Source of the DNA: Cloacibacillus sp.
GTDB taxonomy: Bacteria; Synergistota; Synergistia; Synergistales; Synergistaceae
Reading direction: 5' to 3'
DNA length: 62,837 nt
NCBI GenBank assembly: GCA_036655895.1
Contig: JAVVPF010000004.1
Coordinates: 1 to 62,837 of the forward strand
The notes below the pieces were generated by a model, which saw nothing but the letters and a program-made list of their open reading frames with translations, searched no databases and had not been told where the DNA came from. The translations under genes and the position numbers were made by a program. Within the stretch, counting starts at the first letter, position 1. Every line of letters begins with the position of its first letter. Below are positions 1 to 62,837 of the stretch, in pieces.

Positions 1-7
1 ATGTATT

Positions 8-358
8 ATGAACGTCAACGCCTGCAACGAAAATGAACTGCGAAACTTCGCTCACGAGCATGTATTCTGGTGGGGCGACAGATGGCATCACGTGGATAGA
101 AACGCGCTCCTTGTATTTATTTTAGCGAAAAAAACCACCGAAACAGAGGAGCTCGCGCGAGAAAGGTTCGGCTTTACGGATGAGGATTTCAAAGAAGCGC
201 TGCGCCAAACACCACCAGGGCTTTTTCTTTTTCCATCTGACTGGGAAGAGACAAACCGCCGATTTGGCATAATACCACCTTTGCCTTTTCCTAAAATAAG
301 CCCTGAAGAAGAACATAAGGAACTGGAAGAACTCAGGCGACAGGCAGTTTCTTTGTAG
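8..358 (+). CDS. Hypothetical protein, possibly truncated at the window edge
   Basis: A 116-residue frame on the plus strand that I do not recognise. It is charged, with a Trp/His-rich stretch near the N-terminus (FWWGDRWHHVDRNAL) and an acidic C-terminus rich in Glu and Arg. There is no signal peptide or membrane segment, so it is probably cytoplasmic. The frame stays open to base 2, so the true start may lie outside the window, and no Shine-Dalgarno is visible for the ATG at 8. A stable hairpin follows directly. It converges on the CstA-type gene. The plausible composition and the terminator behind it support a real gene. Confidence 0.5.
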   Translation: MNVNACNENELRNFAHEHVFWWGDRWHHVDRNALLVFILAKKTTETEELARERFGFTDEDFKEALRQTPPGLFLFPSDWEETNRRFGIIPPLPFPKISPEEEHKELEELRRQAVSL

Positions 359-371
359 AGCAAAAATGAGC

Positions 372-413
372 ACGAGGCCCCGCGGCGTCTTTTGGACGGA
401 TGCGGGGCCTCGT
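372..413 (-). terminator. Bidirectional terminator between convergent genes
   Basis: A perfect 12-bp inverted repeat (372-383 with 402-413, ACGAGGCCCCGC) lies between the convergent small ORF and the CstA-type gene. Read on the minus strand it is followed by GCTCATTTTTGC, so it mainly serves the CstA-type gene. Confidence 0.75.
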
Positions 414-451
414 CAGTTGTTTGGCAAGTTTTGCTTTGTCTTACGCGGGCG

Positions 452-1915
452 TTATGCCTTTTTCACGCACTTGAAATAGAAGGTGCCGAAGCAGACGGCG
501 GCAAAGAGTATCCCCGCCGGGTAGCCGAACTTCGCGGCCGCTTCGATCATCGCGGCGCCTTTAAGCCCGGCTGTGCCTGACATCATGCTTGATATACACG
601 GGCCGAAGCCTTCGGGGGCAACGAGTATATAGGTAGAGGAGACCGCCGACATGAAGGTAGCGGGGACCGCAGCCACCCAGAAGTTGGATTTTTTCTGCGC
701 AAGCCAGACGGCGCACGCCCAAAGCGCCATCATGGCTAGAGTCTGATTCGACCATGAGAAATAGCGCCAGATTATTGAGAAATTCATCTGCGAAAGGAGC
801 GCGCCGCAGAGCAGCAGGGGCACGGAAAGCATGAGCCTCTTGCCGTTCGGCTTCTGATCGATACCGAACCAATCGGCGATGGTAAGACGCGCGGAACGGA
901 AAGCCGTATCGCCGGAGGTTATCGGGCAGGCGACGACGCCCAAAAGCGCAAGTCCGCCGCCAACGGAACCAAGAAGCGTCACGCATATATTATAGACGAG
1001 GTTGGAAAGCCCCGCCTGGCTCATCTCAGCCGCAAGGCCCTGAGTGCCGTTGTAGACGGATACGCCGGCCGCGGCCCAGACGAGGGCTATAACGCCCTCT
1101 GCCACCATAGCGCCGTAGAATATTTTTCTGCCGTCGCGCTCACTTCTCAGGCAGCGCGCCATCAAAGGAGACTGCGTAGCGTGGAAGCCGGAAATGGCGC
1201 CGCACGCGACCGTGATAAACATAAGCGGCCATATCGGCAGCCCCGTCGGCGATTGGTTATAGAAATTGTCCCAAATCTCAGGCATATCATAGCCTTCGAA
1301 AATTAGGCCGCCGCCTACGCCAAGGCACATGACGATGAGAGCTATGCCGAAGATCGGATAGAGCTTGCCGATTATTTTGTCGATTGGCAGAAGCGTCGCA
1401 AGGAAATAGTAGACCAGGATGACGGCGAGCCAGAAATTAGCGTTCAGCGCCTCGGGCGTCAGTATAGCAAGAAGCCCTGCCGGCCCTGTCGAGAAGGTGG
1501 TGCCGACAAGCACCAGCAGCACGACGGAGAAGACGCGCATCACCGTTTTCATTGTTGGGCCGAGGTAAATGCCGACTATCTCGGAAATGCTGGCGCCGTC
1601 GTGACGCTCTGAAAGCATTCCTGAAAGGTAATCGTGCACCGCGCCCGCAAAAATAGTTCCGAAGACTATCCAGAAATAGACCACAGGGCCCCACAGAGCG
1701 CCCGAAAGAGCGCCGAATATAGGACCAAGCCCCGCTATGTTCAGCACCTGGATAAGGAATATCCTCCACGTTTCAAGCGGCACATAGTCGACGCCGTCAG
1801 GATGTTGAACGGCGGGAGTCTTTCTGTCGTCGGGAGAAAAAAGCCTCTCGATATAAGCTCCGTAAATACAGTAGCCTCCGATAAGAAATGCCAGCGCGAT
1901 CAAAAACGAAATCAT
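452..1915 (-). CDS. CstA-family carbon starvation / peptide-pyruvate carrier
   Basis: A 487-residue polytopic membrane protein of the CstA family, a group that takes up peptides or pyruvate in other bacteria. Hydrophobic segments run the whole length. Family features include the N-terminal GGYCIYGAYIERLF, the DGVDYVP motif, the QVLNIAGLGPIFGALSGALWGP block and FHATQSPLMARCL in the middle. It is the short form, nearer 480 residues than the roughly 700 of E. coli CstA. The start is well supported by AAGGAGGG about eight bases upstream. It is monocistronic, with a hairpin in its 5' leader and a terminator behind it. The exact substrate cannot be told from sequence. Confidence 0.85.
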   Translation of the reverse strand: MISFLIALAFLIGGYCIYGAYIERLFSPDDRKTPAVQHPDGVDYVPLETWRIFLIQVLNIAGLGPIFGALSGALWGPVVYFWIVFGTIFAGAVHDYLSGMLSERHDGASISEIVGIYLGPTMKTVMRVFSVVLLVLVGTTFSTGPAGLLAILTPEALNANFWLAVILVYYFLATLLPIDKIIGKLYPIFGIALIVMCLGVGGGLIFEGYDMPEIWDNFYNQSPTGLPIWPLMFITVACGAISGFHATQSPLMARCLRSERDGRKIFYGAMVAEGVIALVWAAAGVSVYNGTQGLAAEMSQAGLSNLVYNICVTLLGSVGGGLALLGVVACPITSGDTAFRSARLTIADWFGIDQKPNGKRLMLSVPLLLCGALLSQMNFSIIWRYFSWSNQTLAMMALWACAVWLAQKKSNFWVAAVPATFMSAVSSTYILVAPEGFGPCISSMMSGTAGLKGAAMIEAAAKFGYPAGILFAAVCFGTFYFKCVKKA

Positions 1916-1935
1916 TGCATTCCCTCCTTAGTTTT

Positions 1936-1957
1936 CTGTTCTTGCTCTGCAGAACAG
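1936..1957 (-). promoter_or_regulatory. Inverted repeat in the leader of the CstA-type gene
   Basis: CTGTTCT (1936-1942) pairs with AGAACAG (1951-1957), with the surrounding TTTT/AAAA extending the symmetry. It sits about 20 bases upstream of the start codon, just before the Shine-Dalgarno, where an operator or translational hairpin would act. Confidence 0.35.
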
Positions 1958-2054
1958 TAGAAAATAATAATTCCAGTTATTTATCAATATAATAGTACGA
2001 AAAATGGTTTTCCGTCAACTGGTTTATAACAACTATCCCCGCGCAAATAATAAA

Positions 2055-2090
2055 AAACGCAAAGCCAGCGTTGCAGCCAGCTTTGCGTTT
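2055..2090 (-). terminator. Rho-independent terminator downstream of the GntR gene
   Basis: AAACGCAAAGC (2055-2065) pairs with GCTTTGCGTTT (2080-2090). On the minus strand the stem runs into TTTTTTATT. It lies about 150 bases beyond the regulator's stop codon. The stretch 2091-2246 holds no gene I can recognise. Confidence 0.7.
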
Positions 2091-2246
2091 ACCCATTAAA
2101 ATCCAGTTACGCCACATAATGGACGGCGCAACTTTAATGAAGAATTACTCTGCGAATAAGTAAGATAGGATTGTTCCTTATCTTAATAAAGTTCGGTGGT
2201 ATGGTAACTGCTGCCATTAGTGGCAAGGCATATTACTCTTGTTATG

Positions 2247-2921
2247 TCATTTATCCTCTAAGCAGGCTTCCATATATCCTAAACCGCAACAAAGATGCTT
2301 TTCAACTGCATTTCTTAGAGCTACACCGTCTTTATCTTTTATTGATTTAATAATTTCATTATGTTCATCGTAAAAATTATTCAGGAATTCTTCTGACGAT
2401 ATCCATATAAGTCTTGCGTACCTTAAGTTATTCCATGTCTGCTGCAGTATTTCAATCATGAGGTCATTATCATAGAAATTAAATATATACATATGAAACC
2501 GATCATTCGCTTCAAGCAATTTTTCTAAATCTGGTTTTCCATCACTGCCCGGTTTAAATAGCTCTTTCATTTGATTATTTAAAACTATCATCTGGGGAAT
2601 ATCTTTCGGCTTTATAAAGGGCATCGCGCGTTCCGCAAGCGTTATTTCGAGCAGCGATTTCAATTCCTGTAATTTCCGAAATTCCTGCTTAGATATTCGG
2701 GATATTTTCCACCCTGTGCGCGGAATGTAGTGTACAAGCCCCTCCTGCTGCAGTTTCGAAAGCGCTTCTCGAACTGGCGTCGTACTGACACCAAGGCTCT
2801 CCGAGTAGTGGTCAATGTTTATTTTCTCCCCTGGACGGATACGGCATGAAAGAATCTGTTCTTTTATGCTTTCATAGGCTAATTCGCTCAGAGTAGGGAC
2901 TTTTATCAATGGCTGCATCAT
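2247..2921 (-). CDS. GntR-family transcriptional regulator, FCD subfamily
   Basis: A 224-residue cytoplasmic DNA-binding regulator. The N-terminal winged helix-turn-helix is typical of GntR (LAYESIKEQILSCRIRPGEKI, then SLGVSTTPVREALSKLQQEGLV). The remaining ~140 residues are an all-helical FCD ligand domain. I start it at the ATG at 2921 because GGAGG lies six bases upstream; an earlier in-frame start at 2990 has no ribosome site. It follows the YfcC-type carrier and the amidohydrolase on the same strand and probably controls them. FCD regulators usually sense organic acids or amino-acid derivatives; the ligand here is unknown. Confidence 0.88.
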   Translation of the reverse strand: MMQPLIKVPTLSELAYESIKEQILSCRIRPGEKINIDHYSESLGVSTTPVREALSKLQQEGLVHYIPRTGWKISRISKQEFRKLQELKSLLEITLAERAMPFIKPKDIPQMIVLNNQMKELFKPGSDGKPDLEKLLEANDRFHMYIFNFYDNDLMIEILQQTWNNLRYARLIWISSEEFLNNFYDEHNEIIKSIKDKDGVALRNAVEKHLCCGLGYMEACLEDK

Positions 2922-3062
2922 AGAATCCTCCAGATTTGGGCATAGAAACGCTCCAACTACCATTATAAAAATATTTCTCCATAAAGGCAAGGCCGTGCAA
3001 GCGGCTAAAACTACACGCGCTTACACGGCCACAGAGATAGGTACTAATATGGCAATGATTTT

Positions 3063-4478
3063 TTAAAATGGGCCTAACTTAATAAATGTTGCGATTAGGA
3101 GTCCTACGGCCCCGACGCCCATTAGCATAAGATATAGTGGGAAGACCCATTTGAAATATGTAGAAAATGAGACTTTAGCAACTCCAATATAAACTACAAG
3201 CGCTCCCATTGTCGGTATTATCATATTTGTCAAACCGTCTCCAAGTTGGAAAGCCATAACCGCGGTCTGCCGCGTAAGCCCAACAACATCCGCAAGAGGA
3301 GCCATTATTGGCATAGTCACTGCGGCCTGCCCAGAACCAGAGGGAATAAAGAAATTAATGATCGACTGAATGATCAGCATTCCAAGAGCAGAGAGTGACG
3401 ACGGCACCTGCTTGAGGGGAATAGAAAGGCCATAAATGACTGTATCAAGTATATTTCCATTTGTAAGAACGACAGATACCGATCTGGCAAAACCTATGCA
3501 TATTACCCCAACAAATATACCGGCGCAGGCCTTGCCCATAATTTCGCATATTTTTTCATTATTGAAACCTGCTACAACTCCTGCAATAATGCCAGAAATT
3601 AGCCACAAAGCTCCTATTTGTGCAAAATTCCACTGCCACAACATTGGCCCCACCATTTGGAGTCCGATTGTAACAAGCAGCATTACAGTCAATATCTTTT
3701 GACGTCCTGTCATCTTTTCTTTCTGAAGCGCTTCAATATCAATATCGGCAGCCGACGGGTTCACAAAACCGGTCACACTTGCGGAAGGGTTTGCCTTAAC
3801 CTTGGCTGCATATCGCAGTACAAACCAAAAGGTAACCACCATCATAACGAGCCATACGACAACCCTGAAACCCATCGCAGAGTAAACGGGCAGACCGGCT
3901 ATGCCCTGTGCCACGGCGACGGTATAAACATTAATAGGACCATACGCAAAAGCGGCAAATGTAGGAATCATAGCAATAGCAAGTCCCGTCATAACATCAC
4001 ACCCGCACGCAAGCGCTAATGCTATGGTCATCGGTACAAACGGAATGTGAAGCTCAAAAGCTCCCATGGCCCCGCGAATAGCAAAAAAGGCCATAAGAGC
4101 ACCCATTATCATAAGGTAATTTCCGCGGCATACTTTCATTATCCAGCCAACCATTTTATGCAGAGTGCCGCTTTCCGTATATACGTCGGTAGCCGCAATC
4201 GTGAACCATATCATAGACATGATAGCCATAGAAGCGGTAAGTCCATCTATTATAGCTACAAACCAATTAAAGGGTGATACCGGAGTCTGTTTCACATAAT
4301 GAAAAGTAGATGGGTCTATGACCTGCCGGCCGGCGACTTCAACTCGATCATAAACACCGGCGGGAACTATATAGGTCATAACTCCAGCAAGAATGAGGCA
4401 GAATAGAATGATGGTCCATACGTGCGGTACTTTGATTCCTTTGTTTGCGGTTTCTGATGAGAGCATTGATTTTTTCAT
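3063..4478 (-). CDS. YfcC/DcuC-superfamily carrier (C4-dicarboxylate anaerobic carrier-like)
   Basis: A 471-residue inner-membrane transporter with about 12 hydrophobic segments. The N-terminal VPHVWTIILFCLILAGVMTYIVPAGVYDR and the later FFIPSGSGQAAVTMPIMAPLADVVGLTRQTAVMAFQLGDGLTN are the hallmark blocks of the YfcC family, which includes putative amino-acid, dipeptide and basic amino-acid exchangers. GGAGGG lies about ten bases before the ATG. It sits 47 bases downstream of the amidohydrolase and upstream of a GntR gene, so it probably imports the amidohydrolase substrate or exports its product. Substrate specificity is not deducible. Confidence 0.85.
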   Translation of the reverse strand: MKKSMLSSETANKGIKVPHVWTIILFCLILAGVMTYIVPAGVYDRVEVAGRQVIDPSTFHYVKQTPVSPFNWFVAIIDGLTASMAIMSMIWFTIAATDVYTESGTLHKMVGWIMKVCRGNYLMIMGALMAFFAIRGAMGAFELHIPFVPMTIALALACGCDVMTGLAIAMIPTFAAFAYGPINVYTVAVAQGIAGLPVYSAMGFRVVVWLVMMVVTFWFVLRYAAKVKANPSASVTGFVNPSAADIDIEALQKEKMTGRQKILTVMLLVTIGLQMVGPMLWQWNFAQIGALWLISGIIAGVVAGFNNEKICEIMGKACAGIFVGVICIGFARSVSVVLTNGNILDTVIYGLSIPLKQVPSSLSALGMLIIQSIINFFIPSGSGQAAVTMPIMAPLADVVGLTRQTAVMAFQLGDGLTNMIIPTMGALVVYIGVAKVSFSTYFKWVFPLYLMLMGVGAVGLLIATFIKLGPF

Positions 4479-4525
4479 TTTAAACTATCCCTCCAACCCA
4501 AAAGTTTTTTGCATAAATTAACGAG

Positions 4526-5764
4526 TTACCGATTCAGAAGATTTTTGTGGATTTTTCCTCCCTGGGCAATAAGAAGCAAATTATTTTGGTGATCCTTAAA
4601 AAGATTAATATTGTCAAGAGGATCGCCTTTGACGAGGAGAATATCGGCGAGTTTGCCAACTTCGAGCGTACCTGTTATATTGTCCACCTTCAAAATCTCC
4701 GCATTAGTTTTGGTAAAAGAAACTATCGCCCCCATTGCTCCCTGCGCTTTTGCCTGATAGGCTATTGCGCCCGAAGCATATTTCGTATTAGTTCCGGTTA
4801 AGTCGCTTCCACCCCCTATAGGTATACCGGCATCCATAGCATTGTGTATAGCCTCGTACCCGCGTTCGCAAACAGATACGAACTTATCGTATATAAATGG
4901 AGAAATCAGCTCTCTGCTTTTTTCTATTACTATTTCATAAGTTATCTGCGTTGGTACGATATAAGAGCCCTTTTGAGCCACAATAGCCGCTGTTTCTTTT
5001 GTCATAAGATTTGCATGTTCGATGGTACGTATGCCGGCATTGGCGCTGAGTAAAATGCTCCGGTTAGAATAACTGTGAGAAGCCACATAGCTGCCCACCG
5101 ACTCGGCAACCTCTACAGCCGCCTTAAGTTCATCAAGGGTATATTGGGAAGTCTCTGGTCCTTGAGTAGGGCTGGCGCACCCGCCACCACACATGATTTT
5201 TATAAAATCAGCGCCGCGGCGAACATTCTCACGGCTCGCTTTCAAAACTTCCGGCACTCCATCTGCAATAGTTGCACGAAAGCCCATATACGGCTCTGTA
5301 TAGACGCGTGTCTCCGAGGCTACACGGTCATCTCCGTGCCCACCAGTCTGTGCGATAACGCTCCCACAAACTTTAAGACGCGGCCCTGAAACATAACCCA
5401 TTTCAACAGCCTGTTTAAATCCAAGATCCGCCCCCCCAGTGTCGCGCGCGTAAGTATATCCCTGGTCCAGCGCCTCCTTGAGATTTTTGAACATTCTGGC
5501 TGCCATCAGCCCTGGAGCATTGCGTCGAGAAAGGTTTATTACCTCTATTTCAACAAGGCCGAGATGCATGTGGGCATCTATCAAACCTGGCATTATAGTA
5601 TTCCCGCGACAATCAAACACCTCCGAAGAAACTGGCGCATGTAGGTTTTTCCCAATATCTTTGATAGTATCATTCTCTACTAAAAGAGATATATTTTCTT
5701 CTGGTTCTCCACCATTGCCATCTATCAGATTTACATTATTAAAAAGTTTATAGTCCACCTTCAT
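4526..5764 (-). CDS. Metal-dependent amidohydrolase (imidazolonepropionase/prolidase-like)
   Basis: A 412-residue enzyme of the amidohydrolase superfamily, predicted cytosolic. It shows a short beta-domain, then the metal motif GLIDAHMHLG (HxH), TGGHGD, a probable carboxylated-lysine region FIKIMCGGG, ASHSYS, TIEHA and GGGSDLTG. A typical C-terminus follows (GKLADILLVKGDPLDNI). I prefer the ATG at 5764 because LFNNVNLIDG is where homologues begin, although the GAGAGG is very close. A TTG at 5797 is the alternative. Relatives hydrolyse cyclic amides, dipeptides or Xaa-Pro bonds. The neighbouring carrier and GntR regulator suggest one catabolic operon. Confidence 0.82.
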   Translation of the reverse strand: MKVDYKLFNNVNLIDGNGGEPEENISLLVENDTIKDIGKNLHAPVSSEVFDCRGNTIMPGLIDAHMHLGLVEIEVINLSRRNAPGLMAARMFKNLKEALDQGYTYARDTGGADLGFKQAVEMGYVSGPRLKVCGSVIAQTGGHGDDRVASETRVYTEPYMGFRATIADGVPEVLKASRENVRRGADFIKIMCGGGCASPTQGPETSQYTLDELKAAVEVAESVGSYVASHSYSNRSILLSANAGIRTIEHANLMTKETAAIVAQKGSYIVPTQITYEIVIEKSRELISPFIYDKFVSVCERGYEAIHNAMDAGIPIGGGSDLTGTNTKYASGAIAYQAKAQGAMGAIVSFTKTNAEILKVDNITGTLEVGKLADILLVKGDPLDNINLFKDHQNNLLLIAQGGKIHKNLLNR

Positions 5765-6020
5765 ACCTCTCTTTATAATATGTCGTCCGTGTTCCAAACC
5801 TTAATAGCAATATATCATATACGATATATACTATATTATGCATTATATACCGCGCGCGTATGGTATGCAACCCTGGACCATAACAATAAATAGCCGCTGA
5901 AACGGCAATTCTAGTCGCTGGTCCAAGATTTTCAAACTCACGCTTAGTTCTGCAAATCTGTTGTTCTATGATTGAAGGCTCGTCCGCGCGGTAAATCCAA
6001 CAAAATGTATTCAAAGAACG

Positions 6021-6058
6021 AAGCTGAACGGCCGCGCGCTACACGCTCCGTTCAGCTT
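6021..6058 (-). terminator. Inverted repeat, probable terminator of the SSS/pseudogene transcript
   Basis: AAGCTGAACGG (6021-6031) and CCGTTCAGCTT (6048-6058) form an 11-bp stem. On the minus strand it follows the decayed amidohydrolase and is trailed by TTCGTTCTTTG, a modest U-rich tail. The interval 5765-6411 otherwise holds no gene; its 5810-5850 part is extremely AT-rich and probably contains the amidohydrolase promoter. Confidence 0.5.
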
Positions 6059-6081
6059 CTCACAGCCCAGAAGGATAAAAT

Positions 6082-6110
6082 CTCCTGCGGTCATTGGGCG
6101 TTCGCAGGAG
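6082..6110. repeat. Inverted repeat in the 6.1 kb intergenic region
   Basis: CTCCTGCG (6082-6089) pairs with CGCAGGAG (6103-6110). An outer pair, CACAGCC (6061-6067) with GGCTGTG (6143-6149), could close a larger structure. The function is unknown; it could equally be a relic of lost coding sequence. Confidence 0.3.
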
Positions 6111-6411
6111 CAATGCGGATAAAGTTACATTTTTACCGTGCCGGCTGTGCCACAAGCAACATAGCTAAACGACGATACAGGCCAGAGGAGATGGCACCAC
6201 CTATAAACGTAACAACAGGTCTTGTTTACCAATGCAAATAATTGCTCAACTGCGCCCTAACGGGCAGTACGGGCAAAAAACATAACTCACTGACACTGCG
6301 GGAGGTTGCTATACATATCACTAGAAATATATAAAACTATGTGTGTTCATGTGGCACACCGATAAACTAGCGTTTACTTCCACGAGCGAAAAACAAGATG
6401 CCATTTCGCCG

Positions 6412-6799
6412 CTATATCCGACTCTCTGCGGCATACTCCACTCCATCTTTCATAACGAAGGAACAATCCCTCAACGCATCTGGATCTTCTAATAAATACC
6501 TTTTCCATCCGGCGCTGTCAGCCGATTTACCTGGTTCGCGTGTGCCAACAATGTCGTTGAAAGATTTATGTACTCATTATAAAGTTCTTTGTAGTCAAAA
6601 AACTGTGGATGTACATGTCCGTCTATCATACCTGTAGTTACCGTCATCGAGGAGAGGTCGATGAGTAATGTCCCCTCCGGTTCAGGAAGATTATGCCCAA
6701 CCTCTCGTATAATATTACCCTCAATAAGTATTTCGGCATTTTCTTCTAATTTCGCCTTGATACCGTCATATAATTTCCCACTTTTGATTTTCTGAACAT
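6412..6799 (-). pseudogene. Internally deleted amidohydrolase pseudogene
   Basis: Read on the minus strand, an ATG at 6799 with GGGGAG seven bases upstream begins MFRK. Within a few codons the frame must shift by one base in an A-rich run. It then reads as a clear amidohydrolase N-terminus: KSGKLYDGIKAKLEENA, an ILIEGN strand, and the metal-site motif GMIDGHVHPQ. After about 100 codons that frame meets a stop. In another frame the next bases give LLEDPDALRDCSFVMKDGVE and a stop at 6412, the standard C-terminal strand of the same family. Some 300 central codons are therefore missing. It lies just behind the SSS symporter, so it was probably that operon's hydrolase. Confidence 0.75.
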
Positions 6800-6810
6800 T
6801 TTTGTCTCCC

Positions 6811-8208
6811 CTATGCTTTAGTTAGCTTGAAGCCTGGTGTTGTAAGAAATGTAACTGTTATCAACACGGCAATGGAGATAGGAACAGCTACAAGAGCGCT
6901 GTCTAGTGTCGATATCCTGTTCTTGAGAAACAGTTCCCATATCAGTGTTGAGGCTCCGCCTGCTATAATGGATGAAAGGCCGGCAGCGCGCGTGACGCGC
7001 GGCCAGCAGAGCGCCGCGACAAGCGCGGGAGTGATAGCCGCCCCGTATATTGTGTAGGCATACATAATTATTCCGAGAATATCTCTAAATGTAGTGATCA
7101 ATATATAAGAAAATATTCCGCAGACGACGATCAATATCCTGATAGTCCTCAGTTTCTTTTCCTCAGAGCATCCTTTCATAACATATGGTTCCAGAACGTC
7201 ATGCGTAAGGTTGGTGCCTGCCGATAAAAGAAAAGAGTCGCCAGTCGTAATCATGAAGGAGACCGCAGCTGCAAGCACGCAGCCGCCCAGGAAGAAGGGC
7301 ATCCTGTGCATAGCCACCGCAAGTAACGCTGTGTCAGGTTTTATATCTGGCAGGAACGGAATCGCGTTCATCGCAATGAACACCGTCATGCACGAAAGCA
7401 TCGTACTGATGATGATGAACAGAAACGCAGACCTGGTTGCGGTTTTTTTATCTTTTGCGGCTGCAAACCGAATAAAAAGATTCTGGTCGCCCATTGCCAG
7501 GAAGAGCGTTGCCACACCGTAACCTATAGTATCTATGAATTTGTCTCCGCTCGAAAAACTCAGATGATTTGCAGGGATTTGGGCTATCAGCCCTTCAAAG
7601 CCGCCTGTCTGAGATAGCAACACAGGAACCGCGGCACCCATGGATACGAATATAAAGATAGCGCTTACCGCGTCGGTGTAGGCAACTGACGTTAGACCTC
7701 CAGTGACGGAGAGTAATATTATGACTATGGCGGCAAGCAGCGTTCCGCTCTCGACAGATAGCCCCGTTGTGAGGTTCAGTACGTATCCCGCGCCCTTAAA
7801 TTGGTATGAACAGATGCCGATGTAGGCAAGCACTATAAAGATGGTCGCAAGCACCGCGGCCGCATCTCCATACTTTTCGCGGAAAAGTTCGGGGATAGTG
7901 ATATTCTTGTTTTCTCTTATCCTGCCGGCAAGAAAAAGAACCAATATTATGGCGACAGGGGTGGCCAGTTCATAAATGAGGCCGGCCCACGGACCTCTAG
8001 AGTAGACGAGGTTCGCGGTCCCGGTTATGCCCCCTCCGCCGTACCATGTTGCGATCAAAGTTCCGACTACGACCCACAGCGGCAGTCTGCGCCCGCATGT
8101 TACAAATTCTTCATTATTCTTGACCTGGGTCTTTGCGATATACAGCCCATAACATAACACTACCACGATATAAGCCATAATAAACCAAAAATATGCTGTA
8201 AGTTCCAT
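6811..8208 (-). CDS. Sodium:solute symporter (SSS family)
   Basis: A 465-residue integral membrane protein with about 13 hydrophobic segments. SSS features include the N-terminal GRRLPLWVVVGTLIATWYGGGGITGTANLVYSRGP block, the FKGAGYVLN segment and GGLTSVAYTDAVSAIF, which carries the sodium-site Ser/Thr pattern. Relatives import proline, pantothenate, betaine or monocarboxylates with Na+. Of several clustered ATGs I prefer the one at 8208, nine bases after AAGGAGG. It lies 44 bases downstream of the mttB/corrinoid/UroD operon on the same strand, so it is the best candidate importer for that module's methylated substrate. Confidence 0.87.
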   Translation of the reverse strand: MELTAYFWFIMAYIVVVLCYGLYIAKTQVKNNEEFVTCGRRLPLWVVVGTLIATWYGGGGITGTANLVYSRGPWAGLIYELATPVAIILVLFLAGRIRENKNITIPELFREKYGDAAAVLATIFIVLAYIGICSYQFKGAGYVLNLTTGLSVESGTLLAAIVIILLSVTGGLTSVAYTDAVSAIFIFVSMGAAVPVLLSQTGGFEGLIAQIPANHLSFSSGDKFIDTIGYGVATLFLAMGDQNLFIRFAAAKDKKTATRSAFLFIIISTMLSCMTVFIAMNAIPFLPDIKPDTALLAVAMHRMPFFLGGCVLAAAVSFMITTGDSFLLSAGTNLTHDVLEPYVMKGCSEEKKLRTIRILIVVCGIFSYILITTFRDILGIIMYAYTIYGAAITPALVAALCWPRVTRAAGLSSIIAGGASTLIWELFLKNRISTLDSALVAVPISIAVLITVTFLTTPGFKLTKA

Positions 8209-8252
8209 GTCCATCATCCTCCTTGATAGCGGGCTTTTTCCTGTGCTTTGTA

Positions 8253-9656
8253 TTAGCTGACAATTCTTGTATCTAATTCGAGGATCAGCTCTTCGTCTGT
8301 TGGGATTAGGTTGTCAAAGACAAGTTCGTTGTTTATGAGCATAGACGGGAGATTCTTCACGCCAAGTCTGCTGACTCTTTTTATACCGGCGAGGCTTTTT
8401 ATCAATGTTTCCCTATAGGTAAGTTTGCCTTTATAACGGTCTTTCACTCTAAAGAGCGATTCCATCATGTACTGACATGGGGCGCACCCTTCAGAATCAA
8501 GTGTGACCACTTCAACAAATAGTTTTCCGTCTTCGATTTCAACGTCCGCGAATCCCTCCGCCTCTGTATCACATGAGGCAAGCGCCTCTTCTAGCGATAA
8601 GAAACCGCTGTCTGACGCTGCCTCTTCGTGTAGTACGGCAAATCGGCCGACTGCCTCAAGGTTGCGTTCCGGTGTATCAAATGGAAGATCACATCCAGGT
8701 GAAAGGATAAAACCGCTGCGCCCGCCATCCTCTATGCACTTCCTGGCGTCGTCTACGCATTCTTTCGGGCTGCCGAAGAGCAGCGTCGTCGTAAGGTGCA
8801 TGTTGCCCTCTATTGCAACATTGTATTTTGCCGAAAGCTCTCTCGCAGCAGCAATGCTCACCTGCTCGTCAAAGGCTATGCCGTCTGGAGCGCATTGCAT
8901 CATCAGCTCTATATTTTTTGTTGCGTCTCCGCAGCAAAAGAGCGTCACAAATTTTCCACGGGACTTCGCCTCTCCTATCGCAGGAGCAACGGTATTGGTC
9001 ACATATTTTTTAAAATGGCGCGGAGATATCTGGCTCGTCATCGGATCTACCAGCGCTATAACGTCCGCTCCCGCCTCCGCGTACCATGCGACCATTTTCT
9101 TCACAACATCCGCACAATATTCGAGGACCCGTTGTGCTCTCTCCGGAGCTTCTATCATGTCCGTAAGAAAGCTTGCACCAGAAAGATGCAGCGCCAGCGT
9201 GAAAGGACCGCAAATCAGGCCAAAGATGGCAGTATCTGCTCCCAACGTCTCTTTCAATACCGCAGTCGTCCGAAGCGCGTCCCTGATGCGCCCGAGTTCC
9301 TTTGTAAAAACAGGGAGCTCTTCTATATTTTTTGTTTCAAGCACATGCGAAGCCACCGCTGGAGGATTGTTTTTAGACCACTTCAAAGAACACCCCAGCG
9401 CTTCCGCCTCTATTTGCAAATCAAATACAGAGCAGACGCCGTCTGCAAGATATCTTTGCGCGGCAGCCGTCACACCGCGCACCATATTCTCGGGAGAGAG
9501 AAGGTATTCCGTTGCGTCCATCTCAAGCAGCTTCGCGCAGTGAACTCCGGTAAACGGCACCCACGGCGCACGCTCCACCTCTTCGCAGCGCAGTGATTTA
9601 AAGACGAGCTCTTTTCCATTCTGTTTTTTTGTTTTATCTGTCATGGCTATCACCAT
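8253..9656 (-). CDS. UroD-family corrinoid methyltransferase (MtaA/MtbA-like) fused to a thioredoxin-like domain, copy 1
   Basis: A 467-residue cytosolic protein. Residues ~15-350 are a uroporphyrinogen-decarboxylase fold of the MtaA/MtbA/CmuA group, which moves methyl from a corrinoid protein to a thiol. GPFTLALHLSGA, ALVDPMTSQISP and SPGCDLPFDTP are visible. The usual His-x-Cys-Gly zinc motif reads Phe-Cys-Cys-Gly (residues 240-243), while the distal Cys (about 322) is kept. Residues ~375-467 look like a thioredoxin fold: CAPC at 391-394 after a beta strand, and NLPSML with the cis-Pro at about 437. The start overlaps the upstream corrinoid gene's stop (TGATG), implying translational coupling. 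The methyl acceptor is unknown. Confidence 0.85.
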   Translation of the reverse strand: MVIAMTDKTKKQNGKELVFKSLRCEEVERAPWVPFTGVHCAKLLEMDATEYLLSPENMVRGVTAAAQRYLADGVCSVFDLQIEAEALGCSLKWSKNNPPAVASHVLETKNIEELPVFTKELGRIRDALRTTAVLKETLGADTAIFGLICGPFTLALHLSGASFLTDMIEAPERAQRVLEYCADVVKKMVAWYAEAGADVIALVDPMTSQISPRHFKKYVTNTVAPAIGEAKSRGKFVTLFCCGDATKNIELMMQCAPDGIAFDEQVSIAAARELSAKYNVAIEGNMHLTTTLLFGSPKECVDDARKCIEDGGRSGFILSPGCDLPFDTPERNLEAVGRFAVLHEEAASDSGFLSLEEALASCDTEAEGFADVEIEDGKLFVEVVTLDSEGCAPCQYMMESLFRVKDRYKGKLTYRETLIKSLAGIKRVSRLGVKNLPSMLINNELVFDNLIPTDEELILELDTRIVS

Positions 9657-10297
9657 CACGCCATGTTCATCAGTTTTTTGGCGACAATTACAGCTTCGCT
9701 GGCATTTGCTGAATAATTTGCGCCAATTTGGTCGGCAAAAGGCTGAGAGGTAGGAGCTCCACCTATCATTATTGCCACATGAGCGCCTAGCCCCTCTTCG
9801 ACAACACTGTCGATAACATCTTTCATGGTGGACATAGTGGTGGTGAGCATCGCAGAGATGGCAAGGATGTCAGGAGAGTATTCCCTGATTTTTTCTATGA
9901 TCTCTTTCACCGGTTTATCTACCCCCATGTGAAGCACTTCAAATCCCGCGCCCTCAAGCATCATCCCTACAAGTTTGATGCCGATGTCATGAAGGTCTCC
10001 CTCTACTGTCACCGTGAGTATCTTTCCGGTTTTTCGCACACCGCCGGCGGCAAGGTCCTCTTTTATTATTTCAATGCCGGCCTGTAACGCTTTGGCCGAA
10101 ACCAGCACCTCAGGAACAAACATCTCTCCGTCACGAAAAAGCGCTCCTACCTCATTCATACCCTTTATCAACCCGTCGTTAAGTATCGCCGAAGCATTTA
10201 TTCCGCTCGCGCTGGCCGAGGCGACATTTTCTTTTGTTTTGGAAACATTGCCGTCAAGCACAGATTCTGCGATAGCCGCCAGTATTTCATTTACCAT
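9656..10297 (-). CDS. Corrinoid (B12-binding) methyl-carrier protein, MttC/MtbC-like, copy 1
   Basis: A 213-residue cytosolic protein that holds the cobamide and shuttles the methyl group. Residues 1-90 form the helical cap domain (SVLDGNVSKTKENV, GLIKGMNEVGALFRDGEMFVPEVLVSAKAL). Residues 90-213 are the B12-binding Rossmann domain with GDLHDIGIKLVG (DxHxxG lower-ligand motif), AISAMLTTTM and MIGGAP. Length fits the family. GGGGGG lies ten bases before the ATG. It sits between the MttB homologue (33 bases upstream) and the UroD-thioredoxin gene (overlapping), so it is the shared carrier of these two methyltransferases. Confidence 0.94.
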   Translation of the reverse strand: MVNEILAAIAESVLDGNVSKTKENVASASASGINASAILNDGLIKGMNEVGALFRDGEMFVPEVLVSAKALQAGIEIIKEDLAAGGVRKTGKILTVTVEGDLHDIGIKLVGMMLEGAGFEVLHMGVDKPVKEIIEKIREYSPDILAISAMLTTTMSTMKDVIDSVVEEGLGAHVAIMIGGAPTSQPFADQIGANYSANASEAVIVAKKLMNMA

Positions 10298-10330
10298 AAT
10301 AGAGTACCCCCCTTATCCAATATTTCGGCG

Positions 10331-11773
10331 TTAGATTATCTCAAATTTTTCCTGCAACAGATGGTCCGCCGTATTCAGGCAATCCTCTGGGACACCGAAA
10401 GCAACGGCCGCAGAGCGTATTTCCGCGAGAGTTTGTTTCTCTATTTGAGGCAGGACGTATTTCTCAGCGTTTTTCTTGAGAAACTTTGTCACTTGCGCGT
10501 CAAATTCTTTTTCTTGATCCGTCGCGTAGCGCAATCCTATCTGGGGGATATAGAGCGATTTTTTGAAGTTGCCAAGAGTATGGTCACAGGTGAGATAGTT
10601 TCCTCCCTGTCCCGTCGCCATCGTGAGTTCAACCGCCAGTGTGTCGTCGGTGACTGTGATGTCTTTATCGAGATAGGACATCCTGCGGAAAAGTTCCACA
10701 TCCACGGCAAATTTCTTTGGAGACATCGAGTTAAAACTATCCTGACAGCCGGCTGTGTGCAGAAGAAAATCCAGCCCCTCGTAAAAGCAGGTAGACATTG
10801 TCATCATTGATTCAAAAGCTGACTGCATACTGGGGTATGCCGCGTCAGTAATTGCTGCGGGCCCCCTGCTTGGAAGGTTGTAAAATTTAGCGAGCTTCGC
10901 GGCGTAGCGTATGCCTACGCACATCTCCGGCGCCCCAAAAATTGCGCGGCTCGTCTTCATGTCTGCACCACTCACTGGAATACCATATATGGCGGGGGCG
11001 CCTTCTTCTATCATCTGAGCGAGTGCGATCCCGGAAAGTATCTCCGCGTTTCCTACAGCAATTGCACCGGCAAGTGTTACAGGACCTGTCAGGCCAGTGA
11101 TAACGCCCGATGTGAACGAGAATGGCTGGCGGTACTCGGCGAGTACGCGGATCACATCTACAGTTCTTGCGTCCATCTGCAGCGGAGAGAGGCTGTCCAC
11201 AAGATAGACTGTTTTGGGGCTCTTTTTGAACTCCTCTTTGCCTCCAAAGAGTGCCGCGGCCATCTCCATCATCGTCCGCGTTTCTTTCTCTCCTCCAGCT
11301 GGGCAGAATAGCACCTTTTCCGATCCGCGCAGCAGTGTATACCACATCAACAGAGTGACGACAGAAGCCTCGTATTCATTTGGCTGGCAAAGGATGCCGC
11401 CATTGACATTAAAATCGTCAAGCGACTCTATCTGTTTAAAAAAATACACAAAATCTTTGAGCGTAGAATATCTGGTGCTGCCGTCGAAATCCTGTACATA
11501 GGGCGCTCCATAAGCGGGGATGGCGTAATGCGCGCCGCTTCCCATATCCACATTGTATTTCGGGTTGCGCGCCTCTATTGTAAATCTGGCAGGCGCTTTT
11601 TCCACGTATTTCATCAGTGTCTTTTCATCTATTTTGACGATATCACCATCAACGGCCGCGCCGTGTTTTCTAAATATGGCAAGCGCCTCAGGGCTCGGAT
11701 AACGGATGCCTTCTTTCTCAAGCAACTGTATAGAGGCTTCGTGAATCTTCTGTAATTTTTCATCAAAAGTCAT
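10331..11773 (-). CDS. MttB-superfamily methyltransferase without pyrrolysine, copy 1
   Basis: A 480-residue member of the trimethylamine methyltransferase (MttB) family. It has the N-terminal helix bundle (IHEASIQLLEKEGIRYPSPEAL), the YGAPYVQDFDG region and the barrel blocks VTLAGAIAVGNAEILSGIALAQMIEEGAPAIYG and LLHTAGCQDSF. The frame is continuous with no in-frame TAG, so it belongs to the non-pyrrolysine branch. That branch includes enzymes for glycine betaine, carnitine, proline betaine and butyrobetaine; the substrate here is unknown. I start at the ATG at 11773, with AAGGAG eight bases upstream; a GTG at 11782 overlaps that site. First gene of the mttB-corrinoid-UroD operon. Confidence 0.9.
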   Translation of the reverse strand: MTFDEKLQKIHEASIQLLEKEGIRYPSPEALAIFRKHGAAVDGDIVKIDEKTLMKYVEKAPARFTIEARNPKYNVDMGSGAHYAIPAYGAPYVQDFDGSTRYSTLKDFVYFFKQIESLDDFNVNGGILCQPNEYEASVVTLLMWYTLLRGSEKVLFCPAGGEKETRTMMEMAAALFGGKEEFKKSPKTVYLVDSLSPLQMDARTVDVIRVLAEYRQPFSFTSGVITGLTGPVTLAGAIAVGNAEILSGIALAQMIEEGAPAIYGIPVSGADMKTSRAIFGAPEMCVGIRYAAKLAKFYNLPSRGPAAITDAAYPSMQSAFESMMTMSTCFYEGLDFLLHTAGCQDSFNSMSPKKFAVDVELFRRMSYLDKDITVTDDTLAVELTMATGQGGNYLTCDHTLGNFKKSLYIPQIGLRYATDQEKEFDAQVTKFLKKNAEKYVLPQIEKQTLAEIRSAAVAFGVPEDCLNTADHLLQEKFEII

Positions 11774-11837
11774 TTTGCTCACTCCTTCGATTGAGTATTA
11801 AATTTCGTCAGGATCGAAAATTAAGAATAAGAGGTCT

Positions 11838-11880
11838 AGAAGGGAATCATTGATGAGGTACGAACCAATGATCCCCTCTT
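11838..11880 (-). terminator. Terminator behind the MFS gene
   Basis: GGGAATCATTG on the left pairs with CAATGATCCCC on the right around a 13-base loop, allowing a bulge. On the minus strand the stem is followed by the T-rich CTTATTCTTAATTTTC. It separates the MFS gene from the mttB operon. Confidence 0.6.
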
Positions 11881-11923
11881 TAGTTGAGGCAGCCCTTGGA
11901 TTTGCGAGAGGTGGTTTAGGGCT

Positions 11924-13249
11924 TTAGGCAGCTTCAGCCGCCATTGCTTTTTCTTTTGCGGCTTTCTGTTCTTTGAGCAGGGCTCGTTTTTCGCGCGTCA
12001 CATACTGCCATACGAGCGATGTTACAAGGCCGGTCACGCTAAGTCCAATAAGTATGCTAAAAAATATCTTATAACCAGCGGCTCCGGGGTTTGAATCAAG
12101 GCAGATACCGGCAATTATCGGCATGATCATTTCGGTGCTGTAGCCAAGAGGAGTGATGATAGCCGTCGCGGCTCCCGTTGTTGAGAGCGGGTAATCGCCT
12201 TCTTCCAAGATTGCGAAATGGAGAGACTGGATACCGTACATAGAAGCATATATTGCGGCGCAGAATACAAGGAGCAAGTAAATGACGGAGGGCTTGCCAG
12301 GCATCACTACAAGTGAGACCAGACCTATTGTCATTATAATAAAGAGCACCGTCAGCATCTTCGATGAGCCGACCTTGTCTGCTATCACACCGGTCGCAAA
12401 ACATCCTACAGGGCGGCAATATTGAGAAAAATATCCCATCGCTGCGGCAAATACCGCCGAGGCTCCGAATACGAGCGTGGCATAAGGTGTAATATAAAAA
12501 TAGCTGATGATGGTTGAGTACGAAGTGAAAATAATGATAGTGCAAAGCCATGTCGTAGGCATCTTCGCAACTTTCATGAAAGCTTTTTTGTCAAAAACTT
12601 TTTTCGAAAGCTCCACCTTTTCTCCCTCGCGCACCTCGGGATCTTTGTACATTTTATAGACAAGAAGCCCCAGCAACAGACAAATTGTGGAATAGACCGT
12701 TATGACGGCTGAGAGTGCTGTCTTGTCGCTGAATTTTCCGGCAAGATATCCGAAAAGAGAAAGAATCAGTGCTGACTGCACCATATTGACAACTCCACGG
12801 CCACCTTCGAAGAGGCCAAACGCCCTTCCCTGTTCGTCCGAATTGGCGAGAGAACGGATAGCCTTAACAAGCGCACTCCAAAAGGTTACGATGGAGGTAA
12901 TACCAAGGGCGAGATGTATCCCAAGAACGACGGGGTAGGGCGGATATGTCAGCAGAACAAAGCCCAACAGCCCTGTCGTTACCAAAGAGATAGTCAGCAG
13001 ATAACGCGTAGGCCACCGGTCGGCAAAGAACCCTCCGCACATATAGCCTATAATGGCTGTTCCGCCGAAGGCGCTTCCAAGAGCACCCATCTGGGTATTG
13101 GTGATGTTAAAAAGTTTTACAAAAGCATCATAGTAGTAATATCTGAAATACGGAAGCGCGTAAATCAACGCTCCAGAAACGATAAGTATCAGCAATGTGG
13201 GCATATTTCTTTTTAGGCTGCTGCCAGTTGCAGAAGTTGTGCCGACCAT
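11924..13249 (-). CDS. MFS transporter
   Basis: A 441-residue major facilitator with two six-helix halves and a cytoplasmic loop near the middle (YKMYKDPEVREGEKVELSKKVFDKK). Family hallmarks: GGFFADRWPTRYLL after helix 2, the RAFGLFEGGRG signature, and GVIADKVGSSKML in the second half. The start is the ATG at 13249, nine bases after GGAGG; an in-frame ATG at 13258 is fused to that ribosome site. It is transcribed alone between the M24 peptidase and the mttB operon. Its position suggests transport of a peptide, organic acid or methylated compound; sequence does not specify which. Confidence 0.87.
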   Translation of the reverse strand: MVGTTSATGSSLKRNMPTLLILIVSGALIYALPYFRYYYYDAFVKLFNITNTQMGALGSAFGGTAIIGYMCGGFFADRWPTRYLLTISLVTTGLLGFVLLTYPPYPVVLGIHLALGITSIVTFWSALVKAIRSLANSDEQGRAFGLFEGGRGVVNMVQSALILSLFGYLAGKFSDKTALSAVITVYSTICLLLGLLVYKMYKDPEVREGEKVELSKKVFDKKAFMKVAKMPTTWLCTIIIFTSYSTIISYFYITPYATLVFGASAVFAAAMGYFSQYCRPVGCFATGVIADKVGSSKMLTVLFIIMTIGLVSLVVMPGKPSVIYLLLVFCAAIYASMYGIQSLHFAILEEGDYPLSTTGAATAIITPLGYSTEMIMPIIAGICLDSNPGAAGYKIFFSILIGLSVTGLVTSLVWQYVTREKRALLKEQKAAKEKAMAAEAA

Positions 13250-13446
13250 CAGTAACATCCTCCTTTTATTTTTTTGAGGATTCGGTTACACTATATTTCG
13301 GTGGTTTGAGCATTGTCCCAAAGGCGCATGTTGTAATTTTTTAAATAGAGAAAGTTCCCAGGCTCTCTCCCGTTACGACATGAGCCTCCACCTTTATAGT
13401 ATCGCTCCTCATGATTTAATACTTTTTCTGCGCGACGCTTCTGTTT

Positions 13447-14547
13447 TTACATACATTTCAGAAGATGGTCGCATAAATTCTTTGATGTATGCGTTAGCAC
13501 GCGGCATCCGTCCTTAGTAACCAGGATATCGTCTTCAACACGCACACCGCCTATACCTTCCAGATATATGCCAGGCTCTATGGTAAAAGTCATTCCCTCT
13601 TCCAGGATAAGATCATTGACTGGCGTTATATACGGTTCTTCGTGAACGCTGAGGCCCAAACCATGTCCCGTCCTATGCAGAAAATATTCTCCATAGCCTG
13701 CGTCGGTTATATATTTTCTTGCGGCTTCGTCTATCGTTTTCGCGGCGACGCCAGGCTGCACAGCAGCGATAGCCGCCAGATTCGCGTTTTTAGCGATGTT
13801 GTATATCTTTTCCAGTTCATGATTACCTATGTGTCCCAAGAAAAAGCATCTCGTGATATCGGACCAGTAGTGCTCATAATAGGCGCAGAAGTCGATAAGG
13901 ATGATATCTCCTTCTTTAAAAGTATAATCTCCAGATACCCCGTGCGGATTAGCCGAATTCTCGGCTCCGAGTACCAGAATTATGAATTCGTCTGTGATGA
14001 CGCCGGGGATCTTTGCCATATATGTATAGAGCATGAGATTAAGTTCCTTCTCGGTCATGCCTACCGTCACTTTATCAGAAATATATACCAGGGCGTCATC
14101 GACGATGTCTGCCGCACGCTGCATGATGCGGATCTCGTCTTCATCTTTATACATACGCAGCCTGGCGACCACATCGCCTATATCTGCGACGCCGTTACAT
14201 ACTTCCTTTAAAATTTCACCTAAAGCCATTGAGTAATATTTAGTCTCAACAGCTAGTTTCGTACATTCCCCAACAGCCCTTTTAATGCTCTCTTTCGGGC
14301 CGTCAGCGTCACTATAGACAATTTCCTGCACCCGGCCTTTCATACACCCCTTATCAACTCCCGGATTGACCATAATACGCTTTTCAGTCGTGGCATCCAG
14401 GACGAGGCCGTAGAACCTTTCGTAAGGCGTGACATGCACCCCTGTAAAATAGTTGATCGACATCGGATCTCCGAGCAGAGCCTTTTCAAAACCAGCTTTT
14501 TGAAGAGCTTCATACGCCTTTTTACAACGGTTTTCAAATACGTTCAT
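13447..14547 (-). CDS. M24-family metallopeptidase (Xaa-Pro aminopeptidase/creatinase-like)
   Basis: A 366-residue cytosolic pita-bread-fold hydrolase. The N-terminal creatinase-like domain (~1-125) includes NYFTGVHVTPYERFYGLVL. The catalytic domain has all five metal ligands in view: ILIDFCAYY (Asp), SDITR (Asp), HRTGHGLGLSVHE (His), FTIEPGIY (Glu) and GVRVEDDILV (Glu). Relatives cleave Xaa-Pro bonds or creatine. AAGGAG precedes the ATG at 14547; an upstream GTG at 14556 is less well placed. It follows a GntR gene and precedes the MFS gene. Beside corrinoid methyltransferases it may release an N-methylated or proline-type substrate (inference). Confidence 0.88.
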   Translation of the reverse strand: MNVFENRCKKAYEALQKAGFEKALLGDPMSINYFTGVHVTPYERFYGLVLDATTEKRIMVNPGVDKGCMKGRVQEIVYSDADGPKESIKRAVGECTKLAVETKYYSMALGEILKEVCNGVADIGDVVARLRMYKDEDEIRIMQRAADIVDDALVYISDKVTVGMTEKELNLMLYTYMAKIPGVITDEFIILVLGAENSANPHGVSGDYTFKEGDIILIDFCAYYEHYWSDITRCFFLGHIGNHELEKIYNIAKNANLAAIAAVQPGVAAKTIDEAARKYITDAGYGEYFLHRTGHGLGLSVHEEPYITPVNDLILEEGMTFTIEPGIYLEGIGGVRVEDDILVTKDGCRVLTHTSKNLCDHLLKCM

Positions 14548-14635
14548 CAAACACACTCCTTCTGTTCATGATAAATGAGAAATAGAAACGGACGTCATTA
14601 ACTTTGACCATATCTCACCTTCTGTCTCATTAAAA

Positions 14636-15343
14636 TTAAACTTCAGATGTTTCGGAGGTTTTATTTTCTACACTGAAATCATAGTAACGTACTATATACT
14701 TTTTCTGTTTTTTGAACGACCAGTGTTCATCTTTGATGCAAGAAAAAATGTGGTGGAGATTCTTCTCTTCAATGGCATCTATAAGCTTGTCATGCTGATC
14801 GCAACATACAAGCTCCCAGTCTATAGAATGCACTATATTTGTGGGGCAGTAAAACAAACGGGACCATGTATTTGACCACAAGGTCTGTATGTAACTATTT
14901 TCTGAGAGGCTCAGGTAAAGCAGATGAAATGTTTTGTTGAGCGCTCTGCCGTTGTCGAACTCCTTTGTATAAGCGCACTCTCTTATCTGTTCGTTGATCT
15001 CCCGCATTACTTTCTGGTGTTCCTTAGTCAGATTAAATACTGCAGTTTCCAGCGCGCGGCATTCAAGAGTGGCTATCATGTCATAATAATTTTCTATATC
15101 TTTCAGATAGAATTCCCGAAGGACTATCCCCTTGCGCGGCAGAATGTTTACCATTCCTTCACACTCCAACTGGAGCAGTGCATCCCGCAGCGGAGTAATA
15201 CTGATTCCCAGTTCCGAGCTCAGCTCTCTCAGGTTCAGCGTATCGCCCGGACGAATCCGGTGAGAGCCTATCTCTTTTTTCAGATAGTCGCATACCTGTT
15301 CTCTGAGTGGTTTTGTATAGAACTTAGGCGCCATGATATTCAC
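14636..15343 (-). CDS. GntR-family transcriptional regulator, FCD subfamily
   Basis: A 235-residue regulator with the GntR winged helix (LREQVCDYLKKEIGSHRIRPGDTLNLRELSSELGISITPLRDALLQLECEGMVNILPRKGI) and an FCD-type helical effector domain. The GTG at 15343 has AAGGTG seven bases upstream; the ATG at 15334 is too far from it. A 19-bp perfect palindrome lies about 40 bases upstream, probably its own operator. It is the first gene before the M24 peptidase and MFS genes and probably regulates them. The ligand is unknown. Confidence 0.87.
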   Translation of the reverse strand: MNIMAPKFYTKPLREQVCDYLKKEIGSHRIRPGDTLNLRELSSELGISITPLRDALLQLECEGMVNILPRKGIVLREFYLKDIENYYDMIATLECRALETAVFNLTKEHQKVMREINEQIRECAYTKEFDNGRALNKTFHLLYLSLSENSYIQTLWSNTWSRLFYCPTNIVHSIDWELVCCDQHDKLIDAIEEKNLHHIFSCIKDEHWSFKKQKKYIVRYYDFSVENKTSETSEV

Positions 15344-15383
15344 AAAATCACCTTCGCATTCTTCAGCGTTAGAGATATTTTTT

Positions 15384-15434
15384 CTTCAACATCTGATATC
15401 TGATATCTGATACAACAGATATCAGATGTTGAAG
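15384..15434. promoter_or_regulatory. Long palindrome upstream of the GntR gene, probable operator
   Basis: CTTCAACATCTGATATCTG (15384-15402) is perfectly inverted at 15416-15434, with a 13-base spacer. Inside and next to the left arm the heptamer TCTGATA occurs three times in tandem. It sits in the region upstream of the regulator start and has no T-tract on the relevant side, so an operator fits better than a terminator. Confidence 0.6.
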
Positions 15435-15522
15435 TTTTAAAAGATTCTATCATAATAATCCCCATATTGCAATGATTAAATATTTTTTTAAATAATTTGA
15501 CATAACTTTAATCGATGGATAA

Positions 15523-15561
15523 AAATTGAGGGCTCAGCTTATCACGCTGAGCCCTCAATTT
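15523..15561 (-). terminator. Terminator of the HyuA/RACo operon
   Basis: A perfect 16-bp inverted repeat (15523-15538 with 15546-15561, core GAGGGCTCAGC) and a seven-base loop start two bases after the last gene's stop. On the minus strand it ends in AATTTTTATCC. Confidence 0.9.
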
Positions 15562-15562
15562 G

Positions 15563-16291
15563 TTACTTTTGATTTTCTTCTGTTATATTTTCTCGCCGCC
15601 ACAAACATTCTTCCCGTCGGGGACACTCGTGACACATCGACCCCACATGGTTTGCTGAATAGTGCGGCCCTAGGCCTATCAACGATGAATTTGAGATATG
15701 CGGTATCAAAAAGGAAGCGTCGTTAATACTCAGACCTAGCTTTTCGCCGTATCCAAGCCTGTACAGATCGCGCTGTCCGCAAACCTCCCAGCCCGCGACA
15801 GAACCAGGCTGCATTGATGGCCCTACGCCCCAGCCCTTCTCGGAAGCCGCGTCTGCCACATAGTTTCTCATCGCCGTGGATACGTCGGATAGAGCCAACA
15901 CACCAAAAAGATCAAGATAATACATCATAAGACAATCTCCAGATTCTCCATATTTATTCATCAGAGAGATAAGGGGAGTTCCCACGGTGCAGAGCGCTAC
16001 AGCAATCTCTTTAGCGGGGAGCAGATAACCGGCGCGGGGGCCCACATGTAAAATTTCCGCGCTGCCTCCAGGAAGAGAGAGGGTTATATTTTCCGCGTCA
16101 CTTTCATTTTCCAATTTTTGATATATTTCGACGACATACCGCATCTCCAAGCACTTTAATCCCTCTAAATACGCTCTGTCTGCCGCCTCTATCATTTCGG
16201 AAGACGGGGACTTTCTACGGCGACTTTTCTGAGACCTCGCAAACATTGCCTGGGGGGTAAAAGTGATTTCATCAAGTGTGAGTATTTTCAT
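15563..16291 (-). CDS. MetH-activation-domain-like protein with Cys-rich tail, copy 2
   Basis: A 242-residue protein resembling the vitamin-B12-dependent methionine synthase activation domain, which in MetH supports reductive remethylation of oxidised cobalamin. Matching blocks are KEIAVALCTVGTPL, the Leu/Asp-rich segment near residue 130, GWGVGPSMQPGSVAGW, LGLSINDASFLIPHISNSSLIGLGP and the Cys-rich end MCHECPRREECLWRRE (three Cys, possibly an iron-sulfur site). It is a close paralogue of the gene immediately upstream. AGGAG is placed well before the ATG. Last gene of the HyuA-RACo operon; it probably helps corrinoid activation (inference). Confidence 0.78.
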   Translation of the reverse strand: MKILTLDEITFTPQAMFARSQKSRRRKSPSSEMIEAADRAYLEGLKCLEMRYVVEIYQKLENESDAENITLSLPGGSAEILHVGPRAGYLLPAKEIAVALCTVGTPLISLMNKYGESGDCLMMYYLDLFGVLALSDVSTAMRNYVADAASEKGWGVGPSMQPGSVAGWEVCGQRDLYRLGYGEKLGLSINDASFLIPHISNSSLIGLGPHYSANHVGSMCHECPRREECLWRRENITEENQK

Positions 16292-16293
16292 TG

Positions 16294-17043
16294 CTATAGG
16301 CTCCTTTTATTTTGCGTTCCATTAGCTTCTTCCTCTATATTTTCTCTGCGCCATAGGCATTCCCTATACCTTAGGCATTCAGAGCATAGCGAACCTACAT
16401 GATTTGACAAGTAGTGAGGACCGAGCCCTACTATGAAGGAGTTTGAGATGTGGGGAATCAAAAAGGAGGCTGCGTTGATTGTCAATCCTATATTTTCGCC
16501 ATGTCCAAGGCTATAAAGCTCACGCTGCCCTTCAACTCCCCATCCGGCAGCTGAACCTGGTTTCATAGACGGACCAACCCCCCATCCCTTTGAAGCAGCT
16601 ATATCTTCCACATACTTTCTCATGGCGGCTGCAAGTTCATTCAAGGCAAGTATGCCGAAAAGGTCAATGTAATACATCATAAGACAATCATTCGCCTTGG
16701 CATATTTCTGCAAGAGCAAAACCAGCGGCGCACCTACAGTACATAGTACCACGGCAATCTCTTTAGCCGGAATCATATACCCTACGCTACGACCTAGATG
16801 CACTTGTTTTGTGAGCCGCTCAGAAATATACAGTTCAATATTTTCATTTGCGCTGCTGCACTCCACTGTTGGGTAGATCTCTATGGCCGACCGCATTGCA
16901 ACACATTTTACGCCCTCTGCATACGCCCTTTCCGCAGCGTCTGTCATTTCCCGTGAGACGGATCTTTTTCGTTTATCTTCCGGATATCTTGAAAACATAT
17001 CGGACGCGGTAAAATGTATCGTATCCAGCGTTATAGTCTCCAC
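16294..17043 (-). CDS. MetH-activation-domain-like protein with Cys-rich tail, copy 1
   Basis: A 249-residue paralogue of the next gene, with the same landmarks: KEIAVVLCTVGAPL, the CLMMYYIDLFGILALNELAAAM segment, GWGVGPSMKPGSAAGW, IGLTINAASFLIPHISNSFIVGLGP, and a tail LCSECLRYRECLWRRE with three conserved Cys. It starts with GTG at 17043 behind GAGGAGAGG. Only two bases separate its stop from the next start. Lying directly behind the RACo-type gene (16 bases), it probably acts in reductive activation of the local corrinoid proteins. Two adjacent copies match the two corrinoid proteins in the array, which may mean one activator partner per carrier (inference). Confidence 0.78.
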   Translation of the reverse strand: METITLDTIHFTASDMFSRYPEDKRKRSVSREMTDAAERAYAEGVKCVAMRSAIEIYPTVECSSANENIELYISERLTKQVHLGRSVGYMIPAKEIAVVLCTVGAPLVLLLQKYAKANDCLMMYYIDLFGILALNELAAAMRKYVEDIAASKGWGVGPSMKPGSAAGWGVEGQRELYSLGHGENIGLTINAASFLIPHISNSFIVGLGPHYLSNHVGSLCSECLRYRECLWRRENIEEEANGTQNKRSL

Positions 17044-17058
17044 GACAGCATCCTCTCC

Positions 17059-18651
17059 TCAGAACAGCATGTTTTTTACAAACAATTCCTGAAAACTTTT
17101 ATGCGTGGCCAGTTCTATATGCGTCGCCATTTCGCTGATCTCGCAACAGCGTTTTAATCCTTGCGGGTAACATAGAAGTTTCATGGCGCCCAATCCGGAG
17201 CTGTTACCTATTGGATGAATTTTCTTATCCGATATCATTGGCAGCATCCCGACAGTTTGCGCATTGTGAATATTAATATAATTACCAAAGGCGCCAGCCA
17301 TATATATTTTTTCAACTTCTTTTAGATCTTTTCCCGCCTCCTGCAGCATGATTTCTATCCCCGTAGCTATTGCGCTCTTGGCAAGCTGTATCTCACGAAT
17401 ATCCTTCTGAGTTATATAAATTGGATCCGTGGTATTTGTCAGCAGGAATCTCTTGTTCCTTCTATCCATCCTATGATATAAAGACCCTTGAGATAATGAA
17501 GCGAACTTACCATTTGTTTCGATTATTTTTTCATTTATCATCAAAGCGATAGCGTCAACAAGGCCAGAGCCACATATTCCCTTCGGGGGCCTGTTGCCTA
17601 TTATAGTACAATCCACCTCTTCGTTGATAATTGCCACAGTATCTATTGCACCGGACGAAGCACGCATTCCCTGAGAGATCTTAGCCCCTTCAAGGGCCGG
17701 CCCTGCCGCCGCCGAGCAACACAATAAATAGGAGCTGTTGCCAAGCGCCATTTCATTATTGGTACCTATGTCTATCAACAAAGACAGCTTCTCGCTTTCC
17801 ACCATGCCAGAATAGAAGATCCCAGACGTTATGTCACCGCCTACAAACCCGGATATGTTAGGAATAAAACTGACTTTAGCATTCGGGACGACGTTCAGTC
17901 CAACGCTAGACGCCTTTATCTCGTTGAGGCTGATAAAAGGTGGGCGAAATGGCGCTCTACCTATGCTTTGGGGGTCCACGGCGGCAAAGATATGCTCCAT
18001 GGTTGTATTGCCAGAAACTATGATTTGAGACAGATTTACAGGTTGGGCGCCGTTCTTTTCCAGCAGATTCCTTATCATGTCATTAACAGTATGTATTAGT
18101 TTCTTATTAAGGACAACAAGGCCTTCTGGATTGTCAACTATGTAACTTATTCTTGATATTACATCATCGCCATACATTGTTTGAGGATTCACCGCGGAAG
18201 TTACCGCAAGAACAGCAGCGCGCACTGTATCTATGAGGTAGGCTACAAGTGTGGTAGTGCCAATATCAAGCGCAACGCCAAGATTAGCGTGGGAGAACGC
18301 TGCCTCCACAACCATCTCCGTTCCGCAGCCTAACCCGTGGAGTATCTGCATGGACTCATCCGCTCTATCAACCAACGCTACAGTCATCCCGGCTTCTGGT
18401 TTTATCTGACATGCAAGGCGAATATTATTTTTTCTCTCATCGGCTGTCAGAATCCTCATTTCAGTTTCGGTATAAGGTTGGGATGTACCACCTACAGCCA
18501 TCCTGCATTTTCCGCAGATGCCTTTGCCGCCGCATGGGTGTGATATATCCACACCCGCCCTGCATGCGAGTGCATGAAGATCCTTTTCGCCGCAGAGCTC
18601 CACATTCATGTTTTGTTCGCAAAAACGGACGCTGCCTGAAGAGTTCTGCAA
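17059..18651 (-). CDS. RACo-type corrinoid activator ([2Fe-2S] ferredoxin plus ASKHA ATPase)
   Basis: A 530-residue ATP-dependent reductive activator of corrinoid proteins (DUF4445/RACo group). The N-terminal plant-type ferredoxin has its cluster ligands at Cys40, Cys46, Cys49 (HPCGGKGICGKC) and Cys81. A linker domain follows, then the actin-like ATPase with GVALDIGTTTLVAYLID, SGNTTMEHI, LLIDIGTNNEMALG, CCSAAAGPALEGA and AGAFGNYINIHNA. The start must be the TTG at 18651: a stop lies three codons upstream and GGAG is ten bases before it. It lies 25 bases behind the HyuA-like gene and ahead of the two MetH-activation-like genes. Role: reduce Co(II) carriers that fall out of the methyl cycle. 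Confidence 0.92.
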   Translation of the reverse strand: MQNSSGSVRFCEQNMNVELCGEKDLHALACRAGVDISHPCGGKGICGKCRMAVGGTSQPYTETEMRILTADERKNNIRLACQIKPEAGMTVALVDRADESMQILHGLGCGTEMVVEAAFSHANLGVALDIGTTTLVAYLIDTVRAAVLAVTSAVNPQTMYGDDVISRISYIVDNPEGLVVLNKKLIHTVNDMIRNLLEKNGAQPVNLSQIIVSGNTTMEHIFAAVDPQSIGRAPFRPPFISLNEIKASSVGLNVVPNAKVSFIPNISGFVGGDITSGIFYSGMVESEKLSLLIDIGTNNEMALGNSSYLLCCSAAAGPALEGAKISQGMRASSGAIDTVAIINEEVDCTIIGNRPPKGICGSGLVDAIALMINEKIIETNGKFASLSQGSLYHRMDRRNKRFLLTNTTDPIYITQKDIREIQLAKSAIATGIEIMLQEAGKDLKEVEKIYMAGAFGNYINIHNAQTVGMLPMISDKKIHPIGNSSGLGAMKLLCYPQGLKRCCEISEMATHIELATHKSFQELFVKNMLF

Positions 18652-18676
18652 TAGGCGTCAGCTCCTTCAATAATAG

Positions 18677-20668
18677 TTACTGTTCTGTAACAGTAAAATA
18701 TATATGAGTGCATAAATGCACTTTGCGCGCACCACCGGCTATCCTTACATCTTCATCTTCCCGTTGATAGCTGATCAACGGGATCTTTGCCCCAGCGTTT
18801 TTCGCACGTTCTGTAAGCCACGGACAAACGTCGTTGATAACGCAAAGGACAGCCTCTTCGAGTACTTCAAAATCCCGTATCTCCATCGGTAAATGGGCTC
18901 GATACCCTCCGGCCTGCAGTGGCGCGATGAGTACCGCATATCGCAAATAGAATGTGCCGACAGCCGCTCCGACCGCGCCAGCCACTTCAGCGTCGGTAGG
19001 TAAAATCGACCGTCGAGCGAGCAGCTCCGCGCTTTTTTCTATAAATGCCCACGAAGGCGCTCCGACACCAATAAGATCAGCATTAAGTTTAAGCTGTATG
19101 GCCGAAGCTCCATTTAATGCGGGGGAAAGGGCATAGTCTATCAATCGCTCCCCATCCCCTCCTTTAGCGTAGTGGAACAATTCTTTTGAGAGACTCTTCA
19201 TAAAAACGTTTTTTGCCGCAAGGCGGCTAACTTTTTCACATATTTCACGACAAATATCTTCGGTCGTGTCTCTAGTCTCCGCCATAAGGATGCGGGCTCC
19301 AAATTCGGAAGCCCGTCTATCCCATTTACTAATCTTCCCAAGTACAGCAAGGGCATCTGTGGGCGTAAAACCGGCGAATTGTATAAGCCCTCTCTGTTCC
19401 ATCTCATCAAGCTGCACCATCGCCATATTGAAAAGACGTTCGTTTTCCAACAGTTTATTCACGGGCAGGGGACCATCTTGAAGCATTGAGAGTATGTTTT
19501 TTTCAAAAAACGTGACCGCCAAAGCCTCGCTTCCTTTAAAAACGATAAGAGGTTCCTGTTGTATTGAGCGGGTTGACAATTCTTCAAGATACTCGGAGAT
19601 AACAGGATATTCCGAAGCGGCAGAACAAAGAGATCTTACGCGGCCAGGGCCTATAAGCAGTTCTTGTTTTTTTGAAAACCTTACCCTGCTGTCTCCTCCA
19701 AGGCCAAAGGTCAGTATATCAATTGATTTTACGAGAGTCCGGTGCCCTCCTACGGTGATGCCATCTGTCGAAAGCGCAGGCCTTCCATCTTTATTCAGAT
19801 AGATGATATCTGTCGTAGTGCCGCCGATATCAACCACACAGGATCGGTTTTTGCGCTCTGCGGCACGCGATAGATAACAGGCTCCAAGAGCGCTGGCGGC
19901 AGGGCCGGAAAGCACCGTCTCTATTGGATGGACACGCGCCCAGTCCATACTAACGAGAGAGCCGTCTCCACGTACCACCATAATGGGAGCCACGACGCCA
20001 TATTTGCCGCAAACTTTTGCGACGGAGTTGAGGAGGTCTATGATAATGGGTATCAAGCCAGCATTTAGCGCAACGGTAGTAGCTCTTTTCAGCGCATCCA
20101 AATCTGTCGCCAGTTCATGACCGCATGTAACGACAATATCAGGACGGAGGTCACAGACAAGTTCCCTGGCTCGTAATTCATGCGAGGGATTACGGACCGA
20201 AAAATAGGCGGAAATTGCCACCGTACTCACATTGTGCAGCTCATCTTTACATATCTTTACAAACGCCTCTTCATCAAAAGCGGCGTTTTCATTACCTTTA
20301 GCATCATGACCGCCTTTTACCTGATATACGAAGTCTGTGCCAAATTTTTTCTCAGTTTTATATTTCTCAACGATGTCGTCCGCATACCCTATTAAAATTA
20401 GGGCGCTAGAGCGGAGCTTGCCTTCTACTATCGCATTGGTTGCCAATGTAGTGGCGAGATTTACGGCTTGTACCTGTTCTGGGTGGATTTGCTGAAGAAT
20501 CAGTCGTAATCCGTTTTCAATCGTCATTATTAAATCGTCATGCAGTGTGGGCGTCTTTACTTTAGCAACGACACCTGCCTCGGTATCTTCAAAAAAAACA
20601 AGGTCTGTAAAGGTTCCGCCTGCATCGATGCCTAATATGCCTTTTTTGCGCATTGCTTGAGAAACCAA
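18677..20668 (-). CDS. Hydantoinase/oxoprolinase A-family (HyuA-like) ASKHA protein
   Basis: A 663-residue protein of the HyuA/5-oxoprolinase superfamily. It opens with the phosphate-binding loop GILGIDAGGTFTDLVFF, then LATTLATNAIVEG, ALNAGLIP, VRGDGSL, the ETVLSGPAASALGA loop and CVVDIGGTTTDIIYLN. These are the standard ATPase elements. No HyuB partner is adjacent. Relatives open cyclic amides with ATP, but members also occur beside corrinoid methyltransferases, where the role is unsettled. The TTG at 20668 is taken as start; the ATG at 20653 is possible. First gene of a four-gene operon with RACo and the two MetH-activation-like proteins, behind a promoter with a shared palindromic motif. 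Confidence 0.82.
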   Translation of the reverse strand: MVSQAMRKKGILGIDAGGTFTDLVFFEDTEAGVVAKVKTPTLHDDLIMTIENGLRLILQQIHPEQVQAVNLATTLATNAIVEGKLRSSALILIGYADDIVEKYKTEKKFGTDFVYQVKGGHDAKGNENAAFDEEAFVKICKDELHNVSTVAISAYFSVRNPSHELRARELVCDLRPDIVVTCGHELATDLDALKRATTVALNAGLIPIIIDLLNSVAKVCGKYGVVAPIMVVRGDGSLVSMDWARVHPIETVLSGPAASALGACYLSRAAERKNRSCVVDIGGTTTDIIYLNKDGRPALSTDGITVGGHRTLVKSIDILTFGLGGDSRVRFSKKQELLIGPGRVRSLCSAASEYPVISEYLEELSTRSIQQEPLIVFKGSEALAVTFFEKNILSMLQDGPLPVNKLLENERLFNMAMVQLDEMEQRGLIQFAGFTPTDALAVLGKISKWDRRASEFGARILMAETRDTTEDICREICEKVSRLAAKNVFMKSLSKELFHYAKGGDGERLIDYALSPALNGASAIQLKLNADLIGVGAPSWAFIEKSAELLARRSILPTDAEVAGAVGAAVGTFYLRYAVLIAPLQAGGYRAHLPMEIRDFEVLEEAVLCVINDVCPWLTERAKNAGAKIPLISYQREDEDVRIAGGARKVHLCTHIYFTVTEQ

Positions 20669-20700
20669 AACACCACTTCCCTACATAAAATATTATTTTC

Positions 20701-20732
20701 ATTATAGCACACCGAAGAAATAAATATTTCAA
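20701..20732 (-). promoter_or_regulatory. Promoter region of the HyuA/RACo operon with shared TTGAAAT motif
   Basis: On the minus strand TTGAAATATTTATTTC (20717-20732) is identical over 16 bases to the promoter element of the second UroD-thioredoxin gene. TATAAT (20701-20706) lies 20 bases beyond the TTGAAA, a rather long spacing, so the motif may be an activator or repressor site rather than the -35 itself. Confidence 0.55.
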
Positions 20733-20760
20733 ATGGCTTAAGGATATATTTAAAATATTA

Positions 20761-21666
20761 TTATATCGGTTTGCTCGTTCCCTTTATAGTGGAGCCTATG
20801 ATGGCAATAATAATCAACAGGCCGCCAATTATCTCATGCAAGGTTGGAAATGTGCCAACTATCGCGGCGCTGAGCAAAAAGACGACGACTATCTCAAATG
20901 CGGAGAGTATACTTACTAAAGTAGCCGGGATGCAATTAAATGAAGCATAGAATAGAGCGTATGCAAGCAAAGTGCTCATCACGGCTTGAAGCATGGTCAC
21001 TGTTAAATAAAAAAAGGTTAAATTGCCGATATCATCCCAGCCTAAAAAAAACGACTTGCAGATGAACAACCCAAACCCACCGAATAAATTGCCATAAAAT
21101 AAAATTTTGCACTGGTCAACATCTCCTTTTTTGGCCTTTTCCCTTGTTGTAATCACTAGCAGACTGATTCCGGAGACGGACAACAACCCCCAAAGGACGC
21201 CAGCAATCGATATTCCAGACCTATTTCCATAACTTTCGCAAGCTACTCCAATATAGACGCCCACAATTACTAATGTGCCAGCTATAAAATCAAGCAGGAC
21301 CGGCTTTTCATGGGCCGCCCACAGGGAAATAACCATGGTAAACAATGGAAAGGTATAATGTAATATTATTGCTTCCGAAGTTGAAAGGTAAATCAATGAC
21401 ATCGCATACCCCCCTGTGTTGCACATAATTGAAAAGAAGGATACACTCCCATAAAATTTCATATCGTTCCTGAACACAGACACAAGGTCCTCTTTCTTGA
21501 TGCAATAAAGCCATACTCCGAGAATGGACGCAACAAGTACATTCCTGATGATGAGGACCGAAATGACATGAATATCCGCCGCTACCATCAATTTAGCTAT
21601 AGGGCTACCGCTTCCCCAGCATAGTGTGGCTAGAATCACAAAAACTACACCCTTAATATATGTCAT
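20761..21666 (-). CDS. EamA-family (DMT superfamily) transporter
   Basis: A 301-residue inner-membrane protein with ten hydrophobic helices in two EamA repeats (ILATLCWGSGSPIAKLM at the first helix, ATLVSILSAFEIVVVFLLSAAIVG in the second half). Such proteins export amino acids or metabolites, or import small solutes. I start at the ATG at 21666, five bases after GGGGAG; the upstream ATGs lack a ribosome site. It lies alone between the opine-dehydrogenase operon's terminator and the HyuA operon. Substrate unknown; export of a demethylated amino acid is a guess. Confidence 0.85.
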   Translation of the reverse strand: MTYIKGVVFVILATLCWGSGSPIAKLMVAADIHVISVLIIRNVLVASILGVWLYCIKKEDLVSVFRNDMKFYGSVSFFSIMCNTGGYAMSLIYLSTSEAIILHYTFPLFTMVISLWAAHEKPVLLDFIAGTLVIVGVYIGVACESYGNRSGISIAGVLWGLLSVSGISLLVITTREKAKKGDVDQCKILFYGNLFGGFGLFICKSFFLGWDDIGNLTFFYLTVTMLQAVMSTLLAYALFYASFNCIPATLVSILSAFEIVVVFLLSAAIVGTFPTLHEIIGGLLIIIAIIGSTIKGTSKPI

Positions 21667-21747
21667 AACGCTCCCCTGCAGCATCATTAATCAATATAAT
21701 ATTCATACAGCCTACCTGCAGTTTCAAAAGCAAGCTCAAACAAAAAA

Positions 21748-21790
21748 GCTGTAAAGATACGGATGAAAGCTCAACCGCCATCTTTACAGC
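21748..21790 (-). terminator. Terminator of the PrpD-mttB2-corrinoid-opine dehydrogenase operon
   Basis: GCTGTAAAGAT (21748-21758) pairs with ATCTTTACAGC (21780-21790). On the minus strand it is followed by TTTTTTG, 22 bases beyond the opine-dehydrogenase-like stop codon. Confidence 0.8.
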
Positions 21791-21812
21791 CATCGTGAAA
21801 ACGATTCGGTAG

Positions 21813-23051
21813 TTATTTTCTGTACGCGCCGTTATTCAGATAGTCAAGCAGCGCTTCTTTTGACATATTGTCTATGCCAAGATATTCGAGCGTGTAGCCC
21901 TCATTAAAGAAATTTTTCTTATGCATAGCGCCCGCAAGGATAATCATGGAATCAATAATAGGCGTAGGGACATCATAAGCCTTCCCAAGTTCATGGTAGA
22001 TTTTGCAGCCAACTGGGACGTCCTCGGTTATATATCTGTGATGGATGCTGTTGGGGCCTGTGTTTGCCTCCGTCGTAGGTTCATCCAGCGGCAGCCACAT
22101 GTTATCTTTGCCATTTTTGTCAAGCCCCATATACTCCTGCGCCAGAATACTGCGGCGGTTAAAGAACGACTCATACGAATACTTCGGGACGCCGACACCA
22201 ATAGCTTCAGCAATGGCTATCTCTTCGTTGTAGAACTGATACTGAACTTCGCATATAGCAGGGCAGAGAGCATGCGCATACATAGAGTAGCCGCTTTTAT
22301 CAAAGCTGCCGAATATTTTTCCCCAGTTCTCCATAGTTGAAACACCAAGGAGAGAGGCTGGAACATGAATGACGGGATTGATGTTGGCAAAGCCAATGTC
22401 AAGGACGGTATTGCCTTTTGAAGCGCCGTCTCCATACGTCACCGCATCAATACAGGGCAGAGATTTTGAGGCTTCTACAAAATCCTCCCAATCCGTCATC
22501 GGCAGCGTAGCGCCACGAAGCGTTATTGCACGGTATTTCACACCTACATGGGGAAGCATCATACCGCCGACCGTCTCTATGCGCGTTCCGTAGGGAGCGC
22601 TGGACCATGCGCCTACAATGACCTTTTTCTGACACCCGGCCTCCCTCATCATCTTGCGCAAGATGAGCGATGCAAAGTTATCTGTAAAAATGCTTATAAC
22701 CTGTCCGTCTTCAAGATGAGGGATCAACTGACGGAAAAAGTGTTCATGCGCGAAAGCTGGGGCAGCTACAACAATATGTCCAGCGCCCTTTACAGCCTCC
22801 GCCATATCGCTTGTCAACATGTCAAATTTAGCATTTCCAGAACGATTGAAACCATAAAGGTTCCTCTGAATACCGTCGAGTTCTATTCCGGTCTTGTCAA
22901 GGTGCGCCAGAGTCTTTTCTGCAAATGGCGACATGTCAAAGAGGCGAACCTCCCTGCCGGCCAGTTTCATATCCGCAGCACAAGTTTTTCCAACAGCACC
23001 GCCACCCAGTACCGCGATTGGCATATCTTTAAGATAATCCATCTTACTCAT
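21813..23051 (-). CDS. NAD/NADP-dependent octopine/nopaline (opine) dehydrogenase family protein
   Basis: A 412-residue cytosolic oxidoreductase. An N-terminal Rossmann domain begins PIAVLGGGAVGKTCAADMKLAGREVRLFD (GGGAVG dinucleotide loop) and includes HIVVAAPAFAHEHFFRQLIP. The C-terminal helical domain has the opine-dehydrogenase-type region NPVIHVPASLLG with its catalytic His and NTGPNSIHHRYITEDVPVG. The family links or cleaves an amino acid and a 2-oxo acid through a secondary amine. The ATG at 23051 has GGAGG eight bases upstream. It is 26 bases behind the second corrinoid gene, so it probably handles the secondary amine left by demethylation, or a methylated opine (inference). Confidence 0.85.
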   Translation of the reverse strand: MSKMDYLKDMPIAVLGGGAVGKTCAADMKLAGREVRLFDMSPFAEKTLAHLDKTGIELDGIQRNLYGFNRSGNAKFDMLTSDMAEAVKGAGHIVVAAPAFAHEHFFRQLIPHLEDGQVISIFTDNFASLILRKMMREAGCQKKVIVGAWSSAPYGTRIETVGGMMLPHVGVKYRAITLRGATLPMTDWEDFVEASKSLPCIDAVTYGDGASKGNTVLDIGFANINPVIHVPASLLGVSTMENWGKIFGSFDKSGYSMYAHALCPAICEVQYQFYNEEIAIAEAIGVGVPKYSYESFFNRRSILAQEYMGLDKNGKDNMWLPLDEPTTEANTGPNSIHHRYITEDVPVGCKIYHELGKAYDVPTPIIDSMIILAGAMHKKNFFNEGYTLEYLGIDNMSKEALLDYLNNGAYRK

Positions 23052-23077
23052 TTCAAAAACCTCCATATTCAGTCAAT

Positions 23078-23719
23078 TTATTTAGAAAGAGACAAAAGCT
23101 GCTTTGCAACAGTTACGGCTTCATTAGCATCTGACGAATAATTTGCACCGATCTTATCCGCAAACATCGGAGAAAGCGGAGCGCCGCCAACCATTACCGG
23201 CATATTATCTGTAAGCCCTTCCTCTTTTAGTGCGTCTATTACATCTTTCATGGTTGCCATAGTGGTGGTAAGCATTGCGGAGAGCCCCAATATTTCCGGC
23301 TTGATTTCTTTGACCTTCTCCACGATCTTAGCCGCAGGGACGTCTACACCGATGTTGATAACTTCAAAACCGGCCCCCTCCAACATCATACCGACAAGTT
23401 TTATGCCTATATCGTGCAGGTCACCCTCTACGGTAACCATCAGTATCTTCGCGGAAGCCTCTGCTCCAGAGGCTAAAAGAAGCGGCTTTATAAGCGCCAC
23501 GCCAGCCTGCATCGCCTTTGCGGAAACCAAGACCTCAGGGACAAACATCTCCCCCTCTTTAAAAAGGACGCTGACCTCATCCATACCGGAAAGCAGACCC
23601 TTGTTTAATATTTCCTGCGCAGGGATCCCTTCGTCGATCGCTTTTTGCACATTAGTCGTTACCACACTTACAGAACCATCGACCAGCGCCTCTGCTATAG
23701 TCTCAAATAGTTGACTCAT
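23078..23719 (-). CDS. Corrinoid (B12-binding) methyl-carrier protein, MttC/MtbC-like, copy 2
   Basis: A 213-residue paralogue of the first corrinoid protein, identical in length. The cap domain carries GLLSGMDEVSVLFKEGEMFVPEVLVSAKAMQAG. The B12 domain carries GDLHDIGIKLVGMMLEGAGFEV (His is the expected lower cobalt ligand), LSAMLTTTMATMKDV and VMVGGAPLSP. AAGGAG precedes the ATG. It lies 51 bases behind the second MttB homologue and 26 bases ahead of the opine-dehydrogenase-like gene, so it should accept the methyl group removed by that MttB enzyme. Confidence 0.94.
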   Translation of the reverse strand: MSQLFETIAEALVDGSVSVVTTNVQKAIDEGIPAQEILNKGLLSGMDEVSVLFKEGEMFVPEVLVSAKAMQAGVALIKPLLLASGAEASAKILMVTVEGDLHDIGIKLVGMMLEGAGFEVINIGVDVPAAKIVEKVKEIKPEILGLSAMLTTTMATMKDVIDALKEEGLTDNMPVMVGGAPLSPMFADKIGANYSSDANEAVTVAKQLLSLSK

Positions 23720-23770
23720 TTTTATTCTCCTTCTCTAAAATGTGATGTATTTGTTTTAATATTTGGTGCG

Positions 23771-25228
23771 TCAATCGATCAGTTTTCTCCACTTACTTTC
23801 ATGCTCTTCAAGAATCTGCAGCATTGACGGGTCGATTTCTGGATTGACAGGAGCCTCTATCAGCTCCAGTGTTTTATCCTTTATCTTTTTACTAAATGCA
23901 TCCGCCGCAATTTCGCCAGTGAGGCTTCTGTCAAATATTTTTGAATACCAGACTGATTTAAAATTCTCAAGAGTTGAATCTTCTTCAAGATAGTGTCCTC
24001 TCGGGCCGACCTTTTTAATCGTCTCAAAGAGGAACGCCTCGTCAGAACAATCTATCCCGCCTTGATAGACCCGCAACATATCCAATACTTCATTTGTATA
24101 CACATATAATTCCGGGGATATCGCTGAGGCATGGTTCATAACACCAAAGTCATGAACGATATCGGCGCCGGTAAGCGCGGTAGAAAGAAGAGCCATCGTA
24201 ACCTCTGAGGCGGCCTGCATATCAAGATTCTGAGAATCTGTGCATCCGGCTGTGCCAAAGAACGGTATATTGTAATAATCTGCCATCTCAGCTGAGGCGG
24301 CTATTCCAAAATGGAACTCCGGCGCGCCGTATGAACCCGTCGTTGTTTTCATGTCCAGAATCGTCGGCATACTGCCTGCAATAAACGCAGCGCCAGGATA
24401 CGCCAACTGCTGGATCACAAGACCAGAAAGAATTTCCGCAAAATTTTGAGCAAGAGCAGCCGCGAGAAAAATCGGGGAGGTGCCGCCACGCATCGAATAT
24501 GGCATGTAGACGCAAGGCACGCCGGCCTCAGAACACATCATCAGCTTTTTGAGACTGTCCCCGCTGTGATTAAAAGGAGGGACTGGTTCGCAATATCCAA
24601 AGATAAACGGCTTTTCTCTAAGTCCCTGGGCTCCGCCCTTTATATCCCTCGCCAAATCAATGATGTCTCTATACGTAGGGGCATAGTCCGGGCTGAAATA
24701 CATGGGCTTCGTGGTATATTTCAGCGTATTGGAGAAATTCATACGACCGGCTATAGTGGGAGGGCAGTCTGATATCAGACCATTACTCGCAAGGTAATTT
24801 ACATTTGGAAGCGCATCAGCCACCTTGGCTACGTGGGAGGAGGTCTCCATTGTATGACTGGTGATTTTGCTGGTCACAGGGTCTACATATGACAGGCTGC
24901 TGGTGGACCCGCCAAAGTATTTATTCACTTTATTAACATCCATAGCCAGCTCGCCGTTGACGGTATATAGTTTAAATCCTGATGGGACGCTTTTAAGCGC
25001 TTTGTCCACCATACAGCTCGGTATGGAAATATATCCTTTTCCAATTTCCGTTGCCCCGTTGTCAAGAAGTAAAGAACGAACAGTATCGTCTCCGATTATC
25101 ATCCCCACTTCTTCCATGATCCGCCGTGCATACGAATCTATTTTCTGACATTTTTCATTGTTGAGAATGCGGAGCTTATATTCTGGTGAAATATAATGTT
25201 TCACACTCTCTCTTTTCATCTTCCTCAT
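23771..25228 (-). CDS. MttB-superfamily methyltransferase without pyrrolysine, copy 2
   Basis: A 485-residue MttB-family enzyme, only distantly similar to copy 1. Visible blocks: IDSYARRIMEEVGMIIGDDTVRSLLLDNGA at the N-terminus, YFGGSTSSLSYVD, GGTSPIFLAAALAQNFAEILSGLVIQQLAYPGAAFIAGSMP and FFGTAGCTDSQNLDMQAASE. The frame has no internal TAG, so it is a non-pyrrolysine member. GGAGGAG precedes the ATG by seven bases. It sits between a PrpD-family gene and the second corrinoid gene. The divergence from copy 1 suggests a different methylated substrate, handled together with the opine-dehydrogenase-like enzyme. Confidence 0.9.
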   Translation of the reverse strand: MRKMKRESVKHYISPEYKLRILNNEKCQKIDSYARRIMEEVGMIIGDDTVRSLLLDNGATEIGKGYISIPSCMVDKALKSVPSGFKLYTVNGELAMDVNKVNKYFGGSTSSLSYVDPVTSKITSHTMETSSHVAKVADALPNVNYLASNGLISDCPPTIAGRMNFSNTLKYTTKPMYFSPDYAPTYRDIIDLARDIKGGAQGLREKPFIFGYCEPVPPFNHSGDSLKKLMMCSEAGVPCVYMPYSMRGGTSPIFLAAALAQNFAEILSGLVIQQLAYPGAAFIAGSMPTILDMKTTTGSYGAPEFHFGIAASAEMADYYNIPFFGTAGCTDSQNLDMQAASEVTMALLSTALTGADIVHDFGVMNHASAISPELYVYTNEVLDMLRVYQGGIDCSDEAFLFETIKKVGPRGHYLEEDSTLENFKSVWYSKIFDRSLTGEIAADAFSKKIKDKTLELIEAPVNPEIDPSMLQILEEHESKWRKLID

Positions 25229-25255
25229 CTGTATCTCCTCCTGGTATTTTTCCCG

Positions 25256-26593
25256 CTAACTGATTAAATCAAGCCCGCTTAGTATCTCGGACGCTTTATC
25301 AAAGTGCTCCATTTCCATTACCTTTTCATAGAATTCCTGTGTTTTCTTTTCACCTAACACCGGAATGACGAATCGTTCGTATTTTTCTTTTATTGCGGCA
25401 TCATCAAAGGGTTTGTAGTTATAATCCCCTTCCGGCTGCATCGCGTCACTTTCATAGATGCTGCCGTCAGCCATAGTTATCACAAGGCGTGTTTTAGTGG
25501 TTGTGGGGAACAGCGCTTGCAGCTCAGGGTCATGTTCGACCTTCATCTTTGACATCAAAGCGAGGATTTTTTCATTTTTAAATTCATTCAGGACCTGACG
25601 GGGGCCAACCTGACCATAAACGAGATAGGAGGCGATCGGGAAACCTATATTGTACTGCGCGTTCTCTGTATTGGAGGGTTCCGAATAGGGGAGCCTGATT
25701 GCCTCCATAAACGAACATATTTTGATTTCTGTAATATCGTCGGTATTTAGATGATATTTATCCATCAAATCTTTTGCCGCATAAGCGCCGGCATGCGTCC
25801 AACGACAGGCGCAGAATGGCTTAAAATAATTCTGTTCAGCACGATATTTATTTCCGAGAGTATCTATTTCTTCTTCGGCCTCTTTAAATGTAAAAAGAGG
25901 AGGGATTCCTGTGTGCCCGTTTTCCGCCATCAAAGCGGAGACGGTTCCCGACATGCTGCCCCACGCTATCGCATCTTTCAACATGTTGGGATAATCTACA
26001 CCACGCATCATAGGAGAGTACGCGCCCCATCCTTCTGCGATCCCCAATCCCTGGAAGAAAGTCTCAATATCATATTTTTTAATATTGCAATGCGCGGCAA
26101 CGATCCCCAACCCGCTCCATGAACCAGTAGAGTGATAATCGGGACGCAATTTATGGGCAAGCACCGACGCTCTTATTCCGATTTCGTAAGCGACAAGAAG
26201 AGCGTCCAAGAAACGTTCGCCTGAAAGCTGCATCTCTTCTGCCATTGCAAATACGGCCGGAAGAATCGACGCGCTGCAATGGCCTTTTGTGGGCCTGTTG
26301 CCGTCATCGCAATCCAAAGCGTTCGCAGACGCTCCGTTAGCAAACGAAGCCCCTATCATAGAAAGCTGCTGCTCCTGTCCAAGCACCGTACATTTTCCAA
26401 TCGCGTACTGCTGATTTACTACGCCGCGCGTGATACGGCTAACAGGTGCTTCCGTACCGGCAATAATAGCGCCGAAAGTGTCAAGCACTATCCTTTTTAA
26501 CATGATCTGCACACTCTTGGGAGCCTTGGAATAACGCTCATTCAAAACATATTCATATAGTTTTTCACTGTGTCCGTTGAGATATTCTTTCAT
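25256..26593 (-). CDS. MmgE/PrpD-family protein
   Basis: A 445-residue cytosolic protein of the 2-methylcitrate dehydratase/iminodisuccinate epimerase/cis-aconitate decarboxylase superfamily. Typical segments are VLDTFGAIIAGTEAP, NGASANALDCDDGNRPTKGHCSASILPA (helical active-site region with Asp-Asp and His) and GPRQVLNEFKNEKILALMSKM, plus the C-terminal lid. The family adds or removes water, decarboxylates, or epimerises small polar acids. I chose the ATG at 26593; a GTG at 26608 overlaps the AAGGGG ribosome site, so the start is uncertain. First gene of the operon with mttB copy 2, the corrinoid protein and the opine-dehydrogenase-like enzyme. The reaction here is unknown. Confidence 0.83.
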   Translation of the reverse strand: MKEYLNGHSEKLYEYVLNERYSKAPKSVQIMLKRIVLDTFGAIIAGTEAPVSRITRGVVNQQYAIGKCTVLGQEQQLSMIGASFANGASANALDCDDGNRPTKGHCSASILPAVFAMAEEMQLSGERFLDALLVAYEIGIRASVLAHKLRPDYHSTGSWSGLGIVAAHCNIKKYDIETFFQGLGIAEGWGAYSPMMRGVDYPNMLKDAIAWGSMSGTVSALMAENGHTGIPPLFTFKEAEEEIDTLGNKYRAEQNYFKPFCACRWTHAGAYAAKDLMDKYHLNTDDITEIKICSFMEAIRLPYSEPSNTENAQYNIGFPIASYLVYGQVGPRQVLNEFKNEKILALMSKMKVEHDPELQALFPTTTKTRLVITMADGSIYESDAMQPEGDYNYKPFDDAAIKEKYERFVIPVLGEKKTQEFYEKVMEMEHFDKASEILSGLDLIS

Positions 26594-26613
26594 TGATATA
26601 AATAGCACCCCTT

Positions 26614-26643
26614 AAAAAGCCCGCGGTGATAGCATGGCTTTTT
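26614..26643 (-). terminator. Hairpin with U-run immediately before the PrpD gene (attenuator or terminator)
   Basis: AAAAAGCC on the minus strand pairs with GGCTTTTT around a 14-base loop (26614-26621 with 26636-26643). It ends directly before the AAGGGG ribosome site of the PrpD-family gene, so it could stop read-through from the TRAP genes or act as an attenuator. Confidence 0.5.
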
Positions 26644-26726
26644 AGTTATAAATATTGAATTTTTATAGATAAGGGAAGGCGCATACATATAGGTAAAACA
26701 TCGTGGGGGGATAACTCTATAAATTT

Positions 26727-26783
26727 GGCGGTAGTTGCATTTGGATTGACAATTTGTCAATAAATATTTTATGCACTACCGCC
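26727..26783 (-). repeat. Nested inverted repeats behind dctP
   Basis: GGCGGTAGTTGCAT (26727-26740) pairs with ATGCACTACCGCC (26771-26783) with one bulged base. Within the loop a second palindrome, ATTGACAATTTGTCAAT (26745-26761), forms a perfect arm. It lies 13-70 bases behind the dctP stop. It could stabilise or end the TRAP transcript, or act as an operator. Confidence 0.6.
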
Positions 26784-26795
26784 GTATAGAAAATA

Positions 26796-27806
26796 TTATT
26801 TCAATGAATCTTCCAACGCCTTGATTGTCCTCTGATAAAAATCTTTACCAAGTTCTTTTTCCATTTTAGGTAGAACATATTTCTTTATTTTTTCTTGGAA
26901 AGCTTTTTTTTCTACAGATGTAAGTTCAATAACTTTAACGCCATGTTTTTGTAATTTCTTTTCATAACTTCTCATTATCGGTTCTGCATCTAAAAATTTC
27001 TTAGCTTCTATCTTTCTAGCTTCCTCTGAGATTACCTTCTGATTTTTCTTCGATAATTTATCATAAGATTCCTGACTCACGCAAATAAACCATGGCTCGT
27101 AATTCGTATCAGCAGCAACCCAATATTTAACTATATCTCTACTATTCATATAGATTGTTTGAGCGCCCTGTGTTGCAATACCGTCTATAACTTTCGTCTG
27201 TAAAGCAGTAAAAACTTCACTTGATGGCAAGGGCGTTGTCATATATCCAAAACCTTCCCACATCCACGAAAACATCTTCTGCGACGGTACCCGAAGTTTC
27301 TGTTTATGTTTTGCATTAGGATTCTTTACATCTTTGGGTAATTGGACAAAAGCAGCCCCAGCCAAATATTGGGCATAGGATCCTAGAAGCTTAACACCCA
27401 ACGGGTCACATAATTCTTGTAAAAGATTCATAAAAGGAGAACCTACATGATAAACTTTTTCAACTTCTTTATAGCTACCTGTATATCCTGGGAAATTATA
27501 AATCTCCAATCTTTTATCTAGGGTGGTATTCATCCAGGCGCACTGCATATCCACTGTGCCGAGCCCCATCCGCTCAAAGACCGCCTCTGCTGACCCCAGT
27601 TGCCCCGCAGGATATATTTCGACAATAACTTCTCCCTGTGTTTTTTCTTTAACATTTTTTGCAAATTCAAGCATATTAGCATGTATATCATCTGTAACGG
27701 GACGATTGTGAGCAAGTTTCCACTTCACACTAGCGGCATTGCTTGGCGAAACAACGACCATCATAAACATAAACACGGTTATCAACATAGCTAATTTCTT
27801 CAACAT
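26796..27806 (-). CDS. dctP: TRAP transporter solute-binding protein, DctP family
   Basis: A 336-residue periplasmic binding protein. A clear signal peptide (KKLAMLITVFMFMMVVVSPSNA) precedes the mature SVKWKLAHNRP. DctP landmarks: GEVIVEIYPAGQLGSAEAVFERMGLGTVDMQ, VPSQKMFSWMWEGFGYMTTPLPSSEVFTALQTKVIDGIATQ and the conserved Arg in the KLRVPSQ strand, which normally binds a carboxylate. It probably captures an organic anion for the two permeases encoded just upstream. It is the last gene of the dctQ-dctM-dctP operon and, like them, is strongly AT-rich. The ligand is unknown; the neighbours suggest a methylated or amino-acid-like acid. Confidence 0.93.
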   Translation of the reverse strand: MLKKLAMLITVFMFMMVVVSPSNAASVKWKLAHNRPVTDDIHANMLEFAKNVKEKTQGEVIVEIYPAGQLGSAEAVFERMGLGTVDMQCAWMNTTLDKRLEIYNFPGYTGSYKEVEKVYHVGSPFMNLLQELCDPLGVKLLGSYAQYLAGAAFVQLPKDVKNPNAKHKQKLRVPSQKMFSWMWEGFGYMTTPLPSSEVFTALQTKVIDGIATQGAQTIYMNSRDIVKYWVAADTNYEPWFICVSQESYDKLSKKNQKVISEEARKIEAKKFLDAEPIMRSYEKKLQKHGVKVIELTSVEKKAFQEKIKKYVLPKMEKELGKDFYQRTIKALEDSLK

Positions 27807-27849
27807 TGTTATTCCTCCTGAGTATAATTTATTTTCTTATATTAAATAC

Positions 27850-29157
27850 TTACATCAGACCAAGAAGTTTAGGCAAAAAGAGAGATACTTCCGGGATATA
27901 AGTAGTCAAAATAAGGACCGGCACGTAGCCTATGACAAGAAAAATCATCACTGGCTTTAACACTTCCGTGAATTGAGCTTTTCCCACCCGAATACCCAAG
28001 AATAACGCACTGGCATACGGTGGGGTAACAACTCCCATTGCCAGATTAACTCCAACAATAGCTCCAAAATGAACCGGCGAAATCCCTAGATTCATAATGG
28101 CTGGCAATAAGAGCGGGACTGCTAAGAGCACACTGACTGCATCAGTAACAAGCATACCCAAGACAAGAAAGAGGATATTGATTAAGAATAGAATGACGTA
28201 TACGTTACTCGAAAAGTTAAGTATCGCTGCTGATACTGCTTGTGGAACTCCTAGCAATGTGAGGGTTTGCCCTAAAATTAAGCACACCATTATCATCAAC
28301 ATTATTGATGCCACTGCCATTCCAGAATCCATAGCGGATTCAATAAAGTTCGATTTTTTGAGCCCTTTATAGACGAAAAATCCAACAATAAGCGCATATA
28401 TAACCGAGACAGCGGCAGCCTCCGTTGTAGTCATGACGCCACCATAGATTCCACCAAGGATTATCACTGGAAACATCAAGGCAGGGATTGCTTTAACTGT
28501 TCTTTTCTTTACTTCACTCCTTCGCGCTTCGCCGCTCAATTTTGCCTCTAATGTCAGGTCGAATTTCTTTACCATAATGATATTCATTATAGAAAAATTG
28601 ATAGCCACTACTACGCCCGGTATAAACGTAGCAACAAAACACGCCAAAATTGAGGTTTCAGAAATCCAGCCATATAAAATCATCGTTATACTAGGCGGAA
28701 TCAGAAGACCTAAAATAGAGCTTATCGTGACCAATCCTGTTGCATATCCTCGCGGATAACCTTCTTCTTCCATTCGTGGGATCATAATAGGACCAACTGC
28801 AGCAATTCCAGTAAGAGCACTACCGGATATAGCTCCTAATACCGCGCATGTTACAATAGAAACAACTCCCAAACCACCTCTAATACGCCCAACCCCAAGG
28901 TTTACAAAATCCAGCAAACTTTTTGCTATTCCACTCTCACCCATTATTTTTCCGGCAAAGATAAACAGGGGGATTGATAACATCACGGGATTGGTAATTT
29001 CGTACAATCCCTGCATAATCAGCCCTTTCATATTTATACCACCAACATATTGCATGACCATTAATGCCGCACCAAAACACAGAGGCAATGGACCCCCTAA
29101 AGATAGATACAGAACTAAAACCAAAAATGCTATGTAGACAACGGTCATAACGTCCAT
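27850..29157 (-). CDS. dctM: TRAP transporter large permease, DctM family
   Basis: A 435-residue membrane protein with about 12 hydrophobic segments that forms the sodium-coupled channel of the TRAP system. Landmarks are PLFIFAGKIMGESGIAKSLLDFVNLGVGRIRGGLGVVSIVTCAVLGAISGSALTGIAAVGPIMIPRM and VGVNLAMGVVTPPYASALFLG. It begins two bases from the end of the small permease gene, so the two are translationally linked, and dctP follows 43 bases later. Confidence 0.94.
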   Translation of the reverse strand: MDVMTVVYIAFLVLVLYLSLGGPLPLCFGAALMVMQYVGGINMKGLIMQGLYEITNPVMLSIPLFIFAGKIMGESGIAKSLLDFVNLGVGRIRGGLGVVSIVTCAVLGAISGSALTGIAAVGPIMIPRMEEEGYPRGYATGLVTISSILGLLIPPSITMILYGWISETSILACFVATFIPGVVVAINFSIMNIIMVKKFDLTLEAKLSGEARRSEVKKRTVKAIPALMFPVIILGGIYGGVMTTTEAAAVSVIYALIVGFFVYKGLKKSNFIESAMDSGMAVASIMLMIMVCLILGQTLTLLGVPQAVSAAILNFSSNVYVILFLINILFLVLGMLVTDAVSVLLAVPLLLPAIMNLGISPVHFGAIVGVNLAMGVVTPPYASALFLGIRVGKAQFTEVLKPVMIFLVIGYVPVLILTTYIPEVSLFLPKLLGLM

Positions 29158-29159
29158 AA

Positions 29160-29675
29160 CTAAATTTCTCCTTTTAATTCGGGTGTTTGCCTGGCCATTT
29201 TATAGTAACGTATCAACTCAAAAAACATATAGACCGTCATTAGTGCAAAGCATATAAAAGGCATACATTCAACAATTGTTAGTCGAAACCCCAGAACCAT
29301 ACTTGTTTTTTTCATTCTAAGAGAGTATTTTAAAAGGTCATATGCCCAATATGTTAACCACGAAGAAATTATCACTCCTCCTAGAGCACTCAGAGATCTA
29401 ATAATTGCAATGTGGGAGAGTTTGTTTGTATATATTTCCAGTAAACGGGCATTCATATGAGATTCTTTCCTGGTTGCCTGAATCGACCCTAAGAAGTAGA
29501 GCCACAAGCTAGGAACTAGAATAAGTTCTTCCACGCTTTGCATTGGCATGTGTAAACAATAGCGCAATATTACCTGTAGTGTCATTAAAATAGCAATCAA
29601 TGTTATTAGGGTTGGTAATATAATCTTCATTATGTTTTCTATTACATTATCTACCTTTTGCAAAAAAGCACACAT
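29160..29675 (-). CDS. dctQ: TRAP transporter small permease, DctQ family
   Basis: A 171-residue protein with four hydrophobic helices and the DctQ pattern MPMQSVEELILVPSLWLYFLGSIQATRKESHMNARLLE. It pairs with DctM to form the membrane part of the TRAP carrier. GGAGG lies just before the ATG. It opens the dctQ-dctM-dctP operon behind a good sigma-70-like promoter overlapped by a palindromic element. It ends two bases before dctM. Confidence 0.9.
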   Translation of the reverse strand: MCAFLQKVDNVIENIMKIILPTLITLIAILMTLQVILRYCLHMPMQSVEELILVPSLWLYFLGSIQATRKESHMNARLLEIYTNKLSHIAIIRSLSALGGVIISSWLTYWAYDLLKYSLRMKKTSMVLGFRLTIVECMPFICFALMTVYMFFELIRYYKMARQTPELKGEI

Positions 29676-29769
29676 TACAATTCCCTCCTAATATATCTTT
29701 TGGCTAAGGTACTACATACACAAAAACACACCCATATCCCTTCTTATTTTTGGTTTATTTATTTTTTAT

Positions 29770-29798
29770 ACTATACAATATGATATGAAATATTTCAA
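29770..29798 (-). promoter_or_regulatory. Promoter of the TRAP operon with palindromic TTGAAATATTTCA element
   Basis: On the minus strand TTGAAA (29793-29798) and TATAGT (29770-29775) are 17 bases apart. The -35 box is part of the palindrome TGAAATATTTCA. Similar elements lie at the promoters of the second UroD-thioredoxin gene and the HyuA/RACo operon. Confidence 0.65.
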
Positions 29799-29880
29799 GT
29801 CTTTATTGTTATGTTTTAATTTTTTTATTTCTATATGGCGAACGCTACCTTCTGTGGTATACGAAGTTTTGGCACTGAAG

Positions 29881-31257
29881 TTATATATTTGAGAGTTTCT
29901 TGTCCAATTCTTTTATCAATTCTTCCTCTGTCGGTACGATATTATCAAATACGAGTTCGTTGTTGATCAACATCGACGGTAAATTTTTCACGCCTATTGC
30001 CCCTACCCTTTTGATCCCGCCAAGACTCTTTATCAGAGTTTCTCGATAGCTTAGCTTATCTCCATACCTATCCTTTACTCTGAACAGTGACTCCATCATA
30101 TACTGACATGGCGCGCACCCCTCGGAATCCAGCGTTACAACCTCCACGAATAATTTACCCGGTTCTATGATGACATCTTCAAAACCTTCCGCGGCTGCGT
30201 CGCATCCAGCAAGAGCTTCATCAAGAGAAAGAAAACCGCTGATTTTGGACGGCTCTTCTCCAAGCACGGCATATTTACCAACTGCCTCAAGGTTATATTC
30301 AGGGGTATCAAACGGCAGATCGCATCCAGGAGAAAGAATAAAACCTTTTTTTCCGCCTTCTTCCAGACATTTTTTCGCGTCGTCAACGCATTCGACAGGA
30401 CTTCCAAAAAGGAGCGTCGTGGTGAGGTGCATATTTCCCTCTATGGCGACATTGTATTTTTCGGAAAGCAATCTAGAGTTAGCAACGCTCACCTGTTCGT
30501 CAAAGGCTATACCGTTAGGCTCGCACTGCATCATCAGTTCAATATTTTTTGTGGCATCTCCGCAGCAGAAAAGGGTCACGAGCCCTCCGCGGGATTTAAC
30601 TTCCTTGATTGACGGCGCAACCGTTGACATTACATATTTCTTAAAGTGTCTTGGGGAAATTTGGCTTGTCATAGGATCTACAAGCGCTACAACGTCAGCC
30701 CCAGCCTCAACATACCATGCAGACATTTTTCTAGCCGCCTCTGCACAGAAAGTAAGAATTCTATTAGCATGGTCCGGATCTTCTATCATATCAGTCAAAA
30801 ATTTAGCCCCGGCCAAATGAAGCGCAAGAGTGAACGGTCCGCAGATCAGACCAAAGATGGCCACATTCTCACCAATTTCTTTCTTCAACATAGAGGTAGC
30901 TCGAAGAGCTTCCTCTATGCGCCCCATTTCCTTAGTCAGTTCAGGCAGTTCTTCCAATTTCTTTGTTTCTAAAATATGGGTAGCAACCGCGGGAGGGTTG
31001 TTTTTGGACCATTTTAAAGAACAACCAAGGGCCTCAGCCTCTATCTGGAGATCAAAAACAGAACAAACGCCGTCTGCAAAATATTTTTCGGCAGCAAGTT
31101 TTACTCCATCTACAATATTTCGCGGGGATTTCAAATAACTTTCCGCATCTATTCCTAATAACTTCGCACAATGGACGCCCGTGAATGGAACCCACGGTAT
31201 CCTACCTACCTCTTCACACTTAAGCGCTTTGATAACCAGTTCTTTACGCATTGGCAT
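29881..31257 (-). CDS. UroD-family corrinoid methyltransferase fused to a thioredoxin-like domain, copy 2
   Basis: A 458-residue close paralogue of the protein at 8.3-9.7 kb with the same two-domain layout. The UroD barrel has ALVDPMTSQISPRHFKKY, the altered zinc motif Phe-Cys-Cys-Gly (TLFCCGDATKNIE) and the retained SPGCDLPFDTP. It is followed by a C-terminal thioredoxin-like domain with SEGCAPCQYMMESL and NLPSMLINNELVF. The frame opens at 31320, but that ATG sits directly behind a TATAAT box. Homology with copy 1 points to 31257 or 31251, with GGGGAG about 13 bases upstream. It is transcribed alone, without an MttB or corrinoid partner beside it, and may serve the second corrinoid module. 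Confidence 0.85.
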   Translation of the reverse strand: MPMRKELVIKALKCEEVGRIPWVPFTGVHCAKLLGIDAESYLKSPRNIVDGVKLAAEKYFADGVCSVFDLQIEAEALGCSLKWSKNNPPAVATHILETKKLEELPELTKEMGRIEEALRATSMLKKEIGENVAIFGLICGPFTLALHLAGAKFLTDMIEDPDHANRILTFCAEAARKMSAWYVEAGADVVALVDPMTSQISPRHFKKYVMSTVAPSIKEVKSRGGLVTLFCCGDATKNIELMMQCEPNGIAFDEQVSVANSRLLSEKYNVAIEGNMHLTTTLLFGSPVECVDDAKKCLEEGGKKGFILSPGCDLPFDTPEYNLEAVGKYAVLGEEPSKISGFLSLDEALAGCDAAAEGFEDVIIEPGKLFVEVVTLDSEGCAPCQYMMESLFRVKDRYGDKLSYRETLIKSLGGIKRVGAIGVKNLPSMLINNELVFDNIVPTEEELIKELDKKLSNI

Positions 31258-31322
31258 GATATTAATGCCACTCCCCTTCGTTATTTTATTTCCTTCTTTT
31301 GATGAGCTGTAATTTTTCATGT

Positions 31323-31351
31323 ATTATATACTATTGAAATAAATATTTCAA
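31323..31351 (-). promoter_or_regulatory. Promoter of UroD-thioredoxin copy 2 with TTGAAAT palindrome
   Basis: TTGAAA (31346-31351) and TATAAT (31323-31328) on the minus strand are exactly 17 bases apart. The -35 box is the end of the 18-base palindrome TTGAAATATTTATTTCAA (31334-31351), an expected repressor position. Confidence 0.75.
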
Positions 31352-31369
31352 TAGATGGGAATAAAAAAG

Positions 31370-31389
31370 GAGCTGCGTTGACGCAGCTC
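31370..31389 (-). terminator. Terminator of the RpiR gene
   Basis: GAGCTGCG (31370-31377) pairs with CGCAGCTC (31382-31389) around a four-base loop. It is flanked by an A-run and a T-run, so it can work in both directions. It insulates the RpiR gene from the following promoter. Confidence 0.9.
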
Positions 31390-31432
31390 TTTTTAGCATG
31401 CCGACATAATATAAATACTTTTGCAGCGGGAC

Positions 31433-32329
31433 TTACGGCATTGTTACTCCTTTGTCTTCCAGCACCTCTTCAAGATTTTTAAGTTTCTTCCTGACAGAAT
31501 TTTTCTTCCTCTGAGCAAGCTCTGTGATCATAGCTTCTGCAAGCACCATCGCCTGAACTATTGAGTAGTGATACTTCGCGCGCCCAACGCATAGAGTGAC
31601 CGTGGCGGAGTCAATGGCAGGATTGCCCATGTCGTTTGTTATTAGTATTGAAGGAATACCTTTACCCTTAGCAAAAGCAAGGATCTCCTGTGTAAGTATT
31701 ACAAAATGAGGTCCTCCCAAAGAGACCGCTATTATAAGGTCTTCTTTGCCAAGGTTCAGCACCTCGTCATATATGACATCAGTTCCAGCATAGGCCAGCA
31801 TTTGAGTATTAGAAAAGAGCTGGTTCATCATAAAATGGAGGAATCCAGCCACATATTTGCTGGAGCGCATCCCTACAATCCCAATTTTCCTGGCATTCAA
31901 CATCAGTTCTATCGCATTGTCAAAAGAATCCATAAGTTGACGAGAGAGCGAGTTTTTGATTCCTTCTATTGAATCTCGTGACACCCATGAGAGCACAGGT
32001 TCTTGTTCGGAGTCCGTACTTTCGTTTAATACCTGTTCCAACTCCCACCAGACAGAGTTATTAGTGGTCATCATTACTTTCTGTAATTGCTCCAGGAGTT
32101 CTTTATAGCTGTCATATCCCAACCGTTTGACTACCCTGACCACCGTAGCGGGGCTAGTCTTAGAGGCCTGCGCCAATTCTTCAACGGTATAAAATGCCAC
32201 TTGCTGGTGATGGTCCAATATATATGAGCAGATAAGTTTTTGCTGTGTCGGAAGATTTTGGATCCCGGACCTAAGGCGCGCAAAAACATCATCCTGTTGG
32301 TTATCACAAAGTGCTGAATTTAGAACCAT
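31433..32329 (-). CDS. MurR/RpiR-family transcriptional regulator
   Basis: A 298-residue regulator. The N-terminal HTH_6 domain is clear (FARLRSGIQNLPTQQKLICSYILDHHQQVAFYTVEELAQASKTSPATVVRVVKRLGYDSYKELLEQLQ). The C-terminal part is a SIS domain (KIGIVGMRSSKYVAGFLHFMMNQLF, DLIIAVSLGGPHFVILTQEI) that normally senses a phosphorylated sugar or a similar small molecule. AAGGAG precedes the ATG. Its position at the upstream end of the array, next to UroD-thioredoxin copy 2 and the TRAP operon, makes it the likely regulator of the TTGAAAT-type palindromes (inference). An RpiR regulator beside methyltransferase genes is unusual. Confidence 0.9.
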   Translation of the reverse strand: MVLNSALCDNQQDDVFARLRSGIQNLPTQQKLICSYILDHHQQVAFYTVEELAQASKTSPATVVRVVKRLGYDSYKELLEQLQKVMMTTNNSVWWELEQVLNESTDSEQEPVLSWVSRDSIEGIKNSLSRQLMDSFDNAIELMLNARKIGIVGMRSSKYVAGFLHFMMNQLFSNTQMLAYAGTDVIYDEVLNLGKEDLIIAVSLGGPHFVILTQEILAFAKGKGIPSILITNDMGNPAIDSATVTLCVGRAKYHYSIVQAMVLAEAMITELAQRKKNSVRKKLKNLEEVLEDKGVTMP

Positions 32330-32644
32330 AAAGTATTCTCCTTATTATTACAATTGAGCAATTCTGCCAAGCTGAAACCTCTATTACTATTCTAATGTAG
32401 AATTTTAACAGATAATTCTCACGTTTACTATTGATCTCTTTTTTCATGCCGAAAGAGATTTATCATATATACCGATGTTACAAACCCCTCTTAGTTAATT
32501 TTTGATTCTCTCGTACAACGGCTGATTTAGTTTGTGTCTGCAACATTAATACTCTGAGTTATTGTTAGGTCCTTTACTCAGGTGGCAGAATAAAATTATC
32601 CTGCAATTTCATACCAGCTATAGGGCAAAAATAGACTCAAGTCC

Positions 32645-33637
32645 CTATTTCTCCCCCATCAGCTTCCCATACAGCGCTTCGGTCTTTGCTTGTATCCTTT
32701 CCATTGAGACGCCGTGTTGTTGCGCGTACCAGACGGCGCCTCCGGCTCCTACGCCCTCTTTTATGAAGCCTTTTTCGTAGTCGGCAAGGCCGGGGTAGCG
32801 GGAATGGGTGAAGTCAAGGGGGGCGGCGTACCAGCGGACTCCGATTTTTTCGGCGTATTCCTCAAGGCAGCTTGTTTTGTCCTGGTGCACGTATTTCGTG
32901 GTGGCGACGAGCAGGTCGCGTTTTACGCCCATGTCGCGCAGGATGGCGGCGACGGACATCATCTGGGTGCCTCCGGCGAGCGTTATATTGACGCTGTCGG
33001 GGAGCGCTGCGGCAAAGGCGGCGGCGGCGGCCTGCATTGGGTCTCCCGTTTCGGCGGCGGCCTCTATGCCGCGTCCTTTCAGGCCGCCTTCGGTTATTCC
33101 AAGGCGCGCGGCGCTGTCGCGCCATATCTGCTCTTTTAGCGAAAGGGGGTTGTATGGGCCGGCGGAGGAGACGGTCCCGGTGTGGCCTAGCGCGCGCATG
33201 ACTAGCAGCGCGGTGGTGGTGCCGCCGGGAACGGATTCTGCTATGACCGCCTCTTTGATATTTTTATCCAGCCCGCGCGCCGCGGCTTCGGCTGCCGCCG
33301 CTATCTTGTCCCAGTCGGGCAGAGCTTTTTCTTTGCGCGGGTCGCTTCCGGGCCTTTCGCTCAGCGTCACGTGAGGCGCGGCGGGAGCTATGGACGAACC
33401 TACGCGAAAGGCCATTTTGTCAAAGCCCGCTTCAAGCAGGCACGCGCGCGTTATGAGCGCGGGCGACGGGTGTCCGAACGGGTCGAACGGAAGAGAGTCC
33501 GAGGCTTTCGGGCGGTCGTAGTAGAGCATGTCCGCGTCTGCGGGCGCCGTGTAGGCGAGCGCCTCAAGGTTGGCGCCTGCCGCAGATAGCCCAGGAATGC
33601 GGGCCAGCGCCGTCTCTGCGATAAATAACAAAAACAT
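32645..33637 (-). CDS. CobT-like nicotinate-nucleotide:base phosphoribosyltransferase (NaMN-dependent, TIGR00303-like)
   Basis: A 330-residue cytosolic enzyme of the branch found in archaea and cyanobacteria, expected to make the alpha-ribazole phosphate used for the lower ligand of cobamides. Visible features are the GHPSPALITRACLLEAGF block, a central ESVPGGTTTALLVMRALG loop, SSAGPYNPLSLKEQIW and TLAGGTQMMSVAAI. I start at the ATG at 33637, about ten bases after GGGGGG; a GTG at 33640 is equally possible. It stands alone, with no other cobalamin genes in view, beside a corrinoid-dependent array. The 315 bases behind it (32330-32644) hold no gene and no riboswitch I can recognise. Confidence 0.78.
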   Translation of the reverse strand: MFLLFIAETALARIPGLSAAGANLEALAYTAPADADMLYYDRPKASDSLPFDPFGHPSPALITRACLLEAGFDKMAFRVGSSIAPAAPHVTLSERPGSDPRKEKALPDWDKIAAAAEAAARGLDKNIKEAVIAESVPGGTTTALLVMRALGHTGTVSSAGPYNPLSLKEQIWRDSAARLGITEGGLKGRGIEAAAETGDPMQAAAAAFAAALPDSVNITLAGGTQMMSVAAILRDMGVKRDLLVATTKYVHQDKTSCLEEYAEKIGVRWYAAPLDFTHSRYPGLADYEKGFIKEGVGAGGAVWYAQQHGVSMERIQAKTEALYGKLMGEK

Positions 33638-33750
33638 CACTAATTTTCCCCCTATACGAAGCATCGATTAAGCGTTAAAATGCACCTCAAATAGCTCCCT
33701 CACTTATGTGGGGGGACTGTCTAAGTAATGTGTAAATAAGCGTCAGGCTT

Positions 33751-33779
33751 TTGTCCTGATCTTTGATAGATTATAGTAT
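33751..33779 (+). promoter_or_regulatory. Candidate promoter of the V-ATPase operon
   Basis: TTGTCC (33751-33756) and TAGTAT (33774-33779) are 17 bases apart, about 45 bases before the first start codon. The match is moderate and other AT-rich choices nearby exist. Confidence 0.4.
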
Positions 33780-33825
33780 AGTTTTGGATTTTAATCCTGC
33801 GCAGTTTTGATTAGGGGGAAATTTT

Positions 33826-34443
33826 GTGGCAACAAAGCTGGCGCCCACTAGGGGTAATCTTGTAAAGCTGACCAGGGACATGGTGATGGCGCAGTCCGGC
33901 CATGACCTGCTGGATCAAAAGCGTCAGGTGCTTATGATGGAGCTTGTGCGCTATATCGACGCGGCAAAAAAACTGCAGGAGGACGTAGCTAAGGTTTTCA
34001 AGCAGGCTTACGACGCTTTGCAGAAGGCGAATATCTCATTAGGCATAGACACTGTGGAAGATATTTCAGAGTCGGTGCCCATCACGTCGGCCATCACGGT
34101 ACGTCTGCGCTCCGTAATGGGCGTGGAGATCCCGGACGTCGACCCTGTCTCTTCGGAGGCGACGCCAAGCTACTCTTTCCACGGCTCTTCGGGGGCGATG
34201 GACGCGGCGTACGAGAAGTTTCGCAAAGTTATGGTGCTTCTGACGCAGCTTGCAGAGATAGAAACTAGCGTCTACCGTCTTGCCGTACAGATACGCAAGA
34301 CGCACCGCAGGGTCAACGCGCTTGAAAAGGTCGTGATCCCGCAGGACCTGCATGAGATACGTTTTATAAGCGACGTTCTGGAGGAGAGCGACCGAGAGGA
34401 CTTCACACGCATGAAACTGGCTCAGAAAAAGATAAAAGAATAA
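33826..34443 (+). CDS. ntpD: V-type ATP synthase subunit D
   Basis: A 205-residue central-stalk subunit that forms the rotor axle inside the A3B3 head. It is almost wholly helical, with the family N-terminus LAPTRGNLVKLTRDMVMAQSGHDLLDQKRQVLMMEL and the C-terminal KTHRRVNALEKVVIPQ motif. It starts with GTG at 33826 behind AGGGGGAAA. It opens the operon, whereas in many bacterial V-ATPase clusters D is last. Spacing to the next gene is 32 bases. Confidence 0.95.
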   Translation: MATKLAPTRGNLVKLTRDMVMAQSGHDLLDQKRQVLMMELVRYIDAAKKLQEDVAKVFKQAYDALQKANISLGIDTVEDISESVPITSAITVRLRSVMGVEIPDVDPVSSEATPSYSFHGSSGAMDAAYEKFRKVMVLLTQLAEIETSVYRLAVQIRKTHRRVNALEKVVIPQDLHEIRFISDVLEESDREDFTRMKLAQKKIKE

Positions 34444-34475
34444 TTTCTCACAATTTCAGGGGGAGGGGATTATAA

Positions 34476-34817
34476 ATGAGTACTCTGCACGAGGTTCTGG
34501 CAGTTCTTTTGGGCGCGGAATCTGAGGCCAAAAGAATAGTCGATGATTCAAAGAGCGAGGCCGAATCGCTGCTTCGCAACGCGCAGGAAAAATTCGCGGC
34601 TGAACGCACCAATCAAATGGCCTCCGCGCGCGAGCAGGCCAAAGGCGTCATGGAGACGGCTCTCAATTCCGCAAAGACCGAGGCGTCGCAGATAGCGAGC
34701 CTTGGCAAAGAGGAGAGGGCCCGTATGCAGAAGCGTTTTGAAGAAAACGTAAATCCTGTCATCAGTTCGATGGTGTCAGAGACCGCCGAGAATTTTATTT
34801 CTAAGAAGAGAGGCTGA
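34476..34817 (+). CDS. V-type ATP synthase peripheral-stalk subunit G/H
   Basis: A 113-residue coiled-coil protein rich in Ala, Glu, Lys and Arg (LLGAESEAKRIVDDSKSEAESLLRNAQEKFAAER). It should pair with subunit E to form the outer stalk that resists rotation. GGGGGAGGGG precedes the ATG. The short length, heptad pattern and operon position identify it; sequence motifs alone are weak, as is usual for this subunit. Confidence 0.8.
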   Translation: MSTLHEVLAVLLGAESEAKRIVDDSKSEAESLLRNAQEKFAAERTNQMASAREQAKGVMETALNSAKTEASQIASLGKEERARMQKRFEENVNPVISSMVSETAENFISKKRG

Positions 34818-34822
34818 AGTTA

Positions 34823-35920
34823 GTGTCATCTTCACACGGTTCCGCAACCGCCCTAGGGGTAAAGGCTCACGTGCTCTACAGCCAGCTGTTGAGGGCTGAC
34901 GAATACTGGGCGCTGCTGAACCTCAACTCCACCTCGGAGATAGCCGCCTTCCTAAAACAGACGGCGGGGTATAAAGACCAGCTGGAGCTGCTGCTTCCGA
35001 CTAAGGTGCACCGCATAGACCTTGAAAATTCGGTGCGCTCTTCGATTTTGTCTGAGGCGGACTCGTTCCTCTATTACCTTCAGGGGCCATGGCGCACTCT
35101 CTTTATCGACTGGCTCTCCTGGTATGAGGCGGAGCAGTTAAAGAGCATCTTCAGATGGACGCATTCCAAGCGCCTCGACCGCGACATCATGCGCCAGAGG
35201 CTTTTTCGCGTGCCCGGCTCCACTCTGCCTTACGAGGCTATGCTGAACTGCCGCGATTATAAAGAGGTGCTGGACGCGCTGCATGACTCAAAGTACTATA
35301 AAGTGCTGAGGGAGCCGGTGCGCAGGCTGCTGAACGGGGAAAATTCCCTTTTCTCGCTTGAGCTTGCGATAGACCATCTGGTGGAGACCGATCTTTACGC
35401 CGACATCAAAAAGCTCCCGGCGGACGAACGCGCGGTGCTGGAGCCGCTTTTCGGTTCCAGGGTAGACCTGCTGAACCTCTACAATTTCCACAGGTGCGCG
35501 TGGTATTACAATATGACTATTGAAGAGACGATAAGCCGGATGCTGCCAGTAAAGCACAAGGTCAAGACGCATCATCTGCGCGCCATTTCCAGAGGCACAA
35601 ACTGGGAGGAGCGCATCGAGATAATGGAAGAGGCCTTCCCCGCCTACGGCAGGATATTCCGCGAAGCGTTGGCTCAGGAGGACAAAGAGTTGGCTCTTGA
35701 GATGTCGATAAAGCGCTACAATTACCTTAAGGCGCTTTCAATCCTGCGCAACGGAGTGCCGGGCTTCCATACCGCCATCGCCTACTTCATTCTTAAAGAC
35801 CACGAAGTGACGGACATCATCAGGATGATAGAAGATGTGCGTTATGACTATGACCGTCGTTCCGCGGCCCAGTACCTGATAAGGCCGATAATCAATGGGG
35901 GTGAACCCGCATGGCAGTAA
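34823..35920 (+). CDS. ntpC: V-type ATP synthase subunit C
   Basis: A 365-residue helical subunit that caps the central stalk and docks it onto the membrane ring. It shows the family's three-fold helical repeats, with YSQLLRADEYWALLNLNSTSEIAAFLKQT at the N-terminus and a tail RRSAAQYLIRPI. It starts with GTG at 34823 just after the previous stop. Its last ten bases overlap subunit I. Confidence 0.9.
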   Translation: MSSSHGSATALGVKAHVLYSQLLRADEYWALLNLNSTSEIAAFLKQTAGYKDQLELLLPTKVHRIDLENSVRSSILSEADSFLYYLQGPWRTLFIDWLSWYEAEQLKSIFRWTHSKRLDRDIMRQRLFRVPGSTLPYEAMLNCRDYKEVLDALHDSKYYKVLREPVRRLLNGENSLFSLELAIDHLVETDLYADIKKLPADERAVLEPLFGSRVDLLNLYNFHRCAWYYNMTIEETISRMLPVKHKVKTHHLRAISRGTNWEERIEIMEEAFPAYGRIFREALAQEDKELALEMSIKRYNYLKALSILRNGVPGFHTAIAYFILKDHEVTDIIRMIEDVRYDYDRRSAAQYLIRPIINGGEPAWQ

Positions 35921-37881
35921 TGAAAATGGTCGCTTTGACCATGATTGGACCGCAGTCCGAAATGGAACCCGTCGCGCGCCGGATGGTGCTGACGGGCGGC
36001 TTCCAGCCGCTGCCGCTTGACATTCTGGTCAACGACAGGTCTCTGCGCTCCAAATTGACCACAGAGACGGAAAATCCTTACGACGAGCTGCTCATCAAGA
36101 TCTCGTCGATATGGAAGGTGGCGGGCGAGGTCATTCCCGACCCGCAGCCCGTCACCATCACGCGCGACTTTACTCTCTCCAACGCGCGCATGAAGGTGGA
36201 CCAGCTCTCAAAGCGTCTGCGCGTCTGGGAACAGCGCAGGCACGTCCTCGTTGAGGAGCAGGAGCTGCTCTCGGCCACGAAGCTTTTCGTGCAGGCGCTC
36301 TCCGGCACGGAGTTCGGGCCTAAGGAGCTTGCAGAAGGAAGGTTCGCAAAGACCTTTTTCGGCTACCTCTCAAACGAAAACTACACAAGGCTCACGGAAA
36401 GCGGCGAGGAATCGCCCATCGCCATCAACGAGCTGACGACGAACGGCGGCAACACCTGGGTGCTGATAATGACTGTGCCCGGCTACGAGGATTCGACGAA
36501 AAAGCTGCTTGAGGCGGTCTATTTCAAAGACTTCTCGCTGAAGGACGTGGCCGCGCAGCTTGACGGCGACGACCCACTGGCGCTTGTCGACAGACGCATC
36601 GCAAACCATGAAAAGGCGATACGCGGACTCTCAAAGGCGGCGAAGGACATGCTGCGCGAGCACAGAAGCGACTATGAACTGCTCTTCTCGCAGTTATACA
36701 CCATGCAGCGCGTCTACGACGTCTGCAAGGGCCGCGGCGAGGTGAGCGGCATGTTCGTGCTCTCCGGCTGGATACCGGCCGACACCTACGAGCAGATAAG
36801 CAGAACTATTGCCGAAGAGGCGCCCCTCACCACTCTGATGGTGGAGGACACGCAGAACATCACCTACTCCGGCATACGCATCCCGACAAAGCTGCAGAAC
36901 AACCCGTTCTTCCGCTCTTTCCAGGACATCGTAGCGATGTACAGCCTGCCCTCGTACGGAGAGATAGACCCGTCGCCGATAGTCGCCATTTCGTTCATAC
37001 TCTTCTTCGGATTTATGTTCGGCGACGTTGGCCACGGACTGCTCATCTTCCTTGGCGCGATAATGCTCGTAAAGCGCGGCATCATGAAGCGCTCGCTCGG
37101 CCAGGTCATGAAGATGGCGTCGCTTTCGTCGATGTTCTTCGGCGTAATGTACGGCAGCATCTTCGGCATGGAGGGCATAATACCCGCCGTGTGGCTCAAC
37201 CCGATGTACGACGTCAACAAACTGCTGGGAGTCTCCATAGGCCTCGGCGTCTTTATGATAAGCCTCGGGCTGGTGCTGAACATGATAAAACAGTACCGTG
37301 CGAAGGACTTCGGACGGCTGCTCTTTGACGGGCAGGGCATGGCTGGGCTCTTCCTCTACTGGACGCTCTGCGCGCTCGGCATGATATACATCACAGGCTC
37401 GCCCATCTCCGAATTGACGGCCGACCTGATGTGGGGCGGCATCGGCACTCTCATAGTGGTTATGATACTGCGCGACGTGCTTGCGCGTTACCTGCTGCAC
37501 CAGAAGGGCGACGGAGAATCGCCGGTGCTCAACATGTTTGAAATAATGCACAACCTCATGTCGTTCGTCTCGAACACCGCCTCATTCGTAAGGCTCGCGG
37601 CCTTCGCTTTGAACCACGTGGGGCTCTCGCTTGCGGTAATAATGCTCTCGGACATGGTGCATACGCTTCCGGGCGGCATAGTGATGAAGGGCATAATACT
37701 GATAATCGGCAACATGGTGATCGTCTGCCTTGAAGGGCTGATAGTCTTCATACAGACGCTCCGTCTTGAATACTACGAGTTCTTCGGAAAGTTCTACAAG
37801 GGAGGGGGAAGCGCCTTCAAGCCTGTCGGCTGGAAAAAAGAGGGCGGCAAATTCTCACAGCCAGGCGCAAACGATCTGTAG
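35911..37881 (+). CDS. ntpI: V-type ATP synthase subunit I (membrane stator)
   Basis: A 656-residue subunit. Residues ~1-340 are cytoplasmic and helical, contacting the outer stalks. Residues ~345-630 carry about eight membrane helices (PSPIVAISFILFFGFMFGDVGHGLLI onward). The helix VSNTASFVRLAAFALNHVGLSLAVIML contains the Arg that faces the ion-binding glutamates of the ring. GGGGGTG lies eight bases before the ATG. It is followed by a 68-base gap before subunit K. Confidence 0.95.
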   Translation: MAVMKMVALTMIGPQSEMEPVARRMVLTGGFQPLPLDILVNDRSLRSKLTTETENPYDELLIKISSIWKVAGEVIPDPQPVTITRDFTLSNARMKVDQLSKRLRVWEQRRHVLVEEQELLSATKLFVQALSGTEFGPKELAEGRFAKTFFGYLSNENYTRLTESGEESPIAINELTTNGGNTWVLIMTVPGYEDSTKKLLEAVYFKDFSLKDVAAQLDGDDPLALVDRRIANHEKAIRGLSKAAKDMLREHRSDYELLFSQLYTMQRVYDVCKGRGEVSGMFVLSGWIPADTYEQISRTIAEEAPLTTLMVEDTQNITYSGIRIPTKLQNNPFFRSFQDIVAMYSLPSYGEIDPSPIVAISFILFFGFMFGDVGHGLLIFLGAIMLVKRGIMKRSLGQVMKMASLSSMFFGVMYGSIFGMEGIIPAVWLNPMYDVNKLLGVSIGLGVFMISLGLVLNMIKQYRAKDFGRLLFDGQGMAGLFLYWTLCALGMIYITGSPISELTADLMWGGIGTLIVVMILRDVLARYLLHQKGDGESPVLNMFEIMHNLMSFVSNTASFVRLAAFALNHVGLSLAVIMLSDMVHTLPGGIVMKGIILIIGNMVIVCLEGLIVFIQTLRLEYYEFFGKFYKGGGSAFKPVGWKKEGGKFSQPGANDL

Positions 37882-37949
37882 CAACGGCATCTGTCAGTAA
37901 ATTAAAGATAATAATAGAATATTAGAGAATCAGAAAGGAAGAGATACTT

Positions 37950-38378
37950 ATGTTCGGTTTAATGTTAAGCTGCGGCACTGTAGTAACTTTGATGATCGCT
38001 GGATACCTGCTCCAGCGCAGAGGTTTTTCCGGAGGAAAGAAACTTTACGGCGTAATACTTGGAGGCTCCACGCTCCTCGTGCTGACGGGAGCCATCCTTG
38101 CCCTCTTCTCGGGCGCGTCATTCGCCGCTGAAGGCGCGGCTGTCGTCGCTAAGGAAGTTTCCGTAGGAGCGGGCCTTGGCTTCATCGCCGCCGCCTGCGC
38201 CACCGGCATCGCCTGCCTCGGCGCCGGACTTGCCGTTGCGAACGTCGGAGCCGCGGCTCTCGGCCTCGTCGGTGAAAAGCCCGAAATGCTCGGAACGACG
38301 CTCATCTACCTCGGACTTGCCGAAGGCATCGCGATTTACGGCGTCATCATTTCACTGCTCGTAATTCAGAAACTGTAG
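37950..38378 (+). CDS. ntpK: V-type ATP synthase subunit K (rotor-ring proteolipid)
   Basis: A 142-residue, very hydrophobic, Gly/Ala-rich protein with four predicted helices. The second hairpin carries the essential carboxylate at Glu125 with Tyr130 (LAEGIAIYG); Glu plus Tyr five residues later resembles sodium-type rings, but the Gln/Ser ligands of the best-known sodium sites are not evident. The first hairpin (residues ~1-57) has no carboxylate, so each protein offers one ion site. AAGGAAGAG precedes the ATG. The coupling ion cannot be settled from this alone. Confidence 0.92.
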   Translation: MFGLMLSCGTVVTLMIAGYLLQRRGFSGGKKLYGVILGGSTLLVLTGAILALFSGASFAAEGAAVVAKEVSVGAGLGFIAAACATGIACLGAGLAVANVGAAALGLVGEKPEMLGTTLIYLGLAEGIAIYGVIISLLVIQKL

Positions 38379-38393
38379 GCGATCTTAAGATAA

Positions 38394-38702
38394 ATGAAAG
38401 CCTATCTTGTGAGCGACAACCATGACTCTCTGGTAGGGATGCGCCTTGCCGGCATTGAGGGGACGCTCGTTCACACGCCGGACGAGACCTACGACGCAAT
38501 CAACAAGGCGCTCGGAATGCGCGACGTCGCCATACTCGCAGTAACGGAGAAGGCGGCGGAGATGGCTCAGGAGATAATCCAGCAGCTTCGCGAACGCGGC
38601 GACCTGCCGCTCGTCGTGGAGATACCCGACAGATTCGGCACAAAGAGGGGCCCGGATTTTCTTACCAGATATGTACAGGAAGCCATTGGGGTGAAAATGT
38701 GA
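38394..38702 (+). CDS. V-type ATP synthase subunit F
   Basis: A 102-residue small alpha/beta protein that binds the central axle (AYLVSDNHDSLVGMRLAGIEG, then AILAVTEKAAEM, and PLVVEIPDRFG). It matches the expected size of about 100 residues. It lies 15 bases after subunit K and its stop overlaps the start of subunit E. Confidence 0.92.
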   Translation: MKAYLVSDNHDSLVGMRLAGIEGTLVHTPDETYDAINKALGMRDVAILAVTEKAAEMAQEIIQQLRERGDLPLVVEIPDRFGTKRGPDFLTRYVQEAIGVKM

Positions 38703-39316
38703 TGAAAGAAGTATCAAACGAAAAAATAGGCAGCCTTAGAGATATAATCCTGGACCGCGCCGACAGCGAGAAAAAAGTTCAGATGGCGCAGGGCCGCCGC
38801 GAGGCGGACGACTGGATGGTGCGCGAGACTGAAAAGCTGCAGCGCGAAACAAACCTCATCCTCCAGGACGCCAGAAAGCGCGCGGAGGACATCCGCCGCA
38901 GACAGATACTGGCCGCGGAGCGCGAAAAATCGACGGAGACGCTGCGCCTTCAGAACCGCATTCTCTCCGACGCGATGGGACGCCTTCAGGACAAGCTCGT
39001 CCAGCTGCGCGAGAGGGCGGACTACCCCGACATATTGGCGGGGATGTGCATCGACGCGATACATTCGCTGGGCGTCACGGTGCCGGTAAAGGTGCGCCTT
39101 TCGGCCGTGGACATGGGCCTTGCGGTCTCCGTGGTGGACAAAGTCTGCGCACTGATGCCCAATGTCAAAATAAACTTTGCCCCGGACCCCGCCCCGATAT
39201 TGGGCGGCTGCTGGGTGGCCACGGCGGACGGACACAGGCAGGTCAATATGGACTGGCAGAACATAACCCAGGAAATGGCGGACTCTCTTGCCGAACGCCT
39301 CCTGCCGCTGCTTTAG
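38699..39316 (+). CDS. ntpE: V-type ATP synthase subunit E (peripheral stalk)
   Basis: A 205-residue outer-stalk subunit: a long charged N-terminal coiled coil (EKKVQMAQGRREADDWMVRETEKLQRETNLILQDARKRAEDI) and a small C-terminal globular domain that binds the head (NFAPDPAPILGGCWVATADGHRQVNMDW). It begins at the GTG at 38699 or the ATG at 38702; both overlap or abut the end of subunit F, so the two genes are coupled. Confidence 0.9.
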   Translation: MMKEVSNEKIGSLRDIILDRADSEKKVQMAQGRREADDWMVRETEKLQRETNLILQDARKRAEDIRRRQILAAEREKSTETLRLQNRILSDAMGRLQDKLVQLRERADYPDILAGMCIDAIHSLGVTVPVKVRLSAVDMGLAVSVVDKVCALMPNVKINFAPDPAPILGGCWVATADGHRQVNMDWQNITQEMADSLAERLLPLL

Positions 39317-39328
39317 GAGGAACTACAT

Positions 39329-41131
39329 TTGGAACGCAAAAACAACAGCCAAGCTCCCCATAAGGGTCTGGTAGAGTCCGTAAACGGACCGGTCATAAAG
39401 GCAAGCGGGATGCGCGACTTTGGTATGCGTGAGGTCGTCAAAGTCGGCCCGAAGCGCCTTATGGGTGAAATAATCAAAATGGATTCTGAAAACGCCACCA
39501 TCCAGGTCTACGAAGACACGGACGGCCTTCAGATATACGAAGCTGTCGAAGGCACAGGCGAGCCTCTTTCAATAGAACTCGGCCCTGGCATCATAGGCAG
39601 CTTCTTCGACGGCATCGGGCGCCCCCTGGACTCGCTGCTTGAAAAAGAGGGCATGTACATCACGCCCGGCACCTCGGTCAACATGATAGACAAAAACCGC
39701 ATCTGGGAGGTAACTCCCGTAGCGAAAGTCGGCGAGCTCGTCTCCGGCGGCATGGTGCTTGCCACGATACAGGAGACGCCGCTTCTTGTGCATAAGGTGA
39801 TGTGCCCTCCTGACTTCGAAGGCGAGATAACATGGATAACGCCCGCTGGAAAACACGAAGCCGGAAGCGACGTAGCGAAGGTCAAAGACGCCTTCGGCCG
39901 CGAAGTGGCCATCCCGATGATACAGAAATGGCCGGTGCGCACGCCGCGCCCCTACCGCGAAAGGCTGCTGCCCAACGAGCCGTTCGTCACGGGGCAGCGC
40001 GTCATAGACGGCCTCTTCCCGCTTGCTAAGGGCGGCACCGCCTGCATCCCCGGCGGTTTCGGCACAGGCAAGACGGTGACGCAGCATCAGCTGGCAAAAT
40101 GGGGCGACGCTCAGGTCGTCATCTACATCGGCTGCGGCGAACGCGGCAACGAGATGACGGACGTCCTTGAACAGTTCCCCGTACTGGAAGACCCGCGTTC
40201 TGGCCGTCCGCTGATGGAGCGCACCATACTCATCGCAAACACCTCGAACATGCCGGTCGCCGCACGTGAAGCCTCCATCTACACAGGCATCACAATAGCG
40301 GAATACTTCCGCGACATGGGCTACGACGTCGCCATCATGGCCGACTCCACCTCACGCTGGGCCGAGGCGCTGCGCGAGCTTTCAGGACGCCTTGAAGAAA
40401 TACCGGCCGAAGAGGGCTTCCCCGCCTACCTGCCAAGCCGCCTCGCTGAGTTCTACGAGCGCGCCGGCCGCGTCGTCACCATCGGCGGAGAAAACGGAAG
40501 CGTAAGCGTCATAGGAGCCGTCTCACCTCCGGGCGGCGACTTTACGGAGCCTGTCACGCGCCATACGAAGCGCTTCATCCGCTGCTTCTGGGGGCTTGAC
40601 AAAAACCTGGCAAACGCGCGCCACTACCCCGCCATCTCGTGGACAGACTCCTACAGCGAGTACGCGGCGGAAGTAGACGGCTGGTTCTGCACCAACGTAG
40701 ACCCGCGCTGGGGCGAGCTTCGCGACGAAGTGCGCAACATACTCGCGGAAGACAATAAAATACAGCAGGTCATAAAGCTAGTCGGCGAGGACGTCCTCCC
40801 CGACGACCAGCGGCTCATCGCCTTCACAGCCTTCCTCATCAAAAACGGCTACCTGCAGCAGAACTCATTCGGCTCCGACTCATACTCGCCGCCGCTTAAG
40901 GGCTTCAACATCCTTGAGATAATCCTTGAGTTCTACCACAAGGCGATCGAGTTGGTCCGCAAGGACATCCCGATCTCGCTCATAAAAGAGGACGAATCCG
41001 TGGACGCCATCACGCACCTTCGCGAGCTGGCCCCTGACGACAAAGAGGGCTTCGACGGCGTGCGCAAACGCATCGACGAACACCTCGACCGCGTCGCCGC
41101 GGAGCGCACAAGAAAGCTGAGAGGTGAGTAA
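39329..41131 (+). CDS. ntpA: V-type ATP synthase catalytic subunit A
   Basis: A 600-residue catalytic ATPase subunit. The beta barrel ([17 protein letters not shown]) is followed by the family's non-homologous insert and the Walker A GGFGTGKT at 242-249. GERGNEM and [13 protein letters not shown] carry the catalytic Glu and Walker B regions, and [14 protein letters not shown] follows. It starts with TTG at 39329 behind a perfect AGGAGG; no ATG fits. It ends three bases before subunit B. Confidence 0.97.
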
Positions 41132-41133
41132 GA

Positions 41134-42513
41134 ATGGCACAGCCTGAATATATTGGCGTAAGAGATATTGAGGGGCCGTTCATCCTCGTTGAAAACGTAA
41201 AGGGCGTGGGCTACGGCGAACTTGTCGACATACGCGACAGCAAAGGCAACCGCCGTCACGGACAGGTCAAATCGCTCAGCGAAAAGGCGACTCTCGTGCA
41301 GGTCTTCACCGGCACAGAAGAGCTTGTCCCCAACACGACGAAAGTTCGCTTCCTGGGCAAGCCTCTTGAAGTCCACCTTTCAAAATACATGCTCGGACGC
41401 ACCTTCAACGGCCTGGGCGAGCCGCGCGACGGCTGCGGCGAAATATACGGCGGACGCCGCGTCAACATCAACGGCCTGCCGCTGAACCCGATGGCGCGCC
41501 AGTACCCGCGCGACTTCATTCACACCGGGATATCCGCGATAGACACGCTGATGACGCTCATACGCGGGCAGAAGCTCCCCATCTTCTCCGGCAACGGCCT
41601 GCCTCACAACCAGCTCGCCGTGCAGATAGCCACTCAGTCGAAGGTAATGGGATCGGAAGATTTCGCCGTCGTCTTCGCAGGCATCGGCGTAAAACATGAC
41701 GACGCCGCCTACTTCACGCAGGAGCTTTCGTCGCGCGGACATTCAAACAACATCGTCACCTTCCTGAACCTTGCGGACGACCCGGTAATCGAACGCATAG
41801 CGACGCCGCGAATGGCGCTCTCCACAGCCGAATATTTAGCCTACGAGCTTGGAATGCACGTCCTCGTCATAATGACCGACATGACCAGCTACTGCGAAGC
41901 GCTGCGCGAACTTGGCGTCGCGGCGGGCGAAGTACCCAGCCGCAAAGGCTACCCCGCCTACCTCTACAGCGACCTCGCCGCCCTCTACGAGCGCGCCGGA
42001 GTCGTGCGCGGACGCGAAGGAAGCGTCACGCAGATACCGATACTTACGATGCCAAACGACGACATCACGCACCCCATCCCCGACCTCACCGGCTTCATCA
42101 CCGAGGGTCAGATAGTGCTGTCGCGCGAGCTCGACGCAAAGAACATCTACCCGCCGATAGACGTCCTCACAAGCCTCTCAAGGCTTATGAAGGACGGCAT
42201 AGGCAAAGGCTTCACGCGCGAAGACCACCCGAGCGTCGCAAGCCAGCTCTTCGCCTCCTACAGCCGCGTTCAGGAAGTCCGTTCGCTTGCAGGCGTCGTC
42301 GGAGAAGACGAACTCTCAAAGACGGACAAGGCCTTCCTATCCTTCGGCCGCCTCTTTGAAGAGCGCTTCCTGCGCCAGGGCAAAGAGGATGACCGCGAGA
42401 TCGGCTACTCGCTCGACATGGCATGGGAGATATTGGGCACGCTGCCTAACTCCGAGCTGACGCGCGTCAGCCTCACCGACATCAAGGAGCACATAAAGAA
42501 AAAGGAACAGTAA
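41134..42513 (+). CDS. ntpB: V-type ATP synthase subunit B (non-catalytic)
   Basis: A 459-residue partner of subunit A in the head. It shows [50 protein letters not shown] in place of a functional Walker [39 protein letters not shown] and [25 protein letters not shown]. It is the last gene of the operon, followed by a strong terminator. Confidence 0.97.
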
Positions 42514-42557
42514 TTCAATTTTCGCCAACAACAACGCGTCAATATCACAAATATTGA

Positions 42558-42608
42558 ATGCCGCGCCGCGAAAGTCCTCAAAAAAACTTGCGCGCGCGGT
42601 ATTTTTTG
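42558..42608 (+). terminator. Terminator of the V-ATPase operon
   Basis: A GC-rich imperfect stem (TGCCGCGCCGCGAAAGT with ACTTGCGCGCGCGGTA) runs into TTTTTT on the plus strand, 45 bases beyond the subunit B stop. Confidence 0.8.
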
Positions 42609-42635
42609 TTGTCATCCACAATTTTTTCTTTTATT

Positions 42636-42665
42636 TTTACACATATTTTTCGGATATGTTATAAT
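42636..42665 (+). promoter_or_regulatory. Promoter of the homoserine dehydrogenase gene
   Basis: TTTACA (42636-42641) and TATAAT (42660-42665) are 18 bases apart. A TG one base before the -10 box (TGTTATAAT) makes it an extended -10 promoter. It lies 41 bases ahead of the start codon. Confidence 0.75.
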
Positions 42666-42706
42666 CTGCAAATTATATTTACAAACGTACTTTTGGAGGA
42701 ATCATA

Positions 42707-43726
42707 ATGATAAACAACATAGCGCTTGCCGGATGCGGCAACGTCGGAACGGCGCTTCTAGAGCTGCTGCACGACAAACAGGACGAACTCAGGGAAAAAT
42801 ACGGCTTTGAATTCAAAGTGGTGCTCATAAGCGACCTCATGAAGGGCGTCGTAATGAACGCGGAGGGGCTTGATCTTGACGCGGTGCTTGCCGCGCTTCA
42901 CGAACGCCGCAGCTTCTCCGGCTTCATGCAGGCGGCGGTGCCCTTCGACGAGCTGCTGCACGAATCCGGAGCGACGCTGCTTGCCGAATGCACGCCAACG
43001 GACATGAAGACCGGCGGCGCGGGCCTTGTGCACCTCCGCTCTGCGCTTGCGCGCGGCATAAGCGTAGCCACCACAAACAAGGGGCCGCTTGCCGTAGCGT
43101 TCGACGAGCTGACGCACACAGCCGAAGAATGCGGCGCGCGCCTCGCCTACGAAGGCGTCGTCATGAGCGGCACACCGCTCATCGACATGGTCAAAAACGG
43201 CATAGCGGGCTGCTCCGTGCTCGGCTTTGAAGGCATACTGAACGGCACGACAAACTTCATACTGACCAAAATGGGCGAAGGCGCCACCTACGCCGACGCG
43301 CTCATCGAGGCCACCTCGCTCGGATACGCAGAGGCCGACCCCTCCGGCGACGTAGAAGGCTGGGACGCCGCCGTCAAAGTGGCGATACTCTCAAAGATAA
43401 TATACGGCAAAGAGGTCCAGGTGAAGGACATAACGCGCATCGGCATCACCCAGATAACGCCGCGCCAGATAGAAGAGGCGCGCAAAGCGGGCTTCGCCAT
43501 AAAGCTTATAGCCGGCGTGCGCTTTGACAGCTTCGGTATGCACCCCTACGTAATGCCGAAAGAAATATCGCTTGCCTCGCCGCTTGCCTCAATAAACGGC
43601 GCGACGAACGCGATAACCATCCAGACCGACAACCTGGGCGACATCACCATATCGGGCCCCGGCGCGGGACGCCGCGAAACGGCGCAGGCGCTTTTGGGCG
43701 ACATGATAAGAATGGGAAGCCATTAA
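42707..43726 (+). CDS. hom: Homoserine dehydrogenase
   Basis: A 339-residue NAD(P)-dependent enzyme that reduces aspartate semialdehyde to homoserine on the way to threonine and methionine. The nucleotide loop is IALAGCGNVGTALLELL. Catalytic and family blocks are SVATTNKGPLA, GFEGILNGTTNFILTKM and SLGYAEADPSGDVEGWDAAVKVAIL (with the catalytic Lys). There is no C-terminal ACT domain, so feedback inhibition through such a domain is not expected. TTGGAGGAA precedes the ATG. It stands alone behind its own promoter and ahead of a shared terminator. Confidence 0.93.
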   Translation: MINNIALAGCGNVGTALLELLHDKQDELREKYGFEFKVVLISDLMKGVVMNAEGLDLDAVLAALHERRSFSGFMQAAVPFDELLHESGATLLAECTPTDMKTGGAGLVHLRSALARGISVATTNKGPLAVAFDELTHTAEECGARLAYEGVVMSGTPLIDMVKNGIAGCSVLGFEGILNGTTNFILTKMGEGATYADALIEATSLGYAEADPSGDVEGWDAAVKVAILSKIIYGKEVQVKDITRIGITQITPRQIEEARKAGFAIKLIAGVRFDSFGMHPYVMPKEISLASPLASINGATNAITIQTDNLGDITISGPGAGRRETAQALLGDMIRMGSH

Positions 43727-43760
43727 CGACAGCGGGCGGCAGCAAACCTTTGCCAATATA

Positions 43761-43786
43761 AAAGAGCGGGCCTTTGCCCGCTCTTT
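43761..43786. terminator. Bidirectional terminator between hom and the AgcS gene
   Basis: AAAGAGCGGGC (43761-43771) pairs with GCCCGCTCTTT (43776-43786) around a four-base loop, with A- and T-runs on its two sides. It serves the two convergent genes. Confidence 0.9.
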
Positions 43787-43813
43787 TCGTATCCGCTGCG
43801 TTATTTTTAAAAC

Positions 43814-45196
43814 TTAGACCTTAAGCGTTCCGTCGCGGCGTTTCTGGTCGAAATCCTTAACGAGGACGCGCAGCTCCTTCGTCAGAAGCAAGAGCCCGAT
43901 AAGGTTCGGGATAGCCATCATGCCGTTCAGCGTATCAGAGAGGTTCCAAAGGTTCGCAAGCGCTTCTCCACCGCCCCACGCGCCGAGCACGATAAGCAGC
44001 ATCCAGAAGAACTTAAACGGCTTGATGAAGGTGCCTTTGCCATGCGAAAGATAGACGAGCGCCGTCTCAGCGTACCAGTACCAGCCAAGGATCGTAGAAA
44101 GCGCGAAGAGCGAAAGCGCCACAGAGAGTATCATGACGCCTGCGGGGCCAAGCACGGAGCTGAAGGCCGCAAGCGAAAGCTGCGCGCCGGTAAGTTCGGG
44201 CTGTCCCGTCAGCACGCCTGTTGCAAGAATAGTGATAGCGGTGAGGTTGCAGATGATTATCGTGTCCATGAAAACTTCAAACAGCCCGTAAAGCCCCTGA
44301 CGCACGGGGTGGTCTGTACGCGCCGTGCAGTGCACCATAGGAGCGGAGCCAAGGCCGGCCTCGTTTGAGAAGACACCGCGTGAAATACCGCGCGTGATCG
44401 CTATCTTGACCGACCATCCGGCAAGAGCGCCGGGGAGCGCCATCGGGTCGAAAAACGCGCCGTAGAAAGCGCTGCTGATCGCGCCGGGAATAGCCTCATA
44501 ATGCGCGACTATTATCGCAAAGGCGCCGAGGATGTAAAAAATCGCCATAAAGGGCACCATGTAGACCGTAACTGTGGCTATCCTCGTAAGGCCGCCCCAT
44601 ATTACCAGTCCGACAAGAGCCGCTATGACGACGCCGGTAACAAGGTGCGGCACGCCAAAGCCCATAGAGATGCCTTCCGCCGTTGAGTTCGACTGCACCA
44701 TGTTGCCGATGCCGAAGGAGGCGAGGAATGTGAGGAAGGCAAAAACCATCGCGAGCCATTTCATGCCCAGCCCTTTTTCAAGGATGTACATCGTGCCGCC
44801 GCGGTAGCCGCCGTTCTCGTCAGGCTCTCTGTATTTCACCGCTAGCGTCACTTCGCTGAACTTCGTCGTCATTCCAAAGATTGCGGAGATCATCATCCAA
44901 ACGAGCGCGCCAGGGCCGCCAAGATGAAGCGCCGTAGCAACGCCCGCGATATTTCCGGTGCCTACCGTGGCCGCAAGCGCGGTCGCCATTGCAGCAAACG
45001 AAGAGATGCTGCCTGCGTGCTCTGATTTTTTCGTGATGTTGCCAAAGACCTCACGGAACATCAGACCGAAATAGCGCACCTGCGGAAAACGAAGCACCAG
45101 CGTCAGCCACACTCCCGTTCCGACAAGAAGAGCCAGCATCCAGGGTCCCCAGATTATCCCGTTTAGAAAATCGTTAAACTTCCAAAACCAATCCAT
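43814..45196 (-). CDS. Alanine/glycine:cation symporter (AgcS family), copy 1
   Basis: A 460-residue sodium-coupled amino-acid importer with about 11 hydrophobic helices. AgcS signatures include SSFAAMATALAATVGTGNIAGVATAL, GGYRGGTMYILEKGLG, the amphipathic VFSNEAGLGSAPMVHCTARTDHPVRQGLYGLFEVFMDTIIIC block and GWYWYAETALVYL. GGGGGAG is placed eight bases before the ATG. Supply of alanine or glycine fits an amino-acid fermenter. It is monocistronic with its own promoter and terminator and differs clearly from copy 2 next to it. Confidence 0.93.
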   Translation of the reverse strand: MDWFWKFNDFLNGIIWGPWMLALLVGTGVWLTLVLRFPQVRYFGLMFREVFGNITKKSEHAGSISSFAAMATALAATVGTGNIAGVATALHLGGPGALVWMMISAIFGMTTKFSEVTLAVKYREPDENGGYRGGTMYILEKGLGMKWLAMVFAFLTFLASFGIGNMVQSNSTAEGISMGFGVPHLVTGVVIAALVGLVIWGGLTRIATVTVYMVPFMAIFYILGAFAIIVAHYEAIPGAISSAFYGAFFDPMALPGALAGWSVKIAITRGISRGVFSNEAGLGSAPMVHCTARTDHPVRQGLYGLFEVFMDTIIICNLTAITILATGVLTGQPELTGAQLSLAAFSSVLGPAGVMILSVALSLFALSTILGWYWYAETALVYLSHGKGTFIKPFKFFWMLLIVLGAWGGGEALANLWNLSDTLNGMMAIPNLIGLLLLTKELRVLVKDFDQKRRDGTLKV

Positions 45197-45214
45197 AAAA
45201 ACTCCCCCTCAACT

Positions 45215-45236
45215 ATTTAAATTATGCAATTTAAAT
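45215..45236. promoter_or_regulatory. Palindrome in the leader of AgcS copy 1
   Basis: ATTTAAATT (45215-45223) and AATTTAAAT (45228-45236) form a perfect 9-bp inverted repeat with a four-base centre. It lies between the promoter and the ribosome site, where a repressor could act. Confidence 0.45.
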
Positions 45237-45242
45237 GGGAGA

Positions 45243-45271
45243 AGATTATCACTTAACAAATATCTTGTAAA
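45243..45271 (-). promoter_or_regulatory. Promoter of AgcS copy 1
   Basis: On the minus strand TTTACA (45266-45271) and TAATCT (45243-45248) are 17 bases apart, about 47 bases before the start codon. Confidence 0.55.
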
Positions 45272-45359
45272 GAGCATTTGTAACACAAATAGACAGACTA
45301 TTATAAACTAGCCGTCCGTTATATTGCCTATTTCCCAAACATTACGCGTAAAAAATGAG

Positions 45360-45390
45360 AAAAGAGCCGCCCTGAACGGACGGCTCTTTT
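45360..45390 (-). terminator. Terminator of AgcS copy 2
   Basis: AAAAGAGCCG (45360-45369) pairs with CGGCTCTTTT (45381-45390). On the minus strand it is followed by CTCATTTTTTACG, 36 bases after the stop codon. Confidence 0.85.
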
Positions 45391-45425
45391 ATTTTGTGGG
45401 TTTATTCGCACAAGCGGCGCTTGTG

Positions 45426-46790
45426 TTACTTCGTCGCCTTCAGGCGTCCCTGGTCGTCGAAATTCTTCAGAGCCTCGCTTACCACCTTGCTCAGTCCGAT
45501 GAGGGCGAGCAGGTTCGGGAAGACCATGATGCCGTTGAAGAAGTCCGCAAGCTCCCATACGAGGTCGAGCTTCAGCGCAGAGCCGAGGCAGACGAAGAGC
45601 ATGACTACGACGCGGTACGGCGTAAGGCCCTTTTCGCCGAAGAGGAACATGATGTTCTGCTCGCCGAAGAAGTACCAGCCGATTATCGTTGAGAAGGCGA
45701 AGAAGAGCATGCAGACTGCGACGAAGGGCATACCGTAGGAGCCGAGGCCGAGCGTGAACGCCTTCTGCGTGAGGGCGATGCCGCTTGTCTTGCCATCGAG
45801 CGCGCCGGTGACGAAGATGACGAAGGCCGTCATGTTGAGGACGAGGAAGGTGTCTACAAAGACGCCCATGATAGCGACGAAGCCCTGTTCGGCGGGGTTC
45901 TTGACCTTTGCTATTGCGTGGGCGTGCGGCGTGGAGCCCATACCGGCCTCATTGGAGAAGAGGCCGCGCGCTACGCCGTAGCGTATCGCTTCTTTCATCG
46001 TGGCGCCGATGAGGCCGCCCGTGGCCGCCGCAGGGTTGAAGGCGCCCTCTATTACCATTCCGAAGGCCGGGATGATGTGTCCGGCGTAGCGGATGAGTAT
46101 GAAGAGGCCAAAGAGCAGATAGCCAGCCGCCATGATGGGAACCATCTTTTCAGTGATGGAGGCGATACGGCCTACGCCGCCGAAGAAGACGAATCCGCCA
46201 AGGGCCGCGACCGCGACTCCGACGAGGAGGCGGTTTACGCCGAACGCGTTGTTGAAGGCATCAGCTATAGAGTTCGACTGCACCATGTTGCCGATGAAGC
46301 CAAGGGCGATGATGAGGGCGACGGCGAAGAACATCGCAAGTTTCGGGCATTTGAGGCCGCGTGAGATGTAGTAAGCCGGGCCGCCTACGACCTGCCCTGA
46401 GGGAAGCTTTTCCTTATAGACCTGCGCGAGCACCGCTTCTGCAAAGATGGTAGCCATTCCGAAGAAGGCCGCTATCCACATCCAGAAGATGGCGCCGGGG
46501 CCGCCCATCGCGATGGCCGTGGCCGCTCCCGCGAGGTTTCCCGTTCCGACCTGTGCCGCGATAGCTGTGGCCAGCGCCTGGAACGAGCTCATTCCGTCCT
46601 TGTCGGCGCGTTTGCCGAAAAGGGTAAGGCCGCCGAAGGTGTACTTGATGGCGAGGCCGAACTTGCGTATCTGAACAAAATTAAGTTTCAGCGTGAAATA
46701 AAGCCCTGTGCCGCAGAGAAGGGGAATGAGGCAGTAAAGTCCCCAGATGAAGCTGTTTGCCTTTGAAACCAGTACCGTTAACTGATCCAT
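45426..46790 (-). CDS. Alanine/glycine:cation symporter (AgcS family), copy 2
   Basis: A 454-residue sodium-coupled amino-acid importer with the AgcS signatures SSFQALATAIAAQVGTGNLAGAATAIAMGGPGAIFWMWIAAFFGMATIFAEA, VGGPAYYISRGL, LFSNEAGMGSTPHAHAIAKVKNPAEQG and GWYFFGEQNIMFL. The chosen start is the ATG at 46790, nine bases after AGGAG; the TTG at 46799 overlaps that site. It has its own promoter about 110 bases upstream. Two adjacent non-identical AgcS genes suggest different amino-acid preferences. Confidence 0.93.
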   Translation of the reverse strand: MDQLTVLVSKANSFIWGLYCLIPLLCGTGLYFTLKLNFVQIRKFGLAIKYTFGGLTLFGKRADKDGMSSFQALATAIAAQVGTGNLAGAATAIAMGGPGAIFWMWIAAFFGMATIFAEAVLAQVYKEKLPSGQVVGGPAYYISRGLKCPKLAMFFAVALIIALGFIGNMVQSNSIADAFNNAFGVNRLLVGVAVAALGGFVFFGGVGRIASITEKMVPIMAAGYLLFGLFILIRYAGHIIPAFGMVIEGAFNPAAATGGLIGATMKEAIRYGVARGLFSNEAGMGSTPHAHAIAKVKNPAEQGFVAIMGVFVDTFLVLNMTAFVIFVTGALDGKTSGIALTQKAFTLGLGSYGMPFVAVCMLFFAFSTIIGWYFFGEQNIMFLFGEKGLTPYRVVVMLFVCLGSALKLDLVWELADFFNGIMVFPNLLALIGLSKVVSEALKNFDDQGRLKATK

Positions 46791-46900
46791 AAAAACCAAC
46801 TCCTACCTTTAATATAATGATAAAACAGAGAATGGAACATAACTACTTGTGCGCGTATCGGATAAAAACTAAGATTAATAAGCTTTCACTCGACAAACGG

Positions 46901-46929
46901 ATTATATCTCACAAATAGATAATTGTAAA
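46901..46929 (-). promoter_or_regulatory. Promoter of AgcS copy 2
   Basis: TTTACA (46924-46929) and TATAAT (46901-46906) on the minus strand are 17 bases apart. The resulting leader is roughly 100 bases and shows no glycine-riboswitch core that I can recognise. Confidence 0.7.
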
Positions 46930-47037
46930 TTATTATTAGTATATTTTTATCTATTATACGCAATTCTCGTAGCCCAGCACAATTTACACAAGACTAAGCG
47001 CGGCAGCGCATCTATTTTTTGTTCTCATCAACAAAAA

Positions 47038-47086
47038 GGGCTGTTTCCCCATCCATTTTATGAATGGGAAAACAGCCTCTTTTTAA
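47038..47086 (-). terminator. Terminator of the glyoxalase-like gene
   Basis: GGCTGTTTCCCCATCCATT pairs with AATGGGAAAACAGCC, allowing one bulge. The stem is flanked by AAAAAGG and TCTTTTT. It lies 17 bases behind the stop codon on the minus strand. Confidence 0.8.
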
Positions 47087-47102
47087 AATAACAGTTTATT
47101 GA

Positions 47103-47465
47103 TTATCTTTCCGGCACTATCTCGATCCAGTATCCGTCGGGGTCTTCGATGAAATAGATGCCCATGTCGCGGTTCTCGTAGCAGATGCAGCCCATCTCTT
47201 CGTGAAGCCTGTGGGCCGCGTCAAAGTCCTTGACCCTCATCGCTAAATGAAATTCATTGTCGCCCAGCGCATACGGCTCCGTACGGTCTTTGAGCCACGT
47301 CAGTTCAAGTTCAAAGCCGGTCTCCCCGTCGCCAAGGTAGACGAGCGTGAAGTCCTCACGCTCCTTTCTGTGCGCCTCGCGCAGATGCAGCGCGCACTTG
47401 TAGAAGTTGAGGCTGCGGTCAAGGTCAAGGACGTTGAAGTTGAAGTGATTGAAGGTAAAAAACAT
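47103..47465 (-). CDS. VOC-family glyoxalase I-like protein
   Basis: A 120-residue single-module-pair VOC protein resembling lactoylglutathione lyase. Probable metal ligands are the His in NHFNFNVLDLDRSLNFY, the Glu in GFELELTWL, the His in NEFHLAMRV and the Glu in GYWIEIVPER, in the right order and spacing for glyoxalase I. It would detoxify methylglyoxal in the cytosol, although other VOC functions are possible. AGGAGG lies 12 bases before the ATG. It follows the purine permease gene by 22 bases and may be cotranscribed. Confidence 0.75.
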   Translation of the reverse strand: MFFTFNHFNFNVLDLDRSLNFYKCALHLREAHRKEREDFTLVYLGDGETGFELELTWLKDRTEPYALGDNEFHLAMRVKDFDAAHRLHEEMGCICYENRDMGIYFIEDPDGYWIEIVPER

Positions 47466-47487
47466 TGTTCGCGTCGTCCTCCTGAAC

Positions 47488-48792
47488 TTACAGGAACGCC
47501 CTGTTCAAAATAAAGAGCAGAGCCAGCACGTAGAGCATCCAGTTTATCTCTTTGCCGCGTCCCATCAGCACCTTGAGCGCGACGTAGGAGACTATTCCAA
47601 ACTCGATGCCGGCCGCGATGCTGTAGGCAAAGGGCATCATGAAGAAGGCGATGATGGCGGGGAAGAACTCCGTCCAGTCGCTGTAGTCCATGTCCTTGAA
47701 GCCCATCATCATATAGCCGCCGACCATGATGAGGGCTGGCGCTGTGGCGCAGGCGGGAACGACCGCTATTATCGGGCTGAAGAACATGGCGAGCAAAAAG
47801 AGCACCGCCACGACAAGCGCGGTGAGGCCGGTGCGTCCGCCCTGCTCAACGCCGCTTGCGCTTTCAACGAAGGTGGTGACGGTGGAGGTGCCGAGCACCG
47901 CGCCCGCCGTCGTGCCTATTGCGTCGGACATGAGCGCCTGGCTTGCGTTCGGCAGGTTGCCGTTTTTGTCGAGCATGTTCGCGCGGCTTGCGACGCCGAC
48001 AAGCGTCCCCACCGTGTCAAAGAAGTCCACGAAGAAGAAGGTCAGCACTATGACCCAGAACTCCGGCTTCGCTATCATGGAGAAGTCCATCTTCATAAAG
48101 ATGGGCGAGATGGACGGAGGCATCGACATCAAGCCCTGCGGCATCTTCGTAACGCCAAGCGGGATGCCGACAAGAGTTATGATGACTATCCCGATGAGGA
48201 TGCCGCCCGTTACATGGCGCGTTTCAAGCGTTATCATTATCAGCACTCCGGCAAGAGCCAGAAGCCCCGGGATGTTGTGCGCAAGAGGCGAAAGGCCCAC
48301 CAGCACGGCGTCGTTGTTGACTATGAGCCCCGCGCTCTGGAGGCCGATGAAGGTGATAAAGATGCCTATGCCCGCAGATACGCCTATTTTGAGCGTCTTT
48401 GGGATGGAGTTGACCACCTGCTCGCGCACCTTCGTGCAGGTGAGTACGATGAAGATGACGCCCTCAATGAAGACCGCGGCAAGCGCCGTCTGCCACGGTA
48501 TCTTCATACCGAGCACGACGGTGAAGGCAAAAAACGCGTTCAGCCCCATGCCGGGCGCAAGCGCGAACGGATAGTTCGCAAGAAACGCCATCAAAAAGGT
48601 GGCAAGCGACGCGCCAAGGCATGTCGCCACCAGCAGCGAGCCAAAGGGCATTCCAGTAGCGGAGAGTATGCCGGGGTTGACAAAGATGATATAGGCCATG
48701 GTCATGAATGTGGTGATGCCCGCAAGCACTTCAGTCCGCACGTCTGTGTGGTTCTGGGAAAGCTTGAATTGTTTTTCCAGCCAAGCGTTCAT
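47488..48792 (-). CDS. NCS2/AzgA-family purine permease (adenine/guanine/hypoxanthine)
   Basis: A 434-residue membrane transporter with about 13 hydrophobic segments. It shows the AzgA-type start (KLSQNHTDVRTEVLAGITTFMTMAYIIFVNPGILS), PFALAPGMGLNAFFAFTVVLG and FVDFFDTVGTLVGVASRANML, and a C-terminal PFAYSIAAGIEFGIVSYV. Start at the ATG at 48792, with AGGAGG seven bases upstream; a longer open frame to 48903 has no ribosome site and reads through the promoter. No purine riboswitch core is visible in the leader. Purine specificity is inferred from the family. Confidence 0.9.
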   Translation of the reverse strand: MNAWLEKQFKLSQNHTDVRTEVLAGITTFMTMAYIIFVNPGILSATGMPFGSLLVATCLGASLATFLMAFLANYPFALAPGMGLNAFFAFTVVLGMKIPWQTALAAVFIEGVIFIVLTCTKVREQVVNSIPKTLKIGVSAGIGIFITFIGLQSAGLIVNNDAVLVGLSPLAHNIPGLLALAGVLIMITLETRHVTGGILIGIVIITLVGIPLGVTKMPQGLMSMPPSISPIFMKMDFSMIAKPEFWVIVLTFFFVDFFDTVGTLVGVASRANMLDKNGNLPNASQALMSDAIGTTAGAVLGTSTVTTFVESASGVEQGGRTGLTALVVAVLFLLAMFFSPIIAVVPACATAPALIMVGGYMMMGFKDMDYSDWTEFFPAIIAFFMMPFAYSIAAGIEFGIVSYVALKVLMGRGKEINWMLYVLALLFILNRAFL

Positions 48793-48867
48793 AAAGTTAC
48801 CTCCTAAAAAGATATATATCGACAGGCAAGCGGCGTCGTTACGCCTCCGCCGGAAGATCATATAAAA

Positions 48868-48896
48868 ACAATAAGTCCGGCGCGCCCCGCCGTCAA
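48868..48896 (-). promoter_or_regulatory. Candidate promoter of the purine permease gene
   Basis: On the minus strand TTGACG (48891-48896) and TATTGT (48868-48873) are 17 bases apart, about 75 bases before the start codon. Confidence 0.5.
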
Positions 48897-48966
48897 GAGG
48901 CAAAAGGCGCTCCGGAAATTTTCAGTTCATTTCGCTCAATGTCCCAATGTTCGTTTGCCGGCGCTG

Positions 48967-49092
48967 TTAATAGCCCATAAACGACCAGACTATGCTTATC
49001 ACTACGAAGACCACCGCCGTCACTACGCAGACCGTTTTGAAGGTATCGCGTTCGACCTGCCGCTCAAGGCGCTTTTCCTCTCTTTTGTCCAC
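48967..49092 (-). CDS. Small membrane protein, 41 residues
   Basis: A short frame beginning with GTG at 49092 behind AAGGAG (spacing nine) and ending in TAA. The first 17 residues are highly charged (DKREEKRLERQVERD). They are followed by one hydrophobic helix (VCVVTAVVFVVISIVWSF) and a Gly-Tyr end, so it should sit in the inner membrane with its charged N-terminus inside. I do not recognise a family. It lies 46 bases behind the MarR gene in the MATE-MarR transcript, which suggests a role linked to efflux or membrane stress (inference). Confidence 0.6.
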   Translation of the reverse strand: MDKREEKRLERQVERDTFKTVCVVTAVVFVVISIVWSFMGY

Positions 49093-49138
49093 TACGCTCA
49101 CTCCTTTTGACGCTCATCTTTCAGGCGCTCCCGTAATA

Positions 49139-49633
49139 TTACAGCGCCTCATCTTTCAAAGCCCCCGTAGTACTACTAAGCGTCGACTCCAGTCTTCCGC
49201 AGAAAAGGCGAACCGCGGCCATCGCGCGCGCCCGGTCTGCGTGCGGCACGGCGCAAAGCGCGTTAGTCACCCAGCGGTGGAGTTCGTCTACGAGGCCGTC
49301 CGCCATCGTCTGGCCCTCGGCCGTCAGCTTTATCACTTTGCGGCGTCGGTCCGTGGCATGGGGCAGACGCTCTATTATTCCGCGCTTTTCAAGCGCGTCG
49401 AGCGTGGAGGTCATCGTCTGGCGCGGCACGCCGAGATAATCTGCGACCGCCGCCGGCTCCATTCCCTCGGGCCGCATCTGCAGCTCCTCAACGAGCGACA
49501 TTGCGTTTGTGGAAAGCCCGTGACGCTCCGCCCAGCGTGAATAGACCTGGTCGTAGCGCCGCCATATATCGGAAAGCTCCTGCACAAAGCTCAGCTTTTT
49601 CCCCTCCGTCTTGTCTTTTACGTTGTCATCCAT
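49139..49633 (-). CDS. MarR-family transcriptional regulator
   Basis: A 164-residue dimeric winged-helix regulator. The core reads LSTNAMSLVEELQMRPEGMEPAAVADYLGVPRQTMTSTLDALEKRGIIERLPHATDRRRKVIKLTAEG, with the DRR wing motif typical of MarR. GGAGGAAG precedes the ATG. It follows a MATE gene by 44 bases. A palindrome overlapping the MATE promoter is a likely target, giving drug-inducible control of efflux (inference). Confidence 0.92.
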   Translation of the reverse strand: MDDNVKDKTEGKKLSFVQELSDIWRRYDQVYSRWAERHGLSTNAMSLVEELQMRPEGMEPAAVADYLGVPRQTMTSTLDALEKRGIIERLPHATDRRRKVIKLTAEGQTMADGLVDELHRWVTNALCAVPHADRARAMAAVRLFCGRLESTLSSTTGALKDEAL

Positions 49634-49677
49634 TTATATGTATCTTCCTCCATTACAGATGCATTGCAGGCGGCGCG

Positions 49678-51036
49678 TCAAAAAATCACAACCGAACCGC
49701 GGCGCGCCATCGGCAGACGCTTTGAGTTGCCGTTCCTCCACATGATAAGGAATATCGCGGCAAGAGTAAAGTTGGCGAAGAACATTGAAAGCCACACTCC
49801 GTCCAGAGCAAATAGAAGCGGCAGCGTCCACAAAAAGAGCGGCTGGAGCACGAACGGATCGCCGTAGGTCAGAAACGAGGCCTTTCCGCTTTGCCCTATC
49901 GCCTGATAATAGGAGGCTCCGACCTTGGCAAGCCCGAGGAACGGGAAGACCGGAACTGAAAGCAGCAGCCCGCGCGCCGCGACGTCGGCCGCCGTCCCCC
50001 TCATTGAGAAGAAGTCGGGGATGACCATATCGCTGCAGAAAAGCAGCAGTGAACAGAAGAGCCCCACGCCGATAGCCGCACTGAAGCCGAGGCGCGCCGT
50101 CAGCCGCCTGCGAGCCTTGAGATTCGCGCCGTGGTAGAAGCTGATGAGCGGCTGTATGCCCTCCGCTATCCCCTCTTCCAGCATGACGCCGACGGGAACG
50201 ATGTAACCCACCACGGCGTACGCGGCAACGCCGATGTCGCCGCCGTAGGCTAGCGCCTGCCAGTTGTAAAGTATCATAGTGACCGCCGTCGCTATCTGCA
50301 CGCCAAACGGTGAAACGCCCATGACGATTATCTTTTTAACTATATCAAAGGGCAGCCGCAGCCGTGAAAGTTTGAGCTTGACGTGCGAGCGGCCAAGCAG
50401 AAAATGCGAAGAAAGAAATAAGGCCGACACCGCCTGAGAGACTACGGTGGCCCACGCCGCGCCCGCTATGCGGAACGGAAACACTATGACCCAGAGCCAG
50501 TCGAGCACGATGTTGACGCAGAAGGCGCCTATCATGATATACATCGCCTTGCGCGGAAAGCCGTCATTGCGCACGGCGCCCAGCATCGCCATCGTTATCA
50601 CCTGAGCGGGCGAAGAAATTATAAGTATCCAGGCGTATTCGTCAGCCATGCGCGCTACGTCCGGCGAAACTTTGTAATAGGTAAGCAGATATTCTGCAAG
50701 CGGCGTGAGCAGCAAAGTTGCGGCAAGCGACGCGGCAAGCGTCATCGCCGCCATCGCCCCCAGTATGCGCTCGGCGCGCGCGTCGTCCTTCTCTCCAAGG
50801 CTCATAGCGATGAGCGCGCCCCCGCCCACACCGATGCCCGCGCCTATCGCCGTCACCAGCACCGTGAACGGAAAGGCGAGCCCAATGGCTGCAAGCCCCT
50901 GCTGGCCCATCCCCCAGCCGACGAAAAAGCCGTCGACGATGGTATAGACTCCGCTCAAAAGCTGCGAGCCGATGGCCGGCAGGACAAACATAAGAAACAG
51001 CCTGTTCAGCTCTTTGTAATTCTTTGTGTGGAACAT
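49678..51036 (-). CDS. MATE-family efflux transporter, copy 1
   Basis: A 452-residue multidrug/toxin extrusion protein with 12 hydrophobic helices, coupled to sodium or protons. Typical segments: LNRLFLMFVLPAIGSQLLSGVYTIVDGFFVGWGMGQQGLAAIGLAFPFTVL and GIAEGIQPLISFYHGANLKARRRLTARL. The start is the ATG at 51036 behind GGAGG; the upstream in-frame codons lie in the promoter region. It leads an operon with the MarR regulator and the 41-residue protein and is divergent from a second MATE gene. Confidence 0.92.
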   Translation of the reverse strand: MFHTKNYKELNRLFLMFVLPAIGSQLLSGVYTIVDGFFVGWGMGQQGLAAIGLAFPFTVLVTAIGAGIGVGGGALIAMSLGEKDDARAERILGAMAAMTLAASLAATLLLTPLAEYLLTYYKVSPDVARMADEYAWILIISSPAQVITMAMLGAVRNDGFPRKAMYIMIGAFCVNIVLDWLWVIVFPFRIAGAAWATVVSQAVSALFLSSHFLLGRSHVKLKLSRLRLPFDIVKKIIVMGVSPFGVQIATAVTMILYNWQALAYGGDIGVAAYAVVGYIVPVGVMLEEGIAEGIQPLISFYHGANLKARRRLTARLGFSAAIGVGLFCSLLLFCSDMVIPDFFSMRGTAADVAARGLLLSVPVFPFLGLAKVGASYYQAIGQSGKASFLTYGDPFVLQPLFLWTLPLLFALDGVWLSMFFANFTLAAIFLIMWRNGNSKRLPMARRGSVVIF

Positions 51037-51055
51037 TTTTAAAACCTCCAAATAT

Positions 51056-51100
51056 AGTACGACTACGGATAATATTATCACGTACTATTTATTAAGTCAA
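51056..51100 (-). promoter_or_regulatory. Promoter and operator of the MATE-MarR operon
   Basis: On the minus strand TTGACT (51095-51100) and TAATAT (51072-51077) are 17 bases apart. The perfect palindrome GATAATATTATC (51068-51079) covers the -10 box. A wider pair, AGTACG (51056-51061) and CGTACT (51081-51086), flanks it. This is an ideal repressor site for the MarR protein encoded downstream. Confidence 0.7.
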
Positions 51101-51236
51101 CCGCAGAGGGCGACGGACGCGCCGCACAAGGAGCTGATATATTTTACAAAGAGACGCCATTACTGAAATATTGATATATACTTTACATAGCGTCTATATA
51201 GCGTCTTTAATAGGAAGAGCCGAAGGAAATGATGAA

Positions 51237-52625
51237 ATGAAATTCTTCAAAGCTCCGGCAAAAAACGCGGTGGAGCAGCACGCGCGCATGACCTGCGGCC
51301 CGGTGGGGCCGCTTATCGTTTCTCTTGCGCTGCCCACCATCGCAAGTATGCTGGTCACCACAATATATAATACGGCGGATACCTACTTCGTCTCGCAGCT
51401 TGGAACGAGCGCAAGCGGCGCTGTGGGCGTCGTCTTTTCTCTGATGTCCATCTTTCAGGCGGCGGGCTTCACGCTCGGCATGGGAGCCGCAAGCGTCATA
51501 GCTAGGATGCTTGGCGCGGGCGACGCGCGCGCGGCAAGCGAATACGGCTCGACTTCGTTCTTTTCCGCGATGTTCACTGGCGCCGTCATCTGCGCGGCCG
51601 GCCTTTTCTTTCTCGACCCGCTGATGAGGCTTTTGGGCTCGACGCCTACGATACTTCCCTACGCCCGCGACTACGCGCGGTGGATATTGCTTGGCGCGCC
51701 CGTCATTTGCAGCTCGCTCTCTATGAACAACATCCTGCGCTCCGAGGGCAAGGCGGCCTTTGCCATGTGCGGCCTTGTGAGCGGAGGCGTGCTGAATATG
51801 GCGCTCGACCCTATATTCATCTTCGCCTTCGGCTGGGGCATATCGGGCGCGGCCGCCGCAACGCTGCTTTCGCAGTGCGTCAGCTTCTCCATCCTCTTTT
51901 CTTTCTTCGCGCGCGGAAAGAGCGTCATCAAGCTTTCGCCAAAGAACATATCGCGCAGGGCCGCCGTCTTTTTCTCCATCCTGCGCCTCGGCTGCCCCTC
52001 TCTTTCACGGCAGGGGCTTGCGGCTGTCGGGACGGCGGCGCTCAACACGGCGGCCGGAGGCTGGGGGGACGCAGCGGTGGCCGCAATGTCCATCGTCGGG
52101 CGCACCTTCGCGCTCATACTCTCCGTCATGATAGGATTGGGACAGGGCTTTCAGCCAGTCGCCGGATATAATTTCGGCGCGCGAAACTACCGCCGCGTGC
52201 GCGACGCCCTCTGGTTCACTGTAAAAACGGGAATGGCGATGATGGCCGTGCTTTCTGCCGTCTGCTGGTTCTTCGCGCCCGACATAATCGCATTCTTCCG
52301 CGGCGAGGACGCAATGGTCATAGCGATAGGCACGCGCGCCATGCGCTGGCAGGCGGCGGCGCTGCTGCTTCAGCCGCTCTTTGTGGCAACGAACATGGCG
52401 CACCAGTCCACGGGCATGGCGGGACGCGCCACATTCCTGGCCTGCACGCGTCAGGGCATCTATTTCCTGCCGCTGATAACGCTGCTGCCCGCCATCTTCG
52501 GCCTCACGGGAGTGGAGGCGACGCAGCCCATCTCCGACGTTCTGAGCTTCGCCACAAGCATTCCGTTCCTCTACTATTTTTTAAAGATGCTGAAACAAAA
52601 AGAACTGGAAAAAACGGCGATGTAA
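51237..52625 (+). CDS. MATE-family efflux transporter, copy 2
   Basis: A 462-residue multidrug/toxin extrusion protein of the MepA/DinF-like branch with 12 hydrophobic helices (GPLIVSLALPTIASMLVTTIYNTADTYFVSQLGTSASGAVGVVFSLMSIFQAAGFTLGMG, GLGQGFQPVAGYNFGARNYRRVRDAL). The start is the ATG at 51237, nine bases after AAGGA; the frame's earlier ATG at 51171 lacks a ribosome site. It is divergent from copy 1 across 200 bases that hold the MarR-type operator, so the two pumps may be co-regulated. Confidence 0.92.
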   Translation: MKFFKAPAKNAVEQHARMTCGPVGPLIVSLALPTIASMLVTTIYNTADTYFVSQLGTSASGAVGVVFSLMSIFQAAGFTLGMGAASVIARMLGAGDARAASEYGSTSFFSAMFTGAVICAAGLFFLDPLMRLLGSTPTILPYARDYARWILLGAPVICSSLSMNNILRSEGKAAFAMCGLVSGGVLNMALDPIFIFAFGWGISGAAAATLLSQCVSFSILFSFFARGKSVIKLSPKNISRRAAVFFSILRLGCPSLSRQGLAAVGTAALNTAAGGWGDAAVAAMSIVGRTFALILSVMIGLGQGFQPVAGYNFGARNYRRVRDALWFTVKTGMAMMAVLSAVCWFFAPDIIAFFRGEDAMVIAIGTRAMRWQAAALLLQPLFVATNMAHQSTGMAGRATFLACTRQGIYFLPLITLLPAIFGLTGVEATQPISDVLSFATSIPFLYYFLKMLKQKELEKTAM

Positions 52626-52669
52626 GCCAAGAAAACGCATAGGCGGCATCTTGCTGCGGACATGATAAA

Positions 52670-52701
52670 GCGCCGGCTGGACGCAAAGGTCCAGCCGGCG
52701 C
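52670..52701. terminator. Bidirectional terminator between MATE copy 2 and the response regulator
   Basis: GCGCCGGCTGGAC (52670-52682) pairs perfectly with GTCCAGCCGGCGC (52689-52701) around a six-base loop, between two convergent genes. The plus-strand side is followed by CATTTTATC. Confidence 0.85.
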
Positions 52702-52728
52702 CATTTTATCTCTTAACAGAAAATGCCC

Positions 52729-53424
52729 CTACAAGAGCGCCATGCGGTAGCGTTTTTCGGGACGCCCGACCTTACGGTAGGCGTACTCCACCACCACGCG
52801 CTCGCTCATCGTCAAAAACTCAAGATAACGGCGCGCCGTAGAACGAGAGATGCCAAGCTGATCGCCCACCTCCTGCGCGGAGTAGGTCTCCTCCGTCGCT
52901 TTGAGGAAGCTCTCTATCTCGTTGAGGCATTTGAGCTGAAGCCCCTTCGGAATGGAGCGGTTGTTGGCCCAAGAGGCGTCGTGGCTCTTCATCGAGATGA
53001 GCGCGTCAAGGTCCTCCTGCTGCCACGGGCGCGTGCGTCCAGTCAGGGAATGATGGTAGAGCTGATAATTTTTCAGCGCCGCCCGCAGCCTCTCAAAGGA
53101 AAAGGGCTTCACAAGAAATTCAAAGACGCCGGAGCAGAGCGCCTTTCGCACAAGCTCTGGGTTGTCGCCGGAAGAGACGACGATATAATCGGTGCGCGGA
53201 AATTCGCTGCGCAGCTCGCCAAGCCCGGCCTCCGGGCTGAAATCCTTCAAATAGAGGTCCAGCAGCACGACATCGACATCGATGCAGCGCATGGCCTCAA
53301 ACATCGCGGTTCCCGTAGAGACGCACTTAAGAAGCATGAAGGCGTTATCGTTATTGATAACGTCGGCGTATAGTTTCTGAAGAAGCGGGTCTGATTCGGC
53401 AATGAGTACCTTTAAACTGCGCAT
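52729..53424 (-). CDS. CitB/DcuR-type response regulator
   Basis: A 231-residue two-component regulator. The receiver domain (1-120) has the acidic pair near residues 10-12, the phosphoacceptor Asp56 in DVVLLDLYLK and Lys106 in FLVKPFSF. The C-terminal part is the DcuR/CitT-type winged helix (SAQEVGDQLGISRSTARRYLEFLTMSERVVVEYAYRKVGRPEKRYRM). Start at the ATG at 53424 behind GAGGAG; the longer frame to 53610 has no ribosome site. No histidine kinase of the CitA/DcuS type is adjacent, so it is an orphan here. Family members control di- and tricarboxylate use. Confidence 0.88.
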   Translation of the reverse strand: MRSLKVLIAESDPLLQKLYADVINNDNAFMLLKCVSTGTAMFEAMRCIDVDVVLLDLYLKDFSPEAGLGELRSEFPRTDYIVVSSGDNPELVRKALCSGVFEFLVKPFSFERLRAALKNYQLYHHSLTGRTRPWQQEDLDALISMKSHDASWANNRSIPKGLQLKCLNEIESFLKATEETYSAQEVGDQLGISRSTARRYLEFLTMSERVVVEYAYRKVGRPEKRYRMALL

Positions 53425-53615
53425 ATGCCACTTTCTCCTCTCATAAAATGATGACATCAGGAAGGGACACGGCAGCTGCCGGGCAGATGACGGGCTTCCC
53501 CTTTCCAACTGGGAGGCGCCTCCGTTTCCAGAGACACCCAACGGTCTTTCTCCATAGAAAGATGATTTCCACAGGAAATAAGACTCGGGGTTATATCTAC
53601 TTAATTTCACTTATG

Positions 53616-53643
53616 ATTATAACAAAGAGCGCCCTTTCGTCAA
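53616..53643 (-). promoter_or_regulatory. Promoter of the response-regulator gene
   Basis: On the minus strand TTGACG (53638-53643) and TATAAT (53616-53621) are 16 bases apart, with a TG one base before the -10 box. It implies a leader of about 185 bases before the start codon at 53424. Confidence 0.6.
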
Positions 53644-53805
53644 GAAACGGCGCGCCCCGCACGCAAGCGGCGCGCCGTTTTATTTTCCGGCGAAAATAGG
53701 CGGTAAAACAGTGCAGAGTGCGGACAAGTCCGATATAATGTAGAGGCGGAATAAAATAACGCCGCGCCGCGCATGAGGCGCGATAGAAAGAAAGAGGTGC
53801 CGTCT

Positions 53806-54558
53806 ATGAATCAGATCTGGAACCCGGAAAGTTACAAAAACAGCGCGGACTTCGTGCCGAAGTTTGGACGCCCCGTTATAGAACTGCTTGAACCAAAGGC
53901 TGGAGAAAGAGTGCTCGATCTCGGCTGCGGCACGGGCGTACTCACCAAAGAACTTGCCGATATGGGCTGTTCAGTCATCGGGACGGATTCAAGCCCCGAG
54001 ATGGTTGAGGCCGCAAAGGAGCTTGGCATCGACGCGCGCGTTGCCGACGCGCAGACGCTGAAGATGGATGAGAAATTCGACGCGGTGATCAGCAACGCCG
54101 CCATCCACTGGATGCCTGACCACTACGCCGTAGTGCGCCGCGTCTGGAACCTTCTGAAGCCGGGCGGCCGCTTTGCAGCCGAATGCGGCGGAGAGGGCTG
54201 CGTGCGCATCATCCGCGAAGGCATAAAAATTGCGCTCATAAAGCGCGGCATCGACTATAAGGCGCGCAACCCGTGGAAATATCCTGAGCTTGGAACCTTC
54301 TCCGACATTCTGGAGAGCCAGGGCTTCAAGGTAAAATTCATAGCGAGGATAGACCGTCCCACACCCCTTGAAAAGGGCCTCCGTGGATGGCTCGAGGTCT
54401 TCACGGCAAGCCACACCGCCGGCTTCACGCAGGACGAGAAAGAGTCGTTCTACAAAGAGGTGGAGGACTACTGCCGCCCGCTGCTTTTTGACAAAGAAAA
54501 GGGATGGACCGCGGACTACGTCCGCCTGAGATTCCTCGCGGTAAAGCCGGAGGAATAA
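53806..54558 (+). CDS. Class I SAM-dependent methyltransferase
   Basis: A 250-residue cytosolic methyltransferase. Motif I is VLDLGCGTGVLTKEL, followed by the acidic loop IGTDSSPEMVEAA. FDAVISNAAIHWMPDHYAVVRRVWNLLKPGGRFAAECGG carries motifs II and III. It resembles trans-aconitate methyltransferase and related small-molecule enzymes (NAAIHW is shared), but the substrate is not certain. Start at the ATG at 53806 with GAGGTG upstream. A TATAAT at 53734-53739 may be its -10 box. It stands alone and is followed by a terminator. Confidence 0.88.
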   Translation: MNQIWNPESYKNSADFVPKFGRPVIELLEPKAGERVLDLGCGTGVLTKELADMGCSVIGTDSSPEMVEAAKELGIDARVADAQTLKMDEKFDAVISNAAIHWMPDHYAVVRRVWNLLKPGGRFAAECGGEGCVRIIREGIKIALIKRGIDYKARNPWKYPELGTFSDILESQGFKVKFIARIDRPTPLEKGLRGWLEVFTASHTAGFTQDEKESFYKEVEDYCRPLLFDKEKGWTADYVRLRFLAVKPEE

Positions 54559-54588
54559 CCCCGGAAGAACTACCCAATACCAACTAAA

Positions 54589-54629
54589 ACGAGAGGCCGC
54601 CGTAAAATCAGGAGCGCCTCTCGTTTTCT
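54589..54629 (+). terminator. Terminator between the methyltransferase and toxin genes
   Basis: ACGAGAGGC pairs with GCCTCTCGT, extended by GC pairs, and is followed by TTTTC on the plus strand. It lies 30 bases past the methyltransferase stop and faces the convergent toxin gene. Confidence 0.7.
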
Positions 54630-54648
54630 AAAACTATCTGCAAAAAAT

Positions 54649-54924
54649 CTATTTATCAAAAAGTTCCGAATGGCTCCCCGCCGCCGCAAGCTTTAAAGTG
54701 TTATCATCACCTTTTTTATATATCAGCAGTAAATCAGGAGCAAGGTGCAATTCCCTGTAGCTCTTCCATCCGCCTATGAGAGCGTGGTCTTTGAATGACG
54801 CTGGAATATCCGCATCGTTCATCAAGAGGGCCACAGCTTCGTCAATAACGCCCAGCGGCGCTTGCTGGCGGCAGATGCGTTTCAAATCTTTTCTGAACCT
54901 GGCGGAGAGGACCAGCTCTCGCAT
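54649..54924 (-). CDS. YafQ-family toxin (RelE/ParE fold mRNA interferase)
   Basis: A 91-residue basic protein of the RelE superfamily, YafQ type, which cleaves mRNA on the ribosome. It reads LVLSARFRKDLKRICRQ at the N-terminus, then FKDHALIGGWKSYRELHLAPDLLLIYKKGDD, with the conserved YRELHL...LLIY strands and a His near the C-terminus (AAGSHSELF) in the catalytic position. It shares one base with the antitoxin stop codon region, so the pair is cotranslated. Confidence 0.88.
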   Translation of the reverse strand: MRELVLSARFRKDLKRICRQQAPLGVIDEAVALLMNDADIPASFKDHALIGGWKSYRELHLAPDLLLIYKKGDDNTLKLAAAGSHSELFDK

Positions 54925-55208
54925 CAGCTTTTTATTCCCGCCACCCTATACATATCCTCGATTGAGGCGCAGCGTTCGCCGCCGCCGGACTCCAGTTCGT
55001 CTATCGCGGCTCTTACGCTTTTATTCGGCCTCTGAGGCACTGAAATCTCAAAAGGAACCCTTCCCTCTGCCGCGAATTTTGTAACAAAGGCGTTGATGAG
55101 AGAGGCAAGAGGAATGCCCACAGCCGCCGCGTTTTCCATCGCCTGTTTTTTCACATCTTTTTTTATCCTCACTGTAATGATCTCCACGCTGGAAACGGCC
55201 ATTGTCAT
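54924..55208 (-). CDS. DinJ/RelB-family antitoxin
   Basis: A 94-residue antitoxin. The N-terminal ribbon-helix-helix (EIITVRIKKDVKKQAMENAAAVGIPLASLINAFVTKFAAEGRVPFEI) is the DinJ DNA-binding domain. The C-terminal part, with ESGGGERCASIEDMYRVAGIKS, should wrap the toxin. GGAG precedes two candidate ATGs (55208 and 55202). An inverted repeat sits immediately upstream for autoregulation. Confidence 0.88.
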   Translation of the reverse strand: MTMAVSSVEIITVRIKKDVKKQAMENAAAVGIPLASLINAFVTKFAAEGRVPFEISVPQRPNKSVRAAIDELESGGGERCASIEDMYRVAGIKS

Positions 55209-55218
55209 CGCTCTCCTT

Positions 55219-55249
55219 TATATAATATCTATTTGCTATCTATTATATA
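55219..55249. promoter_or_regulatory. Operator of the toxin-antitoxin pair
   Basis: TATATAATA (55219-55227) is inverted at 55241-55249, with TATCTATT-like repeats between the arms. It overlaps the expected promoter just upstream of the antitoxin start. Confidence 0.5.
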
Positions 55250-55267
55250 TCTCATAACTGGTCGCAT

Positions 55268-55588
55268 CAACCATGAAACCTACAAAACAAGCAAATACGC
55301 AAAACTATTTAAAAGGCCTTGCTATTCTGGCAGAGTAGCTGGGCGCAACTATGGAATAACCGAAAACTGTCTTGGCGCGGACATCATCTAGGGAGCTTCT
55401 GGCGGCAAGGCAGGATTCAACTCGCCAGCTGGCAGAAACGGCAAACATTATTATTTGTGGCAACCAAAGAAATTCTGCCGCCACCAACACCAGCGCCAAG
55501 CGAAAGTTCGAGCGGCGGCTGCAACACTGGTCTAGGAATCTTTGCCCTTACGTTATTGATGCCGATTGTTATACGCAAAAAGAAATAA
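55268..55588 (+). pseudogene. Relic of a Synergist-CTERM surface protein
   Basis: The last ~36 codons, ending at 55588, read PPPTPAPSESSSGGCNTGLG, then a hydrophobic helix (IFALTLLMPIVI) and RKKK. This matches the Synergist-CTERM sorting tail: a Pro/Ser linker, Gly-Gly-Cys-Asn, a membrane helix and a basic end. Upstream the frame degrades. A different frame (from about 55268) gives protein-like text (TSSRELLAARQDSTRQLAET) broken by two stops, then shifts into the tail frame. No ribosome site fits. It is probably the decayed 3' end of an exported protein; the tail identity is from memory of the family pattern. Confidence 0.65.
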
Positions 55589-55627
55589 TAAAAAAGAATC
55601 TGGCTGTTCGTAGGCATTGATTATACA

Positions 55628-55660
55628 AACAAGGCCGCTTGCAAGACGAGCGGCCTTGTT
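55628..55660. terminator. Bidirectional terminator
   Basis: AACAAGGCCGCT (55628-55639) pairs with AGCGGCCTTGTT (55649-55660). The plus strand continues TTTC. It lies between the relic and the convergent ketopantoate-reductase-like gene. Confidence 0.85.
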
Positions 55661-55676
55661 TTCAGCGGGCGTTCTT

Positions 55677-56591
55677 TTACAGCCCGCGCGCTTTTAATTC
55701 CGCAGTTATCTTTTCGTATAACGGAGCGGAGGCGCCCGCACGTTTTGCCATGCGCGGCACTTCGTAGACGAGGCCGTCTATTTCGGAACGTCCTCCGGCG
55801 CGGATGTCGCGCTGCATCGAGGTCGAGGCGTCGGGCGCAAGCGCGTCCAATATCTTGAGGTTTGCCGCCTCCATCTCTACGGGCAATTTTATGCCGGAGG
55901 CGTCGGCCAGCAGAACGAGTTCGCGCACGAGGGCTGTGAAGAGCCGGCGCTCCTCCCCCGCTCGCTGCATCGCGTCGGCGAGCACGTCGTGATACTGGCC
56001 GCAGGCCGCCATAGCTGAAACAAAGGTGAATTTGCGGAATGCGTCGCGTTTTATGTCGCGGGATAGCACAGTCTCTATGCCGGCCGCGCGCAGGTCGTCC
56101 GCCGTCCGTGTCAGGATTTCAGATTCGCTGCCGTCCGGCAGCCCGAAGACTACGCGGAAGATTTTCCCATTCATCGCAATCTTTCCCGGCTCTTTTATCT
56201 GAGAGGCGATGTAGACGCAGCCCTCGGCGGTGACGGCCGCGGGAAGCCGGCGCGCTATGGCGCTGCCTGTGCCGTAGATGTTGAGCAGCGGTATGACGGC
56301 GCAGCCGTGCGCCGCCGCGCGCTCTATAAAGGGCATGACCTCCGGCATCGAGTAGCCCTTTACGCAGATAAAGATGACGTCGGGGCGCGCATCGTAATTT
56401 TCCATCTCACAGGCCGCAAGCGGCGCTGTGAAGCAGAAGCCGCCTGCCTCTTCCACGGTGACGCCTCCGGCCGTCTTTATAGCGGCAAGGTGCGCGCCGC
56501 GCGCGATGAGCGTAACGTCGAACCCGCCTCGGCCCATGTATGCAGCAAGCGTCCCTCCGACGCCGCCCGCGCCGATTATCAGATATTTCAT
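55677..56591 (-). CDS. Ketopantoate reductase family protein (ApbA/PanE-like)
   Basis: A 304-residue NADPH-dependent reductase-like protein. The nucleotide loop is YLIIGAGGVGGTLAAYMGRGGFDVTLIARG. VIFICVKGYSMPEVM carries the catalytic Lys region, and the C-terminal helical domain includes DIKRDAFRKFTFVSAMAACG (conserved Lys/Asn-type site) and MQRDIRAGGRSEIDGL. GGAGG is present but 13 bases from the ATG. PanE makes pantoate for coenzyme A, but many paralogues have other substrates, and no other pantothenate genes are near. Confidence 0.82.
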   Translation of the reverse strand: MKYLIIGAGGVGGTLAAYMGRGGFDVTLIARGAHLAAIKTAGGVTVEEAGGFCFTAPLAACEMENYDARPDVIFICVKGYSMPEVMPFIERAAAHGCAVIPLLNIYGTGSAIARRLPAAVTAEGCVYIASQIKEPGKIAMNGKIFRVVFGLPDGSESEILTRTADDLRAAGIETVLSRDIKRDAFRKFTFVSAMAACGQYHDVLADAMQRAGEERRLFTALVRELVLLADASGIKLPVEMEAANLKILDALAPDASTSMQRDIRAGGRSEIDGLVYEVPRMAKRAGASAPLYEKITAELKARGL

Positions 56592-56746
56592 TTATTCAAC
56601 GAGCCTCCATAATCATCAGCTTTGATAAAACTATAGAGGCATTATATGCCACAGGAGGCCGCAAGAAAAGCGCGCGCCCTTTGAACAAGACCGGGCAAAC
56701 AATGCTGCCGCGGCGGAAAGTCGCCGGTCAGATTTTTAGTGTCCTG

Positions 56747-57856
56747 TCAGCGGTCGTTCCCATAGATTTTCAGCGCTTCATCAAAGCCGAAGCGCCGGAA
56801 GGCCTCCCAAAAGGCGGCTCGTTCCTGCGGGAACGGGACGGCTTTCGAGAGCCGCTGCTGCTCCGCCGTTATCTCCTCTTTGGGACGCAAAAAGATGGAA
56901 ATATCCTTTGACATTGCGTCAAGCATCTCGCCGCCTTTTTTCGTGTTTGTCATGATTAGGGAGACGCCTCGTCTGTCGCACAGTTCGGGTGCATATTTTT
57001 CTATTCCCCAGCAGTCGGCGATCGTCATGTCCGACGGGCGTCTGGTGTCGGTGAAGGGGCAGACGCCGCATGAGGGGCGCGATATGAGGCGCTCGCGCAC
57101 GAAGAGGCGGTAGTATCTTTCATCTTCAAATTCTTCTTGCGCGCCCTCGACCCTATAGATGAAGCCCTTGTTGCTGTTGTCTCTGTTCCACTCGTATTTT
57201 TTTGAACGAAACTGCGCTGCGGTCACCTTGCCGCCGCGTTCGCGGCCCAGAAGTTTTTTATATTCCTCCCAGATGAGCGGACTGGGCACGCTGTGGCAGA
57301 TGAGGTCGCATATAAAAAGCTCCGCCGGCTCCGCGCCGTCAAAGAGAGCGCGCACCGCGGCGCACTGGCATGGAGTGCCGGTAAAGAGCGCGGGGCCGCG
57401 CGCGGCATCTTCTTTTATTGCAGCAAGAACGGAGCGGATGTCGCTTTGGACATATTTTGAAAGGCGCATTCGGTCGCGTCCTTCCGAAGCGCGCGCGGCG
57501 CGGTGGACAACGCACAGTTCGTCGTCAAAGTCCGCTCCGTATACTACGCCGCCACGCCGCAGGACGACGTCCGAAAGCGCGGTAAAAGCGCCTCCCGATG
57601 TGGAGCGCATGAGCACCTCTTCCGACTTGTGGGTGGCGGCGTAAAAACAGGGCTCGTCCGCCTCTTTGAAGCGATCTTTGCGCAATAGGGGACAGCTCTT
57701 TACGCAGAGCCCGCAGGCGACGCAGAGGGCGCCGTCGATCTCAGGATATAAGAAGCCCTCGGCGTCCTCCTTCATCGTTATCGCACGTTTTGGGCAGCGC
57801 GCCTCGCACAGGCCGCACCCGCAGCAGTTTTTCTTACCGCTGTAGACCGATTCCAT
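56747..57856 (-). CDS. Ferredoxin-domain FrhB-like protein (coenzyme F420 hydrogenase beta-subunit family)
   Basis: A 369-residue iron-sulfur flavoprotein-like protein. The N-terminus has two [4Fe-4S] motifs (CCGCGLCEARCPKRAI and CVACGLCVKSCPLL). FrhB-family blocks follow: RSTSGGAFTALSDVVLRRGGVVYGADFD, ALFTGTPCQCAAVRAL, CDLICHSVPSPLIWEEYKKLL, SCGVCPFTDTRRPSDMTIADCWGIEKY. Relatives transfer electrons between ferredoxin and a flavin or F420; in fermenters many work near polysaccharide or aromatic metabolism. The start at 57856 has only a weak ribosome site. It lies 40 bases behind the large activase and could supply it with electrons (inference). Confidence 0.85.
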   Translation of the reverse strand: MESVYSGKKNCCGCGLCEARCPKRAITMKEDAEGFLYPEIDGALCVACGLCVKSCPLLRKDRFKEADEPCFYAATHKSEEVLMRSTSGGAFTALSDVVLRRGGVVYGADFDDELCVVHRAARASEGRDRMRLSKYVQSDIRSVLAAIKEDAARGPALFTGTPCQCAAVRALFDGAEPAELFICDLICHSVPSPLIWEEYKKLLGRERGGKVTAAQFRSKKYEWNRDNSNKGFIYRVEGAQEEFEDERYYRLFVRERLISRPSCGVCPFTDTRRPSDMTIADCWGIEKYAPELCDRRGVSLIMTNTKKGGEMLDAMSKDISIFLRPKEEITAEQQRLSKAVPFPQERAAFWEAFRRFGFDEALKIYGNDR

Positions 57857-57895
57857 ATCTATCCACCAGCTTTCTTCACGAAGACCGCCCTTATT

Positions 57896-60800
57896 TTACG
57901 CCTTTGCAGTCGCCATGAGCAGTTTTATTCTGTTGAGCTGGTTGGTGGTGCTGACGCTCGCGTCGTAGTCGAGCGGCAGGATGTTGGCGCCTTTGAAGCG
58001 GCGTTTCAGCTCTTTTATGACGCCTTTGCCGGTGACGTGGTTCGGCAGGCAGGCGAAGGGCTGCACGCAGAGGACGTTGGTAACTCCGCTTTCTATCAGC
58101 GCCATCATTTCAGCGGTCAGAAGCCAGCCCTCTCCGGCCTGGTTCGCCTGCGAGACGACGGAGCCGCCCAGGCGCGCAAGCTCCTCTATTTTATGCGGGA
58201 CGCCGAAACGCGTGCCGTGCAAAGCTTCGGCTATGGGGGCCTTTATCTTTTCTATCGCCCAGAGGCCCGCCTCGCTGAAGAGGCGCGGCAAAAACGCGCC
58301 TGCGAGGCCCTTGCCGGCGTAGACGGCGTCGTAGAGGCAGTAGGAGATGAAGCTGCTCATATCCGGCAACACGGCCTCGCCGCCCTCCTCCTCTATCAGC
58401 TCGACCAGCCGTTCGTTGGCGTTTGCGTGGTATTTGACCAGTATCTCGCCGGTGATGCCGACGCGCGGGCGCTTTATGTCGTCTATGGGCACGGCGGCAA
58501 AATCGCGCGTCATCTCGCGGACGTCGCTCTTGAAGCGGAGCCAGCTTCCGGCGCGGATGTTTTCTTTTATGCGGGCGGCCCAAAGGTCATGGAGCCTCAT
58601 GCTCTCGCCCTTGTCCCGTTCATAGGGGCGGGTGCGGAGCAAAAGGCGCATGAGCAGGTCTCCGTAGAAGAGCCCGAGCGTCGCTCGCCAGGCGACGCGC
58701 GGCGGCAGCTTGAAGCCCTCCGCCTCGCCCTCCTTCTGACGATTCAGCGCAAGGACGCGCACCTGCGGAAAGCCGGCGGCGGAAAGAGCGCCGCGCAGAA
58801 GGTGGATGTAGTTGCTGGCGCGGCAGGCCCCTCCGGTCTGCGCGTAGAGGCAGTCCGTTTTTTCCGGGTCGTAGCGGCCGCTTTTCAGCGCCTCGATGAA
58901 CTGGCCTACGACCATCATCGCAGGATAGCAGACGTCGTTGTTGACATAGCGAAGCCCAAGCTCCACCGTCTCGCGCCCGCCCTCCGGCAGCACCTTCAGA
59001 TCCACGCCGCTGCCGTCGAAGGCCGCCTCGATGAACTGGAAGTGAAAGGGCGAAAGCGGCGGACAAAGCAGCGTACGTCCGCCTGGGCGCGCCTTGCTTT
59101 TCGCCTTTGCAAGAGGCGGCGCGGCGCAGGGGCTCTTTTCTCCCCGTTCCATTTTCATAGCGGCAAGCAGCGAACGTATCCGTATCTTTACAGCGCCGTT
59201 GTTTTTTCCCTCGTCGATCTTTATCAGGGTGTGGAGCTTGCCGTGCCGCGCGAGTATCTCCGCGGTCTGTTCTGTGCTGATTGCGTCCAGACCGCAGCCG
59301 AAGGAGTTGAACTGCACAAGCTCCACCTTTTTAAAGGCGGGATGTTTCGCCGTCACCATCGCGGCGCGGTAGAGGCGCGAATGATACACCCACTGATCCA
59401 CCGCGCCGATTTCGTCTTTATCATCAAGGCCGTCAGCCATGCCGCATACGGAGTCCTCTGTGAAGAGCGTCACTCCGTAGCTGTTTATCAGCTCCGGTAT
59501 GCCGTGGTTGACTTCGGGCGACAGGTGGTAGGGGTGTCCCGCAAGGACGATGCCGACCCCGCCGTGTTCGGCAAGCCACGCAAGCGCCTGCCTGCCGAAG
59601 TCCGCGATGTCCGCCTTGCAGGCCCGGGCTGCTGCGGCGGCGGCACACGCTGCGCGACGCAGCTCGGCCTTTGAGACGCCAAACGACGCAAGCGCCGGAG
59701 CAAGCGTCTCTGCCAGAGCGGCCTCGTTTTCTATCGAAAGCGCGGGCTGGATGAAGTTGACGCGGCCGTCGTTCAGCCGGTCGATGTTGAGGCGCGCGAC
59801 GTCGGGATAGCCTGTGACGACCGGGCAGTTGTAGTCGTTCTGCGCATCCGCGAACTCTTTTTTCTCATGGAGGATTATCGGGTAGAAGATGTTTTTCACG
59901 CCGCGTTCAAGCAGCTCCGTGATGTGGCGGTGCGCCAGCTTCGCCGGATAGCAGACGGTCTGCGACGGGATCGTCTCGATGCCAAGATTTTCGTCGGGCG
60001 ACTTTCCCGAAAGCTCCACGCGAAACCCAAGCTCCGTAAAGAGCGTGAACCAGTACGGATAATTTTCGTAGAGGTTGAGCACGCGCGGTATCCCAAGCGC
60101 GCCGCGCGGCGCGTTTTCGGCCTCAAGCGGCCTGTAATAGTCAAAGAGCCGTTTATATTTTTTCTCAAAAAGGTTCGGAGGAAGCGGCTCGTGCGTCACG
60201 GCGCAGCCGCCGCGCTCGCAGCGGTTGCCGGAGATATATTTTTTGCCGTCCGGGAAGGCGGTGAGCGTCAGCAGGCATCTGTTGCCGCAGCCGGCGCAGC
60301 TCTGCGTCGTCGCCGTCGTGCGAAATGAAGCGAGCGCCTCAGCGCCGATCAGCGTGCTTTTTTCACCGCGCCGCTCACGCGCGATGAGCGCGGCGCCGAA
60401 GGCCCCCATAAGCTCCGAGATGTCGGGGCGCACCACGACGCGCCCCGTGACAAGCTCAAAGGCGCGCAGCAGAGCGTCGCTGCGAAATGTGCCGCCCTGC
60501 ACCACGATGCGCTCGCCCAGCTCCGCCGGGTCTTTTATCTTGAGCACTTTATAGAGCGCGTTTTTGACAACGGAGTAGACTAGCCCCGCCGAGATGTCGC
60601 GCACGGAAGCACCCTCTTTCTGCGCCTGACGCACCCTGGAGTTCATGAACACGGTGCAGCGCGAGCCTAAGTCCACCGGAGAGAGGGAGCTTTCCGCGGC
60701 GCGCGCGAACTCGGCCATCTCCATGTTCAGCGATTTCGCGAAGCTCTGCAAGAAGGAGCCGCAGCCCGAGGAGCAGGCTTCGTTGAGGAAGACTCCGTTT

Positions 60801-62113
60801 ATGACGCCCTCTTTTATGCGCAGGCACTTCATATCCTGACCGCCGATGTCAATGACGAAATCTGCTCCGGGGAGCACGAAGCCCGCGGCCTTGGCGTGCG
60901 CCACAGTCTCGACCTCTCCCGTATCGACGCAAAAGGCGGCCTTTATCAGCTTTTCGCCGTAGCCTGTGACGCCGCTGCCCGCAATCACCGTCTGCTCCGG
61001 CATCTGCGAGTAAAGCTCAAGCAGCGCCTCTCGCACGGTCTTCAACGTATCGCCTACGCCTGTTTGCATATATTTTGAAAAAAGCAGCTCCCCGCCGTCG
61101 CCTATGAGCACCATCTTCGTCGTCGTAGAGCCTACGTCTATGCCAAGATAGGCGTCGCCCTTATGTTCGCTCAGGCAGGCGCGCTTTGCGCGGCATGAGG
61201 AATGCCTCTGTCTGAAGCTTTCAAGCTCCGTTTCGTCATTAAAAAGAGGCGGAAGCGCGGAACCGCGCCCCTCCGCGTGGGAGATGAAAAAATGCTCCGC
61301 GCGCCGCTGGAGCACGTCCGCACCCACGGCGCCCTGCCTTTTGGCGCTGATGGCCGCGCCCATCGCAACGTAAAGGTGCGGGTTTTTCGGGAAGATACAT
61401 TGGTCAAGAGGCAGCCGCAGCGTCTCGGTGAAGCGGCTGCGCAGCTCCGAAAGAAAATAGAGCGGCCCTCCGAGGAAGGCGACTCTCCCCGCTATCCTTC
61501 TGCCGCAGGCGAGGCCGCTTATCGTCTGGTTGACTATGGCCTGAAAGATGGAGGCGGCCACGTCCTGACGCGACGCGCCGTCGTTGAGCAGCGCCTGCAC
61601 GTCGGTCTTCGCAAAGACGCCGCAGCGCGAAGCTACGGGGTAGATTGTCTTATGGCCCTTCGCAAGCTCGTTCAGCCCGGCCGCGTCTGTGCCAAAAAGC
61701 GTCGCCATCTGGTCGAGAAAGGCGCCAGTGCCGCCGGCGCAGGTCTCATTCATGCGCTGCTCCGCGCCGGCCTCGTCAAAAAACGTTATCTTCGAGTCTT
61801 CGCCGCCCAGCTCTATGCAGACGTCCACGCCGGGCAGAAAGCGCGTGATGCTCGCGGTGCAGGCTATCTGCTCCTGCGTGAAGGGCACGTCCATCCCGCG
61901 CGCAAGTTCAAGCGCGCCGGAGCCGGCCATTGCAAGCGTCATCTTTGACTCTGAAAAAGAATCCCTTATATCGTTCACAAGTTTTCCCACTGCCGTCTTT
62001 ATGTCGGCGAAGTGTCTGCTGTAACGGCTGAAGACTATCCTGTCCTGCTCGTCCAGCACAACCGCTTTGGCAGTCGTGGAGCCTATATCAAGCCCTGCGT
62101 GAAGAAGTTCCAT
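57896..62113 (-). CDS. Large acyl-CoA dehydratase activase (two ASKHA domains plus DUF2229 and HgdB-like regions)
   Basis: A 1405-residue protein related to the activators of 2-hydroxyacyl-CoA dehydratase and benzoyl-CoA reductase. ASKHA domain 1 (about 1-260) has [17 protein letters not shown] and [11 protein letters not shown] with Cys125. ASKHA domain 2 (about 320-590) has [17 protein letters not shown] and [13 protein letters not shown] with Cys447. A Cys-rich linker ([11 protein letters not shown]) follows, then the DUF2229 region ([24 protein letters not shown]) and an HgdB-like C-terminus ([26 protein letters not shown]). The Cys residues should ligate iron-sulfur clusters. The ATG at 62113 has GGGGGAG upstream. 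No separate dehydratase subunits are nearby, so its target is unknown. Confidence 0.9.
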   Translation of the reverse strand: [1405 protein letters not shown]

Positions 62114-62287
62114 TGAAGCTCCCCCTAATTCGTTCACCGTGGATAACGGATGCGCCGAAAGCGGCCGCAGCAGCCGCTGTGGTCCCGTCTTTTGCATATC
62201 CGAGCCGCCCCGAAGCGCCCTATGGCGCGCCTTGGGCAAAATTTTAGCTTTGCGTCAAATGAAGCCGGTCAAAGAAGGGGGTGTTTT

Positions 62288-62662
62288 TTATTTCCTGAAA
62301 ACCATTTCGGAAGAAGGATGAGACTGCTGCTCACAGCCGACGGACAGATTCCATTGCTCCCATTCGCGCGGACGTTCTGCGGAGATACGCATACTCTTTG
62401 AGAACGCCACAGCAAGAGGCCTGGGCAAGAACGCCGTCTTGAGCTGAGAAAAACGCTGCGCCGCACCGCAGCGCGAGGAGACTAGAGTGCCGTCGTTCAC
62501 GTTTTTTACCGCATGGACTACATAGAGGTCGCTTGCGCTGTGCATGTCGGAAGGGAAAGGGCTTTCCACTGAGAGCATGATGAATGCCTGCAACGAAATA
62601 TAGAAGGCCGCTATAAGCATAGCGTAATATGATTTTCTTGCATTGCCTGCGAAATACTCCAT
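62288..62662 (-). CDS. Small membrane-anchored or secreted protein, unknown
   Basis: A 124-residue protein with a perfect AGGAGG before its ATG. An N-terminal basic stretch (NARKSYYAM) and one hydrophobic segment (LIAAFYISLQAFIMLSV) predict an uncleaved anchor or signal peptide with the rest outside. The remainder is polar with two or more Cys and has no motif I recognise. It lies upstream of the large activase on the same strand, separated by about 175 bases without a gene. Confidence 0.55.
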   Translation of the reverse strand: MEYFAGNARKSYYAMLIAAFYISLQAFIMLSVESPFPSDMHSASDLYVVHAVKNVNDGTLVSSRCGAAQRFSQLKTAFLPRPLAVAFSKSMRISAERPREWEQWNLSVGCEQQSHPSSEMVFRK

Positions 62663-62768
62663 GCCAGCGCCTCCTTATCAATAATAGAGTAGCATATTTT
62701 GATAAAAACGCCATATTTTTCTAAAAACATCAAAATCAAAAAAGGCGTCGGCAAAAAAACAGAGGCGT

Positions 62769-62804
<36 letters not shown>

Positions 62805-62837
62805 CGGCGCGGGGGGTGTTGGGTGTGGGGGTGTGGG

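Follow-up and report, generated by a model that had tools for sequence, protein, structure and literature searches.

A UroD-thioredoxin fusion protein in corrinoid gene clusters of Cloacibacillus and other bacteria as a candidate acceptor-side methyltransferase

The known corrinoid-dependent methyl-transfer systems end either in coenzyme M, with an acceptor-side methyltransferase (MTII) of the UroD type bearing a His-Cys-Cys zinc site, or in folate, with an MTII of the MtgA/MtrH type. The window, by which we mean the whole analysed stretch of 62,837 nucleotides from Cloacibacillus sp., contains two genes in which a UroD-type domain appears to be followed by a thioredoxin-like C-terminus, and this raises the question whether such a fusion is real, which step it would catalyse and what a thioredoxin would do there. 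Both genes lie on the minus strand; a plus-strand reading of both coordinates is interrupted by stops all along and was rejected. The relevant features are:

8253..9659, minus strand: UroD-thioredoxin fusion, copy 1 (468 aa, GTG start)
8625..9620, minus strand: UroD/MtbA-like barrel of copy 1 (residues 14-345; PF01208; 4ay7, Z 43)
9186..9188, minus strand: H158 of copy 1, invariant in fused and split proteins and never His in unfused relatives
8931..8939, minus strand: F241-x-C243 of copy 1, at the site of the H-x-C zinc ligands of MtbA, with His changed to Phe
8691..8693, minus strand: C323 of copy 1, second active-site Cys, an in-frame TGA (predicted Sec) in ten split homologues
8256..8522, minus strand: thioredoxin-fold domain of copy 1 (residues 380-468)
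8475..8486, minus strand: CAPC motif of copy 1 (residues 392-395; CxxC invariant in 85/85 homologues)
29881..31320, minus strand: UroD-thioredoxin fusion, copy 2 (479 aa)
30106..30117, minus strand: CAPC motif of copy 2 (residues 402-405)

The initial annotation had described a full UroD/MtaA-type domain followed by a thioredoxin-like C-terminus with CAPC and a cis-proline, and a second copy of the same layout. Pfam bears out the first part, since PF01208 matches residues 16-337 of copy 1 (E 6.5e-61) and residues 25-347 of copy 2 (E 7.3e-61), and the scores of 206.7 and 206.5 bits against a cut-off of 23.9 place both proteins in the UroD superfamily. URO-D is the only Pfam family matched by the fusion protein, PF02007 (the folate MTII family of MtgA/MtrH) giving no match. 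A simple HemE was rejected because TIGR01464 reached 66 of 303 bits, far under its cut-off, and the fusions also stay far under the NCBIfam cut-offs for MtaA (147.8 of 400 bits), MtbA (141.9 of 600) and TIGR01463 (147.2 of 235.4). The C-terminus has as its nearest named family the HUIPC-type thioredoxin-like (seleno)proteins of NF047660, with E-values of 2.7e-9 for copy 1 and 7.8e-10 for copy 2; the scores of 37.0 and 38.8 bits against a curated cut-off of 105 leave it outside HUIPC_Trx_selen. In both copies the UroD domain thus precedes a CAPC-bearing thioredoxin-like domain, and the copies are 76.5% identical across the former and 82% across the latter. Among 85 full-length homologues both cysteines of the CxxC motif, P438 and Phe241 are invariant; in copy 1 P438 lies within an 'LP' at the expected cis-proline position, and the stretch TLDSxxCAPCQYM is extremely conserved.

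Structure prediction agrees with this assignment. A whole-protein AlphaFold model built on 54 homologues reached a pLDDT of 93.8 and a pTM of 0.92, and the closest solved structure to its barrel is MtbA (4ay7/4ay8, Z 43). The C-terminal domain folded alone (pLDDT 80) matched thioredoxins with a best Z of 12.7 (rmsd 1.6, 91 residues; Foldseek E 6.9e-5) and its sequence profile matched the archaeal thioredoxins 1fo5 and 1nho, so that the predicted fold was confirmed; together with the invariant C392, C395 and P438 the domain combines thioredoxin fold, CxxC and cis-proline. The linker was predicted with a confidence of about 43-57 in the isolated domain versus about 85-91 in the full chain. Since it is well predicted only in the full chain and the pTM is high, the model suggests that the thioredoxin domain packs against the barrel in a fixed position. 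The fusion of a UroD barrel with a thioredoxin domain is real.

The fusion is not confined to this contig. The genome of the window encodes five fusions, which are its sole UroD-family proteins, and a scan of public genomes yielded 80 loci with full-length fusions (38-77% identical). Full-length homologues occur in Synergistota, Firmicutes, Bacteroidota, Verrucomicrobiota/Kiritimatiellota, Lentisphaerota and Planctomycetota. One seed of the scan was CAPCQYMM, which possibly biases it toward this motif; ten members found by profile with no CAPC seed (L091-L100) carry the same motifs, and the divergent fusion L183 has CAAC in place of CAPC. When 151 Synergistota genomes were searched by profile, no fusion scored below about 637 bits and almost everything else reached 196 bits at most, the exceptions above 196 being partial matches. 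In 32 fusion genomes this type of thioredoxin domain occurs fused only, with one copy per genome and no free-standing copy, two other matches scoring about 24 bits versus 141-183. In ten Clostridia-related genomes, reached through a search for true HUIPC thioredoxins that gave two of them first, the UroD and thioredoxin parts are separate adjoining genes (the split form). Because the fusions span many phyla and the split forms are conserved among themselves, an assembly artefact or a local fusion was ruled out. In a FastTree analysis of the UroD domains the fused, the split and the fused plus split sequences were each monophyletic (support 0.90, 1.0 and 0.91). The taxonomic class of the split genomes also has a fused member, L183. 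The UroD-thioredoxin fusion is an old and widespread family, and its occurrence as one protein in many phyla and as adjoining genes in ten genomes speaks for an enduring functional link of barrel and thioredoxin.

Which reaction the protein would catalyse can be approached through its neighbours in the window:

9656..10297, minus strand: corrinoid protein beside copy 1 (B12-binding, 213 aa; PF02310/PF02607)
10331..11782, minus strand: non-pyrrolysine MttB-family methyltransferase, the MTI of the copy 1 cluster (PF06253, 2.1e-101; no internal stop)
15563-16291 and 16294-17043, minus strand: two tandem MetH-activation-like proteins (phmmer kinship)
17059..18651, minus strand: RACo-like corrinoid reductive activase (PF14574, 3e-81)
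23078..23719, minus strand: second corrinoid protein (Pfam)
23771..25228, minus strand: second MttB-family methyltransferase (PF06253, 1.1e-63)

Copy 1 and the corrinoid-protein gene overlap in the sequence GTGA, which holds the GTG start of the former and the stop of the latter. The fusion stands third, behind a substrate methyltransferase (MTI) and then a corrinoid protein; the MTI is of the MttB type in the window, MtmB in Synergistota, MtaB in L025 and a UroD-type MTI in Lutibacter; the components of a three-component corrinoid system are thus encoded side by side. The second methyltransferase cluster of the window also encodes a hydantoinase-A-like protein (18677-20668) and an opine-dehydrogenase-like protein (21813-23066). 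The MtmB-family MTI beside the fusion in the Synergistota loci L013-L017 and L005 has no internal TAG and is therefore non-pyrrolysine; that of L015 matches PF05369.

Like the fusion, MtbA and MtaA consist of a UroD barrel (24-25% identity to 4ay7) with two active-site cysteines and are partnered with MttB, MtmB or MtaB and a corrinoid protein. In betaine-type systems the same MTII step would be filled by a corrinoid:tetrahydrofolate methyltransferase of the MtgA/MtrH type, which belongs to a different family (PF02007). A separate MtrH/MtgA gene was found in none of 33 fusion genomes (the window's own and 32 others), a few weak matches lying inside MetH-length frames. The own genome contains no PF02007, and its PF00809 matches are only DHPS- and MetH-sized frames. 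Classed by length and score, the pterin-binding family is represented in 29 of the 33 genomes only by DHPS-like or long, mostly MetH-length frames or not at all, and a short extra PF00809 frame is present in the other four. That no methyltransferase of the MtgA/MtrH type was found in these genomes makes the fusion the strongest candidate for MTII, and from the gene context we infer that it quite probably acts as such. The split genomes tested, in contrast, also carry MtrH, so that the split pair need not be the sole MTII there.

Could the protein serve the corrinoid cofactor instead? The initial annotation had offered reduction of the corrinoid as one role of the CxxC domain. This option found no direct support, since the window and the clusters of several relatives carry a separate gene for a RACo-type reductive activase. 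That the fusion is not an MTII at all but a corrinoid repair or activation factor would fit the RACo and MetH-activation-like genes near it in several clusters. The tandem MetH-activation-like proteins (15563-17043) have no Pfam or NCBIfam match of their own, yet phmmer relates them to ORFs adjoining the fusion in L026, L056 and L089, and the L026 ORF matches PF02965. Dedicated activases already exist, however, the barrel most resembles MtbA and the order MTI-corrinoid protein-fusion mirrors the MTI-C-MTII sets of methanogens, and we regard a repair factor as hardly credible.

The active site of the barrel has been remodelled. In the alignment to MtbA, C243 and C323 occupy its two Cys ligand positions, whereas the His of the H-x-C zinc motif is Phe in 85/85 fusions; it is His in MtbA and in 23/23 unfused Synergistota relatives. 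All 85 fusions thus have Phe-Cys-Cys where MtaA and MtbA have His-Cys-Cys, and in addition to the C-terminal thioredoxin they differ from these enzymes by the gained residues His158 (85/85) and His40 (83/85). The switch from His to Phe together with the gain of His158 is found in 52/52 fused plus split proteins and in 0/24 unfused ones. His158 aligns with a Tyr of tobacco UROD, which we take to be the equivalent of human Tyr164, an active-site residue, and judged from this alignment it may replace the lost zinc ligand. His-Cys-Cys is regarded as the signature of S-methyltransferases (PMC10418091). Like the fusion, the Mlp proteins of type 1 mlp gene clusters are bacterial homologues of UroD-family S/Se-methyltransferases that are accompanied by a corrinoid protein and an activase, but they have His-Cys-Cys almost invariably; in that paper thioredoxin appears in a reference title only (PMC10418091).

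The split form bears on the second cysteine. In the two genomes reached first its thioredoxin carries TLDSVQCAACGYMM, and the UroD gene beside it has TGA at the codon of C323, in the context PG-U-DMP (loci L166, L167 and L173-L182, e.g., L167:7316-8347). The TGA and the frame downstream of it are kept in 10/10 split loci, at 65-100% identity to the query UroD; in the tenth genome (L182) the thioredoxin gene is in another frame. A GTTCC-NNN-GGAAC stem begins about 15 bases past the TGA in all ten, with shuffle z-scores from -0.9 to -3.7, and in the most divergent locus the stem is extended even as the encoded residues differ. SelB is encoded in 10/10 split genomes, but equally in every other sampled genome of that class, so its presence is permissive only. 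The TGA is predicted to be read as Sec. The split UroD is absent from the 2026 selenoproteome review (PMC13188914) and would, by the literature searched, be an unlisted selenoprotein. A single TGA met in the Synergistota profile search (G104) showed no matching motif on inspection. In two genomes the split pair lies in a cluster with corrinoid proteins, small thioredoxin-like proteins, G3E GTPases, MtrH and a RACo-like protein; family libraries were used to check MtrH, TSCPD and the thioredoxin-like proteins, and the remaining genes were assigned by reading their sequence. The true members of NF047660 lie in this cluster, and in contrast to them the domain of the fusion has no Sec and is fused. 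Four tiny tandem thioredoxin-like genes (CRKC, CPSC, CTGM, HCIPC) lie at L166:8923-10069 beside corrinoid proteins and G3E GTPases. As the zinc His is altered in the thioredoxin-bearing clade and the second Cys is an in-frame TGA in the split form, an active site of the thiol/selenol type served by thioredoxin is favoured. The proposal that the CxxC domain reduces the zinc-site cysteines gains some weight accordingly, the zinc His being lost exactly in this clade.

That the loss of the His and the gain of the thioredoxin coincide exactly could also be read as pointing to the metal: the thioredoxin cysteines, or the relocated His158/His40, would complete or load a zinc site to which a neighbouring G3E GTPase delivers the metal. 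A G3E/COG0523 (CobW) GTPase, a partner gene and not part of the same protein, lies directly downstream of the fusion in 59/77 loci, and in nine Firmicutes loci (L020, L022, L023, L025, L027, L033, L034, L082, L088) a small Thioredoxin_3-like protein is encoded between the two. In methanogens the genes of COG0523 proteins lie together with those of the zinc-dependent MtaA/MtaB (PMC2770081), and with the downstream GTPase this hints at a metal-site role. In the Synergistota loci, however, the G3E gene, unlike in most loci outside this phylum, does not adjoin the fusion, Sec at C323 would be unusual as a plain zinc ligand and His158 could stand in for the lost ligand without any CxxC. We therefore consider this role possible but doubtful.

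Alternatively a CxxC thiol might itself accept the methyl group in turnover and hand it on, replacing coenzyme M. This would accord with the lack of an MtgA/MtrH-type MTII in the fusion genomes, with the invariance of both cysteines and with the separate thioredoxin of the split form, which could diffuse. S-methylcysteine is a stable thioether, though, no enzyme for the onward step was found, and two cysteines next to a cis-proline groove suggest disulfide chemistry, which makes a methyl carrier very unlikely. Also quite unlikely, in our view, is direct methyl transfer to tetrahydrofolate or to a small thiol (homocysteine, sulfide), in which the thioredoxin would serve only for docking or for protection against oxidation. 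The genome does encode MetF and a pterin-binding frame of MetH size, and fusions also occur in Lutibacter in a cluster with a P450 gene; the extreme conservation of TLDSxxCAPCQYM and the predicted Sec of the split form, on the other hand, suggest more than protection. The Lutibacter clusters (L026, L031, L089) consist of a UroD MTI, a corrinoid protein, the fusion and a G3E GTPase, followed in L026 by the P450 and a ferredoxin-like gene. Reductive formation of methane from methyl-corrinoid by a dithiol was judged unlikely because this P450 suggests an oxygen-using lifestyle.

Our first choice for the thioredoxin domain is therefore redox service of C243/C323 (Sec) or of the acceptor, before the metal-site role and the methyl carrier. 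An MTI of the MttB, MtmB, MtaB or UroD type would methylate the corrinoid protein and the fusion would take the methyl group off, at a remodelled UroD S-methyltransferase site made of Phe-Cys-Cys (or Sec) and possibly the relocated His. The thioredoxin domain would act intramolecularly, keeping or returning C243, C323/Sec or a bound thiol acceptor to the reduced state in turnover. To this explanation as a whole, an MTII with a remodelled site and its own thioredoxin, we assign a probability of about 0.5. A bolder version appears unlikely: a protein thiol or selenol (C323/Sec or the CxxC) would accept the methyl group from the methyl-corrinoid protein, the built-in thioredoxin would drive turnover, and coenzyme M and folate would thereby be replaced in the MTII reaction across many bacterial phyla.

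A literature search, which did not reach subscription papers, found no description of a UroD-thioredoxin fusion or of a Sec-containing UroD. The features of the fusion point to an undescribed, thiol-based handling of methyl groups and raise the question of a UroD methyltransferase that works by a thiol/selenol pair and an attached thioredoxin in place of the zinc His. To our knowledge many bacteria possess an MTI and corrinoid proteins yet lack any known MTII; the fusion family would fill this gap and allow methylotrophy to be predicted in such bacteria.
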